Shown piece by piece: positions 1-50,358 of a stretch of DNA of 50,358 nucleotides. Every line of letters begins with the position of its first letter. Position 1 is the stretch's first letter. The notes under the pieces were generated by a model. That model was not told where the DNA came from and searched no databases. It saw only the letters and a list, made by a program, of their open reading frames with translations. Location of the stretch: NCBI GenBank assembly GCA_021797635.1, contig JAJZZI010000074.1, positions 1-50,358 on the forward strand, written 5' to 3'. Both the position numbers and the translations under genes were made by a program. Source of the stretch: Bacillota bacterium (GTDB lineage Bacteria; Bacillota; Sulfobacillia; Sulfobacillales; Sulfobacillaceae).

Positions 1-69
1 GGCAACGCATTAAACGAACGCGCCGATCAGTTGGCTGTGGCAGCTATGAGCCACGTCCCCTCGACCTGA
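1..69 (+). CDS. rnhA: C-terminal fragment of ribonuclease HI (truncated by window start)
   Basis: Frame 1 reads GNALNERADQLAVAAMSHVPST* with stop at 67-69; the NERAD-LA pattern matches the RNase HI C-terminal region (G..NERAD.LA..A). Confidence 0.6.
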   Translation, partial: GNALNERADQLAVAAMSHVPST

Positions 70-90
70 CAGCCGCACCATGAGTTGACA

Positions 91-119
91 TTGCTTGTTC
101 CGCGCAAAGCGGTCATAAT
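91..119 (+). promoter_or_regulatory. Candidate sigma-A promoter of rnpB
   Basis: TTGCTT (91-96), 17-nt spacer, CATAAT (114-119), just upstream of the RNase P RNA. Confidence 0.35.
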
Positions 120-133
120 AAGACTCTCGGGTG

Positions 134-482
134 CGGAGTCAGCATGACGATCGCGCGTGCCTGGTCGCAAGACGGTACGTGAGGAAAGTCCGAGCTGCAC
201 AGAGCAGGGTGCTGGATAACGTCCAGTGAGGGTAACCTTAAGGAAAGTGCCACAGAAAACAAACCGCCGTTTTTAGCAAACGGTAAGGATGAAACAGTGC
301 GGTAAGAGCGCACTAGGGACCAGGCGACTGGCTCTCTTGGTAAACCCCACCCGCAGCAAGACCTAATAGGGGAAGGATGAAGTTGCTCGCTGACTTCCCG
401 GGTTGGTCGCTGGAGGCGTCAGGCAACTGACGTCCTAGATAGATGATCGTCCTCGACAGAACTCGGCTTATCGCTGACTCTG
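134..482 (+). ncRNA. rnpB: RNase P RNA component (bacterial M1-type)
   Basis: Conserved core GAGGAAAGTCCGAGCTGCACAGAGCAGGGTGCTGGATAAC, AAGTGCCACAGAAAACAAACCGCC, GTGCGGTAAGAGCGCAC, and 3' ACAGAACTCGGCTTA. Terminal P1 helix GAGTCAGC (136-143) pairs with GCTGACTC (473-480). Confidence 0.95.
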
Positions 483-519
483 CCTCGATAAATGCCTTAT
501 TTACGGGCCAAGGAATCAT

Positions 520-550
520 GGCGCCGAACGAGAGCTCGGCGCATTTTTGC
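520..550 (+). terminator. Rho-independent terminator downstream of rnpB
   Basis: GCGCCGA-N8-TCGGCGC stem followed by ATTTTTG. Confidence 0.75.
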
Positions 551-555
551 GTTGG

Positions 556-1821
556 CTAAAAATGTTGCCAACATTGCGGCCTGGATTCCACCCGGAAAAA
601 CGCCCGCAAATGGGGAAGCGTTGAGGTCGACGAAAGGGAAGCGAGCCCCAAGCGAAGCACACTGTCCAAATCGATCGCTCCCAGCCACAACGACGAAAAG
701 GTACCCACCTCTACACGCAATTCAATATCATCCTTTGACGCATCTTTTGACGCATCGTTCACCCGGAGACGGCCGTCGTCCACCGACACGGTCACCGCAT
801 TTTGATTTTCCGGAAGAAAATCGTCCTCTAAAACCACCCTCAGGCGAAGGTTGGGACAGTCGAAACGCAACGACTCCATCTCCCGAAATAAAGCCACGGG
901 GTCAAGGACCCGATACAGCATGCCCATCGCCGCGGTGTACGTCTCGACGTATTGGGACGCGAACGCATCATAGGTGCCCGCCGTCACATCATCCAAGATC
1001 ATCATCAAGGCCGGGTCTTGCGTTTCCAAGATGATTTTTTCGAATTGGTCCACCTGTCTGTGCAAGAAGCCGGCCAGCGCATATAGCGCCTGCGGGGTGT
1101 TGTACACCAGTTCTTTGACCACGAGATCGTTTTTCATGGCGTAATGATGCTCAAACTCGAGCACCAAATAGCCTTCTACCACCCCCTCGTGTTCATACAC
1201 GACCGGCTGCAGTTCCCCCCGAAACGCATCTGCCATGGACGGATCCAAACGTGAAATCATGCCATTAGTGCGAAGAAAAGAAGCTTGGTAACAAGACCAA
1301 AGCGCGTCACGTTCCAGCTGGCTGCCCCGATACTGGCGAAGCTCCCCCTTAACTGGCCTTCGAGGAAAATCCTTTGGACTCACGCGATAGCGGCGCACTT
1401 CAGCACCATAACCAAATCCCATGGTGCGGTAAAATCCAGGTCGGAAGGGATACAGGGTGGCCACGGACATACCCTCGGCCACGAGGTGCCTGAGGCCCGC
1501 GCGCAACAGATCGCGGGCCGCCCCACGTTTTCGATGCAAGATGGCGGTAGCCACCGAGCCGATGCCTCCCGCCCGTATCCGCTGTCCGCGCGCGTTTAAT
1601 TCGAACCGTAGCAGGCACATCTGCGCCAAGAGTTGGCCATCCTCGAAAATCCCGTAATAGGCCCGCGATTGGCCCTGCCCTGCCAAGATCTCTTCCATCG
1701 TCCGCTTCATGCGAGCGTGATCCTCGGGCCTTCGAGTGTTGGCGGGGTAGGCGCAAGCCTCCAAAGCGATTACGGCATCTAAATCCTCCAGATCTAACTT
1801 TTTGAACTGTCGCTCCTGCAA
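556..1821 (-). CDS. GNAT-family N-acetyltransferase, Eis-like
   Basis: Long ORF; Eis-type architecture with IGSVATAILHRKRGAARDLLRAGLRH and YPFRPGFYRTMGFGYG motifs; TTG start near 1821 after GGAGGGGAG. Confidence 0.75.
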   Translation of the reverse strand: MQERQFKKLDLEDLDAVIALEACAYPANTRRPEDHARMKRTMEEILAGQGQSRAYYGIFEDGQLLAQMCLLRFELNARGQRIRAGGIGSVATAILHRKRGAARDLLRAGLRHLVAEGMSVATLYPFRPGFYRTMGFGYGAEVRRYRVSPKDFPRRPVKGELRQYRGSQLERDALWSCYQASFLRTNGMISRLDPSMADAFRGELQPVVYEHEGVVEGYLVLEFEHHYAMKNDLVVKELVYNTPQALYALAGFLHRQVDQFEKIILETQDPALMMILDDVTAGTYDAFASQYVETYTAAMGMLYRVLDPVALFREMESLRFDCPNLRLRVVLEDDFLPENQNAVTVSVDDGRLRVNDASKDASKDDIELRVEVGTFSSLWLGAIDLDSVLRLGLASLSSTSTLPHLRAFFRVESRPQCWQHF

Positions 1822-1847
1822 GATGCTTTCGACTCCCCTCCGGCGGA

Positions 1848-3083
1848 TTAGCGGGCCACAAAATCCCAAAAGTTTTGAGAGAACAGGGCCTTCACATCCG
1901 TCTCAATGGCCTTTGCATCGACCGTCCATCCGAACTTGGCCAACTTCTCATATTTGTCCGTGAGCACCCGAGCCACCACGTTCCGGCTTCGCGCCCACTT
2001 ATAAATCAAATGCTCTAATACTCGAGCATCGGAATGCTGAGCCACAAAGGTCGGGCCGATCAACTCGAGACGCATTCTAGTAATTTCTTCAACCAGACTA
2101 TCCGTGTTAAGAAACCACCAACAACCAAACGGCATCAAATTCCCAAACTTTCTGGCCGTAACGATGAGTTCGTGTTGGTTCTCGCGGGAAAGCAAGCTGA
2201 CTAGAAACTTATTCTCGGGAAAATCACGGCAGAGCCGTTCCAACGGCTGCATCGACGCCTTACCTGTACTATCGCCCGCCGCCTGTAGCCTCGGGTTCAC
2301 TTGCCTTCGTGCTCCAATCATCAGGGCCAGGGGCAGTTTGTGCTGGGCGCAGAGCGGCAGCACAACCGACTCAAGCACGCGTCCCCCGGGTCCGGCATCG
2401 GGGAAGGCAAACGTGTCCGCAAGAGAAATCGCGCAGTATACGGGTCGCATCCGCTCTATCCAATCTTCTAGAAACCGCCGAACCTCCGTTTGCGCGCCAT
2501 CCGTCAGCTCCGGGCCCACTTGATATCCCATCGATCGTAGAGGACTGATGACCTGGTCAAACTGATTAATCAGGGGATCTAAGCGCAAGGCAGAAACAAA
2601 GCGAGGATGAAGCGGAACGCGGTCCTGCCAGTACCCTCGTTCGATGGCGTCGAAGGGGTCATTGGTCATCACCACCCGGTCCACTCCAGCCAGATCAAGC
2701 ACTCGGTCAACATAAAGGTCGTCGGCCTCCTGCATCAGCGCCCTACGCAGTCCGTCTAGTCCCTCTGCCTGGATATTTACCGCAAATGCTTGAGCAATTT
2801 CCAAAACGCCAGACGCCGCTTCGCTTAGAGGGCTCAGTGTTTCAAAGAGACGTCCATAAATCCACTCGGCTTGCCCTGCCAGGGGAGTCTGCCAGAATCG
2901 GGTCTCGCTGGCCGGACCCGTCCTAAAAGCCTCCGCAATAAGATAGTGGTAGGTCAAAACGCGGTCAGCGCCGCTCATTTGCAAGCGCGCAAAGCTCGGT
3001 GGAAAGAGATGCGTGTGCATGTCGGTCACTACCACCGATTTCACGGCGGTCCCCACCATATCCGATATTGACGGTCGATTCAT
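1848..3083 (-). CDS. Amidohydrolase-fold protein, glucuronate isomerase (UxaC)-like
   Basis: N-terminal VVTDMHTHLFPPSF metal-binding motif and UxaC-like C-terminus (WWFLNTDSLVEEITRMRLELIGPTFVAQHSDAR...LTDKYEKL). ATG at 3083 with AGGAGG upstream. Confidence 0.7.
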   Translation of the reverse strand: MNRPSISDMVGTAVKSVVVTDMHTHLFPPSFARLQMSGADRVLTYHYLIAEAFRTGPASETRFWQTPLAGQAEWIYGRLFETLSPLSEAASGVLEIAQAFAVNIQAEGLDGLRRALMQEADDLYVDRVLDLAGVDRVVMTNDPFDAIERGYWQDRVPLHPRFVSALRLDPLINQFDQVISPLRSMGYQVGPELTDGAQTEVRRFLEDWIERMRPVYCAISLADTFAFPDAGPGGRVLESVVLPLCAQHKLPLALMIGARRQVNPRLQAAGDSTGKASMQPLERLCRDFPENKFLVSLLSRENQHELIVTARKFGNLMPFGCWWFLNTDSLVEEITRMRLELIGPTFVAQHSDARVLEHLIYKWARSRNVVARVLTDKYEKLAKFGWTVDAKAIETDVKALFSQNFWDFVAR

Positions 3084-3103
3084 TGTGCACGTCCTCCTAC
3101 ATC

Positions 3104-3868
3104 TTAAATGGTCATGGCTCCAAAGCCGCCATCCACCCGAATCAACGCCCCGGTAACAAACCCGGCGGCAGAGTCTGACGCGAGAAAGACTGCCGCACCC
3201 TGAAGTTCCTGGGCCTCCCCCAATCGGGCCATCGGAGTGTGGCGGCAAATGTCGCGGATCCGTTCTTCGGTCAAGATTTTCCTATTTTGTTCCGCAGGAA
3301 AGAATCCTGGAATAATCGCATTGACCCGCACGCTAGGGGCAAATTCTTGAGCCAAGAATTGCGTCATACTGTTCACCGCCGCCTTAGAGGCCGAATAGGT
3401 GAAGACCTTCGACAAGGGAGGGTCAGACGACACCGAGGAAATGTTGATGATGTTTCCCCCTCCTTGGCTTAGCATTCGGCCTCCAATCACCTGGCAGGCG
3501 AGAAACACGCCCTTGGCATTGGCATCCATGATCCCTTGCCACTCCGCCTCATCAATCTCAAGAAATGGGGTCTTGCTATTCACGCCGGCACAGTTGACCA
3601 AAATGTCCACGCGTTCCCCCCACTGCTCTACCTGTTCCAGCAACTGTACCAAGCTGGTCCGCGAGGTGGTGTCCACGTAAAAACCCTGGGAAACGGCACC
3701 CGCCTGCTCCAGGTTCTCCACAGCGGCCTGAAGTTTGGCCGGGTTGCGCGCCGCTATGGCCACGCGCGCGCCATGGCCAGCGAGGCCGTCTGCAATCGCC
3801 TGCCCCAGAGCTCCGCTACCGCCGATGATCAAGGCAGTCTTTCCATCCAGCGCAAATAAATTCATCAT
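3104..3868 (-). CDS. SDR-family oxidoreductase (gluconate 5-dehydrogenase-like)
   Basis: GGSGALGQAIADGLA, NCAGVN, SS-x12-YSASKAA catalytic motif, IRVDGG C-terminus. Confidence 0.85.
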   Translation of the reverse strand: MMNLFALDGKTALIIGGSGALGQAIADGLAGHGARVAIAARNPAKLQAAVENLEQAGAVSQGFYVDTTSRTSLVQLLEQVEQWGERVDILVNCAGVNSKTPFLEIDEAEWQGIMDANAKGVFLACQVIGGRMLSQGGGNIINISSVSSDPPLSKVFTYSASKAAVNSMTQFLAQEFAPSVRVNAIIPGFFPAEQNRKILTEERIRDICRHTPMARLGEAQELQGAAVFLASDSAAGFVTGALIRVDGGFGAMTI

Positions 3869-4007
3869 CGTCCTCCCCCGCCTAGCGGCATGGTACCGTC
3901 ATCAGCATGCTATCCGACTAAACTGGAGTATACCAAACTCAAGGGCCTCGCCATGGTATGCTAGGCAAGACGGCAGTTCCCTGGCGTCACCATTCGGAGG
4001 TGATTTT

Positions 4008-5039
4008 ATGCGAGCCGTGTTCTACGAGGCTCCCCAGCATTTTACGGTAAGCGATGTCCCAACTCCTCGGCCCCTGCCGCACCAAGTACTTATCAAAGTC
4101 GCAACCTGCGGCGTGTGCAAGACCGACGTCCATATTCATCGGGGCGAATTCATCTCCGAGTTTCCCCTCATCCCGGGACATGAATTTTCGGGAACCATCA
4201 CTGAAGTGGGCAGCGAGGTAGAGGATCTGGCTGTGGGCATGCGGGTTGCTGTGGACAACACCGTCCTTTGCGGCCACTGCTACTATTGTCGCAAGAATCA
4301 GCCGCTTTACTGTGAGAATTTCTATTCATTAGGTTGCAACGGCCCCGGTGGCTTTGCCCAGTACGTCGTAGCCAACCATGACAAGGTGTTTGCCATCGGC
4401 CCCTTGTCCTTTGATCAGGCCGCGATGATTGAACCCACCGCCTGCGCCGTCCACGGCCTGGATCGCATTGCGCTTCGACCCGGAGATGATGTCCTCATGT
4501 TTGGAACCGGCCCCACCGGAATCGTCTTAGCCCAGTTATTGCGCCACGCCGGTGCCCTCAATCTGGTCCTCGTGGGTTCGGATCCGGTCAAACTCGCTAT
4601 CGCGGGTAAACTAGCCAGGGCCGATACCCTGCTCATGGATCGGTCCCATTATGATCTCCATCGAAACGCCATCGACCACCGCTATCCCCACGGCTTTGAC
4701 GTGGTCATCGATGCTACCGGCGCCGCGGAAGTCTTACAAGATTGTCCGCGCTACGCCCGCCGAGGGGGAAAAATTATCGTCTACGGCGTCACCCATGAGA
4801 CCGACACCATGACCATCAATCCCTACCAAGTGTTCCACAAAGAACTCAGCATCATCGGTTCCTTTGCCCAAACCCATGCCTTCGATCGTGCCATCCAGTA
4901 CCTTCAGTTAGGCCTGGTCCAGGTCGACGACATTATTACCCATCGCTTTCCCTTAGAAGACTTTCAGTCCGCCTTGGACCAAGTGGATCATGGCAGCGGG
5001 CACATCAAAGTCATTATGGACCTCCAGAACCCGAGATAA
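4008..5039 (+). CDS. Zinc-dependent medium-chain alcohol/polyol dehydrogenase
   Basis: GVCKTDVHIHRGEF, PLIPGHEFSGTITEVG, CGHCYYCRKNQPLYC structural zinc site; GGAGG before ATG at 4008. Confidence 0.88.
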   Translation: MRAVFYEAPQHFTVSDVPTPRPLPHQVLIKVATCGVCKTDVHIHRGEFISEFPLIPGHEFSGTITEVGSEVEDLAVGMRVAVDNTVLCGHCYYCRKNQPLYCENFYSLGCNGPGGFAQYVVANHDKVFAIGPLSFDQAAMIEPTACAVHGLDRIALRPGDDVLMFGTGPTGIVLAQLLRHAGALNLVLVGSDPVKLAIAGKLARADTLLMDRSHYDLHRNAIDHRYPHGFDVVIDATGAAEVLQDCPRYARRGGKIIVYGVTHETDTMTINPYQVFHKELSIIGSFAQTHAFDRAIQYLQLGLVQVDDIITHRFPLEDFQSALDQVDHGSGHIKVIMDLQNPR

Positions 5040-5101
5040 GCGACGGGACAAGCCTTTTTCGATCGTTGCCCTACCTCTAATCACCTAATCACCGCACAGC
5101 G

Positions 5102-6124
5102 TTAGCGTATTCGAGACGCCGCCTTAAGCCCCTCGCCATAGGCTGCCAGGAGGGCGTCGATGGCCTGATTCCAGGCTTCATCCACGGCTTTTGCTGAAGG
5201 ATGACTTTCGAACCACGAAATAGCCCGGCCCATGCCTTGGGCAAACGAGACGGTCGCCTGAAACTCGGGAACCCATCGCTTGATCTTTTGATTGTCAAAG
5301 ATAGCGCTACCCGTCTTATCGCCGATGAGCCCTCCCGCCTCCTCTGGAAGGGCGGCGGCGATAAAGTCCGAGGCAATATGTACAATATTTGGGGTAGCCC
5401 CGCACGCTCGCCCGATAGTCTGGTAAATCTGATCCCAGCTTAGGACTTCGTCCGAGGTAATATGAAAGGCGTGGCCAATAGCCAGTGGATTGCCCATAAG
5501 CCCCACAAATGCTTTGGCAAAGTCGGTGTTGTGGGTCATCGTCCAAAGTGCGCTTCCATCTCCGTGGACCACGATCGGCCTTCCTCGACGCATCCGGTCG
5601 ACCAGAGACCAAGGCTTGCTCCCACTGTTTAACGACGCAGGGATGAGCCTGTCGCCATAGGTATAGGAAGGCCGCACAATGGTCACAGGAAATCCGTGGT
5701 CACGATACGCCCGGAGCAATAGTTCCTCGGATTGAATTTTGTCGCGGGAGTATTGCCAAAATGGGTTGACCAGCGGGGTAGACTCCGTGATCAGATGCTG
5801 AGTCACGGGTTTTTGATAGACCGAAGCGCTGCTGATAAAGATGAATTGCTCGCAGTGGTCGCGAAATCGCGCAATGTCCACCGCCGCGTGCTCTGGAGTA
5901 AAGGCAATCCAATCGACGACGACATCAAAGCGCTCGCGGGCTAAGATCCCTGTTAGCGATCGATCATGGATGTTGCCGGTAATCACTCGGGCTCCCGGCG
6001 GAATCAAGTCGGGCTGATTGCCGCGATTTAACAACACCAACTCCAGGCCGCGTTCCACGGTCAGCTGCGAGACCGCAGCGCTAATCACTCCCGTCCCTCC
6101 GATAAATAGAACCTTCACTCGCAT
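5102..6124 (-). CDS. NAD-dependent epimerase/dehydratase family protein
   Basis: MRVKVLFIGGTGVIS nucleotide-binding N-terminus, SSASVYQ, YSRDK, VRPSYTYG motifs. Confidence 0.85.
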   Translation of the reverse strand: MRVKVLFIGGTGVISAAVSQLTVERGLELVLLNRGNQPDLIPPGARVITGNIHDRSLTGILARERFDVVVDWIAFTPEHAAVDIARFRDHCEQFIFISSASVYQKPVTQHLITESTPLVNPFWQYSRDKIQSEELLLRAYRDHGFPVTIVRPSYTYGDRLIPASLNSGSKPWSLVDRMRRGRPIVVHGDGSALWTMTHNTDFAKAFVGLMGNPLAIGHAFHITSDEVLSWDQIYQTIGRACGATPNIVHIASDFIAAALPEEAGGLIGDKTGSAIFDNQKIKRWVPEFQATVSFAQGMGRAISWFESHPSAKAVDEAWNQAIDALLAAYGEGLKAASRIR

Positions 6125-6380
6125 CCCCCTTTCGCAAGGCTTTTCCACGGACTCTTCGACCGCACCCATCGATTTAACCCCAGCGTCCGCCCGGCAAGGA
6201 AGGCCGTCTGATGGGATCTCCTGTATTTTACCAGCTTCTCGACGCGGATGATCTGGCCCACCCATAAAATTGCACCTTGACGTCGTCGCCATTTGGATTC
6301 CATTACCGTGGTATAATGCTTTTCGGTATCCTCAGCATTTCGATGCCAATACTATTGCGTCCAGAGAGAAGGCACTAACC

Positions 6381-6986
6381 GTGGAAGATATGCTTGGTGT
6401 GAGCCCATCGGCGGTCCAATTGACCCAAGGAGTCGATCAGGAAAAGATCGAGGTGGCCGTTCGCCTCATCCTGGAAGCCATTGGCGAAGACCCTGATCGA
6501 CAGGGACTTCTGGACACCCCAAGGCGGGTAGCAGCAATGTACAGTGAAATCATGGCGGGCCTGTTTACCGACGCCTCAAGCGTCCTGGCCACCCGGTTTC
6601 AGGTCGATCACGACGAGATGGTCTTGGTCAAAGACATTCCCTTTTTCTCGATCTGCGAACACCACCTTGTGCCCTTCTTTGGGCAAGCCCACGTCGCCTA
6701 TCTTCCGGGCCATGGCGTGGTCACCGGTCTCTCTAAGCTGGCTCGCCTGGTCGATTTGTCGGCTAAGAAGCCCCAAATCCAAGAAAAGCTTACCAACGAG
6801 GTCGCCGATGCTTTGGAAGCGGAACTAAGCCCCGAGGGAGTGCTGGTGGCCATCAAAGCCGAGCACTTATGCATGACCATGCGTGGGATTAATAAGCCTG
6901 GCAGTCAAACCGTGACTATCGCCACCCGGGGCGCCTATCGCGAGGCCAATCGAGCTGATTCGGTCCTTCGCTTGCTTCAGCTCTAA
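6381..6986 (+). CDS. folE: GTP cyclohydrolase I (FolE1)
   Basis: [47 protein letters not shown] motifs. Confidence 0.95.
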
Positions 6987-7432
6987 TTAATCTTACGGGG
7001 ATATGATTTCACTGTCTATACAGGCCGCAACGCCGGTTGGGGTTGCTTTCGCCCTCCGCCTCGCGGGCCCATAGCCCCCTCATTTTTGGCATCCCTTCGC
7101 ATGAATCCCCAAGGCTATGCGCTAAATCTCTGATAGGGCTTTTAGCCACGGGCTTGGACTCCTTGCCGCTCCGGCTACCCGAAGAGCGGAAATTCGTCGT
7201 CGCCATCGGGGTGTTTGCAAGCCAACCCTGCACGTCTGCGAGAGAGTCCGTCCTTTCGGCAGGATAACATCCAGGCCCAAGCGCTGACGCCACATACCGC
7301 CCCTCGATGCGGATCGATCCGCCCCGCTTACCTCATCCGAGAAGTTTCTTCGCCCAAGTCGCGTAACCCAAGGCATGCACCGGAAGATGTGCACATATAT
7401 TGGCACAAATCTAGCTAAAGGAGTCGACGCGA

Positions 7433-7669
7433 TTGGACCTCAAGGCCGAGTTCCGACAGGCCGTCAAAGAGTGGCAAGAAGCCTTGCGCCAATTTCATCA
7501 GGCGGAGGAGGAGACTTTAGACTACTCTGTGTATCAACTACAGGCCGCGGAAGAGAAAATGGCGATGATCCTCCGTCAAGCCCGGGCGGCTCGGGGTCTA
7601 GAGTCCCTCCGACCGCCCCATCGCGTGTCCCCTCCCCTAGTGAGCAAGGAGTCGGGCGAGGGCGGCTGA
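7433..7669 (+). CDS. Small coiled protein resembling DUF2508 (YaaL-like)
   Basis: 78 aa, TTG start after AAAGGAG; EWQEALRQFHQAEEETLDYSVYQLQAAEEKMAMILRQAR resembles the DUF2508 pattern. Confidence 0.5.
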   Translation: MDLKAEFRQAVKEWQEALRQFHQAEEETLDYSVYQLQAAEEKMAMILRQARAARGLESLRPPHRVSPPLVSKESGEGG

Positions 7670-7705
7670 GCTAGCCTAGATCTCGGCCCCGTCAAAGCCA
7701 CCGTG

Positions 7706-7836
7706 CGAGCGAAGTCTCAAAGCCAAAGGTCTTTTCGAGCGATGTCGCCCCCAAAGCGAGCGAGCTTGCATGCCGGACAGCCAAGTGAGCCCTTTTGCGT
7801 CGCAAGCCTAGGCCGACGGACACGCTGCAAAAGGGC
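7706..7836. other. Unassigned intergenic element with imperfect direct repeats and a long hairpin
   Basis: Imperfect repeats CGAGCGAAGTCTCAAAGCCAAAG (7706-7727) and CGAGCGATGTCGCCCCCAAAG (7736-7756); perfect 10-bp stem GCCCTTTTGC (7789-7798) / GCAAAAGGGC (7827-7836). Confidence 0.3.
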
Positions 7837-8005
7837 GGAGACAATCCTCCATTAGACCCGCCGGGTGGTTAGAGCCATGCATGACCCCTAAACCTCGGAT
7901 GTATGCCAAGCTGGCTAGTCAAAAAGGACAAGTTATTCAGCCCCATGCCAGCACGTGGGCAACCCCTCGGCTGCTGGGTGTCCATACCGAGCGCACCCAA
8001 CGCAA

Positions 8006-8038
8006 GGATAACCTGACCTCTTACAGCCAGGTTATTCC
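8006..8038. terminator. Candidate hairpin terminator at the 3' end of sigA
   Basis: GGATAACCTG / CAGGTTATTCC inverted repeat ~40 bp downstream of the sigA stop; the T-tract is weak on both strands. Confidence 0.4.
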
Positions 8039-8076
8039 CCGTTTAAGCCTCAACATCTTGATTCTCCCACATTTCC

Positions 8077-9189
8077 TTAATCCAGATAATCTTTGAGCTT
8101 TTTGCTCCGGGTGGGATGCCGAAGTTTACGAAGCGCCTTGGCTTCGATCTGCCGAATGCGTTCACGCGTGACCCCAAAGACCTGCCCGACCTCCTCTAAG
8201 GTCCGGGCCCGACCGTCGTTTAGGCCAAAGCGCAACCTTAAAACCTTTTCTTCACGGTTGGTAAGGGTGTCGAGCACCTCTTCCAACTGCTCCTTCAAGA
8301 GCTGATAGCCAGCCGCTTCGGCCGGTGCCGGAGCATCTTCGTCTTCGATGAAATCTCCCAAATGCGAATCTTCTTCCTCGCCAATCGGGGTCTCTAACGA
8401 TACCGGTTCCTGGGCTACTTTCAAAATCTCGCGCACCCGCTCCACGGTGATCCCCATCTCTTTAGCAATCTCTTCGGGCAAGGGATCGCGACCGTATTCC
8501 TGCAACAACTGACGCTGGACTCGAATCAACTTATTAATCGTTTCCACCATATGCACGGGAATACGAATGGTACGGGCCTGATCGGCAATGGCACGGGTGA
8601 TCGCTTGGCGAATCCACCAGGTCGCATACGTGCTAAACTTGTAACCCTTGCGGTAATCAAACTTTTCCACGGCCTTGATCAACCCTAAATTGCCTTCTTG
8701 AATCAGGTCCAAAAAAAGCATACCCCGACCCACGTACCGCTTAGCGATGGACACCACCAGACGCAGGTTGGCTTCAGCCAAGGCCCGTCGGGCTTCTTCA
8801 TCACCCCGTTCGATGCGTTTGGCCAGTTCGACTTCCTGCTCGGCATTAAGCAGCCGCACTCTTCCGATTTCCTTAAGATACATCCTCACCGGATCGTCGA
8901 TGGCGACCCCGTTTGGAACCGTCACTTCTACCTCTTCTGGTTCCTGATTTTCTTCGTCTTCGTCCTCGTCAGGTTCCACGTGAGCATCGGAATGCACTTG
9001 GTCACCGACGAGTTCGATGCCCATTTCGTTGAACAATTCGTAAATATTGTCAATTTGGTCAGGAGGCAGTTCAATGGACTGCAGGGTATCGACGATTTCC
9101 CCATAAGTCAGCTTGCCACGTTCTTGGCCGCGCCGAACTAAATCCTTGACCTCGTCAATTTGCGGAACCTCTTTCTTTCCCTGCGCCAC
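8077..9189 (-). CDS. rpoD: RNA polymerase primary sigma factor
   Basis: Region 2 ([64 protein letters not shown]) and region 4.2 ([30 protein letters not shown]). Confidence 0.98.
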
Positions 9190-9190
9190 A

Positions 9191-10921
9191 TTATCCCTCC
9201 TTTCGCAACTTTATTTGGCGAAGCCGTTCAGTCGCTTCGCGCACTTCTCGCATCAGCTCTTCTTGATTCTCTCCGCTTCGTACTCTTTCCTGCAAGATAT
9301 GATATCGCTCCTGGTCATAACGTTCTTTGATCCTTCGCACAAAATCCGAAATCGCGGCCGGGCCGCCATCAGGGCCGGCCCACGCGTGAGCCTCCAACAC
9401 CCGGGCGCGAGCCTCAGCGTCCAATTCATCAATCCACCTCGCGGTCGCTTCGCCACCCGCCTGTTGAAGACATTTCAGGGCGTGGCTCAAGCCTAGCTGG
9501 TCCGCCCACTCGGGGACCTCATGCTGAACCACGTCGATGGCTTCCGGATGCCGAATCAGAGCCGCCAAAAGTTCTACATCCACACCCGGCAAGGTAGTGG
9601 GCGATTTTTCTGCTGGTCTCCCCATATTATGCCTATTTTTTCCGGATGTATGCTTATCCCCTTGTGCTAGACCAAGACTTTGTGTTAGAATACTTCGATC
9701 TAGTCTCAGAGTTCTCCCTATCACGTCCACGTACCCTGCCTGCTCGATGGCATCCGTAACGGCCAGTAAAAATGGCCGTATGGATTCTACGGCTTTGGCC
9801 TTCTCGCGCGGGGTGGTTCCTCGGAGCCGCTCAGACATGGCCATAACAAAGGATTTAGCGTGCTCGATCCTTTCCCGAAGGGCCTGATCTCCCATCTTTT
9901 GGCGAAATTCGTCAGGATCTTTAACCCCGTCCCCTAAGCTCACCAGATTAACCCGAAGGCCCGCTTGCGAGAGAATCAAAAACGCCCTTCGGCTCGCCTC
10001 GCGGCCCGCTTCGTCCTGATCGTAGGCCAGGTCCACCTCGGAGTGAAACCGTCCTAAAAGCCGAGCCTGTTGATCCGTTAGTGCCGTACCCAACGTCCCC
10101 ACGGCTTGCGTCAAGCCAGCGGCATGGCACGCCACCACATCGAAATAACCTTCCACCAACAGAGGCCGCACGCCTTTTTGCCAGGCCAAGCGAGCCAAGT
10201 GCAATCCGTACAGCAACTGGCCCTTGTGAAACAACCGCGTCTCCGGAGAGTTGAGATACTTCGGTTCTTGTTGACTATCCAGGGCGCGCCCACCAAAGGC
10301 GACAATCCGTCCACGACGGTCCCATATGGGAAAGGTGAGCCGATGTCTCAAGCGATCGTAGGCTCCGCCCTTCTCCCGGGCCACCACCACGCCAGCCTCC
10401 ACCATCGTTTCCAGGGCAACGTGGCGCTCTTTTAGCCAATCCACCAAGCCGTGCCACGAATCCGGGGCATAGCCTAACTGAAACTGATCGGCCATGCCAA
10501 AGGAAAGGCGGCGTTCCGCCAAATATGGTTCGATGGCCGAACGTCCTCGTTGAAAATACTCCTGGGTCCAAGCCAGCACCTCATAAAAATGCTGGCGATC
10601 GTCTCCACCCTGCCGCCGCGCGGCTTTCGGTTCAGGAATACCGGCATCTTCCGCTAGGCGCCGCACGGCGTCCATGAAATCCAGTCCTTCTTGTTGACCC
10701 AAGAAGGTAAACACGGTCCCGCCCACATGACAACCAAAACAATAGAAAAGCTGCTGCTCAGGGTCGACGCTAAAAGACGGAGTTTTTTCAGAATGGAAAG
10801 GACAAACGCCCCAGTAGTGCTTACCACGGCGGCGCAAGGCCACCGTTCTACCGATGACCTCCACGATATCGCTGGCTTCGCGCACACGGATTATCCACGA
10901 ATCGTACTCGGGGTTGGCCAC
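9191..10921 (-). CDS. dnaG: DNA primase
   Basis: CPFH...[11 protein letters not shown] zinc finger; [21 protein letters not shown]...[10 protein letters not shown]. Confidence 0.95.
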
Positions 10922-11006
10922 GACGCGTCACTCCCGTCTCCAAGAAGGTTCGCCATCGAAAGCGATATTCCTCCTTAATTCGCCAGAGGGAAGCTCAATC
11001 GAAAAT

Positions 11007-11771
11007 TTAGTTTTTGGGGACTCTCGGGCAACCCGGGAGGCGGCCCAGCGCTGCGAGCGTTTCGTCCACGTGGTTGGAAATAATAACGTCCACACCCATC
11101 TGGTTTAGGCGAACCACGTCATCTTCGTGGTCCACGGTCCAGGCGGCCACGCCCATTGCGTTTTGATGGCACTGGTTAACCAACTCGAAACTGACGTTTC
11201 GATAGAAAAGATGAATCGCCGCTAAATCGAGACCAAATCGGGTCTTTATGGCCTTTTTCTCCGGTAGGTCCAAGTGTGTAAGTAAGAGACCGCACTCCGC
11301 TGCCGGCTCGAGCGTCTTGAGGTATCCAAGGATTTTAGGGTCAAACGAAGAGTAGCGCACGGTATAGGGATGCGCTCGAACGACCTGCAAGGTCGCCTGC
11401 ACGAGGTCCCGCCAGCGTTCGCATGGCTTCATTTCGATGTTGCACAGGCCACCCTTAAAGTCCATCAACTCATCAAGCACTTCTGCCAAGCTAGGTATCG
11501 GCTCCCTGGCTAAGTCGGGACGTTGGTAAGCGGCATTCAGCGTGCGAAGGGCCCTCCAGGAGAGTTCCGACACGCTTCCTGAGCCGTCTCCCGTGGTCCG
11601 CTCGACCGAATCGTCGTGGAGCACGATGACCACACCGTCTTTTGACAGCTGAACGTCAAGCTCAACTCCGTCGGCGCCCCCCTCCATCGCTTTCCGAAAG
11701 GATATCTTGGTGTTCTCGGGATATTTCGCACTAAAGCCACGATGCCCAAGGATAAGCGGTGAGTCAGCCAT
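11007..11771 (-). CDS. Glycerophosphodiester phosphodiesterase
   Basis: LGHRGFSAKYPENTKISFRKAMEGGADGVELDVQLSKDGVVIVLHDDSVERTT. Confidence 0.93.
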   Translation of the reverse strand: MADSPLILGHRGFSAKYPENTKISFRKAMEGGADGVELDVQLSKDGVVIVLHDDSVERTTGDGSGSVSELSWRALRTLNAAYQRPDLAREPIPSLAEVLDELMDFKGGLCNIEMKPCERWRDLVQATLQVVRAHPYTVRYSSFDPKILGYLKTLEPAAECGLLLTHLDLPEKKAIKTRFGLDLAAIHLFYRNVSFELVNQCHQNAMGVAAWTVDHEDDVVRLNQMGVDVIISNHVDETLAALGRLPGCPRVPKN

Positions 11772-12615
11772 GGTAGCTATGCCCATTTTGCTCTGGCCCG
11801 ATCGTCCTCTTCCAGGCGCTTAACACCTTGTCGGCCGTCTCTTCCACCGCTTGATGGCTCACATCGATCACAGGACAACCCAACTGGGCAAAGAGCCGGT
11901 CGGCAAACGCCAACTCCTCCTCTATCCGACTAGCCGTAGCATAGAGCGACGACGTAGAGACACCCAGCGCCCGCATGCGCTCGCGGCGCACGGAAAGCAG
12001 CAGTTCAGGAGAGATGGTGAGTCCGACTACCTTCTGGGCCTGCTTGTGCAAGAGGTCGGGCACGGGAAGTTCTGGGGCCACGGGCACGTTTGCCACCTTG
12101 AGACGGCGGTTGGCCAAGTACAGACTTAAAGGCGTCTTAGATGTGCGCGACACGCCCACAAGTACCAAATCCGCCTCGCGAATGGCTTTGGGATTCTTGC
12201 CGTCATCGAAGCGGACGGCAAATTCGGCTGCCTCCACGCGGGCATAGTAGTTGCTGTCCGCGCGGTGCGTCAATCCAGGAATCTCGGTGGGAGCCTGGTC
12301 CAAGCCCTGAGCCAAATCCTGAAGCAAGGGCCCCAAAACATCAATCCCGCGCACGCCCACGCGAAGTGCCTGGGAAGCCAAGTAGGCGCGAAGCTCGCTT
12401 TCGACCAGGGTATAGACAATTAACGCGGGCAGCGACCTTTGACATCGGGCCAAAAGGCGGTCAACATCGGCACATGTACGCAGATGTGACACGCGCTCCA
12501 CCTCCACGTCCGCCCCGGGAAACTGCACAATGGCCGCCCGATAAATCCGTTCTGCCGTTCCCCCTAGGGCATCGGACACAATAAAGACTTTGCCTAGACG
12601 TGCTCCGCCTTCCAT
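11764..12615 (-). CDS. Pyruvate,phosphate dikinase / PEP synthase regulatory protein (DUF299/PPSR family)
   Basis: SDALGGTAERIYRAA N-terminus, P-loop-like GVSRTSKTPLSLYLA, GLTISPELL. Confidence 0.92.
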   Translation of the reverse strand: MEGGARLGKVFIVSDALGGTAERIYRAAIVQFPGADVEVERVSHLRTCADVDRLLARCQRSLPALIVYTLVESELRAYLASQALRVGVRGIDVLGPLLQDLAQGLDQAPTEIPGLTHRADSNYYARVEAAEFAVRFDDGKNPKAIREADLVLVGVSRTSKTPLSLYLANRRLKVANVPVAPELPVPDLLHKQAQKVVGLTISPELLLSVRRERMRALGVSTSSLYATASRIEEELAFADRLFAQLGCPVIDVSHQAVEETADKVLSAWKRTIGPEQNGHSYHG

Positions 12616-12655
12616 GTTTTGCTCCTTTTATACGAACTCCTCGTACCTAATCTTG

Positions 12656-14692
12656 CTATGACGGCAATTTGCCAGGATCCCAGTAGCGCGATAGCGAGGA
12701 ACGGGCTTTCGCGAGCAGGTTTAGACGGCTTTGCCGCACCTCCTGATTGGCATCCATGATCAACACCGCCTCGAATAACTCGGCCAACGCCGACACCATC
12801 TCCGGCACCGCCTGCCACCACGACTGAATCTCTGCGGTCTGGTTCATTCTCCGGATCTCCTGGGCCAGACGCTCCTCTTCGTCCAATTGGTAGCGTTCCG
12901 CCAGCGACTCGGATGTCCACTCGCCTAACACCCGGTCTACGCGCTTAAATGCCATTAAGTAGGACGCCCATCGGTCTTCCTGGTGGGATAAATCACGCCA
13001 CAGGGCAATTCGTGAGCGTAGGCTGGCCAGGCGTCCGTCGACCGCTAAAAGGGCGTCAATAACCTCCGCTGGGACCTCCTCTGCCCAGTGGCTCTTTAGT
13101 CGGGAGACCACCAATTCACGCGGTCCCTCCGTTTCGAGCTGGCTAAGCTGGTACAAGGCCTTGGCCTCGCTCAATAGGGCGTTCAGCTCAATCTCTCGTG
13201 CAACGTCCGTTTCCGTCCAAATCCGGGCGATCCCAAGCGCACTGCGACGAAGGCCAAATGGGTCTTCCGAACCCGTCGGTTGGATTCCATGGGCAAAAGC
13301 CATGATCAGCGTGTCCAACCGATCCAGCAATCCAAGCACCGCACCAACGCGGTTTCGGGGCACGGGATCGCCCTGTTGCCGAGGTAGATACTGGTCGGAA
13401 ATGGCCATGGCCACCCCTTCGGACTCCCCATCGTGCGCTGCATAAATGCCCCCCATGATCCCCTCTAACTCTGAAAATTCCTCCACCACGTGGGTGAGCA
13501 AGTCACACTTGGCTAGGTCGATGGCCCGCTCCACTTCGTGTGCCTCCCCGTCCGCCAACACCCATAGGCTTTTGGTCTTTAAGAACAAGGCTCTCAAGCG
13601 CCCGACCTTGTCCGCGTAAGTTCCCAGTTTGGCATGGAACACCACTTCAGCCAAGCCTCGGGCTCGGCTAGAAAGCGGTATCTTAATATCTTGGCGATAG
13701 AAGTAGTCGGCATCGTTAAGCCGGGCTCGCAACACTTTCTCGTTACCATGTCGCACCTTGTCGAGATCGCGCCCGACGCCGTTTCTCACCCCGATAAAGG
13801 CCGGCAAAAGCCTGCCTTGATGGTCTCGCATGGGAAAGTATCGCTGATGAACCTTCATGGCCGTGGTCAAAATAGGCTCGGGTACGTCCAGAAAGCTCCC
13901 ATCAAACTGGCCTAGAAAGGGCACTGGCCATTCCACCAGCGCCGCCACCTCTTCCAAGAGGCCGTCATCCTCTTCCATTAAGCCTCCCGCCTGCTTGGCC
14001 AGCGCGCTCCCTTGCTGACGGATGATCGCCTTGCGCACATCCTGGTCGAGCACGACTTTTAACACCGTTTCCATCACCGTAGGATACTGGGCCGCTGACG
14101 TGATCGCCAGAGGCTCCGGATGATCGGTCCGATTGCCATAGCTTACCGAGCCCGATTGAATTCCAGCCAGGCTAAGACTCAAAGGCTGATCTTCCAACCA
14201 CAATCCCAGCCAACGGATGGGACGCACAAAGCGTGCCTCGCCACTGCCCCAACGCATGCTGCGTGGCAAGTTCATGGCCAAAAAGGCTTGACTGGCAACT
14301 TCGGCCAAAACGCTCTCAGCGTTTCGCTCTGGTTCCCGCCGCGCCACGCTCAGATAGGTTTTCTGGTCAACGATCTCTTGCTGAAGGTCCGCAAGCGAAG
14401 CCGATGCTCGGCGCAGGAATCCCTCTAAGGCGGGCGTGGGCAGATGATCGCGATAGGCGACCTCCAGGCGTGGGCCGCGGATCGTCGATGTCTTTGGCTC
14501 CTGGGTCGCGGCAACCGCTCCATAAACAACCAGACGGCGAGGCGTGTACCGGGCGGTTAGCGCTTGCGCAAATAGGCGCTGGTCTTGAAGTGCTTCGCTC
14601 ATTCGGGCATGGAGCTCTCGGGAAACGTCTTTCACGTAACGACTAGGGATCTCTTCAACCCCGATCTCAAAGACGAATTCTTTTGTATTCAT
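12656..14692 (-). CDS. glyS: Glycine--tRNA ligase beta subunit
   Basis: MNTKEFVFEIGVEEIPSRYV start, MRWG..RFVRPIRWL, KVHQRYFP motifs; ATG at 14692. The ORF stays open upstream to 14800 inside the hairpin-rich insert. Confidence 0.95.
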   Translation of the reverse strand: MNTKEFVFEIGVEEIPSRYVKDVSRELHARMSEALQDQRLFAQALTARYTPRRLVVYGAVAATQEPKTSTIRGPRLEVAYRDHLPTPALEGFLRRASASLADLQQEIVDQKTYLSVARREPERNAESVLAEVASQAFLAMNLPRSMRWGSGEARFVRPIRWLGLWLEDQPLSLSLAGIQSGSVSYGNRTDHPEPLAITSAAQYPTVMETVLKVVLDQDVRKAIIRQQGSALAKQAGGLMEEDDGLLEEVAALVEWPVPFLGQFDGSFLDVPEPILTTAMKVHQRYFPMRDHQGRLLPAFIGVRNGVGRDLDKVRHGNEKVLRARLNDADYFYRQDIKIPLSSRARGLAEVVFHAKLGTYADKVGRLRALFLKTKSLWVLADGEAHEVERAIDLAKCDLLTHVVEEFSELEGIMGGIYAAHDGESEGVAMAISDQYLPRQQGDPVPRNRVGAVLGLLDRLDTLIMAFAHGIQPTGSEDPFGLRRSALGIARIWTETDVAREIELNALLSEAKALYQLSQLETEGPRELVVSRLKSHWAEEVPAEVIDALLAVDGRLASLRSRIALWRDLSHQEDRWASYLMAFKRVDRVLGEWTSESLAERYQLDEEERLAQEIRRMNQTAEIQSWWQAVPEMVSALAELFEAVLIMDANQEVRQSRLNLLAKARSSLSRYWDPGKLPS

Positions 14693-14699
14693 CCAATTT

Positions 14700-15275
14700 G
14701 TGCGGGACCCCTCGGCCTTCAGGCCGGGGGACGATAGTGCGGCAGGCAAATCCTCCCCCTCCAGTCCCGCTACTCCTTTCTGCAATGCTATCTTCGTCAA
14801 CGACTCCGCCTTGCAGGGCGGGGCTTTCAGGTGCCTAAAAAGGGGCAGACCCCGCGTCTTGGCGATTGACGGCGGCCACGATCCATTCCTGTCGTTCTGC
14901 TATCAGGATCTCCTTTCAGCGGCACGGCTTGCTAGGCAGACTCTTCTTGCCAGCCATCTGTCAGGCGCATCATGAAGGGCATCATCGGGTGGACCAGCGT
15001 GCGTTTCTCTGAACAGCCGTCCACGGTGTCTTCCGTCGGTCTACCCCACATACTGCCTCCCTACGAGCCCTGTAACCCAGGCCTTTAGAGTCCTTTCCAG
15101 ACGAAGACGGCGAAAACCTTCGGCGTTTCGCCTTGGATCTCATTGAGGATGCATCCCGGCGCCCATCAGAACCACCCATGGCAAACGGAGCGGGCCAGTT
15201 ACCGCTTTCTCTGGTCAACTCAATCCGGTTTTCCCCAGCTCTGCCCTTCAGGGCAGGGTCGTGGGCTGCCTCTTC
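14700..15275 (-). mobile_element. Degenerate IS200/IS605-like relic or palindrome-associated non-autonomous element between glyQ and glyS
   Basis: Three short GC hairpins with CTTCAGG/CTGAAGG-type loops (CTCGGCCTTCAGGCCGGG ~14709, CCGCCTTGCAGGGCGG ~14810, CTGCCCTTCAGGGCAG ~15241) and a non-conserved, low-quality ORF between; hairpins resemble IS200/IS605 ends. No intact tnpA or tnpB. Confidence 0.5.
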
Positions 15276-16132
15276 TCCTCCGATGATCGTCCCTCGACCA
15301 GCCATTTCTGGGCTGCGATGCGCGCTAAACTTCTCATCCGCCCGATATAGGCCTGACGTTCGGTAACCGAAATTCCACCGCGCGCATCTAGCGTGTTGAA
15401 GACGTGCGAAGCTTTTAGGATGAATTCATAGCCGGGCCGGACCAACTCCCGGCTTAGGAGATTTCGGGCCTCCTGCTCATAAAGGTCAAACAATTGAGTC
15501 AAAAGCGCCGTGTCCGCCGCTTCAAAACTGTAGGTGGCCTGCTCCCATTCGACCCGCCGAAACATCTCGGCATAGCTGACCCCCGGTGCCCAAAGGATGC
15601 TCCATACATCGTCCACGCCAGCCAAATAGCTAATCAACCGTTCCAAGCCATAAGTGATTTCGGCGGTTACGGGTCGGCACTCTTGCCCGCCAATTTGCTG
15701 AAAGTAGGTAAACTGAGTAATTTCCATGCCATCAAGCCATACTTCCCAGCCGAGCCCCATGGCCCCGAGACTGGGATTCTCCCAGTTGTCTTCTACGAAG
15801 CGAACATCGTGGGCTGAGCCATCGATGCCGAGCGCTTGGAGACTCTCAAGATAGCGATCGACAACATCCTCGGGCGACGGTTTCAAGATCACCTGGAATT
15901 GATGATGCTGATACAATCGATTGGGGTTTTCTCCATAACGGCCATCCACTGGACGCCTGGACGGCTGCACGTAGGCGACTTTCCACGGATCGGGCCCGAG
16001 CGCTCGAAAAAAAGTCAATGGATGCATCGTACCTGCCCCCACCTCTAGGTCGTAGGGCTCCGCTAATACGCAACCTTGCTCCATCCAGAACCTCTTCAAG
16101 CGCATGACCGCGTCTTGCACCGTCACTGTCAC
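15248..16132 (-). CDS. glyQ: Glycine--tRNA ligase alpha subunit
   Basis: [73 protein letters not shown]. Confidence 0.97.
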
Positions 16133-16893
16133 GAGGGTCCCTCCACTTCTTGGTCCAGCAATTGAGATATAAAAGCAAACGCTCTCGGGGTACGATGAAG
16201 TTGACTCGCCAGGGTCACGCTAAGCCAGTCCACCATCTCACCGACGAGACGCCCTCGCACCTCCACCGCGCCAAATTTGTCCGCTGGCATGTCCAACCAT
16301 CGGTTGACCGTTTTCAGCGCTCCCGTGGAAAATGTCTTTAGGTGAGCACCGCGCGCGCACCTGGGACAAATCACCTGCCCTTCTCCGGGATGCCAGAGCA
16401 AGGGCCCCGAAAGGGGAACATGGCATTGCGGACAATGATCAAAGCGAGCAGCAAATCCCGCCGCTCGAAGCAATTGCCAAAGCGCGGCCATTGCCGCTGA
16501 GGGCGGATGCCGACCGTCGTTGAGCGCTTCCATTCCCGCCACTAAGATGTAGAAGGCCTCCGGTGCGGGATCATGGTCGGAAAAGCATTCGCTGGCCACA
16601 TCGGCGATGAGCGAGGCCCAGGCAATGCGGTCAATATCGCCTCGAATCTTGCCGAATCCGTGAATCACGTCGGCCGATGTGACCGACTCCAGTGAACTAC
16701 GTCCCCGATAAAGCTCAAATCCACTATAGGATAGCGGATACAGACCCGCATTTAAAGGGCTCTTTGGCTTTCTCACTCCACGGCCGATGGCCGCGACCTT
16801 ACCATGATTTAGCAGAAACAAGTTAACCAGCGCATCGTGGTCCCGATATGCCTTGGACTTTAAGACAATTCCCTGGTCGCGATAGGTGGCCAT
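16129..16893 (-). CDS. recO: DNA repair protein RecO
   Basis: [48 protein letters not shown]...CPRC zinc motif; position between glyQ and era. Confidence 0.92.
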
Positions 16894-16894
16894 A

Positions 16895-17782
16895 TTACTC
16901 TGGATCCTGAAATCCTAGACGTTTCAACCACTCTTCTTGCTCACGCCAATGGCGCCTGACCTTCACCCACAAATCCAGATACACGGAACGCTCATAGTAG
17001 GTCTCAAGCTCCACCCGCGCTTGTTCCCCAATCTTGCGCAACATCTTGCCTTTGGCACCGATGATGATGGCTTTTTGGCTCTCGCGTTCGACATAAATCG
17101 TTGCCCTTACATAGATCTTGTCATTGGAGCGCCGCGTCCGTTCTTCCACGACCACCGCCACCGAATGAGGCACTTCGTCTTGAACGGCCATCAAGATTTG
17201 CTCGCGAATAGTTTCTCCAACGTAGGTATCCTCGGGTTGATCAGTGACCATATCCTCCGGAAAATAGGGGTCTCCTTCGGGCAATGCCTGCAGGGCATCG
17301 CCAATTAGACGCTCGAGGCCCTTTTCCTTTAGGGCGGAGACTTCGTACCACGCCTGGTACGGAGCGAGTTCCTGGTACGGCCTTATCCGCTCCTGCACTC
17401 GCCCCACTAAATCCGCTTTGTTGGCGATAAGCCAGGTCGGAGCGGATGCGGCGCGGCACATATCGGCCGCCCACTGATCCTCCTCGCGCGGCGGCCGGCT
17501 CACATCCACAATATGCCACAGAGCGTCTACCCCCCTGGCTTCCGTCTTTGCGCTACGCACCATATGGTGTCCTAATTTGCTGGTGGCCCGATGCACTCCT
17601 GGCGTATCCACCAAGACCAGTTGAGCGCTTGCACTATGTAAAATACCCCGAATGCTGATTCGGGTGGTTTGAGGCTTAGGCGTCGCAATGGCGATCTTTC
17701 TGCCTAGTACGGCGTTGAGAAGCGTCGATTTCCCCACGTTGGGGCGGCCCACCAATGCGACAAAACCTGAATGGTAGCTCAC
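16895..17782 (-). CDS. era: GTPase Era
   Basis: GFVALVGRPNVGKSTLLN, VDTPGVH, NKADL; KH-type C-terminus QKAIIIGAKGKMLRKIGEQAR. Confidence 0.97.
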   Translation of the reverse strand: MSYHSGFVALVGRPNVGKSTLLNAVLGRKIAIATPKPQTTRISIRGILHSASAQLVLVDTPGVHRATSKLGHHMVRSAKTEARGVDALWHIVDVSRPPREEDQWAADMCRAASAPTWLIANKADLVGRVQERIRPYQELAPYQAWYEVSALKEKGLERLIGDALQALPEGDPYFPEDMVTDQPEDTYVGETIREQILMAVQDEVPHSVAVVVEERTRRSNDKIYVRATIYVERESQKAIIIGAKGKMLRKIGEQARVELETYYERSVYLDLWVKVRRHWREQEEWLKRLGFQDPE

Positions 17783-18189
17783 GTCAGATCCTCCTCGCCA
17801 AAGGATTCCGGCAACAACTGACTAAGCCTTCGCTTTACCCAGCGCGACGGTGACGGTGCCCGGGAAACCACCCACAGATCACCGAACTCACTTAAGACCT
17901 GGCGACATCCCCCACAGGGCCAAAGCGTGCGCGACCCCCGCCCCACCACCGCTACGGCAACAAAATGCCGATTGCCAGCCGCCACGGCGTTGGCCACTGC
18001 CGAGCGCTCCGCGCACAAGCCCAAGGGATAACTGGCATTCTCTACATTGCACCCCACGGCCGTCGAGCCATCGTTCAGCAATAACGCAGCGCCCACGGGA
18101 AAGTTGGAATAGGGCGCATAGGCTCGTTCCCTCACCGTTTGCGCTTGAGCCAACAGCGCTGCAATGATGTCGTCATCGATTGCCGTCAC
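17779..18189 (-). CDS. cdd: Cytidine deaminase
   Basis: YAPYSNFPVGAAL, GCNVENASYPLGLCAERSAVANAVA, WPCGGCRQVLSEF. Confidence 0.95.
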   Translation of the reverse strand: MTAIDDDIIAALLAQAQTVRERAYAPYSNFPVGAALLLNDGSTAVGCNVENASYPLGLCAERSAVANAVAAGNRHFVAVAVVGRGSRTLWPCGGCRQVLSEFGDLWVVSRAPSPSRWVKRRLSQLLPESFGEEDLT

Positions 18190-19486
18190 TAGGCATGCCT
18201 CCTGGGGTTTGCTGAGCTTCTTCACCACGGTGGACGATCACTCGTTTGACGCGTCGACCCACGACCTTGGCGACGGAGAACCTTAGACCGCTCGACCCCA
18301 CTTGTTCACCCTCCACGGGTGCACGGCCTAACAAATGCAAGATCAACCCTCCAATGGTATCGAAGTCCTCGTGAGGCAGGTCCACACCTAACAGTTCATT
18401 CAGCTCTTCCAATTGCATGCTCCCATCCACTTCCACGGTGTGAGGATCAATCGGTCGCACTGACAACTCTTCCGCATCATATTCGTCTTGAATTTCGCCC
18501 ACAATTTCTTCTAGCAAGTCTTCGATGGTCACGATGCCGGCGGTGCCTCCATATTCATCCAGCACAATCGCAATATGCGTTCTTTGACGACGAAAGTCGG
18601 CTAGAAGTTCATCGATTTTCTTCGTCTCAGGCACATAGTGCACAGGTCGCATTAACTCGTGGACCAAGGTTTCGGGTGCCCGCTCATCCAGAAAGGCTAA
18701 GATGTCGCGGGCATAGATGACCCCTACGATGTCGTCCACGGTTTGGTGGTAAATGGGCAGGCGCGAATGGCCAAAATGGACCACCGCATCAGCCGCCTGA
18801 CTTAAGGTCGCGGTAGAATCCAAGGCATCGACATCGATCCGCGGCACCATGACCTCGCGGGCGACGGTATCCCCAAAGTCAAAGATGCCTTGAATCATTT
18901 CCCGCTCACTTTCTTCCAAGAGGCCCTCTTCCTCACCCACCTCGACCAAGTTGCGAATCTCCTCTTCGGTTACCAGGCGGCCTCCTTCAGCTTTCCCTCC
19001 AAACGCCCGCACCACACCCACTGCCAGCCAGGTCAGCGCCTGGGCAATGGGGAAAAACAGGCGGGCAGATACCTCGAGAAAGGGTGCCAACTTGGAGGCC
19101 ACGCGGTCCGGATTATGGGCGGCATAGGTCTTAGGCAAAATCTCGGCAAACATCAAGATGGCCAAGGTCATAACTACGGTCGCCCAAGTCACCCCCATCG
19201 CCCCGAAATACCCGATGAACAGTGCCGTCGCTAACGTCGAGGCAATTACGTTGCTGATATTATTACCCACCAGAACGGTGCTAAGCAGGCGATTGGGCTC
19301 CCGCACAAGCCGCTCTAACCAGCTCGCTCTGGGATTGCCTTCTTCGGCGAGATGGCGCACCTTCCCCCGGGACAGGGACATCATGGCGGTTTCCGCCATC
19401 GAATAGATGCTGGATAAGATCAACAACAAAACTAAAATCCCAATTCTAATCCAGTGCACATTCACCACGCGCTCCACCTGTACCAC
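18173..19486 (-). CDS. Hemolysin-family transporter with CNNM, CBS-pair and CorC_HlyC domains
   Basis: N-terminal transmembrane DUF21-type region, CBS region (EVMVPRIDVDALDS... HSRLPIYHQTVDDIVGVIYARDIL), TAGIVTIEDLLEEIVGEIQDEYD. Confidence 0.92.
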   Translation of the reverse strand: MVQVERVVNVHWIRIGILVLLLILSSIYSMAETAMMSLSRGKVRHLAEEGNPRASWLERLVREPNRLLSTVLVGNNISNVIASTLATALFIGYFGAMGVTWATVVMTLAILMFAEILPKTYAAHNPDRVASKLAPFLEVSARLFFPIAQALTWLAVGVVRAFGGKAEGGRLVTEEEIRNLVEVGEEEGLLEESEREMIQGIFDFGDTVAREVMVPRIDVDALDSTATLSQAADAVVHFGHSRLPIYHQTVDDIVGVIYARDILAFLDERAPETLVHELMRPVHYVPETKKIDELLADFRRQRTHIAIVLDEYGGTAGIVTIEDLLEEIVGEIQDEYDAEELSVRPIDPHTVEVDGSMQLEELNELLGVDLPHEDFDTIGGLILHLLGRAPVEGEQVGSSGLRFSVAKVVGRRVKRVIVHRGEEAQQTPGGMPSDGNR

Positions 19487-19546
19487 CGCTTCGGTTTAGG
19501 TCGAACCGCCACGAACCCGGTCCCCCTTTCTTGAGTCATCACGCTG

Positions 19547-20032
19547 TTATGCCCGGGTACGCCGGGGCCGTCTCGAAATCCATAGTATCAGTGCTAAAAT
19601 CGCTGCGACCATCGTTAATAACAGGACGGAGACCACAGGTTGGTGATTAAATCGTACCACAATCCGACGCGGCAGTTCGAGCACCGGCTCGGCAAAGACC
19701 CAGATGCCCAGCGCGGCTGCCCCCATCGCGGCTAGCAGTACCGCCCCCGCCGCCACGTCCTTGGCTATTCGAGCCAATTCGTGAAATTCTGGACTGGCTA
19801 AGTCTACCACCGATTCCACGGCCGTGTTCAGCATCTCGGCCACCATGACCACCATGACGGCGGTAAGCACGCTAATGAAGGCACGGCTAGGCAGCGCCAA
19901 GAACCAACCCAACACCAAAATACACGCCGCAGCAAAAAAGTGAATGCGCAGGTTTCGTTGCGTATTTAAGGCGTACCACAACCCTCGGAAGGCGTAACCG
20001 AAGGATTCGACGACGGAGTCAGCGCGTTTCAC
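19547..20032 (-). CDS. dgkA: Diacylglycerol kinase / undecaprenol kinase family
   Basis: SFGYAFRGLWYALNTQRNLRIHFFAA; AEMLNTAVESVVDL.......AKDVAAGAVLL. Confidence 0.93.
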   Translation of the reverse strand: MKRADSVVESFGYAFRGLWYALNTQRNLRIHFFAAACILVLGWFLALPSRAFISVLTAVMVVMVAEMLNTAVESVVDLASPEFHELARIAKDVAAGAVLLAAMGAAALGIWVFAEPVLELPRRIVVRFNHQPVVSVLLLTMVAAILALILWISRRPRRTRA

Positions 20033-20522
20033 GGCTAAGTCCAGCGCTCGCCAAGATCGCTTCGGTCTTTTCCATCATCACGCGTTCATCATCCACCTCG
20101 ACGTGGTCAAACCCCAACAAATGAAGCGTGCCATGCACGGCCAGAAATCCCACCTCCCGCGCCGGCGAGTGCCCATACTCCAAAGCCTGTTCCTGAGCCC
20201 GTTCGATCGAAATCACCACATCGCCCAACAAGGGGTCCGAGGCTAGGGCATCTTCGCCTTCACGCTGAGCAAAAGAAAGCACGTCGGTGGCTCGATCCAC
20301 GCCCCGGTAAGTCCGGTTAAGATCACGGATGGCGGCATTATCCACCAGCAACACGCTAACCTCCGTGTCTTCATCCTCTTTCACCACCATTAGGGTGTGA
20401 ATAATCACCCGGCGCACCAATTCTTCCCACTCCTGGCACCAATCCGGATTGCTGCTTACATCGACTTGCAAGGCTGAGGACTCCCTTAATTTTGAGGTCA
20501 CGCCGCCCAAGGTCCCGCTCAT
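20019..20522 (-). CDS. ybeY: Endoribonuclease YbeY
   Basis: LNRTYRGVDRATDVLSFAQ; HGTLHLLGFDHVEVDD zinc motif. Confidence 0.95.
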   Translation of the reverse strand: MSGTLGGVTSKLRESSALQVDVSSNPDWCQEWEELVRRVIIHTLMVVKEDEDTEVSVLLVDNAAIRDLNRTYRGVDRATDVLSFAQREGEDALASDPLLGDVVISIERAQEQALEYGHSPAREVGFLAVHGTLHLLGFDHVEVDDERVMMEKTEAILASAGLSRETR

Positions 20523-22669
20523 GCTAAGGGACGTTCGGGGGGCGTCGGTCGACTGCTTCCCCGTTCCATTTCTCGAAGTGCGCGCTCGGGATATTCGATC
20601 CGCTGATGAAAGACACCCGTCAACACCCGCGTAAAGGTATGCGCCACGGTGTCTAGGTCTTTAAGCGTCAGGTCCGATTCGTCGAGCTGACCGTCTTGCA
20701 GACGTTCTTTGATCAGACGGCGGACCGTCTGCTCAATCATCTGCGGACTGGGCTTCTTTAAGGTGCGGCACGTGGCTTCGCTGGCATCGGCCAACATCAC
20801 GATGGCCGTTTCCTTCGTCTGCGGCCTGGGCCCTTCATAGCGGAAGTCTTGCTCCACCACCCCATCGCCCGTGTCTAGTTCCAAGGCCCGGTCGTAAAAA
20901 TATTTCATCAAGGTGGTTCCATGGTGCTGACGAATGAATTGCACGATGGCCTCGGGCAGTCGATGGCTTTTGGCCAGTTCTAAGCCGTCGCGCACATGCG
21001 ATGAAATGATGATGGCGGACAAGGTAGGCGATAGCTTGTCGTGCGGATTTTCCCGCCCGAATTGGTTGTCGACGAAAAAGTATGGCCGTTTCGACTTGCC
21101 GATGTCGTGGTAGTAGGCACCGACCCGGGCCAACAAGGAATTGCCTCCTACCGCCTCCGTCCCTGCTTCGGCCAAATTGCCTACCATAATGCTGTGGTGA
21201 TAGGTTCCTGGCGCCTTGACCAGCAGTTGCCGCAACAGGGGTTGATTGGGATTGGAGAGCTCAATTAATTTCATGGCCGTGACCAGCCCTAAAGGACCTT
21301 CGATGAGTTGCAGAAGCCCTCCGGCCAGGGCGGCCGCCAAAAGACCATCCACGAAGCCAAAGACCAGACCCTGCCAGACAAGAAACTGGACGATCGAGGC
21401 ACCTTGGATCATATCAAGACCTAAGAGCGTCAACAGGTTGACTAAGCCAACGGCCGTCCCCGCCCATAAAATGTCGAACCGGTGAGATAGGCGCTTCACG
21501 CCAAGCACGCCGGCGAGGGAGCCCAAAAAGGACACTAGCGCAAACGTCGTCCCCGAGCCGGTAACAATGGTCGAGGCAAGACTCAACACCCCAGCCAAGA
21601 CCATAGCCAGTCCCGTGTCGTAAAGCACTGCCACCATCATCGCCGCCGTGGGTATCACCAGATAGGTCACGGCAGAAAATCCATTAAGCACACTGATGCT
21701 TACCAGCGACAAGACCAAAATCGCCCCGGTAAAGGCCACTTGGGAATCCTCGCTGAGAAGCTGGCGGCGTTGAAACCAGAGGTAGGCCGATAACACGGCA
21801 ATCAACATCGCACTAAACAGAAGCGAACCTACGTACGGTGCTAAGTTAATCCCGCGCTGCAAGAGGCCCAGCTCGCTCAACACGCGAATATCGCTCCGCG
21901 TGACCCGTTGGCCTTGAGTGAGCACCGTGGCTCCTTTCAAGATCTTGACTAAAGGCACCTGATTGGCCACGAACTGCTTGCGTTCCTTGGTATCGGTGTG
22001 GTTGACAAACGTATTCGCCGTGATCAAGCTGTGGGCCAGATCCGTGAGAAACAGGCGAAGACCGGGATCGGGCTCTTCCTCGGCCGCCACGTCCGCCGCA
22101 TAGGCGTTCGCCGCGTTCAATCCCCTGGTGGTATTGTGAATGCCGTTGGCGCCCGGTCCCATCACCGACGATAGGATAACCGAACTGTCTTGCTCTAACA
22201 GGTTGAGCTCAGCCGGAGAAAGGCTCAACACCTGGGCCCAGATCACCCGGGGCAAGCCAATCGCAATGTCCTGTTCGGCCACCGCCTCGCGCTCGGCTAA
22301 GGGGGCAGCGGAATCTAAGGCAAGCGACGAAATTAAAGAGAAGCGGTCGACCAGCGTTTTTTGGGTCTTTTTATAGATGGCGCTGTCCACCGTGTAGACG
22401 GGATTAACGGCGGCCACGGCTTCGGCGCGGGCCCGCTGGGTAGCGCCCCAATCAACCACGCCATAGGGGGCATACACCGTCTTGGGCGCTAAATCCCCTA
22501 CATGCACATCGATTCGCTGAGACAAGAGACTACCGGTAAAGATGGCGCTGACCACAAGCCATGTGAGAACCGCGACCGACCATTGGCGAGCCGACCGCCC
22601 CTTAAGCCAGGGTCGGTGCTCACTCGTCATGGCGGCCCACCATTCACGCCCCTTCAGTATGGTGCTCAT
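20519..22669 (-). CDS. Membrane HD phosphohydrolase of the PgpH (YqfF, 7TM-HD) family
   Basis: 7TMR-HDED-like extracellular domain, multiple TM segments, APGTYHHSIMVGNLAEAG and AYYHDIGK HD motifs. Confidence 0.93.
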   Translation of the reverse strand: MSTILKGREWWAAMTSEHRPWLKGRSARQWSVAVLTWLVVSAIFTGSLLSQRIDVHVGDLAPKTVYAPYGVVDWGATQRARAEAVAAVNPVYTVDSAIYKKTQKTLVDRFSLISSLALDSAAPLAEREAVAEQDIAIGLPRVIWAQVLSLSPAELNLLEQDSSVILSSVMGPGANGIHNTTRGLNAANAYAADVAAEEEPDPGLRLFLTDLAHSLITANTFVNHTDTKERKQFVANQVPLVKILKGATVLTQGQRVTRSDIRVLSELGLLQRGINLAPYVGSLLFSAMLIAVLSAYLWFQRRQLLSEDSQVAFTGAILVLSLVSISVLNGFSAVTYLVIPTAAMMVAVLYDTGLAMVLAGVLSLASTIVTGSGTTFALVSFLGSLAGVLGVKRLSHRFDILWAGTAVGLVNLLTLLGLDMIQGASIVQFLVWQGLVFGFVDGLLAAALAGGLLQLIEGPLGLVTAMKLIELSNPNQPLLRQLLVKAPGTYHHSIMVGNLAEAGTEAVGGNSLLARVGAYYHDIGKSKRPYFFVDNQFGRENPHDKLSPTLSAIIISSHVRDGLELAKSHRLPEAIVQFIRQHHGTTLMKYFYDRALELDTGDGVVEQDFRYEGPRPQTKETAIVMLADASEATCRTLKKPSPQMIEQTVRRLIKERLQDGQLDESDLTLKDLDTVAHTFTRVLTGVFHQRIEYPERALREMERGSSRPTPPERPLA

Positions 22670-23642
22670 GTCCCTCCGCCTCTCCGTCCTCCTCAAAGCG
22701 TTGATATGCAGCGATAATCTTGGCAATCAGCGGATGACGAATGACGTCACGCTCGTCCAAACTAATCACTGCCACGTCGCCGACTCCCGCCAACACTTTG
22801 GCAGCCAAAAAGAGTCCCGAGCGCTGTCCCTGGGGTAGGTCTACTTGGGTGGCATCCCCCGTCACCACGATTTTGGAACCGAGCCCAAGGCGCGTCAAGA
22901 ACATCTTCATTTGGGCGTAGGTGGCGTTTTGCGCCTCATCCAAAATAATGAAACTGTTGTGCAGGGTCCTGCCACGCATGTAAGCCAGAGGGGCAATCTC
23001 GATCTGACCGCGTTCCCGGGCACGTTCTGAGGCTTCTGCCCCCAGCATCTGATGGAGCGCATCATATAGTGGACGGAGATAGGGATCGACCTTGTCCTCC
23101 AAGTCTCCTGGCAGGAAACCCAACTTTTCGCCGGCTTCGACGGCGGGCCGAGTCAGGATGATTCGCTCTACACTTTGTGTCCGCAGGGCTTGAACTGCCA
23201 TCGCCATGGCCAGGTAGGTCTTTCCCGTGCCAGCCGGCCCCATCCCTATTACTAGGGTGTGATGCCGAATAGCCTCGATGTACCGCTGCTGCCCAAGGGT
23301 CTTGGGGCGAATGACCTTGCCTTGGGTCGTCGTAAACACGGTTTCCGTCAATAGGTGCAAAAACTCGCGCTGCGTACCCTCTTTGACGGCCTGCAAGGCC
23401 GTCTCGACCGTCTCTTGGCGGACCGCTTCCCCGGCATAGGCCCATTGCGCCAAGAGATCTAAAACATCCCGCGTGGCAGTTTCGGCCGACTCGGATCCTG
23501 AAATGGCAATCACATTGCCGCGCGCTGTCAACTTCACTGCCAGGGCCGACTCGATGAGTTTTAGATGTTCATCACCTCGGCCGAGGAGCGTGGTCGCTGC
23601 CCGATTGTCTTGAATCACCCATTGGGTCTGTGGCAATCCCAA
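22644..23642 (-). CDS. phoH: PhoH family protein
   Basis: GMGPAGTGKTYLAMAMAVQAL, RPAVEAGEKLGFLPGDLEDKVDPYLRPLYDAL, FIILDEAQNAT. Confidence 0.96.
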   Translation of the reverse strand: MGLPQTQWVIQDNRAATTLLGRGDEHLKLIESALAVKLTARGNVIAISGSESAETATRDVLDLLAQWAYAGEAVRQETVETALQAVKEGTQREFLHLLTETVFTTTQGKVIRPKTLGQQRYIEAIRHHTLVIGMGPAGTGKTYLAMAMAVQALRTQSVERIILTRPAVEAGEKLGFLPGDLEDKVDPYLRPLYDALHQMLGAEASERARERGQIEIAPLAYMRGRTLHNSFIILDEAQNATYAQMKMFLTRLGLGSKIVVTGDATQVDLPQGQRSGLFLAAKVLAGVGDVAVISLDERDVIRHPLIAKIIAAYQRFEEDGEAEGHEHHTEGA

Positions 23643-23660
23643 CCTCCTGACTGAAGTTTC

Positions 23661-24872
23661 TTAAGGATCCTGGCTGGGTTGCCCTACCGCAGGCGCAATC
23701 GCAACATCTTGCGCCGCATGCCAGGTTAGGGTAACCCAAACGCCCCTCTTCACCATCTTCACCTGGCGTTCCCTGCGAAGCCAACGGCCTCCCGCAGGCA
23801 AGCTCAAGGAGATCTCTCGCGTCGCTTGGGCGAGGGCCATGCTCGTGGCCTTACTCACCGTAAGGTGGCGCGTATCCATTTTGATTTCATTATATACTAC
23901 CTGACGCCATTTTAACGGCAGTTCGACACCGCGGTAGATGATGGGCGTGGTGCGCGACTTCACCCGATATTGCCGAAAGCTGGGATGGCCTAGGCTGAAC
24001 AAGAAACTCGGCCCATGTTCGACGAATAATTGACGGCGAACAAAATATTGACGCTGTCGAACGACGACCCGGGATAAAAACGGTTGGTAGATGCGCACCC
24101 GATGGACGACGTCGGCCCATACCTGGCCGACCGCGGGTGCCCGGACTCTGCCGTCTGACGAAGGGTCGCCCAAGGCGACGCTGGACCAGGCGCCTTGAAT
24201 CAGGGTCTGCCCCTTGTTCACCAATTCCCCCGGGCTTACCATGGACTCTCCCATATAAACGTCGACGTGCAAAATTTTTCCTGCGGCCTTGGCCACCAAG
24301 CGCGAGGGCGGGCGATACGGGGGACGGGCAACCACCTTGGCTGCCTGAATTTCGGCGACGATTCCATGTCGGCTGAGGCGAATCCAAAAATATCCTGGCA
24401 GCTCTTGCTCCATGCGGGCCGCGATCTGAGCCAAAGCGACGCGATTTCCCGATATCCCCGGTGTCAACCCCGCGCTATAGGCAGCCTGTACCAGTTCTTG
24501 GCGAACTTTTAAGGGCTGGCCCGCAATCGGTGCATCGACCACCCAGATGCGACTGGTGAGCCATACCACCCCTAGCACAGCTCCTATCAATCCGACAACT
24601 AAGAGCGGACGGCCTTTAGCCCGCTTGGACAGCCAGCCAATGCCTCCGCGATCGAGAAAATGGATACGCACGCGATGAGCGACGGCTGCCCGATGCAAAC
24701 TGGATACCGTGCTTAGACTCACTAGCGCGTAGACCGCCCCCGTTTTGTCGCGACGCAATTTCCACATCTTGTGACCCATCTGGGTGACTTCACTAATCAC
24801 ATTTTCCGTCCCCGCTCCTTGCATGCAAACGTTCACCCAGCCGGTTAATTGGCGCCATAGCCACTCCGTCAT
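23661..24872 (-). CDS. yqfD: Sporulation protein YqfD family
   Basis: Position upstream of phoH and after yqfC; single TM and YqfD-like pattern (ELPGYFWIRLSRHGIVAEIQAAKVVAR..). Confidence 0.85.
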   Translation of the reverse strand: MTEWLWRQLTGWVNVCMQGAGTENVISEVTQMGHKMWKLRRDKTGAVYALVSLSTVSSLHRAAVAHRVRIHFLDRGGIGWLSKRAKGRPLLVVGLIGAVLGVVWLTSRIWVVDAPIAGQPLKVRQELVQAAYSAGLTPGISGNRVALAQIAARMEQELPGYFWIRLSRHGIVAEIQAAKVVARPPYRPPSRLVAKAAGKILHVDVYMGESMVSPGELVNKGQTLIQGAWSSVALGDPSSDGRVRAPAVGQVWADVVHRVRIYQPFLSRVVVRQRQYFVRRQLFVEHGPSFLFSLGHPSFRQYRVKSRTTPIIYRGVELPLKWRQVVYNEIKMDTRHLTVSKATSMALAQATREISLSLPAGGRWLRRERQVKMVKRGVWVTLTWHAAQDVAIAPAVGQPSQDP

Positions 24873-25165
24873 CGTGCCTGATCCCCCTCGAAACGCACGC
24901 CGTTTACCCTACCGCTCACTAGGATGTCGCCTTGATCGACCCATCCAATGACCAGGTCCTGGCCGTCTATAATTAGCCGCCCTTCAGGTACCCGCACGGT
25001 AACTTGGGAAGGGCGGAAGGCCACGATGCCCCGATGATTCTCCACCCTCACTTGGATCTGACCGATCACTTCCACACGAGTCACATTGAAGAGCGCCTCG
25101 AGCGGAACGTCGATTAACTCAGCGACTCGTCTAAGACGACCTGCTTTTCTCATCCCGGCTGGCAA
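24869..25165 (-). CDS. yqfC: Sporulation protein YqfC (YabP/YqfC family)
   Basis: 98 aa; LFNVTRVEVIGQIQVRVENHRGIVAFRPSQVTVRVPEGRLIIDGQDLVI; 4-nt overlap with yqfD. Confidence 0.85.
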   Translation of the reverse strand: MPAGMRKAGRLRRVAELIDVPLEALFNVTRVEVIGQIQVRVENHRGIVAFRPSQVTVRVPEGRLIIDGQDLVIGWVDQGDILVSGRVNGVRFEGDQAR

Positions 25166-25359
25166 CGCTGGACTCTTCCATCGCCGCTTCCTCCCTCGTT
25201 CGATCGTCTTGAATCCGGCGCCTTCCTGTTCTTCTTCCCGGTTTTCTTCCCGGTTTTCCTTGTCCGTCCATGGTTATGCAAAGGCGCACGGTTCCATGAG
25301 AGTTGTCTGCACTGTCGCCAAAAGCAGGAAATTCACCCTCCGAGGTCGAATGAATCCGC

Positions 25360-26262
25360 ATGATGATCGATGCAGACCACCAGGCAGCGCTTCGACACGA
25401 AGCGGAACACTGGCTTTTTGACTCAGAACCTCCGGTATCGCTTTATCCACGCCAAGAAGGTCTTCCGCGCATCCGTGTGGCGAAAGTCATTGCAACCCGA
25501 GGATGTTGGGCCCAGTGCACCTTTTGCAACTTTAGCTACCTGGTCAAGCGCAATCGCAGAAGCGCCCCCGCCCCGGTTATCGATATCGCCCAGGTGCGCC
25601 ACGCCGTACGAGAGCGAGCACCCGTCGATGTCATCAAGTTGGTTACCGGGCTTAGCTTTGGCGAGCCCAGCATGTATTTTACCCAGCTTATTGCATCGGT
25701 GCGGGAGCGGCGTGACGCCCGCGTGCAAGCCTTTTCGGCGGTAGAGCTCGACCACTTGAGCCGTCGCGAAAATTGCTCCGCCCGGCAAATCTTGGTGCAA
25801 TGGCGCCAAGCTGGCATGGACCAGTTGGGACCGGGGGGTTCGGAACTCTTGATTGATGAGGTCCGCCAACGGGTGTCGCCGTACCGGCTCAGCACAGAGC
25901 GCTTTCTGGAGATCCACAAGGTGGCGCACCAATCCGGATTAACGAGCGTGGCCGGGCTCCTGATTGACAGGCAAACAAAGCCGGAGCACATCCTCGAACA
26001 TTTGGATCGGCTGAGCACCATCGCTTCAGGCCTAGATGCCATCGAACTACAATGTTTTGAACCGGAGAAGAGCCCCCTCTCCATCGTGCCCGGTGCCCGC
26101 TTGGACCAAATCCTTCGGGCACTGAAGGCCATCAAAACCATGTACCCTCATCTTCCCGTGCGGCTCAACCAGCGCACCATTTTCTCTATCGACAGGGAAG
26201 TCCTATTGGCAGAAGCTGGCCTGGACAGCGTGTTGCAAACGGTTTGGGAGGTAGAGCCATGA
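25360..26262 (+). CDS. Radical SAM protein of the MqnC/MqnE-like superfamily
   Basis: CX3CX2C cluster (TRGCWAQCTFCNF); downstream resemblance to MqnC/MqnE (VQAFSAVELDHLSR...AGMDQLGPGGSELLIDEVRQRVSPYRLSTERFLEIHKVAHQSGL). Confidence 0.75.
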   Translation: MMIDADHQAALRHEAEHWLFDSEPPVSLYPRQEGLPRIRVAKVIATRGCWAQCTFCNFSYLVKRNRRSAPAPVIDIAQVRHAVRERAPVDVIKLVTGLSFGEPSMYFTQLIASVRERRDARVQAFSAVELDHLSRRENCSARQILVQWRQAGMDQLGPGGSELLIDEVRQRVSPYRLSTERFLEIHKVAHQSGLTSVAGLLIDRQTKPEHILEHLDRLSTIASGLDAIELQCFEPEKSPLSIVPGARLDQILRALKAIKTMYPHLPVRLNQRTIFSIDREVLLAEAGLDSVLQTVWEVEP

Positions 26263-26912
26263 AAACGCCGCTGCTGTGGATGCCGCTTTTCCGATGGAGC
26301 CAAGGCGCGGCAAACGATGCCTGGACCCTCTTGGAGGCCGAAAAGTTTCGCTTAACCTGTGGGGATCGCGCTCACGTCGTCTTCGATCGAGCGGGCCTTG
26401 CGCCCGCCCTCGCCTCCGTGGCCACTACGGACCCACAACCTGGACTACGCGGATGGGCCAGTTTTGAATCCTATGCCACCTTTAGCGGAGCATTTGATTT
26501 GGAAGCCACTGTTCCCGAACGGGCCAGCCAATGGACCACCTTGGCGCAACTGACGGTATCGAGCCCGCTTGACCGCATTATGCTCCAGCGCCGCCCCAGC
26601 CAGAGCCTAAATGCCCTAGGCCACGCCTTAACCCTGGTACCAAACCACGGGCCACAGGCACAGGTCTTCATTGATGGCCTCACCTGGGGGTTTGATGCCG
26701 CCTATTGGGTGCTTTCCCTCCACCCCGATTGGCATTTGTACGGCAGCTTAGAGCTAACCTTTGCCCTGGAGTTGGCCGAATCCTTGGGCCGTCCTTTGAG
26801 CATTGTAGATTGTAGTTCGGCAAAAGCTAGACCCGTTCGCCAACCCGACCAATTTGGTCTGCCACGGGGTGACCCATCCCCGAGCACGTCGGCTCCCGCC
26901 ACTTGGCTTTAG
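26259..26912 (+). CDS. Hypothetical protein translationally coupled to the radical SAM gene
   Basis: ATGA overlap with the upstream stop; GGGAGG 8 nt before ATG; no family recognised. Confidence 0.65.
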   Translation: MKTPLLWMPLFRWSQGAANDAWTLLEAEKFRLTCGDRAHVVFDRAGLAPALASVATTDPQPGLRGWASFESYATFSGAFDLEATVPERASQWTTLAQLTVSSPLDRIMLQRRPSQSLNALGHALTLVPNHGPQAQVFIDGLTWGFDAAYWVLSLHPDWHLYGSLELTFALELAESLGRPLSIVDCSSAKARPVRQPDQFGLPRGDPSPSTSAPATWL

Positions 26913-27937
26913 CCCCTGGCCGTGAGTGGCGCCACCTGCCGGATAACGGCACCTTTAGGTACCTCGATGTGAAAGCTCGGCCCAAATCGACCGGTGCGGG
27001 TGTTAAACCATAGTCCCTGCGCCATTCCGGCCAAAAAAATTATCCACGGCGACTGGCTATTGCCGGCAACGCTGATGGTGGCTGGCATGGCCACGGGCCA
27101 AGGCTTCAACCTTCGGCCGTCAAAGCTTCGACCTCGCCAAGGAACCACGCCCAAGGCGCCAAAGCCCCAGGGATGGTTCGTGTCGCTGATGCCCAAAAGG
27201 GCACGCCTTGGATCACTGGTCGTCTGGCGGAGAACGTGTCCCGCTGACACTTTCGCCCATCCAAAGCGCCGCCTCCCCTGACTGTAGGCGACCAGACTAC
27301 TGTCACCCCTTGCGCCCATCCAAAACGAGGCTTGTACGCCAGACACGACGCCTCGGGACCGAAACCGCGGTCCATAACAGAGGACCCGATCCGGTTGGAT
27401 CACACTAATCTGGGGCCCGCGAGAGCTGGACCACAGCGCGGCAATTCCCGAGGGCACCGTCGCCTGACGATCAAATCCGTGAGCCGAAACCCGGCCAATG
27501 AGCGTTTTCCCCCCGTTTAAGGCAGCCAAGGCGCCATAAAGGCTCTTACCCGACCATCCCAAGGAAAGCATGGTCATCTGGCTTTCCACGTCCATGTAGA
27601 CCTGGACGTCGGTGCCTTGGCCCCAAAGCACCTGTCTACCAATGGTCGCTTGCCAGGTCATTCCTTCAGCGACTAACGGCTTAACCTGGCCAATAAGCCC
27701 GAGCGCTCCGAGGGCCACCGGATGCGTCAGCGAAAGCCCACCTCGAGGCGCAAAGCGGGCGATGAAAGCCTCTTCGTTCAGCCCCTTGGGCATCGCGTAG
27801 AGTACGACTAGCCCCCGAAACCCCGGCAACCTCGCCGGCGAAAGGTGAGCTCCGATGACCAAAATCGACAACGCCGCCAAACAAATCCCCCTTCGAGCGA
27901 TGTCTCGAAGGGGGATGATAGACGGGAGGCCCATCAC
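26909..27937 (-). CDS. Hypothetical protein with N-terminal signal/TM segment
   Basis: 342-aa ORF, hydrophobic N-terminus GICLAALSILVIGAHLSPA; ATGA overlap with yqeY. Confidence 0.7.
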   Translation of the reverse strand: MMGLPSIIPLRDIARRGICLAALSILVIGAHLSPARLPGFRGLVVLYAMPKGLNEEAFIARFAPRGGLSLTHPVALGALGLIGQVKPLVAEGMTWQATIGRQVLWGQGTDVQVYMDVESQMTMLSLGWSGKSLYGALAALNGGKTLIGRVSAHGFDRQATVPSGIAALWSSSRGPQISVIQPDRVLCYGPRFRSRGVVSGVQASFWMGARGDSSLVAYSQGRRRFGWAKVSAGHVLRQTTSDPRRALLGISDTNHPWGFGALGVVPWRGRSFDGRRLKPWPVAMPATISVAGNSQSPWIIFLAGMAQGLWFNTRTGRFGPSFHIEVPKGAVIRQVAPLTARG

Positions 27938-28386
27938 GAAGAACCGAGAACTTCTTTAACGTGTCGGGAGACCTCTTTGCCGTCGGCCCTTCCCCGGATG
28001 CGTGGTTGCAGCCATCCCATGACTTTGCCCAAACCCGAACTGTCGGTCGCTCCCGTTGCCCGCACCGCTTCCACGACCAGTACATGAATTTGTTCCGCGG
28101 ACAGTGGCTCTGGCAGGTATTCCGAGAGCACCTCAATCTCTTGCAAGGCCTTTTCAACCAGGTCCGTTCGCCCAGCGCGTTCGAATTCGGTTAAAACTTC
28201 CCGGCGCTCCTTCACTTCCTTAGCAATGATGCCTAAAATATCGCTGTCATCGACGGACTTTCGCTCTTTTCGCGTCTCGGCTTCGGTCACCGCGGACTTA
28301 ATCCCGCGGATAACCGTCAGACGAACCTGGTCGCGCGCTCGCATGGCGTCCTTCAGATCCTGGTTCAGTCGTTCACTTAGCGACAC
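27934..28386 (-). CDS. yqeY: GatB/YqeY domain protein
   Basis: MSLSERLNQDLKDAMRARDQVRLTVIRGIKSAV; SEYLPEPLS; GLGKVMGWLQPRIRGRADGKEVSRHV. Confidence 0.95.
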   Translation of the reverse strand: MSLSERLNQDLKDAMRARDQVRLTVIRGIKSAVTEAETRKERKSVDDSDILGIIAKEVKERREVLTEFERAGRTDLVEKALQEIEVLSEYLPEPLSAEQIHVLVVEAVRATGATDSSGLGKVMGWLQPRIRGRADGKEVSRHVKEVLGSS

Positions 28387-28409
28387 ACGAATCCCTCACT
28401 TTGGTCGTC

Positions 28410-28589
28410 TCAACGCTTGGTACCCTTCTTGCGCGCAGCCTCCGACTTCTTCTTTCGTCGAACACTCGGTTTCTCGTAATGTTCGCGGCGGCGTGCCTCA
28501 GCCAGCACCCCCGCCTTTTGAATCTGGCGCTTAAATCGCCTTAGGGCACTGTCTAGGCTTTCATTCTTGCCAACCTTGACCTCTGACAT
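28410..28589 (-). CDS. rpsU: 30S ribosomal protein S21
   Basis: [55 protein letters not shown]. Confidence 0.96.
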
Positions 28590-28674
28590 TTTTCTCCCTC
28601 CCCTCTCCCGAACGGGTCGGGGTAACCTTCTTACCATTATAGGGCGGGCTCGGAAATTGTGTCAAACGGCGACC

Positions 28675-28824
28675 TTACCAGGGGCGATACAGGTGGCCAT
28701 ACTTGGTTACACACTCTTTGCACAAAGTGCTCTCTAGAAAACCGCTAGACAATGAAGGCATTTCTTTTTTGACCACAGGTTTATGACAGATGTCGCAAAA
28801 TTTGAGCTCGATCAGTTTCCCCAT
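28675..28824 (-). CDS. 49-aa two-CxxC putative zinc-binding small protein
   Basis: MGKLIELKFCDICHKPVVKKEMPSLSSGFLESTLCKECVTKYGHLYRPW, with GAGG-type RBS before ATG at 28824. Confidence 0.6.
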   Translation of the reverse strand: MGKLIELKFCDICHKPVVKKEMPSLSSGFLESTLCKECVTKYGHLYRPW

Positions 28825-28873
28825 GTGCGCCCCCTCCTCGCACCTAGCATCACCGATTCGAAATCCCATCACT

Positions 28874-29620
28874 CTAGCAGTCTCGTCCAATCATGGAAGT
28901 CGATTCGGGGCCCTCGCGGCTTAAAAAGTGAAGCAACAGCGCGCCAAAGACGCCCGCATTTTCCGCGCGAAAAATTTGTGGTCCCAAGCATACCCCAACG
29001 AACCCCTGGCGGATCAAGAGAGCATATTCCTGGGGGCTCAACCCGCCTTCGGGTCCGCTCACCGTTTTGACCGCCTTCGGTCGACGGGCTTTTTGCCACC
29101 ACTCGACGAGGGGAATACCCCGAGGATCCCAGACGATGCCGAGCTGGTCTTCAGACAGGGTGAGGCAGCCCGCATTTGGCTTGACCTCTAGGATTCGGGG
29201 GATCTCTTTACGACGGCACTGCTCAGTCGCCTCCTTCGCAATCTTTTGCCACCGGTCCCATTTGCTCGCGGACACGCTGCGAACAATACTGCGCTCGCTC
29301 ACCCACGCTTCGAAGGCAAAGACTCCCACTTCCGTGCCCTTTTCCACGACTTGCGCCAGCAAGTCGTGTTTAATCAGGGCAGGCGCCAGGGTGATGGCTA
29401 GGTCGGGCGCCGCTGCCGCCGCCAGCAGTTGGCGCTCGATGATGAGATTCGATGCCGTCGCGTCGACCCGAGCGTGAAAGAGCCCCATGCCCTCAATCAT
29501 GACTTCGATGGCAGCCCCCGGGGCGACGCGCATCACCTTCGTCAGATAATGGCGGTCGCCCCGTTCTAATTCAATACGTTGGTCAATCAGTCGATCGCCG
29601 GAAAACGCCAGACGAATCAT
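28874..29620 (-). CDS. rsmE: 16S rRNA (uracil(1498)-N(3))-methyltransferase
   Basis: DRHYLTKVMRVAPGAAIEVM; EKGTEVGVFAFEAWVSERS; GPEGGLSPQEY. Confidence 0.93.
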   Translation of the reverse strand: MIRLAFSGDRLIDQRIELERGDRHYLTKVMRVAPGAAIEVMIEGMGLFHARVDATASNLIIERQLLAAAAAPDLAITLAPALIKHDLLAQVVEKGTEVGVFAFEAWVSERSIVRSVSASKWDRWQKIAKEATEQCRRKEIPRILEVKPNAGCLTLSEDQLGIVWDPRGIPLVEWWQKARRPKAVKTVSGPEGGLSPQEYALLIRQGFVGVCLGPQIFRAENAGVFGALLLHFLSREGPESTSMIGRDC

Positions 29621-30525
29621 GCTCCCACCCGAAGGGTTACCCACCCTCGAACAAATTGGTATTGTAAAACCTGCATGCCCGATTCCCGGACCACGTCTTC
29701 TATCTCGGAACATGCGTCTTCCAAGATCCCCGAAAGAATGGCCATGCCACGCACACGAGGTCTTACGCGCGGCCAGAGCTCCACGATGAGGTCGCGGATC
29801 AGGTTCATCAGGACCATGTCATAGGGCTCGCCGTCAGGTAGGTCGTCCAAGGTTCCAGGAATCACCTGCACTCGTTTAGCCCATTGATTTAATTCCAGGT
29901 TATGCCTCAGAGCGCGCACCGCCACCGGATCCGGCTCGACCGCATCGACCTGACCCGCACCCAATCTCGCCGCCGCCAAAGCTAAAATCCCCGATCCCGA
30001 GCCCAAGTCCAACACGCGTGACTTAAATGCTCCCTGTTCAAGCAACACGTCCAGGCAACTCTTGGTGGTCGGATGGGTCCCCGTGCCAAAGGCCATACCC
30101 GGATCCAAGCGGATGGCCTTGGCCGGGGCGAAAGGTGATGTGAGCCAGGCCGGAACGATCCCATAGCCATAGCGGAGCGCTATGGGTTGATAGTAGGCCT
30201 TCCAAGCGTTCTGCCAATCTTCGCTTAAAATCGAACTAATCTTTAGGGTGAACCCCTGACGCTGGCTCTTCTGGGCAATCGCCGCGGCCACACTCGGCCA
30301 CCGTTCGTCATCCGCAAAGTATGCGGTCACGTGAGGCGGCTCCGAGGGCATCCATTGGTCGTCGCCAAAGCATGGCGTTACCGCCCGTCCGTCCTCAAAC
30401 TCGACTCCTGACACGCCGAAATCAAGCAACCATGCGGCCGTCGCCTCCAGTTGCTCGGGCTCTGCCTCGATGCGCACGGCCCAATATTTTGGCGGTGTCG
30501 CTCCCTGGCTATCTGCCCAGGGCAT
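29617..30525 (-). CDS. prmA: Ribosomal protein L11 methyltransferase
   Basis: [55 protein letters not shown]. Confidence 0.95.
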
Positions 30526-31627
30526 CTTTGACCTTCTTTAAGATCCCGCGGTCGTCGGTTTGCACCGACTCATGCCGCAATTCTGCCCACTGTCGTAGCA
30601 ATTCTCGTTCTTTACTCGAAAGGGACGTGGGGACGGCTACCGTGACGTGGACATGGAGATCGCCCTTGACGGACGGACTGCCGAGACGGGGCAGGCCCAA
30701 GCGAGGTACCCGAAACACCGTTCCCGGCTGCGTCCCAGGAGGGATATGAATCGTTTCGCGGGCCCCAATACCCTCGATTTCCAATTCCGCACCTAGAGCC
30801 GCCTGAGCAAATCCGATCGACGCTTCAATGAGCAGATCTTGACCTTGACGGCGAATTCGGGCGTGAGGCTTGACGTGAATCATGACCATCAGATCGCCCG
30901 CAGGCCCTCCACGTTGACCCGCTCCGCCCTCGTTGGGAACACGAAGCCGAGTCCCGTCGTCCACACCTGCAGGAATGGTCACGGTCAACCGCTTCTCTAC
31001 ACGGACCTGTCCCCGCCCACGACACTCCCGGCAGGGGGTGGTCGCTATCTTGCCCGTTCCTCGGCAACGGCTGCAGACTTCCACCTGGCGAATCCGTCCG
31101 AGCATGCTGTCCCGAATCCGCTCCACCTGTCCACGTCCGTGACAGTGGCTACACGTTTCGATGCGCGTGCCCGGCTCGGCTTCATTTCCATGACAGTGCG
31201 GACAGACTTCATCACGCACCACGCGCAACTCTTTGTCGACGCCGGTCATCACATCTTCAAAATCAATCGTAACGTCTTGACGCAAATCTGGGCCCCGCTC
31301 CGGGCCGGGACGCCCACCCCCGCCACCTTGGCTGCCAAAGAACATGTCAAAGATGTCGCCAAATCCACCAAAACCGCCGAAGTCTTGCTGTCCAAACCCG
31401 CCTCCCGGGCCCTGATGGCCAAACTGGTCATATTGAGCCCGTTTTTGCGGGTCACTAAGCACTTCGTAAGCCTCACTCAGCTCCTTAAACCGCTCCTCTG
31501 ACTGGGAATCACCTGGGTTGGCATCCGGATGATATTTCCGGGCTAACTGCCGAAAGGCCCGTTTAATATCTTCGCTTGAGGCGTTCTGCGCTACCCCCAG
31601 CACCTCATAATAGTCACGCTTGGCCAT
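30509..31627 (-). CDS. dnaJ: Chaperone protein DnaJ
   Basis: [16 protein letters not shown]...HPDANPGD J domain; four CxxCxG-type zinc repeats. Confidence 0.97.
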
Positions 31628-31654
31628 TCCCGTTCCTCCCTATTCCGCTATGGC

Positions 31655-32263
31655 TTACGCCTCAAAGTCGGTCGTATGCTCACTAGCCGAGTCCGCGTCT
31701 TGCTGTTCTGAGTGGTCCGGGCCGGTCGAAACTTTCACTAATGCCGCCCGAAGCACCCGATCACGCCAACGAAATCCGCGCTGCAGTTCTTCAGCGACCA
31801 GGCCTTCAGCTAAGTCGCTGCTCACCTCTTGTACGGCCTCGTGTACACGCGGGTCAAAGACCTCGCCCACGGTAGCGATGGACTGCACGCCCAAACCATC
31901 GAGGGCCTCGTTAAAGCCTTTAAAGGTCATTTCCACTCCGACCCGCCATGCCTTGGCATCGCCCTCGTCGGGCATGAAGCGAAGGGCCCTCTCCAAATTA
32001 TCGTAGACGGGCAAAAGCGCATGCAACATCCGTCCAATCGTTTGTACCTCGGCTTCGCTACGCTCTCGATCCACACGGCGGCGGAAGTTCTCAAAATCCG
32101 CCTGCAAGCGAATCAGCTGCTCATACCGACTATTGGCCAATCCCTGCCAGTCCGTTTCGGTGTCCACCGTGGTTTCTGGCGCACGCTTGGTGTCTTCCGA
32201 TGGCTCCACGCTCTCATCGGGCGTCTCTTCAACTTCAGCTTGCTTTGCCTGATCTTCGGTCAT
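31655..32263 (-). CDS. grpE: Nucleotide exchange factor GrpE
   Basis: RLQADFENFRRRVDRERSEAE...LLPVYDNLERAL...VQSIATVGEVFDPRVHEAV. Confidence 0.93.
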   Translation of the reverse strand: MTEDQAKQAEVEETPDESVEPSEDTKRAPETTVDTETDWQGLANSRYEQLIRLQADFENFRRRVDRERSEAEVQTIGRMLHALLPVYDNLERALRFMPDEGDAKAWRVGVEMTFKGFNEALDGLGVQSIATVGEVFDPRVHEAVQEVSSDLAEGLVAEELQRGFRWRDRVLRAALVKVSTGPDHSEQQDADSASEHTTDFEA

Positions 32264-32298
32264 CGTCGATTCGCTGCCCCCTCTTAGGTCACCCTATT

Positions 32299-33312
32299 CT
32301 AAGCCCATTCTAACGCTCTCGATAGTTCTTCCGAAACCGCTTCTAACACTGCGATGACGCGACCATAGTGCATCCGCCTGGGCCCCAGCACTAGGACGCG
32401 GCCTACGACCTGATGGCCCATACGATACGCGGCCGTGACCACGCTGCAGTCTTGAATGTCATTAAAGGGCAGTTCGCCACCAATCATGACTTCGATCCCT
32501 TGAGGGGGCCGACCACTAACCAGCCGATCGATTTCGGTCTCCTTTTCAAAAAATCCGAGAACTCGACCCAAGCGGTCCACATCTCGAAATTCTGGATAAT
32601 TTAGCATGTTTCGGGTGCCGGAAACAGCCATCCGCTCCTCGTCATTGGCGACCTCAATCAGGCGTTGGATCATCTCTTCCCAAAATTGCCGGTGTCGCGC
32701 CAAGTCTCCCTTAAACTGGCGCCAAATGGCGTTCTCCAGGTTCCGGATAGGTACACCCTCGATGCTCGAGCTCAAGTCTCTAGCCATTGCCGTTAAATCC
32801 GTGGCGGCTAATTCTTCAGGCACCGCCACGGTCTGACTCTCAATTAAGCCAGAATCCATGCGCAGCAGCAAAACCGCCAGCCCAGGGCGCATGGGGATTA
32901 AGCTTAATTCGGCCAGACGCGCCTCGGACATGCGCGGAGCCATGACCAAGGTAGGATAGGCGGTAATATCCGACACCAGTTTGGCGGTTTGATGCATGAA
33001 CCAGGTGATTTCTCTCACGCGGGCACGGTAGCTCGCCTGAATCCATTGAATTAAGGCATCGTCCAGCCCCGTTTTTTCGAGCAGTTGGTCGACATAATAG
33101 CGATACCCTTTGTCAGAAGGTACTCGTCCGGCAGAGGTGTGGGGATGTTCGAGATACCCCTCGTCTTCAAGGTCTGCCATCTCATTGCGAATGGTGGCTG
33201 AGCTCACACCGAGCTGATACTTGCGCATTAAGGTACGCGACCCTACCGGCTCGCCGGTGTTGACGTAATCCTCGATTAAAAGTTCTAAGACCCGTTGTTT
33301 GCGCCCGTCCAT
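32299..33312 (-). CDS. hrcA: Heat-inducible transcription repressor HrcA
   Basis: LIEDYVNTGEPVGSRTLMRKYQLGVSSATIRNEMADLEDEGYLEHPHTSAGRVPSDKGYRYYVD. Confidence 0.96.
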   Translation of the reverse strand: MDGRKQRVLELLIEDYVNTGEPVGSRTLMRKYQLGVSSATIRNEMADLEDEGYLEHPHTSAGRVPSDKGYRYYVDQLLEKTGLDDALIQWIQASYRARVREITWFMHQTAKLVSDITAYPTLVMAPRMSEARLAELSLIPMRPGLAVLLLRMDSGLIESQTVAVPEELAATDLTAMARDLSSSIEGVPIRNLENAIWRQFKGDLARHRQFWEEMIQRLIEVANDEERMAVSGTRNMLNYPEFRDVDRLGRVLGFFEKETEIDRLVSGRPPQGIEVMIGGELPFNDIQDCSVVTAAYRMGHQVVGRVLVLGPRRMHYGRVIAVLEAVSEELSRALEWA

Positions 33313-33331
33313 GGCTGTCTTCACCTCGCAA

Positions 33332-33358
33332 TTAGCACTCTCTTCAGAGGACTGCTAA
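33332..33358. promoter_or_regulatory. CIRCE operator upstream of hrcA
   Basis: TTAGCACTC-N9-GACTGCTAA; matches CIRCE (TTAGCACTC-N9-GAGTGCTAA) with one mismatch. Confidence 0.9.
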
Positions 33359-33416
33359 GTCTAGTACTTGTGAGGATATCATCTTGAAATTCCTCCTGTC
33401 AAGACGTCAGCCCGCC

Positions 33417-34601
33417 CTAAACGTGGTCTGTCTCAGGGCTTTTGTGCGCCTCGGCATCAATTAAGGCCGCCATCACCTGGTTGGCCAAGTCCAGCCCCCT
33501 GGCAGAGAGCCGTATGCGCTCGGCGTCCCATTGCACCAGGCCCTGGCGCTGAAGTTGCTCCCAGACGGGCCTAAACACGGTCAGGGCATCCTCGCCGAAG
33601 CGTCGCTGAAAGCGATCGCGGGAAAATCCTTCGACGGTGCGTAGGCCGAGCCAACTGTACTCTCGCATAAGATCCAATCGCTGCAAGGCCTCACCGTCTG
33701 CTCGCGGGTCCTGACGCAATGCTGTCCTCTCGATATACTCGCCAAAGTGGGGCACGTTCCACCAGCGCCGAGTGCCATCAAAAGAATGCGCCGCCATGCC
33801 AATTCCCACATAGGGGTTCATCGTCCAATAGAGGCGATTCATCCGCCCCTCATGACCAGGATGGGCATAGCTGGAAATCTCGTAGCGGTCATAACCAAAG
33901 CGGGAAAGCTCATCTCCTGCCCAATCGGACATATCGGCCACCAGATCGGATTCTACGGGAAGCATTTCCCCGGATCTGACCTTGCGATATAGGGCCGTGT
34001 GCGGCTCAATTTGCAACTGATAGAGGGAAAGATGATCGGGCTCTAGACGGATTAGGCCCTGAATCGTGGCTTGCCACTCGTCGAATCTTTGTCCCGGCCA
34101 ACCGTAAATAGCATCCAGCGAAATCGAGGCAAAGCCCGCCGATTTCGCCCAGTCTACCGTCCGGCCAATGTCTTGCGCTCGATGGCCGCGATGCATGGCC
34201 CGAAGATGATGATCCTGAAGCGCCTGAGCGCCTATCGACAGACGGGTGACCCCAGCTTGGCGAAACGCTTGCAAGCGCTCTTGGTCGACCGTTTCAGGGT
34301 TGACCTCCAGGGTCACCTCGGTGCCTAACCCACCGGTGCGCTGGCAAATCGCACCAAGGATCCGCTCCACCATGGGCGCAGACAATTTGGAGGGCGTCCC
34401 GCCGCCCAGGTATACCGCATGAGGTTCACCCTGGGGTAGGATTCGGCTCTGCCACTCCCTGACCAGTGCATCGACATAGGCAAGTTCATCGCTTGGACGC
34501 TTGCCGACGACCACCGCAAAGTCGCAGTAGGTGCAGCGGCGGGGACAAAAGGGCACATGGACGTAAACACCCCAAGCTCCTAAGTCCGCCTCACCGCTCA
34601 C
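33417..34601 (-). CDS. hemW: Radical SAM heme chaperone HemW / coproporphyrinogen III oxidase-like
   Basis: [35 protein letters not shown] start overlapping the lepA stop (GTGA). Confidence 0.92.
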
Positions 34602-36427
34602 GCGTCTTCCACGCGCAAGATAGCCATAAACGCCTCTTGCGGAATGTCGACGCTGCCTACGGACTTCATGCGGCGCTTGCCTTCTTTTTGCTTTTCGAGC
34701 AGCTTTCGCTTTCTGGTGATGTCGCCTCCATAGCATTTGGCCAAAACGTCCTTGCGTAAGGCGCGCACCGTTTCCCGAGCAATGACCTTGCTTCCAATAG
34801 CCGCCTGGATGGGCACTTCAAACATTTGCCGGGGAATCAGATCTTTGAGTTTAGCCGCCAAAGCCTTGCCTTTGGCGTAGGCTCGGTCGCGGTGCACGAT
34901 GGTCGACAAGGCGTCCACCGGTTCACCGTTCAAGAGGATATCCATCTTGACCAGATCGGCCGCCGACATCCCGCTTGGTTGGTAATCGAAGGAGGCGTAA
35001 CCATGGGTCCGGCTCTTCAGTTGATCAAAAAAGTCAAACATAATCTCACCCAAGGGCAGTCGGTAGCTCAGCATGGCGCGTTTAGGATCGAGATAGGTAA
35101 GGCCGACGTATTCTCCTCGCCGCTCTTGGGCTAGCTCCATGACCGCTCCGATGTACTCTGAGGGGGTAATAATGCTGGACTCCACGACGGGTTCGAGAAT
35201 GGACTGGATGTCCCCGGCCACGGGCATCATCGCCGGGTTATCCACGTGCACCACCCGCCCCCCTACTAACATCACCTCATAGACCACGTTGGGAGCGGTG
35301 GTAATTAAGGTCAAATCATACTCGCGTTCGAGCCGTTCTTGGACCACTTCGAGGTGCAGCAGGCCTAAAAATCCCGCGCGAAAGCCAAAGCCCAGCGCCG
35401 CCGAAGTTTCCGGTTCGAAGACGAGCGCCGCGTCGTTTAACTTCAATTTTTCCAAAGCCTCTCGGAGTCTACCGTAATCGCTAGAATCTACGGGATAAAG
35501 GCCCGAGAACACCATGGGCTGCGCGGGGCGATAGCCTGGCAGAGCCTCGCTGGCAGGGTGGTTGGCCTGGGTGATGGTATCCCCCACCCGGGTATCTTCG
35601 ACCGTCTTTATGGCCGCCGCCACGTAGCCCACTTCTCCCGCTTGCAGTTGCCCGATGGGTGTCAATCCCGGCCGGAAAACCCCCACTTCGCTGACCTCAA
35701 ACTCTTTAGCGGTCGACATAAATCGTATTCTGTCGCCCACCGCCACACTTCCGTCGACCACACGGATAAAGACTAACACGCCCTTATAGCTATCGAAGCG
35801 CGAATCAAAGATCAGCGCCCGCAAAGGGGATCCACGCGGCCCCCGCGGCGGAGGCACTTTGCTCACCACGGCAGCCAGCACCTCGTCGATACCAATACCC
35901 TTTTTGGCCGAAACGGCCAGCGCCTCAGTGCCGTCAATGCCTACTTCGATGAGTTCTTCGCGGACGCGTTCCACTTCGGCATTAGGCAGGTCAATCTTGT
36001 TAATCACGGGAATCACGGTGAGATCGTGTTCCATCGCCAAGTATAAGTTAGCCAGAGTTTGAGCCTCCACGCCTTGCGCCGCATCGATCACCAAGAGGGC
36101 ACCCTCGCAGGCGGCCAGGGCCCTTGATACCTCGTAGGTGAAGTCTACATGACCGGGAGTATCAATCAGGTTGAGTTCGTAGTCTTCCCCTTCATAGGTC
36201 CACGTGAGACGGACCGCCTGAGCCTTAATGGTGATGCCACGCTCTCGTTCCAATTCCATGGAATCAAGCAGTTGCGGAGCCATGTCCCGCTCCGCCACCG
36301 TGCCCGTGCGCTCTAAAATGCGATCCGCCAGGGTGGACTTGCCATGATCGATATGGGCGATAATGGAAAAATTTCGAATGTGCTCTGGATCCACACCAAG
36401 CCTCCTTGCCAATGTCGCGATCGCCAT
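34598..36427 (-). CDS. lepA: Elongation factor 4 (LepA)
   Basis: [80 protein letters not shown]. Confidence 0.98.
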
Positions 36428-36637
36428 CGTCTGCTTATCCTAACAAGTTCGAGCGACATTGAAAAGTCGGCCAGTCGGCCATGCCCCCTCAGGAAACGTT
36501 CAGAGCACGCTGACGCTTCCATCCATGCTAAATGGAACGTTGGTTCGGGAACGCCATCTCTGAAAACGGCAGACTTGGCGGACAGGCCGCGCAGACGAAT
36601 GCCCAAGTAATTCACACCCTACCTGAAGGCCGCCGTG

Positions 36638-37837
36638 TTAAGGCGAGGAGGGCAGTATCGTGGTGAGTGCCCTGGCCAATGCCTTGGCCGAGCGTACTTC
36701 TTCCGCCATGGTATTGGCAGGACCGCCGATTTCCACGATAAGGTCGTTGGCCAACAATTGCTGGTTGTCACGATAAGGCACGACCTCAATACCCGGGTTG
36801 CTTAAGAGCCGAGGATACTGCGCAGTCAGTGCCTGACTGAGCCGTTTGGCAAACGCCTCGTTCTTTTTCCAGTGGGGATCGGGCAAAATTTGCCCGCTGC
36901 CCACGACCAGGGTAATGCGCGCTGCCGGCAGCCCATCCACGTGCGTGGTGGTCTGACTGGCGCCCAGTGCGCTTCGCTGCACGTCTAAGAGCACCCCAAC
37001 CGAGGGGAACTGACGTAAAAGGCTCTCTGCCGTGTGGTACGCCGTATAGTAACTGGCCAGAAACCCATCCGCCATGTTGTTGACCCGCGACTGGACGACC
37101 GAAACCCCCTGGCGGTGCAAGGCGTCCGCCAGTTGCCATCCCACGTTGACAATGGTCTTTGACCAGTTGTGGCTATAGGCGGCCCGATTCCCCTGCGCCG
37201 GCATCGTGGCAAAGGATTGCATGCTGAAGGTTTGGTAAATGCCTACTCGTGGATTTTGACCCAACACCGCCCAAACCTGGTGGCCATCGCCCGGAAGGCC
37301 TTTTGCGGTCAGCGGTCTCGAGTTAGCCCTTGGGGGGATGCGCGGCTTAGGTTGGCTAAGGCGCCCTTGCGGCACCGCCTGCAAGTTGGGCAACTCCATG
37401 GCCATGAGGCGGTGCAGAGAGTCTAGCGGGGTTCCGGCGAGGTCTGCAATGCCCGCGCCCAGAAGTTGAGACCAATGGATGGGACTCCGCTTTGCCTTCA
37501 GCGCCAAATAGGGTATCCCCTCGCGAATCCACTTTTCGGCCGTGTTAAGCCGAAGACGGCTCTTGGCCAGGTCGCGGGAAAGCCACGAAAACTTCAGCCC
37601 GCGGTAGGCACGGGCGCTGACCGGGAGCACACCGCTAAAGCGTTCGGGAGTGGCCCACAAGATCGTTGCGGCGACCGCCAGGGTGGCGAGATACAGCCAT
37701 AACATGGGACGGGCTTGGTGGTGGCTTCCCCCCGGCGAACGGTCCTTAGGGGAAGGCTTCCCCGCCACTCGGTAAGGCGTTTTCGGGCGACGCTGGCTCC
37801 GCCTTGGACCTAACCAAATCACGCGTGGTTTTCGCAT
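36638..37837 (-). CDS. spoIIP: SpoIIP-family stage II sporulation protein with degenerate catalytic motifs
   Basis: Position upstream of lepA; N-terminal TM (MLWLYLATLAVAATIL); C-terminal domain aligns to SpoIIP (VGIYQTFSMQSF..., LLDVQRSALG, ARITLVVGSGQ, DLIVEIGGPANTMAEEVRSAKALA). Start uncertain; the ORF extends to 37939. Confidence 0.85.
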   Translation of the reverse strand: MRKPRVIWLGPRRSQRRPKTPYRVAGKPSPKDRSPGGSHHQARPMLWLYLATLAVAATILWATPERFSGVLPVSARAYRGLKFSWLSRDLAKSRLRLNTAEKWIREGIPYLALKAKRSPIHWSQLLGAGIADLAGTPLDSLHRLMAMELPNLQAVPQGRLSQPKPRIPPRANSRPLTAKGLPGDGHQVWAVLGQNPRVGIYQTFSMQSFATMPAQGNRAAYSHNWSKTIVNVGWQLADALHRQGVSVVQSRVNNMADGFLASYYTAYHTAESLLRQFPSVGVLLDVQRSALGASQTTTHVDGLPAARITLVVGSGQILPDPHWKKNEAFAKRLSQALTAQYPRLLSNPGIEVVPYRDNQQLLANDLIVEIGGPANTMAEEVRSAKALARALTTILPSSP

Positions 37838-38288
37838 CCGCCCCACTCCCAGTTCGGTCTCGTTGCCAGTCTCTTTCCATGCTCTATCTTTTTCCATGGA
37901 TATGGAAATAACTGGTTCATATGCCATGGACTTGCCCATTTTTTAAGCTGGCTCCGATCCGACCATCGCCAAAATCTCGGGATAGGTCTTCTAGAAACGC
38001 AAGCCACGGTGACAACCCAATCCGTCCCAGCCAAGACAAAAAGATGGGCCAAAATGCGGGCACGGACCTCCATAAGTCCGCTCACAAAAACGCGCCCCGG
38101 TCATCGCGACGCCGGATTGCGCCCTCCAGAGTGCCGTCATGCTTACGATCGGACAACTCTCTCAGCCCCACTTGCCACGCCGCGCGACTTAGGGTATCGG
38201 CCCTATCCTTCAGACTTTTAGGTCCGTACTTTGAGCTCTTTACCGCCGTCGGTTAGTTTGTTATACTTTTTACCCAGGGGGTAGAGTT

Positions 38289-38561
38289 GTGGCCAATATC
38301 AAGTCTGCAAAAAAGCGCATCCGTCAGACCAAGGTGCGGACGTTGCGTAACAAGATTCAAAAGACCATGTTCCGGACGGCAATTCGCCGCTTTGAAACCG
38401 CTTTGAGCCAGGGTGACGTGGTCACCGCTGAAGAAGCACTGCGCTTCGTATACGCTCGGCTGGATCGGGCTGCCCAAAAGGGTGCCATTCATAAAAACAC
38501 GGCAAGTCGAAAAAAATCGAGGTTGAGCCATCGGCTCAACCAGCATCGACAGGTTGGGTAG
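38289..38561 (+). CDS. rpsT: 30S ribosomal protein S20
   Basis: MANIKSAKKRIRQTKVRTLRNKIQKTMFRTAIRRFE; GTG start after AGGGGG. Confidence 0.96.
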   Translation: MANIKSAKKRIRQTKVRTLRNKIQKTMFRTAIRRFETALSQGDVVTAEEALRFVYARLDRAAQKGAIHKNTASRKKSRLSHRLNQHRQVG

Positions 38562-38565
38562 GCTC

Positions 38566-38594
38566 TAGCCCTCGGGTCCCCGAGGGCTTTTCGT
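38566..38594 (+). terminator. Rho-independent terminator of rpsT
   Basis: GCCCTCGGGTCCCCGAGGGC followed by TTTTCGTT. Confidence 0.85.
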
Positions 38595-39550
38595 TATCCG
38601 GCGAGAAGTAGGGCCAAGTGGGTTAACCAGACCTCCGGCTCCCCTCGACTATCCTTGAACCAGTCGTCGAGCTTGACGACAAAGCCCAAGGCAAGGTCCA
38701 GTTCAGGTTCCGTCCATCGCTTGGCCTCATGAAAGACCTTTCGCGCCACAAACGCGGGCGTCTTTTCTCGCGCTTGAAAATCCGCCAGAGATCGGCACCT
38801 TTTAGCTCGCTTGAGCGATATCAACTGCCGACCCAGCAGCACTAAGACCATCACGGGAGCCTTTCCCTGCTCGAGGGCGGAGACCAGGCCGCCATACAGC
38901 GCGGCCACATCTTTGGCCAAAAGCGCATCCGTCATCGTCCAGACCGATTCTTCGCCCAGTTGGGGAAGAACCCATTCCTCAATGGCACGCCCCGTCCATC
39001 GCGAAATCTGGATCAATTGCATTTTCTCCAACTCATGCTCTAGATGATGACCGTCTTGTGGAATCAGCCGGGCCAGCAGCTCGGCACCCTCCGGAGTCAA
39101 GTTAATCTTCCTCAATGAGGCCAAATGGGAAATCCATCGCCGCCACTGATGGGTGGGCGGAGGTTCCACCTCCACGCGAATGGCCTGATCGAAGACGCGG
39201 CTAGCAATCCCCGGTTTCACCTCGCGAAGGATGAGATGCCTCCGGCTTGCCTGGAAAAACGCCGTGGCCTGGCCACCCGGCGGCGGACCCGCGGAAAGAT
39301 TTTGGACATGAAAGAGCTGAGCCTGGCCCCAAAGATTGGGAGTCTGCCAAGCGCTGACCAACTCATTCCACGGCAGTGAACCGGATCGTCCCAAATGAAG
39401 CATTTCCACCTGCTCTTGGTAGAGTTCATAGGCACGCGCCATAAAGCGCTCCAGCCATTTTTCCGCCCAATAGTCTGATGGCCCGGCGAGTAGATAACAC
39501 GGCCCCAGCGGGGCACCGTCCAATTGGGCGATGGCCTCCAATATCTTCAC
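38594..39550 (-). CDS. holA: DNA polymerase III delta subunit
   Basis: YLLAGPSDYWAEKWLERF N-terminus and delta-type C-terminal region (LLGRQLISLKRAKRCRS); located beside rpsT as in other Firmicutes. Confidence 0.85.
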   Translation of the reverse strand: MKILEAIAQLDGAPLGPCYLLAGPSDYWAEKWLERFMARAYELYQEQVEMLHLGRSGSLPWNELVSAWQTPNLWGQAQLFHVQNLSAGPPPGGQATAFFQASRRHLILREVKPGIASRVFDQAIRVEVEPPPTHQWRRWISHLASLRKINLTPEGAELLARLIPQDGHHLEHELEKMQLIQISRWTGRAIEEWVLPQLGEESVWTMTDALLAKDVAALYGGLVSALEQGKAPVMVLVLLGRQLISLKRAKRCRSLADFQAREKTPAFVARKVFHEAKRWTEPELDLALGFVVKLDDWFKDSRGEPEVWLTHLALLLAG

Positions 39551-39577
39551 CGAAAGGGCACCTCCCTCAGCATTTTA

Positions 39578-40825
39578 TCACGCCCTTGACTCCGGGTGGA
39601 CGAATCGCAGTGCGATCGATGTGCCTGAGGGTCCCGAACCGATCAGCACTTGACCATTATGGGCGAGCATGAGACGACGCACAATAATCAGCCCGAGACC
39701 TGCCCCTCCCGGCTTGGTGGTCTTGGCACTGCCAAATAGGCTGGCCAAGATTTCGGGTGACATGCCCGGACCGCTGTCTAAAATTTCCACGACGGTCATC
39801 GCGGTGCTGTGAGCGGCGCTGACGGAAATGCTCCCTAGACCGCCCATCGCCTCGGCCGCGTTTTTCAAGATATTAATCAAAATCCGATGGAGCAAATCGG
39901 GATCGGCGTAAACCATACCCAGGGGGTCCGCGCCCAAATTCAGCGCCACGTCTTTGCGGACCTGGCGCGAGATCATGCTCCACGCCGTCGCTAGCGCCTC
40001 GCTGACGGATACCCACGTGGGCTTGGGCGTTAACGGCCGAGACGCCATCAACATATCTTGGGCCACGCCATCTAGCCGTCTTACCTCACCCAGGGCCATT
40101 TGCAACACGTCGGGCGCCTGAACGTCGCCTCGCAAAGCCAGTTCAAGAAACCCCCTGATCGCGGCCAGGGGGTTACGGATTTCGTGGACCATTTCCGCGA
40201 CGGTGCTAAGCTTGAGACCCGGTCCATCGACCATAGGCCGGGGGATGCATTCAACGACCACGGTATCGTCTAAACGATGGATGCGAAGCTCATCGTCGGC
40301 CCGCACTTCGATGAGCGATCGCCCTTCGGGGCGTCCATGTACACTTCCCCATGGGGGAAGGCCAGGTACCTCTTCCCAGGACTTTCCCACCAGGTTCATT
40401 CCCGCCCACTGACAGGCCGCTCGGTTGGCCGCGATGAATGTGCCTCGACTAAAAATGGCGATGCCGGTATGAAGCGCACTCAAGCCAGAACGTTCTCCCA
40501 GGGTATCATCAATGACCGATAAGATGCCCTGGGTCTGGCCCATGAGATTTCTTACCCTAAGAAAGCGCACGAGTGACCCGTCCTCCAACGCCGCGCTACT
40601 CACGCCTTCATCGGACATCGACGCCAACATGGACCGAATCTGCTCGACTGATGCCTCCTTGCTCGACGCTCGCTGATTTTGCCACAACAACACCCCTTGT
40701 AGACTGAAAAAGGCACAGGCCACCGGCAGCCGGTCCAAGACTTCATTAGAAACCAAAAAGGCGTTGGTAAGGGTGACTCCCGGAAGTGGATTAAACGTAT
40801 ACGCTAGTGAAGTGGTGTCCCCCAA
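39578..40825 (-). CDS. Soluble PAS-domain sensor histidine kinase
   Basis: MVHEIRNPLAAIRGFLEL H box; NILKNAAEAMGG N box; DSGPGMSPE and GGAGLGLIIVRRL G boxes; no evident TM. Confidence 0.9.
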   Translation of the reverse strand: MGDTTSLAYTFNPLPGVTLTNAFLVSNEVLDRLPVACAFFSLQGVLLWQNQRASSKEASVEQIRSMLASMSDEGVSSAALEDGSLVRFLRVRNLMGQTQGILSVIDDTLGERSGLSALHTGIAIFSRGTFIAANRAACQWAGMNLVGKSWEEVPGLPPWGSVHGRPEGRSLIEVRADDELRIHRLDDTVVVECIPRPMVDGPGLKLSTVAEMVHEIRNPLAAIRGFLELALRGDVQAPDVLQMALGEVRRLDGVAQDMLMASRPLTPKPTWVSVSEALATAWSMISRQVRKDVALNLGADPLGMVYADPDLLHRILINILKNAAEAMGGLGSISVSAAHSTAMTVVEILDSGPGMSPEILASLFGSAKTTKPGGAGLGLIIVRRLMLAHNGQVLIGSGPSGTSIALRFVHPESRA

Positions 40826-41084
40826 TTCCGAATCTCCTATCTACCATCGCTTTTTACACATACCGTTAGTAATTCAATTCTGGTTCCCTCCAGGGAATCC
40901 TGCTCGCCGCGTTCTTTTATTTTTCCCTCCCTCCCGGTATGATGGTCAAGGAATCTTCGAGTTTCTGGGGATGCCTCCCTGAATCGTCCTTTCCCGTCTC
41001 ATCTCAGCGCTTTGGCGTGCGCCACCAACTTCTTCAATATTCGCTTGTTCCATATGAAGCCGATGGCCGAGAGGAGGGCCCATA

Positions 41085-42797
41085 TTGTTCGGATCGCGAC
41101 AGACCGAGTCACGCAGCAGCTACGCCGACCTCATCATCGGCGTCGCCATCTTAGCACTTATCTCCTTGGCTATCGCCTGGGCCACGCATAAGCCCCACGG
41201 CATTTCGGGCACTGGCGCGATATCATTGAGTTACGCCAAACTGCCTTTGGATGCCGCCTATTCTTGGTCAAGAATGGCCATCGCCTATCTGATTTCTTTA
41301 GCGTTCACCATGGTGTACGCCTATTCGGCGGCCTATAATCCACGAGCCGAGAAAATCCTCATCCCGCTCCTGGACATCTTGCAGTCGGTCCCTATCCTAT
41401 CATTTTTGCCGGTGGTACTACTCGCCTTTATCAACCTCTTTCCCGGTTCTCACCTTGGGGTCAACCTGGCCTCGATCGTCCTCATTTTCACCGGCCAGGT
41501 ATGGAATATGGTGTTTGCCCTGTACAACGGCCTCATTACCATTCCGCGCGACCTTCGCGAGACCGCCTTATCCTTGCAGCTTACGCCCTGGCAACGCTTT
41601 CGCACCCTTGAGCTTCCCTTTGCCATGGGAGGGTTAGTCTGGAATTCGATGATGTCCTGGGCGGGTGGCTGGTTTTTTCTCATGGCGGCGGAGATGTTTT
41701 CGTTGGGGCACCATCAGTACCAGTTGCAGGGACTCGGTTCCTACCTGCAGACTGCGGCGAACCAAGGCCGATGGGGCAAGGAGTTTCTTGGATTGGCCAG
41801 CTTGGTTGCGGTCATTGTAGTCATGGACCAATTGATATGGCGGCCGCTGTTGGCGTGGTCCGATAAATTCAAGATGGAGATGGTCGAAGGCGAGGCTCAG
41901 TTCCATTCCGTGGTCTTGGTGGTCTTGCGCCGCTCTCGTCTCATTGAGTGGGCGCAAACAGCGCTGTTGCTGCCCATGGTCGAAGCCATCGACCATTTCT
42001 TTGGGATCGGCATTCCCCGATGGCGAAGACAGTCGCGGTGGTTAACCTCGGCCGCTGGCCTGGTTCGGACCCTGGTCACGGCAGGCATCATTTTTGCCCT
42101 GTTTACGGCCTTGGAAGGCGGCATCCGCCTGGCTGCCAGCTTAAATCTACATACCCTGCTGGTTATCTGCCTGGCCACCGGCGCCACGCTGCTGCGAGTG
42201 CTCGTCTCGTTAGCTATTTCGGTCGCCTGGACCGTCCCCGTGGGGGTGTGGATCGGGCTGAATCCGCGGTTTGCCAAATCTCTCACCCCGATCAGCCAGA
42301 TCGCCGCGTCGGTGCCGGCCACAGCACTCTTCCCCGGATTGGTCGCGCTGCTGTTTGTGCTGGGCGGCGGCTTAATGCTGGCCTCGGTGTTGCTCATGGT
42401 CCTCGGGACGCAGTGGTATATTCTTTTCAACGTCATCGCCGGCGCCTCGGCCATTCCCGAGGACTTGAAGGAAGCGGCCCGCATGTTCGGACTCAAAGGC
42501 TCCCATATATGGAGAACCTTAATTTTGCCCGCCATCTTTCCCTACCTCATCACCGGACTCATCACCGCCGGGGGAGGGGCGTGGAACGCCAGCATTGTGG
42601 CCGAATACGTGAGTTTTCGCGGCCACATCTACACCACCTTCGGGGTGGGCGGCCTCATCGCCCATGATTCCAACAGCGGACACTTTGCTGCCTTGCTCGT
42701 CGCGACCAGCATTCTTTCATTGACGGTGGTGGTGATTAACCGCATGGTTTGGCGTCCGCTATACCGCCAAGCCACGGAACGCTATTCGCTATCGTAA
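41085..42797 (+). CDS. Duplicated ABC transporter permease (NitT/TauT-like, two fused permease domains)
   Basis: 570 aa with two EAA-like motifs (IPRDLRETALSLQLTPWQRFRTLELPFA and IPEDLKEAARMFGLKGSHIWRTLILPAIFPYLITG); TTG start after GGAGG. Confidence 0.9.
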   Translation: MFGSRQTESRSSYADLIIGVAILALISLAIAWATHKPHGISGTGAISLSYAKLPLDAAYSWSRMAIAYLISLAFTMVYAYSAAYNPRAEKILIPLLDILQSVPILSFLPVVLLAFINLFPGSHLGVNLASIVLIFTGQVWNMVFALYNGLITIPRDLRETALSLQLTPWQRFRTLELPFAMGGLVWNSMMSWAGGWFFLMAAEMFSLGHHQYQLQGLGSYLQTAANQGRWGKEFLGLASLVAVIVVMDQLIWRPLLAWSDKFKMEMVEGEAQFHSVVLVVLRRSRLIEWAQTALLLPMVEAIDHFFGIGIPRWRRQSRWLTSAAGLVRTLVTAGIIFALFTALEGGIRLAASLNLHTLLVICLATGATLLRVLVSLAISVAWTVPVGVWIGLNPRFAKSLTPISQIAASVPATALFPGLVALLFVLGGGLMLASVLLMVLGTQWYILFNVIAGASAIPEDLKEAARMFGLKGSHIWRTLILPAIFPYLITGLITAGGGAWNASIVAEYVSFRGHIYTTFGVGGLIAHDSNSGHFAALLVATSILSLTVVVINRMVWRPLYRQATERYSLS

Positions 42798-42831
42798 GGT
42801 CCGGATCGCGCATCTCGGAAGACCACAGGAG

Positions 42832-44232
42832 GTGAAGCTGCCATCCATGACTATTCATCGAGGAACGACTTCGGAACCGCTGGTAAAGCTTCTCGGCGTC
42901 ACTAAAATGTACTCCCAGCCGGACAACTACGACATCTTAGTTTTGGACGACATCAATCTCACCATCGAACGGGGGCAATTTGTCGCGCTCTTAGGACCCT
43001 CAGGCTCGGGAAAATCTACCTTGCTGCGCATCATCACTGGCCTTTCCGAGCCCTCCTATGGCTCGGTCTTGTACCGGGGACGACCGGTCACCGGTCCCAA
43101 CCCCCATGCCTCCATGGTCTTCCAGTCGTTCGCCCTGTATCCTTGGCTGACGGTGCAGCAAAACGTGGAACTAGGTCTTACCGCCAAAGGCGTGCCCTTG
43201 GCAGCGCGACACGAAAAAGCCTTGCGATTGATTGACCTGATTGGCTTAAACGGCTATGAGGACGCCTTCCCCAAAGAACTTTCCGGAGGAATGCGGCAGC
43301 GGGTGGGGTTTGCCCGTGCCTTGGCGGTAGACCCAGAACTCCTGTGCATGGACGAACCATTTTCCGCGCTCGATTTTTTGACTGCAGAGAACTTGCGCTC
43401 GGAGCTTTTAGATCTATGGGTTGACTCCAAAATTCCCTTGCAAGCCATTCTTATGGTCACCCACGGTATTGAAGAGGCTGTCTATATGGCCGACCGGATC
43501 GTCATTCTATCGAAGAATCCCGCCCGGGTAGCCGAGGACTTGACCATTGCCCTCCCCTATCCACGAAATCGCAAATCGCCAGACTTTGTGCATTTGGTCG
43601 ACCAAGTTTATAAGATCGTCACGGACACCGACGAGGACCATAAGCCGGTCAGCATTAGCAGTCCCGCGGGCAGCCCCCAAAAGCCCGAGGAGAGCGAGCG
43701 GGCACGTCTAGACCCCATCCCTTATGGACATCTGTCCATGCTGAGCGGGCTTTTGGAGCTGGTCAGCGATCGCGGCGGTCGAGACGACCTCTACCATCTG
43801 GGTTCAGAACTCTTGCTAGAAGTCGACGACTTGCTGCCCGTTACCGATACGGCCGAACTCTTTCATTTGGCCAGAGTTTCCGAGGGCGACTTGATTTTGA
43901 CCGAACAGGGCAAGGTGTTTGCAGAGGTCGATGTGGCCGAGCGAAAAGCGATTATTCGTAAGGAGCTTTTAGATATTCCGCTTTTTCGCCTAATCGGCCG
44001 GGTCTTGGAGTCCAAGACCAATCATGCGATGGTTCGCGACTTCTTCATCGACATCTTGGAGGAACATTTCTCCCAAGACCAGGCCGAACGTCAGCTGATG
44101 CTAGCCATCAACTGGGGAAGATTTGCCGATCTTTTCCACTACGACACCGACACGGAGCTCTTATATCTGGCCGAGGACCAGCTTCCAGAAGCTGAAGCGA
44201 CGCTGCTTGGTCAAGGCCAAGCCGATAGTTAA
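42832..44232 (+). CDS. ABC transporter ATP-binding protein with C-terminal AAA-associated domain
   Basis: LLGPSGSGKSTLL Walker A, LSGGMRQRVGFARAL signature, LLCMDEPFSALD Walker B, then a ~170-aa C-terminal extension resembling the AAA-associated C-terminal family. Confidence 0.92.
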   Translation: MKLPSMTIHRGTTSEPLVKLLGVTKMYSQPDNYDILVLDDINLTIERGQFVALLGPSGSGKSTLLRIITGLSEPSYGSVLYRGRPVTGPNPHASMVFQSFALYPWLTVQQNVELGLTAKGVPLAARHEKALRLIDLIGLNGYEDAFPKELSGGMRQRVGFARALAVDPELLCMDEPFSALDFLTAENLRSELLDLWVDSKIPLQAILMVTHGIEEAVYMADRIVILSKNPARVAEDLTIALPYPRNRKSPDFVHLVDQVYKIVTDTDEDHKPVSISSPAGSPQKPEESERARLDPIPYGHLSMLSGLLELVSDRGGRDDLYHLGSELLLEVDDLLPVTDTAELFHLARVSEGDLILTEQGKVFAEVDVAERKAIIRKELLDIPLFRLIGRVLESKTNHAMVRDFFIDILEEHFSQDQAERQLMLAINWGRFADLFHYDTDTELLYLAEDQLPEAEATLLGQGQADS

Positions 44233-44317
44233 CGCATAGAAGGAGCCAGCACTTGGACATAATCGGAGTGGAGCCGTCGATCACACGACGCCAAGACTGC
44301 CCAAGAGGTGAAATCCG

Positions 44318-44725
44318 ATGCCACTTATCCGCTTTGAGCCCAACGACTTTGAAAGTATGCGTGCCGATGTAAATCGCTTTTGGAATCGCATGCGCGAAGA
44401 TTGGAATTTGGACCAAACCCGACCGCGCACGCACTTGCACCGCACGGATGACGGCTATCTCGTCGAATTTGAACTGCCTGGGGTCGATCCCGATGCCGTC
44501 GATATCGAAGTAGATCTTGATTCGGTCACGGTGCGCGGCCAATTTCCCGCCTCCCCGCTGGAAGAAGACAAGCGGGCGGGGGAGAGTTTCTCGGCCGTCG
44601 TCAATTTCCCCACCGAGATTAATCCGGATTCGGCTGAAGCGGACTATCACCACGGCTTGCTGTCCGTACGTACGCACCGCAGTCAAGCCAAACGCCGCCA
44701 AATCAGCCTAAGTCAGCGTACCTAA
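44318..44725 (+). CDS. Small heat shock protein (Hsp20/alpha-crystallin family)
   Basis: FELPGVDPDAVDIEVDLDSVTVRGQF ... FSAVVNFPTEINPDSAEADYHHGLLSVR. Confidence 0.92.
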   Translation: MPLIRFEPNDFESMRADVNRFWNRMREDWNLDQTRPRTHLHRTDDGYLVEFELPGVDPDAVDIEVDLDSVTVRGQFPASPLEEDKRAGESFSAVVNFPTEINPDSAEADYHHGLLSVRTHRSQAKRRQISLSQRT

Positions 44726-44755
44726 AGGGGTCAGGGTATTTACCCTGGCCTCTTT
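44724..44755. terminator. Bidirectional-type hairpin terminator after hsp20
   Basis: AAAGGGGTCAGGGTATTTACCCTGGCCTCTTT, near-perfect inverted repeat with flanking A/T tracts. Confidence 0.7.
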
Positions 44756-44762
44756 AGGGCGT

Positions 44763-45038
44763 CTATGGTCGTTCTTTCTGATCGCGATCGGGAGGCTTGC
44801 GGCCCGAAAAGAAGGCGGCTAAGCCTCCCAAGACAAACCCAGCCAGCGTGGGTTCTAGAGCCACGCTCGGCGGCCCTACAAACAGCAAGGCCGCCCCTTC
44901 CGCGACCAGCCCGGCCAGGACCGCCACGCCTACCACCACCGCAATCGCCACCACGCTGTACGGACGGATGAAGCGGCCCACCATGACCCCGATCACGCTC
45001 GACGAGCCGGCCAAAAGCAGGGATAAGATGTCTCTCAA
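44763..45038 (-). CDS. Small hydrophobic membrane protein, function unknown
   Basis: 91 aa, ~3 hydrophobic segments; TTG start overlapping the leuS stop (TTGA). Confidence 0.6.
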   Translation of the reverse strand: MRDILSLLLAGSSSVIGVMVGRFIRPYSVVAIAVVVGVAVLAGLVAEGAALLFVGPPSVALEPTLAGFVLGGLAAFFSGRKPPDRDQKERP

Positions 45039-47497
45039 CGGACTACCACATTAACCAAGCGACCGGGAATCGCGATCACCTTGGCCACACTGCGACCGTT
45101 GAGGTGGTCTCTCAGGCGGTCTTCAGCCAGCACCCGAGCCGCAAGCCCATCGGCATTCAGCTCGGCGGGCACGACCACCTTGAAGCGCACCTTGCCGTTT
45201 ATTTGTACGGCCACCTCGACTTCCGGGTCCACCAACAGGACGGCATCGTAGTTCGGCCACACCGCCAGGTGCACGCTTTGTTCGTGACCAAAATCATGCC
45301 ACAGTTCGTCGGCGAGGTGGGGGGCAAAGGGTGCCAGAAGCACCACTAGCGTCTCTAATCCTGCTCGGCGTCCCTCAGTGCTCATTTCTTCCCAGTTTTG
45401 ATAGAGACTGTTGGTATATTCCATCAGCGCACTAACGGCCGTGTTGAAGGACCGACGCTCCAGATCGTCGGTCACCTTGTGGACCGTACGGGCCCGCACG
45501 CGCGCCATGAGGTCGTCTGCACCACCCGATGCCACCGTCATCCGAACCGATCGCTGGGCCAAGCGGTAGACCCGCTGCAAAAACCGATAGGCACCCTCGA
45601 CGCCCTGTTCGGACCACTCGAAATCTTTTTCGGGCGGGGCCGCAAACAAAATAAATACGCGGGTAGCATCCGATCCCCACTCCGCCATAATCGATTCCGG
45701 GCTCAAGGTGTTGCCTTTCGACTTTGACATCTTTTTGCCCCGGTACACCACCATGCCTTGCGAAAGCAGCCGGCGAAAGGGCTCGACCACCGAAACCAAT
45801 CCGGCATCGTACAGCACTTTGGTGAAAAATCGCGAGTAAAGTAGGTGCAATACGGCGTGCTCCTTGCCTCCCACGTACTCGTCGACAGCCATCCAATAGG
45901 CGGCCTGCTTAGGGTCAAAGGGCGACGTGCTCGAGGGAGAGGTGTAGCGATAGTAGTACCAGCTGGAATCGACGAAGGTGTCCATGGTATCGGTTTCCCT
46001 ACGGGCCCTATGGCCGCATTGGGGACAGGTCGTCTCGACCCAATCCGCCAACTGCGCCAAGGGAGACTGACCCCGGCCGGTAAATTTGGCGTGATCGGGC
46101 AACAACACAGGCAATTGCGCAAGGGGGACCGGTACGGTTCCGCACTCAGAACAATGCACGATGGGGATGGGGGCTCCCCAAAAGCGCTGTCTTGAGATTA
46201 ACCAGTCTCGCATACGATAGGTAATGCGAGGCCCGCCTCGGTTCTTTTGGGCGAGCAGTGCCGCAATTTCGGACTTGGCCTGATCGCTGTCCATGCCGTT
46301 AAAGCGGTCAGATTCCATTAAGATCCCACCGCCGGTATAAGCCTCGTCGCTGGGCTGATCGGCATGGTCTGCAGCCACCACGCGCCGCATTGGCAAATCA
46401 TACTTTTGAGCAAACCGATAATCTCGATGGTCATGGGCAGGCACCCCCATCACCGCTCCCGTGCCGTAGTCGCTAAGCACATAATTTCCCACCCAAATGG
46501 GAATCATCGCGCCCGTTAGGGGATGCTCAGCGTAGGCTCCGGTAAAGATGCCTCGCTTATCCGTATTTTCCGCCGTTCGCTCGATATCGCTGACCACGCG
46601 TTCCTCAGCGACAAAATTTTTGACCGCTTCCTCCTCTTTTCTGCCCTCCACCAAGCGCTCGACCAGAGGATGCTCGGGGGCCAACACGACATAAGTCGCC
46701 CCGTACAACGTGTCCGGGCGAGTGCTAAATACACTAATCACATCGTCTATGAGCGGAACGGCAAAGCGCACTTCGGCACCGACGCTTCTGCCAATCCAAT
46801 TGCGCTGCTGGGTCACAATTTCTTGGGGCCAATCCAAGCCCTCGAGGTCCTCAAGCAGCCTTTGCGCGTAATCCGTAATCCGAAAATACCACTGCGTTAA
46901 GTCGCGTTTAACCACCTTGGCCTCACATCGCCAGCAAAGGCCCTCCTCTACCTGTTCGTTCGCCAACACGGTTTCGCACGAAGGGCACCAGTTCACCGCC
47001 CCGGCCTTCTGATAGGCCAGACCCCGTTCGTAGAACAGAAGAAACAACTCCTGGGTATAGCGATAGTATTCGGGCTCGGAGGTCGTCACTTCGTGGCTCC
47101 AGTCGAACGACAGCCCCATCTGCCGCATTTGCGTCTTCATATAGGCGATGTTCGCCAGCGTGGAGATGCGCGGAGAGACGCCGCTTTTAATCGCTGCATT
47201 TTCGGCAGGCAGGCCAAACGCGTCCCACCCCATGGGATGCAGGACACGATGGCCGCTCATCCGCCGATAGCGCGCAATGATGTCGCCCAGGGTATAGACC
47301 CGCACATGACCCATATGCAAGTGGCCAGACGGATAGGGAAATTGCTCTAAGCAGTAAAATTTGGGACGCTCGTCCACGGATCCCACGCTATAGAGATCTT
47401 GCCGTTCCCACTCGATTTGCCATCGCTTCTCCACCGCCTTCACGTCATAGCGGTCGGGGCGCTCTGAGCGCACCATGGGATCACTCTCGATTTGCAT
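45035..47497 (-). CDS. leuS: Leucine--tRNA ligase
   Basis: FPYPSGHLHMGHVRVYTLGDIIARYRRMSGHRVLHPMGWDAFGLPAENAA; KMSKSKGN; GGAGG before ATG 47497. Confidence 0.98.
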   Translation of the reverse strand: MQIESDPMVRSERPDRYDVKAVEKRWQIEWERQDLYSVGSVDERPKFYCLEQFPYPSGHLHMGHVRVYTLGDIIARYRRMSGHRVLHPMGWDAFGLPAENAAIKSGVSPRISTLANIAYMKTQMRQMGLSFDWSHEVTTSEPEYYRYTQELFLLFYERGLAYQKAGAVNWCPSCETVLANEQVEEGLCWRCEAKVVKRDLTQWYFRITDYAQRLLEDLEGLDWPQEIVTQQRNWIGRSVGAEVRFAVPLIDDVISVFSTRPDTLYGATYVVLAPEHPLVERLVEGRKEEEAVKNFVAEERVVSDIERTAENTDKRGIFTGAYAEHPLTGAMIPIWVGNYVLSDYGTGAVMGVPAHDHRDYRFAQKYDLPMRRVVAADHADQPSDEAYTGGGILMESDRFNGMDSDQAKSEIAALLAQKNRGGPRITYRMRDWLISRQRFWGAPIPIVHCSECGTVPVPLAQLPVLLPDHAKFTGRGQSPLAQLADWVETTCPQCGHRARRETDTMDTFVDSSWYYYRYTSPSSTSPFDPKQAAYWMAVDEYVGGKEHAVLHLLYSRFFTKVLYDAGLVSVVEPFRRLLSQGMVVYRGKKMSKSKGNTLSPESIMAEWGSDATRVFILFAAPPEKDFEWSEQGVEGAYRFLQRVYRLAQRSVRMTVASGGADDLMARVRARTVHKVTDDLERRSFNTAVSALMEYTNSLYQNWEEMSTEGRRAGLETLVVLLAPFAPHLADELWHDFGHEQSVHLAVWPNYDAVLLVDPEVEVAVQINGKVRFKVVVPAELNADGLAARVLAEDRLRDHLNGRSVAKVIAIPGRLVNVVVR

Positions 47498-47542
47498 TCT
47501 GACCTCCGTCTCCTTGAACAATACTTGGCCATCTCGACCTCA

Positions 47543-47720
47543 CCAAAAGAAAACGCCCCTAAGCCCTAGGGACGGATATACCGCGGTACCACCCTCGTTG
47601 GTGACATCGTAACCAATCCGTCACCCGCTCAATGTGGCTATATGGGGCCACTGCCTCGTGCCTCCACGGCGAGTTCAGCCAATGTTCGGTTCGGCTCGCA
47701 CTCGACGCCGACTCTCTGTT
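47543..47720 (-). promoter_or_regulatory. T-box leader of leuS (tRNA-Leu responsive)
   Basis: T-box GGTGGTACCGCGG (minus; 47581-47593), terminator CGTCCCTAGGGCTTAGGGGCG-TTTTCTTTT (47543-47573), AGAGAG at ~47711-47717 and TGAA-CTC-GCC with likely Leu specifier CTC at 47671-47673. Confidence 0.92.
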
Positions 47721-47839
47721 CCGCCCATTTAGCCTAATAGTCCGCTTCTTCGACGTAGCCGTACTATCAATCTTCACCCTTTTATTGTATGCACACCCTC
47801 AAAAAAAGCAAATGGGGGCGCATCGGTCGTGCGCTGGCG

Positions 47840-48580
47840 TTAATAAGAAAGGCCTAGTCCCCCATCCACGCTTAAAACCGTCCCGGTAATATAGGAGGCT
47901 CGATCGCTTAAGAGAAATGAAATGGCCTCTGCCACCTCATCCGCACGGCCAAGGCGGCCAAGCGCCGTCCTTTGGACGACCGTCTCCACGGCCCGGCCAT
48001 GTGGTCCCGCTCCATGGTCGAGGGCGCCGGGTGACACCACGTTGACCCGAACAGCCTTCGCGCCCCAGTCCACGGCCAGATGCCGAGCCAGACCCTCGAG
48101 TGCCGCCTTGCTTGCTCCGTAGGCGGCGGCGGGTCCTGCCAGCGACGTCACTTTGGCATCCACGCTGCTTACCAGGACCACGCTCGCTCCCGGTGCCAAG
48201 CGAGGTCCCGCTGCCTGCATTAACGCTGCGGCCGCATCCAAGTTCACCGCCATCGTATCACGCCATTCGCCTGCCGTGGTCGACTGGAACTGATCGCTAA
48301 AGACGACGCCAGCCACATGAACAACCGCATCCAAATGATTCACCGCGCGCTCTTCCAGGGCTCGCTCCACGCCACCCAGCACGGCGGCAAATCCCTGGCG
48401 AAAATCGATCGATACCCACTCGACCGGAACCCCCTGGCAAGCTTTGCGCATACTCCCGCGCGTGGTGCTAATAATACTCCAAGCACTGCCCGTATCGCTG
48501 CCAAGCGCGTCGATCAAGGCTTGACCGATAGCCGAACTTAATCCGGTGGCCAACATGATCTTGCGTCTTCGACAATCCAT
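47840..48580 (-). CDS. SDR-family oxidoreductase
   Basis: LATGLSSAIGQALIDAL, VLVSSVDAKVTSLAGPAAAYGASKAALEG, VLSVDGGLGLSY. Confidence 0.85.
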   Translation of the reverse strand: MDCRRRKIMLATGLSSAIGQALIDALGSDTGSAWSIISTTRGSMRKACQGVPVEWVSIDFRQGFAAVLGGVERALEERAVNHLDAVVHVAGVVFSDQFQSTTAGEWRDTMAVNLDAAAALMQAAGPRLAPGASVVLVSSVDAKVTSLAGPAAAYGASKAALEGLARHLAVDWGAKAVRVNVVSPGALDHGAGPHGRAVETVVQRTALGRLGRADEVAEAISFLLSDRASYITGTVLSVDGGLGLSY

Positions 48581-48682
48581 GGCTATCCCCCTTTGGGCGA
48601 TACTGGTATCATACCTAAGTATAGAATAGATAACGCAGCACAGGTGTATCGCCACGGCCAAGATGAAAGGATGACTTGCAGC

Positions 48683-50353
48683 ATGCCCGAATCAACATTC
48701 CGTTTCAGCCCCCGCCCTAACCAAGCCCACCAAATCCAATGGCGGCCCTACGGCCCCGAGGCATTTGCTGAAGCTCGCGAACAGGGCAAGTTGGTATTGC
48801 TCTCTATCTCGGCAGTATGGTGCCATTGGTGCCACGTGATGGACGAGACCACGTTTTCCGATCCTACCGTGATTCAACGCATCAATCAACAATTCATCCC
48901 CCTTCGCGTCGACAGCGACCAACGGCCGGACATCAACCAGCGCTACAATATGGGCGGGTGGCCGACCGTTGCCATATTAAGTCCTGAGGGGGAAGCCCTC
49001 ACCGGAGGCACCTATATTGCCACCGAAGACCTTTTATCGCTGTTCGACCAAGTCACGCAGTATTGGGAACAAAATCGGGAAGAAATGGACCGCAAGCTAA
49101 CGCCTCCCGCTCCCTTAAATCTCATCCCCCATCCTACCGCCCCCGAAGAGGCGACCGTGGTTCAGATTCTCGACACCATCCGCCAGCAATTTGATCGAGC
49201 CTACGGGGGGTTGGGTGCAGCGCCAAAATTCCCCCACTTCGATGTCTGGGAGTTGTGCCTTGCCCGGTTTGCGGCTTCCGGGGGCCAGGATGGATGGGCA
49301 GCGGGCATGGTGGTTCGTACCTTGGATGCCATGGCCGGAAGCAACCTTTACGACGCGATCGGCGGAGGCTTCTTTCGCTACTCGACCACGCGCGAATGGA
49401 CAATTCCACATTACGAAAAAATCTTAGAAGACAACGCCTTGATGGTCAAACTTTACCTGCGTGCCTACCAGGTTCTGGGTGACGAATCCTACCGTCAGGT
49501 GGCCGACGCCGTGCTAACGTGGGCCAACCGTACGTTATTGACCGCCGATGGATTGTGGGGCGGATCGCAAGACGCGGACGAGGCCTACTATCAGCTCTCG
49601 CCGGAAGAGCGCGAAAAGGCGCAGGCTCCGCATGTCGACCCCGTCATCCACACCAATTGGAACGCCCAGATGATTTCAGCACAACTACTCGGCGCCGCCT
49701 TGATTAACCCAGGCACCTATACGGCGGTGGCCTTGACGGCACTGGAGGCGCTTTGGGACCGGATGTGGGACGAGCAGCAGGGACTGTACCACTTTGCCGA
49801 CCGCGAACCCAAACTCCCGGGTCTGTTGACGGACCTGGTGCCCATGGTCAACGTGCTGATTGATGCCTTCGAATTTAATGGCGACCCGCTCTTTTTGCAG
49901 CGGGCACACGCCCTGGTGGATTTTGCCGACCGTCATCTCCACGGCGATCACTGCTACTACGACCAGCCCGAAACGGCCAAGGCAGCGGGTCGCCTGCAGC
50001 ATCGCCAGACCCCCTTGCCGGATAATGTCCAAATGGCCCGCGCGCTCTTTCGCTTGGGATCGATCGAGGACGACGAGCGCCTTCGCGAAAGAGCCACGTC
50101 ACTTTTGGGCAGCTTTACTCAGGTAGCCCAAGAAAACGGAGTCTTTGGCGCCAGTTGGGCCCTTGTGGCCGACCAAATGACGGCCCCTTTGTTTGAAGCC
50201 AACGTCGTAGAGTCCTCCCACCATTCGGGAAACCAGTTGCGTCAAGCTATCTATGGCGTATACGACCGTAATCGTGCCATCCGCACCTTGCGCATCGGAA
50301 CTACGGCGTTCGACGAAAGCGACTTTCCTGAAGTTCCGTTGCCCGCCCTCTAA
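48683..50353 (+). CDS. DUF255 thioredoxin-like protein (YyaL/SSP411-like)
   Basis: IQWRPYGPEAFAEAREQGKLVLLSISAVWCHWCHVMDETTFSD with CHWC motif; ends at a stop just before the window edge. Confidence 0.9.
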   Translation: MPESTFRFSPRPNQAHQIQWRPYGPEAFAEAREQGKLVLLSISAVWCHWCHVMDETTFSDPTVIQRINQQFIPLRVDSDQRPDINQRYNMGGWPTVAILSPEGEALTGGTYIATEDLLSLFDQVTQYWEQNREEMDRKLTPPAPLNLIPHPTAPEEATVVQILDTIRQQFDRAYGGLGAAPKFPHFDVWELCLARFAASGGQDGWAAGMVVRTLDAMAGSNLYDAIGGGFFRYSTTREWTIPHYEKILEDNALMVKLYLRAYQVLGDESYRQVADAVLTWANRTLLTADGLWGGSQDADEAYYQLSPEEREKAQAPHVDPVIHTNWNAQMISAQLLGAALINPGTYTAVALTALEALWDRMWDEQQGLYHFADREPKLPGLLTDLVPMVNVLIDAFEFNGDPLFLQRAHALVDFADRHLHGDHCYYDQPETAKAAGRLQHRQTPLPDNVQMARALFRLGSIEDDERLRERATSLLGSFTQVAQENGVFGASWALVADQMTAPLFEANVVESSHHSGNQLRQAIYGVYDRNRAIRTLRIGTTAFDESDFPEVPLPAL

Positions 50354-50358
50354 GATCG

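Follow-up and report, generated by a model that had tools for sequence, protein, structure and literature searches.

A SpoIIP orthologue without its active-site histidines, probably retained as a non-catalytic protein, in a SpoIID-less genome of the Sulfobacillales

In textbook spore-formers, engulfment of the forespore depends on SpoIIP, an enzyme that cuts the cell wall and whose partner enzyme is SpoIID. The stretch of DNA analysed here (50,358 nucleotides, hereafter the window) carries a spoIIP coding sequence on the reverse strand at 36638..37837, recognised as an open reading frame with a Pfam SpoIIP match, in the gene order rpsT-spoIIP-lepA-hemW-hrcA-grpE-dnaJ. Its immediate neighbours are lepA (34598..36427, reverse strand), whose synteny argues for spoIIP orthology, and rpsT (38289..38561, forward strand). 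The Bacillus-type order has the same genes, but gpr usually lies between rpsT and spoIIP, and gpr is not present in that interval of the window (37838-38288). Two other features of the surroundings can be recorded here: at 30509-32263, dnaJ directly follows grpE, the dnaK that usually separates the two in an hrcA-grpE-dnaK-dnaJ cluster being absent from it; and a histidine kinase gene (HisKA, HATPase_c; 39578-40825) with a TTG start is flanked by a divergent ABC transporter on one side and a DNA polymerase III delta gene on the other.

Where does the protein begin? The longest reading frame (36638-37939, reverse strand) encodes 433 residues from an ATG at 37939, but translation probably begins at the ATG at 37837 (Met35 of that frame), which yields 399 residues; this start is favoured because the relatives G006 and G014 align from that methionine, because a G-rich, ribosome-binding-like sequence precedes it, and because a conserved sigma-E-like element sits between the two ATGs. 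The element, a putative promoter that matches the consensus as GCATATG-N13-CATATCC (37898..37924, reverse strand), is conserved in G006, G014 and G012, in which SpoIIP is inactive, and in G008, in which it is intact. The 5' boundary used in the preliminary description is thus better supported than the upstream ATG; residue numbers below nevertheless follow the 433-residue frame.

The C-terminal half of the protein matches Pfam SpoIIP (PF07454; E 7.4e-35, 121.2 bits against a cut-off of 24.4), and the Pfam search returned no second family; the NCBIfam SpoIIP model TIGR02867 scores 122.3 bits, marginally below its cut-off of 123.15. This gene is the only SpoIIP in the genome, with no second copy carrying HTH and DIHRD. 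The preliminary description had placed a SpoIIP homologue with an intact ORF in its normal position beside lepA while allowing that the protein might belong to another amidase-like family; the frame is open, and the exclusive SpoIIP match and canonical synteny uphold the assignment. A membrane helix is predicted near the N terminus (residues 76-96; 37652..37714, reverse strand), where AlphaFold2 places a helix over the hydrophobic MLWLYLATLAVAATILWA with a pLDDT of ~87 across residues 81-90.

For the active site, our reference was a set of 94 aligned SpoIIPs with an intact site from the same class, comprising members of the order and others. Four residues, H238, E241, H321 and E403 (the last in an E-I/V-GG motif), are identical in 94/94 of these sequences, and the window protein has F, Q, Q and E at these positions, such that three of the four are replaced. 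All of the changes are on the reverse strand. Motif 1 reads IYQTFSMQSF (37211..37240), versus IYQTHSxESF in intact relatives, with Q236, T237 and F238 encoded by CAA ACC TTC (37226-37234). F238 (TTC, 37226..37228) replaces the invariant second His of HTH, which corresponds to the His of DPGHGG in Amidase_3 enzymes by hhalign alignment of the intact-SpoIIP profile to that of Amidase_3, the basis of our residue mapping; Q241 (CAA, 37217..37219) replaces the invariant Glu of HTHxxES; and Q321 (CAG, 36977..36979) replaces the invariant His of DxHR, whose hhalign partner is the His of SIHxN. E403 (GAA, 36731..36733) of EIGG is retained and is equivalent in the same alignment to the Amidase_3 catalytic Glu (EVGF). 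The codons and the retained EIGG had been read correctly in the preliminary description, and its proposal that the histidines of HTH and DIHRD had been lost holds for H238 and H321. It does not hold for Q236, the first HTH position, which is not part of the loss because Gln is usual there in almost all catalytically intact relatives from the window's family. The third change, E241 to Q, was present in the motif string that the description quoted but had gone uninterpreted. On this alignment, the loss is to be read from H238, E241 and H321.

Could another His have taken over at the metal site, as the preliminary description had also considered? We found no substitute, as the domain histidines of the window protein are unconserved even among its closest inactive relatives; the sole exception, H275, is also common to intact relatives. 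Sequencing error, another possibility it had raised for these codons, was rejected given that two independent assemblies (G006 and G014) carry identical replacements. In Clostridioides difficile SpoIIP, H142R and H222R each lead to loss of activity and sporulation (PMC6221140), and because replacement of either His has this effect, loss of activity would be expected by analogy in the window protein. A published survey describes the histidines of its SpoIIP orthologues as strictly conserved (PMC6934232), and our literature search found no report of their loss. The window protein is a SpoIIP orthologue by descent that, because of F238, Q241 and Q321, is not classed as an active amidase.

The amidase-like domain (residues 217-429; 36653..37291, reverse strand) was delimited by profile alignment, AlphaFold2 and Foldseek, and its fold is confidently predicted to be of the Amidase_3 type: pLDDT is at least 90 over most of the domain, and the best Foldseek matches of the model are the Amidase_3 structures Ami1 (probability 1.00, E 1.7e-6), Rv3717, AmiP and CwlD, with TM-scores on target of up to 0.68. 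Of the Zn-binding His/Glu/His triad of Amidase_3, both His positions, as mapped by hhalign, are Phe and Gln in the window protein; the equivalence of the triad Glu is more tentative, drawn from its place after motif 1. We looked for a solved SpoIIP structure and found none; the matches that a structure search for SpoIIP did return, centromeric histones among them, were set aside as chance matches, and a structure predicted for an intact relative from its single sequence had a mean pLDDT of 32, too low to be of use. We also considered whether a gained Amidase_3 enzyme compensates for the lost chemistry, and rejected this idea: the window's genome encodes two, both of which keep their zinc-ligand histidines, and most genomes of the family, with inactive and intact SpoIIP alike, also have two.

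The window protein is not alone. Both histidines are lost in ten of the genomes compared, which are mostly metagenome assemblies: the window's own genome (G000; 241 contigs, metagenome-type), G006, G014, G003, G012, G035, G037, G057, G090 and G098. The separate assemblies G006 and G014, from another genus, have the same motif pair as the window (QTFSMQSF, DVQR), and G003 and G012 have QTRSTESF, D[VI]NR and QIGG. Outside the window's family, the motifs are QTESHQSF/DIQR in G037, HTFTRQTF/DVAR/RIGG in the one-contig genome G035, HSISKESF/DLER in G057, HTRSMESF/DIAR in G098 and ATEGLGAY/DVER/DIGG in G090. In G035 (L040) and G037 (L041), which were inactivated separately, the Glu of the ES pair has become Gln (QTF, QSF), in parallel with the window. 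In a SpoIVA tree, the window's genome forms one clade with G006, G014, G003 and G012 (100/99), which spans three genera and whose sister, G009 plus G017, has intact SpoIIP. Parsimony on this tree requires five changes between intact and inactive SpoIIP and two for SpoIID presence. A single ancestral inactivation shared by the seven genomes with inactive SpoIIP in the order was rejected (p-AU 0.004), whereas one event joining G035 with the window's (f1) clade was not (p-AU 0.07), and a fair statement from these trees is that both histidines were lost independently four to five times. Separately, G089 (L170), a SpoIID-less genome, has HTD in place of HTH with intact DLHR and EVGG, possibly an intermediate or a case of Asp as a metal ligand.

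What of the partner enzyme? SpoIID is absent from the window's genome, which is 96% complete, with neither a PF08486 nor a TIGR02870 match. By PF08486 it is absent across the whole order, except for a weak long-domain match in G041; since PF08486 by itself calls SpoIID too freely, picking up long SpoIID-domain proteins in families f31 and f32, TIGR02870 was added, and all inactive genomes fall below its cut-off. Twelve sampled genomes score above it, and SpoIIP is intact in all but G125, whose examined SpoIIP copy has a broken frame and was excluded from the count. SpoIID absence falls in two tree clades, namely f37/f38 and a 30-row clade (98/98) that contains all ten double-loss genomes. In f37, one SpoIIP copy reads QTD/DVHAD and the second is intact; G104 and G105 (L172-L175) each carry a pair of copies, of which one reads QTD and DVHAD while the other keeps TTH..ERY and DVHRDD intact. 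The f38 genomes (G106-G110) have no SpoIIP or SpoIID match, with SpoIVA present in G106 and G109, and are candidate spore-formers without either engulfment hydrolase. Loss of SpoIID is permissive for SpoIIP inactivation, not forcing, because the inactivations all lie in SpoIID-less genomes yet intact SpoIIP persists in many SpoIID-less (Sulfobacillus-type) genomes, those of the G002 and G009 type among them; resting on two SpoIID losses, the association is suggestive and not statistically strong.

Other sporulation genes accompany the inactive SpoIIPs. SpoIVA is present in 10/10 double-loss genomes and SpoIIM in 8/8 of those searched (all but G090 and G098), including the window's genome (G000:C173, E 5.3e-16); the window itself encodes YqfD. 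These genes suggest that the window's organism sporulates. G036, the sister of G037, has none of SpoIVA, SpoIIM and SpoIIP, which is how sporulation loss looks. Twelve alignment columns reach at least 97% identity in the 94 intact sequences, and we checked them in the ten double-loss proteins, all ten of which have an intact reading frame. Eight non-catalytic columns are kept in 7-10 of the ten; E241 is kept in 4/10 and E403 in 6/10, neither having been used to define the set, and H238 and H321 are at 0/10 by definition. In the two closest inactive pairs, domain dN/dS is 0.30 (G006/G014) and 0.19 (G003/G012), whereas intact pairs range from 0.03 to 0.15; wider inactive pairs are near saturation. 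By these measures, selection on inactive SpoIIP is relaxed yet purifying. The suggestion in the preliminary description of a retained pseudo-enzyme, and not a dead gene, is borne out by dN/dS below 1 and by the invariant residues and sporulation genes kept; its "rewired engulfment factor" goes a step further, into inference.

We consider it probable that the window protein is a SpoIIP orthologue devoid of amidase/endopeptidase chemistry that survives as a membrane-anchored protein without catalysis. The loss of chemistry itself is well supported, because three of the four active-site residues are gone, with retained E403 the point against a complete loss of chemistry; the retained role is what we infer. 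In the scenario that we propose, SpoIID would have been lost first, removing the enzyme that acts on glycan strands once SpoIIP has denuded them. SpoIIP chemistry would then have become dispensable, and SpoIIP would repeatedly have turned into a pseudo-amidase, which may persist as a membrane-anchored SpoIIM partner that binds to, or is positioned at, peptidoglycan during engulfment; it is probably a SpoIIM-associated, peptidoglycan-binding positioning protein. The driving force of engulfment would come from peptidoglycan synthesis, with any wall cutting left to general amidases. Membrane migration in B. subtilis requires peptidoglycan synthesis (PMC5158138), and by analogy synthesis is likely the driver here. 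In C. difficile, inactive SpoIIP E309A still modifies the engulfment phenotype when both spoIID and spoIIP are mutated, so a non-catalytic effect of SpoIIP exists in vivo (cited in PMC6934232).

The alternative that fares best, although we regard it as unlikely, is slow decay: once SpoIID was lost, the SpoIIP module became nearly useless, and the inactive proteins, doing little, are on their way to gene loss. A slowly decaying gene would also give the relaxed dN/dS, here about doubled relative to intact pairs, and genomes that have SpoIVA and are without SpoIIP do exist, namely G106 and G109 of f38 and G093 of f31, from which SpoIIP is wholly absent. However, dN/dS is well below 1, all ten frames are intact with non-catalytic invariant residues kept, and the losses date far back, one clade that shares them spanning three genera, a long time for an unselected gene; moreover, the genome without SpoIVA and SpoIIM, G036, is also the one without SpoIIP. 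We give considerably less credence to the proposal that the protein is still an enzyme that uses Glu403 and other residues for metal-free or altered hydrolysis, such as endopeptidase activity only. Glu403 is kept in the window protein, and ICP-MS of C. difficile SpoIIP, which is active and has both histidines, detected neither zinc nor any other bound metal; yet C. difficile needs both histidines for activity and sporulation (PMC6221140), the inactive clade has no conserved replacement His, and sister lineages have lost the Glu too (QIGG in G003 and G012, RIGG in G035, DIGG in G090). Least probable of all is a remnant gene in a non-sporulating organism or an assembly artefact, for which the 241-contig, metagenome-type assembly and the lack of gpr beside rpsT could speak; against it, SpoIVA, SpoIIM and YqfD are present, the frame is open and two other independent assemblies have the same replacements.

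If the non-catalytic reading of the window protein is correct, what would it mean? Always found without SpoIID, a SpoIIP with its catalytic residues replaced suggests that the standard wall-cutting machine is not indispensable for engulfment. The repeated loss of the same residues in lineages that lack SpoIID and keep sporulation genes is a natural experiment that sets the chemistry of the engulfment machine apart from its mechanics, and it predicts a separable structural role for inactive SpoIIP. A bolder version, which we put forward tentatively and would not quite bet on, is that a whole branch of endospore-formers engulfs without a dedicated peptidoglycan hydrolase, with SpoIID lost, SpoIIP a purely mechanical, SpoIIM-linked tether to peptidoglycan, and catalysis lost independently about five times.

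How does the window protein compare with known systems? It resembles SpoIIP (PF07454), the engulfment amidase/endopeptidase, in its catalytic-domain profile match, N-terminal membrane helix, lepA/hemW/hrcA synteny, sigma-E-like promoter and co-occurrence with SpoIIM, but differs in that both essential histidines and the Glu of HTHxxES are replaced and SpoIID is absent from the genome. The Amidase_3 N-acetylmuramoyl-L-alanine amidases (CwlD, Ami1/Rv3717, AmiP) share the predicted fold and active-site position, but their zinc-ligand histidines are matched by Phe and Gln. Sulfobacillus has already been reported to lack SpoIID, and its engulfment signature, without SpoIID and SpoIIQ, is similar in that SpoIIM and SpoIIP are kept; that paper scores SpoIIP as present, and we found no mention of catalytic residues in its accessible text (PMC7924749). 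A precedent is SpoIIQ/SpoIVFA of the Bacilli, where a degenerate LytM (M23) domain likewise puts a dead hydrolase fold to use as a localisation or structural module in the same process (PMC3533761); the fold and family are different, however, and the degenerate form is standard there, whereas the SpoIIP family is otherwise catalytic.
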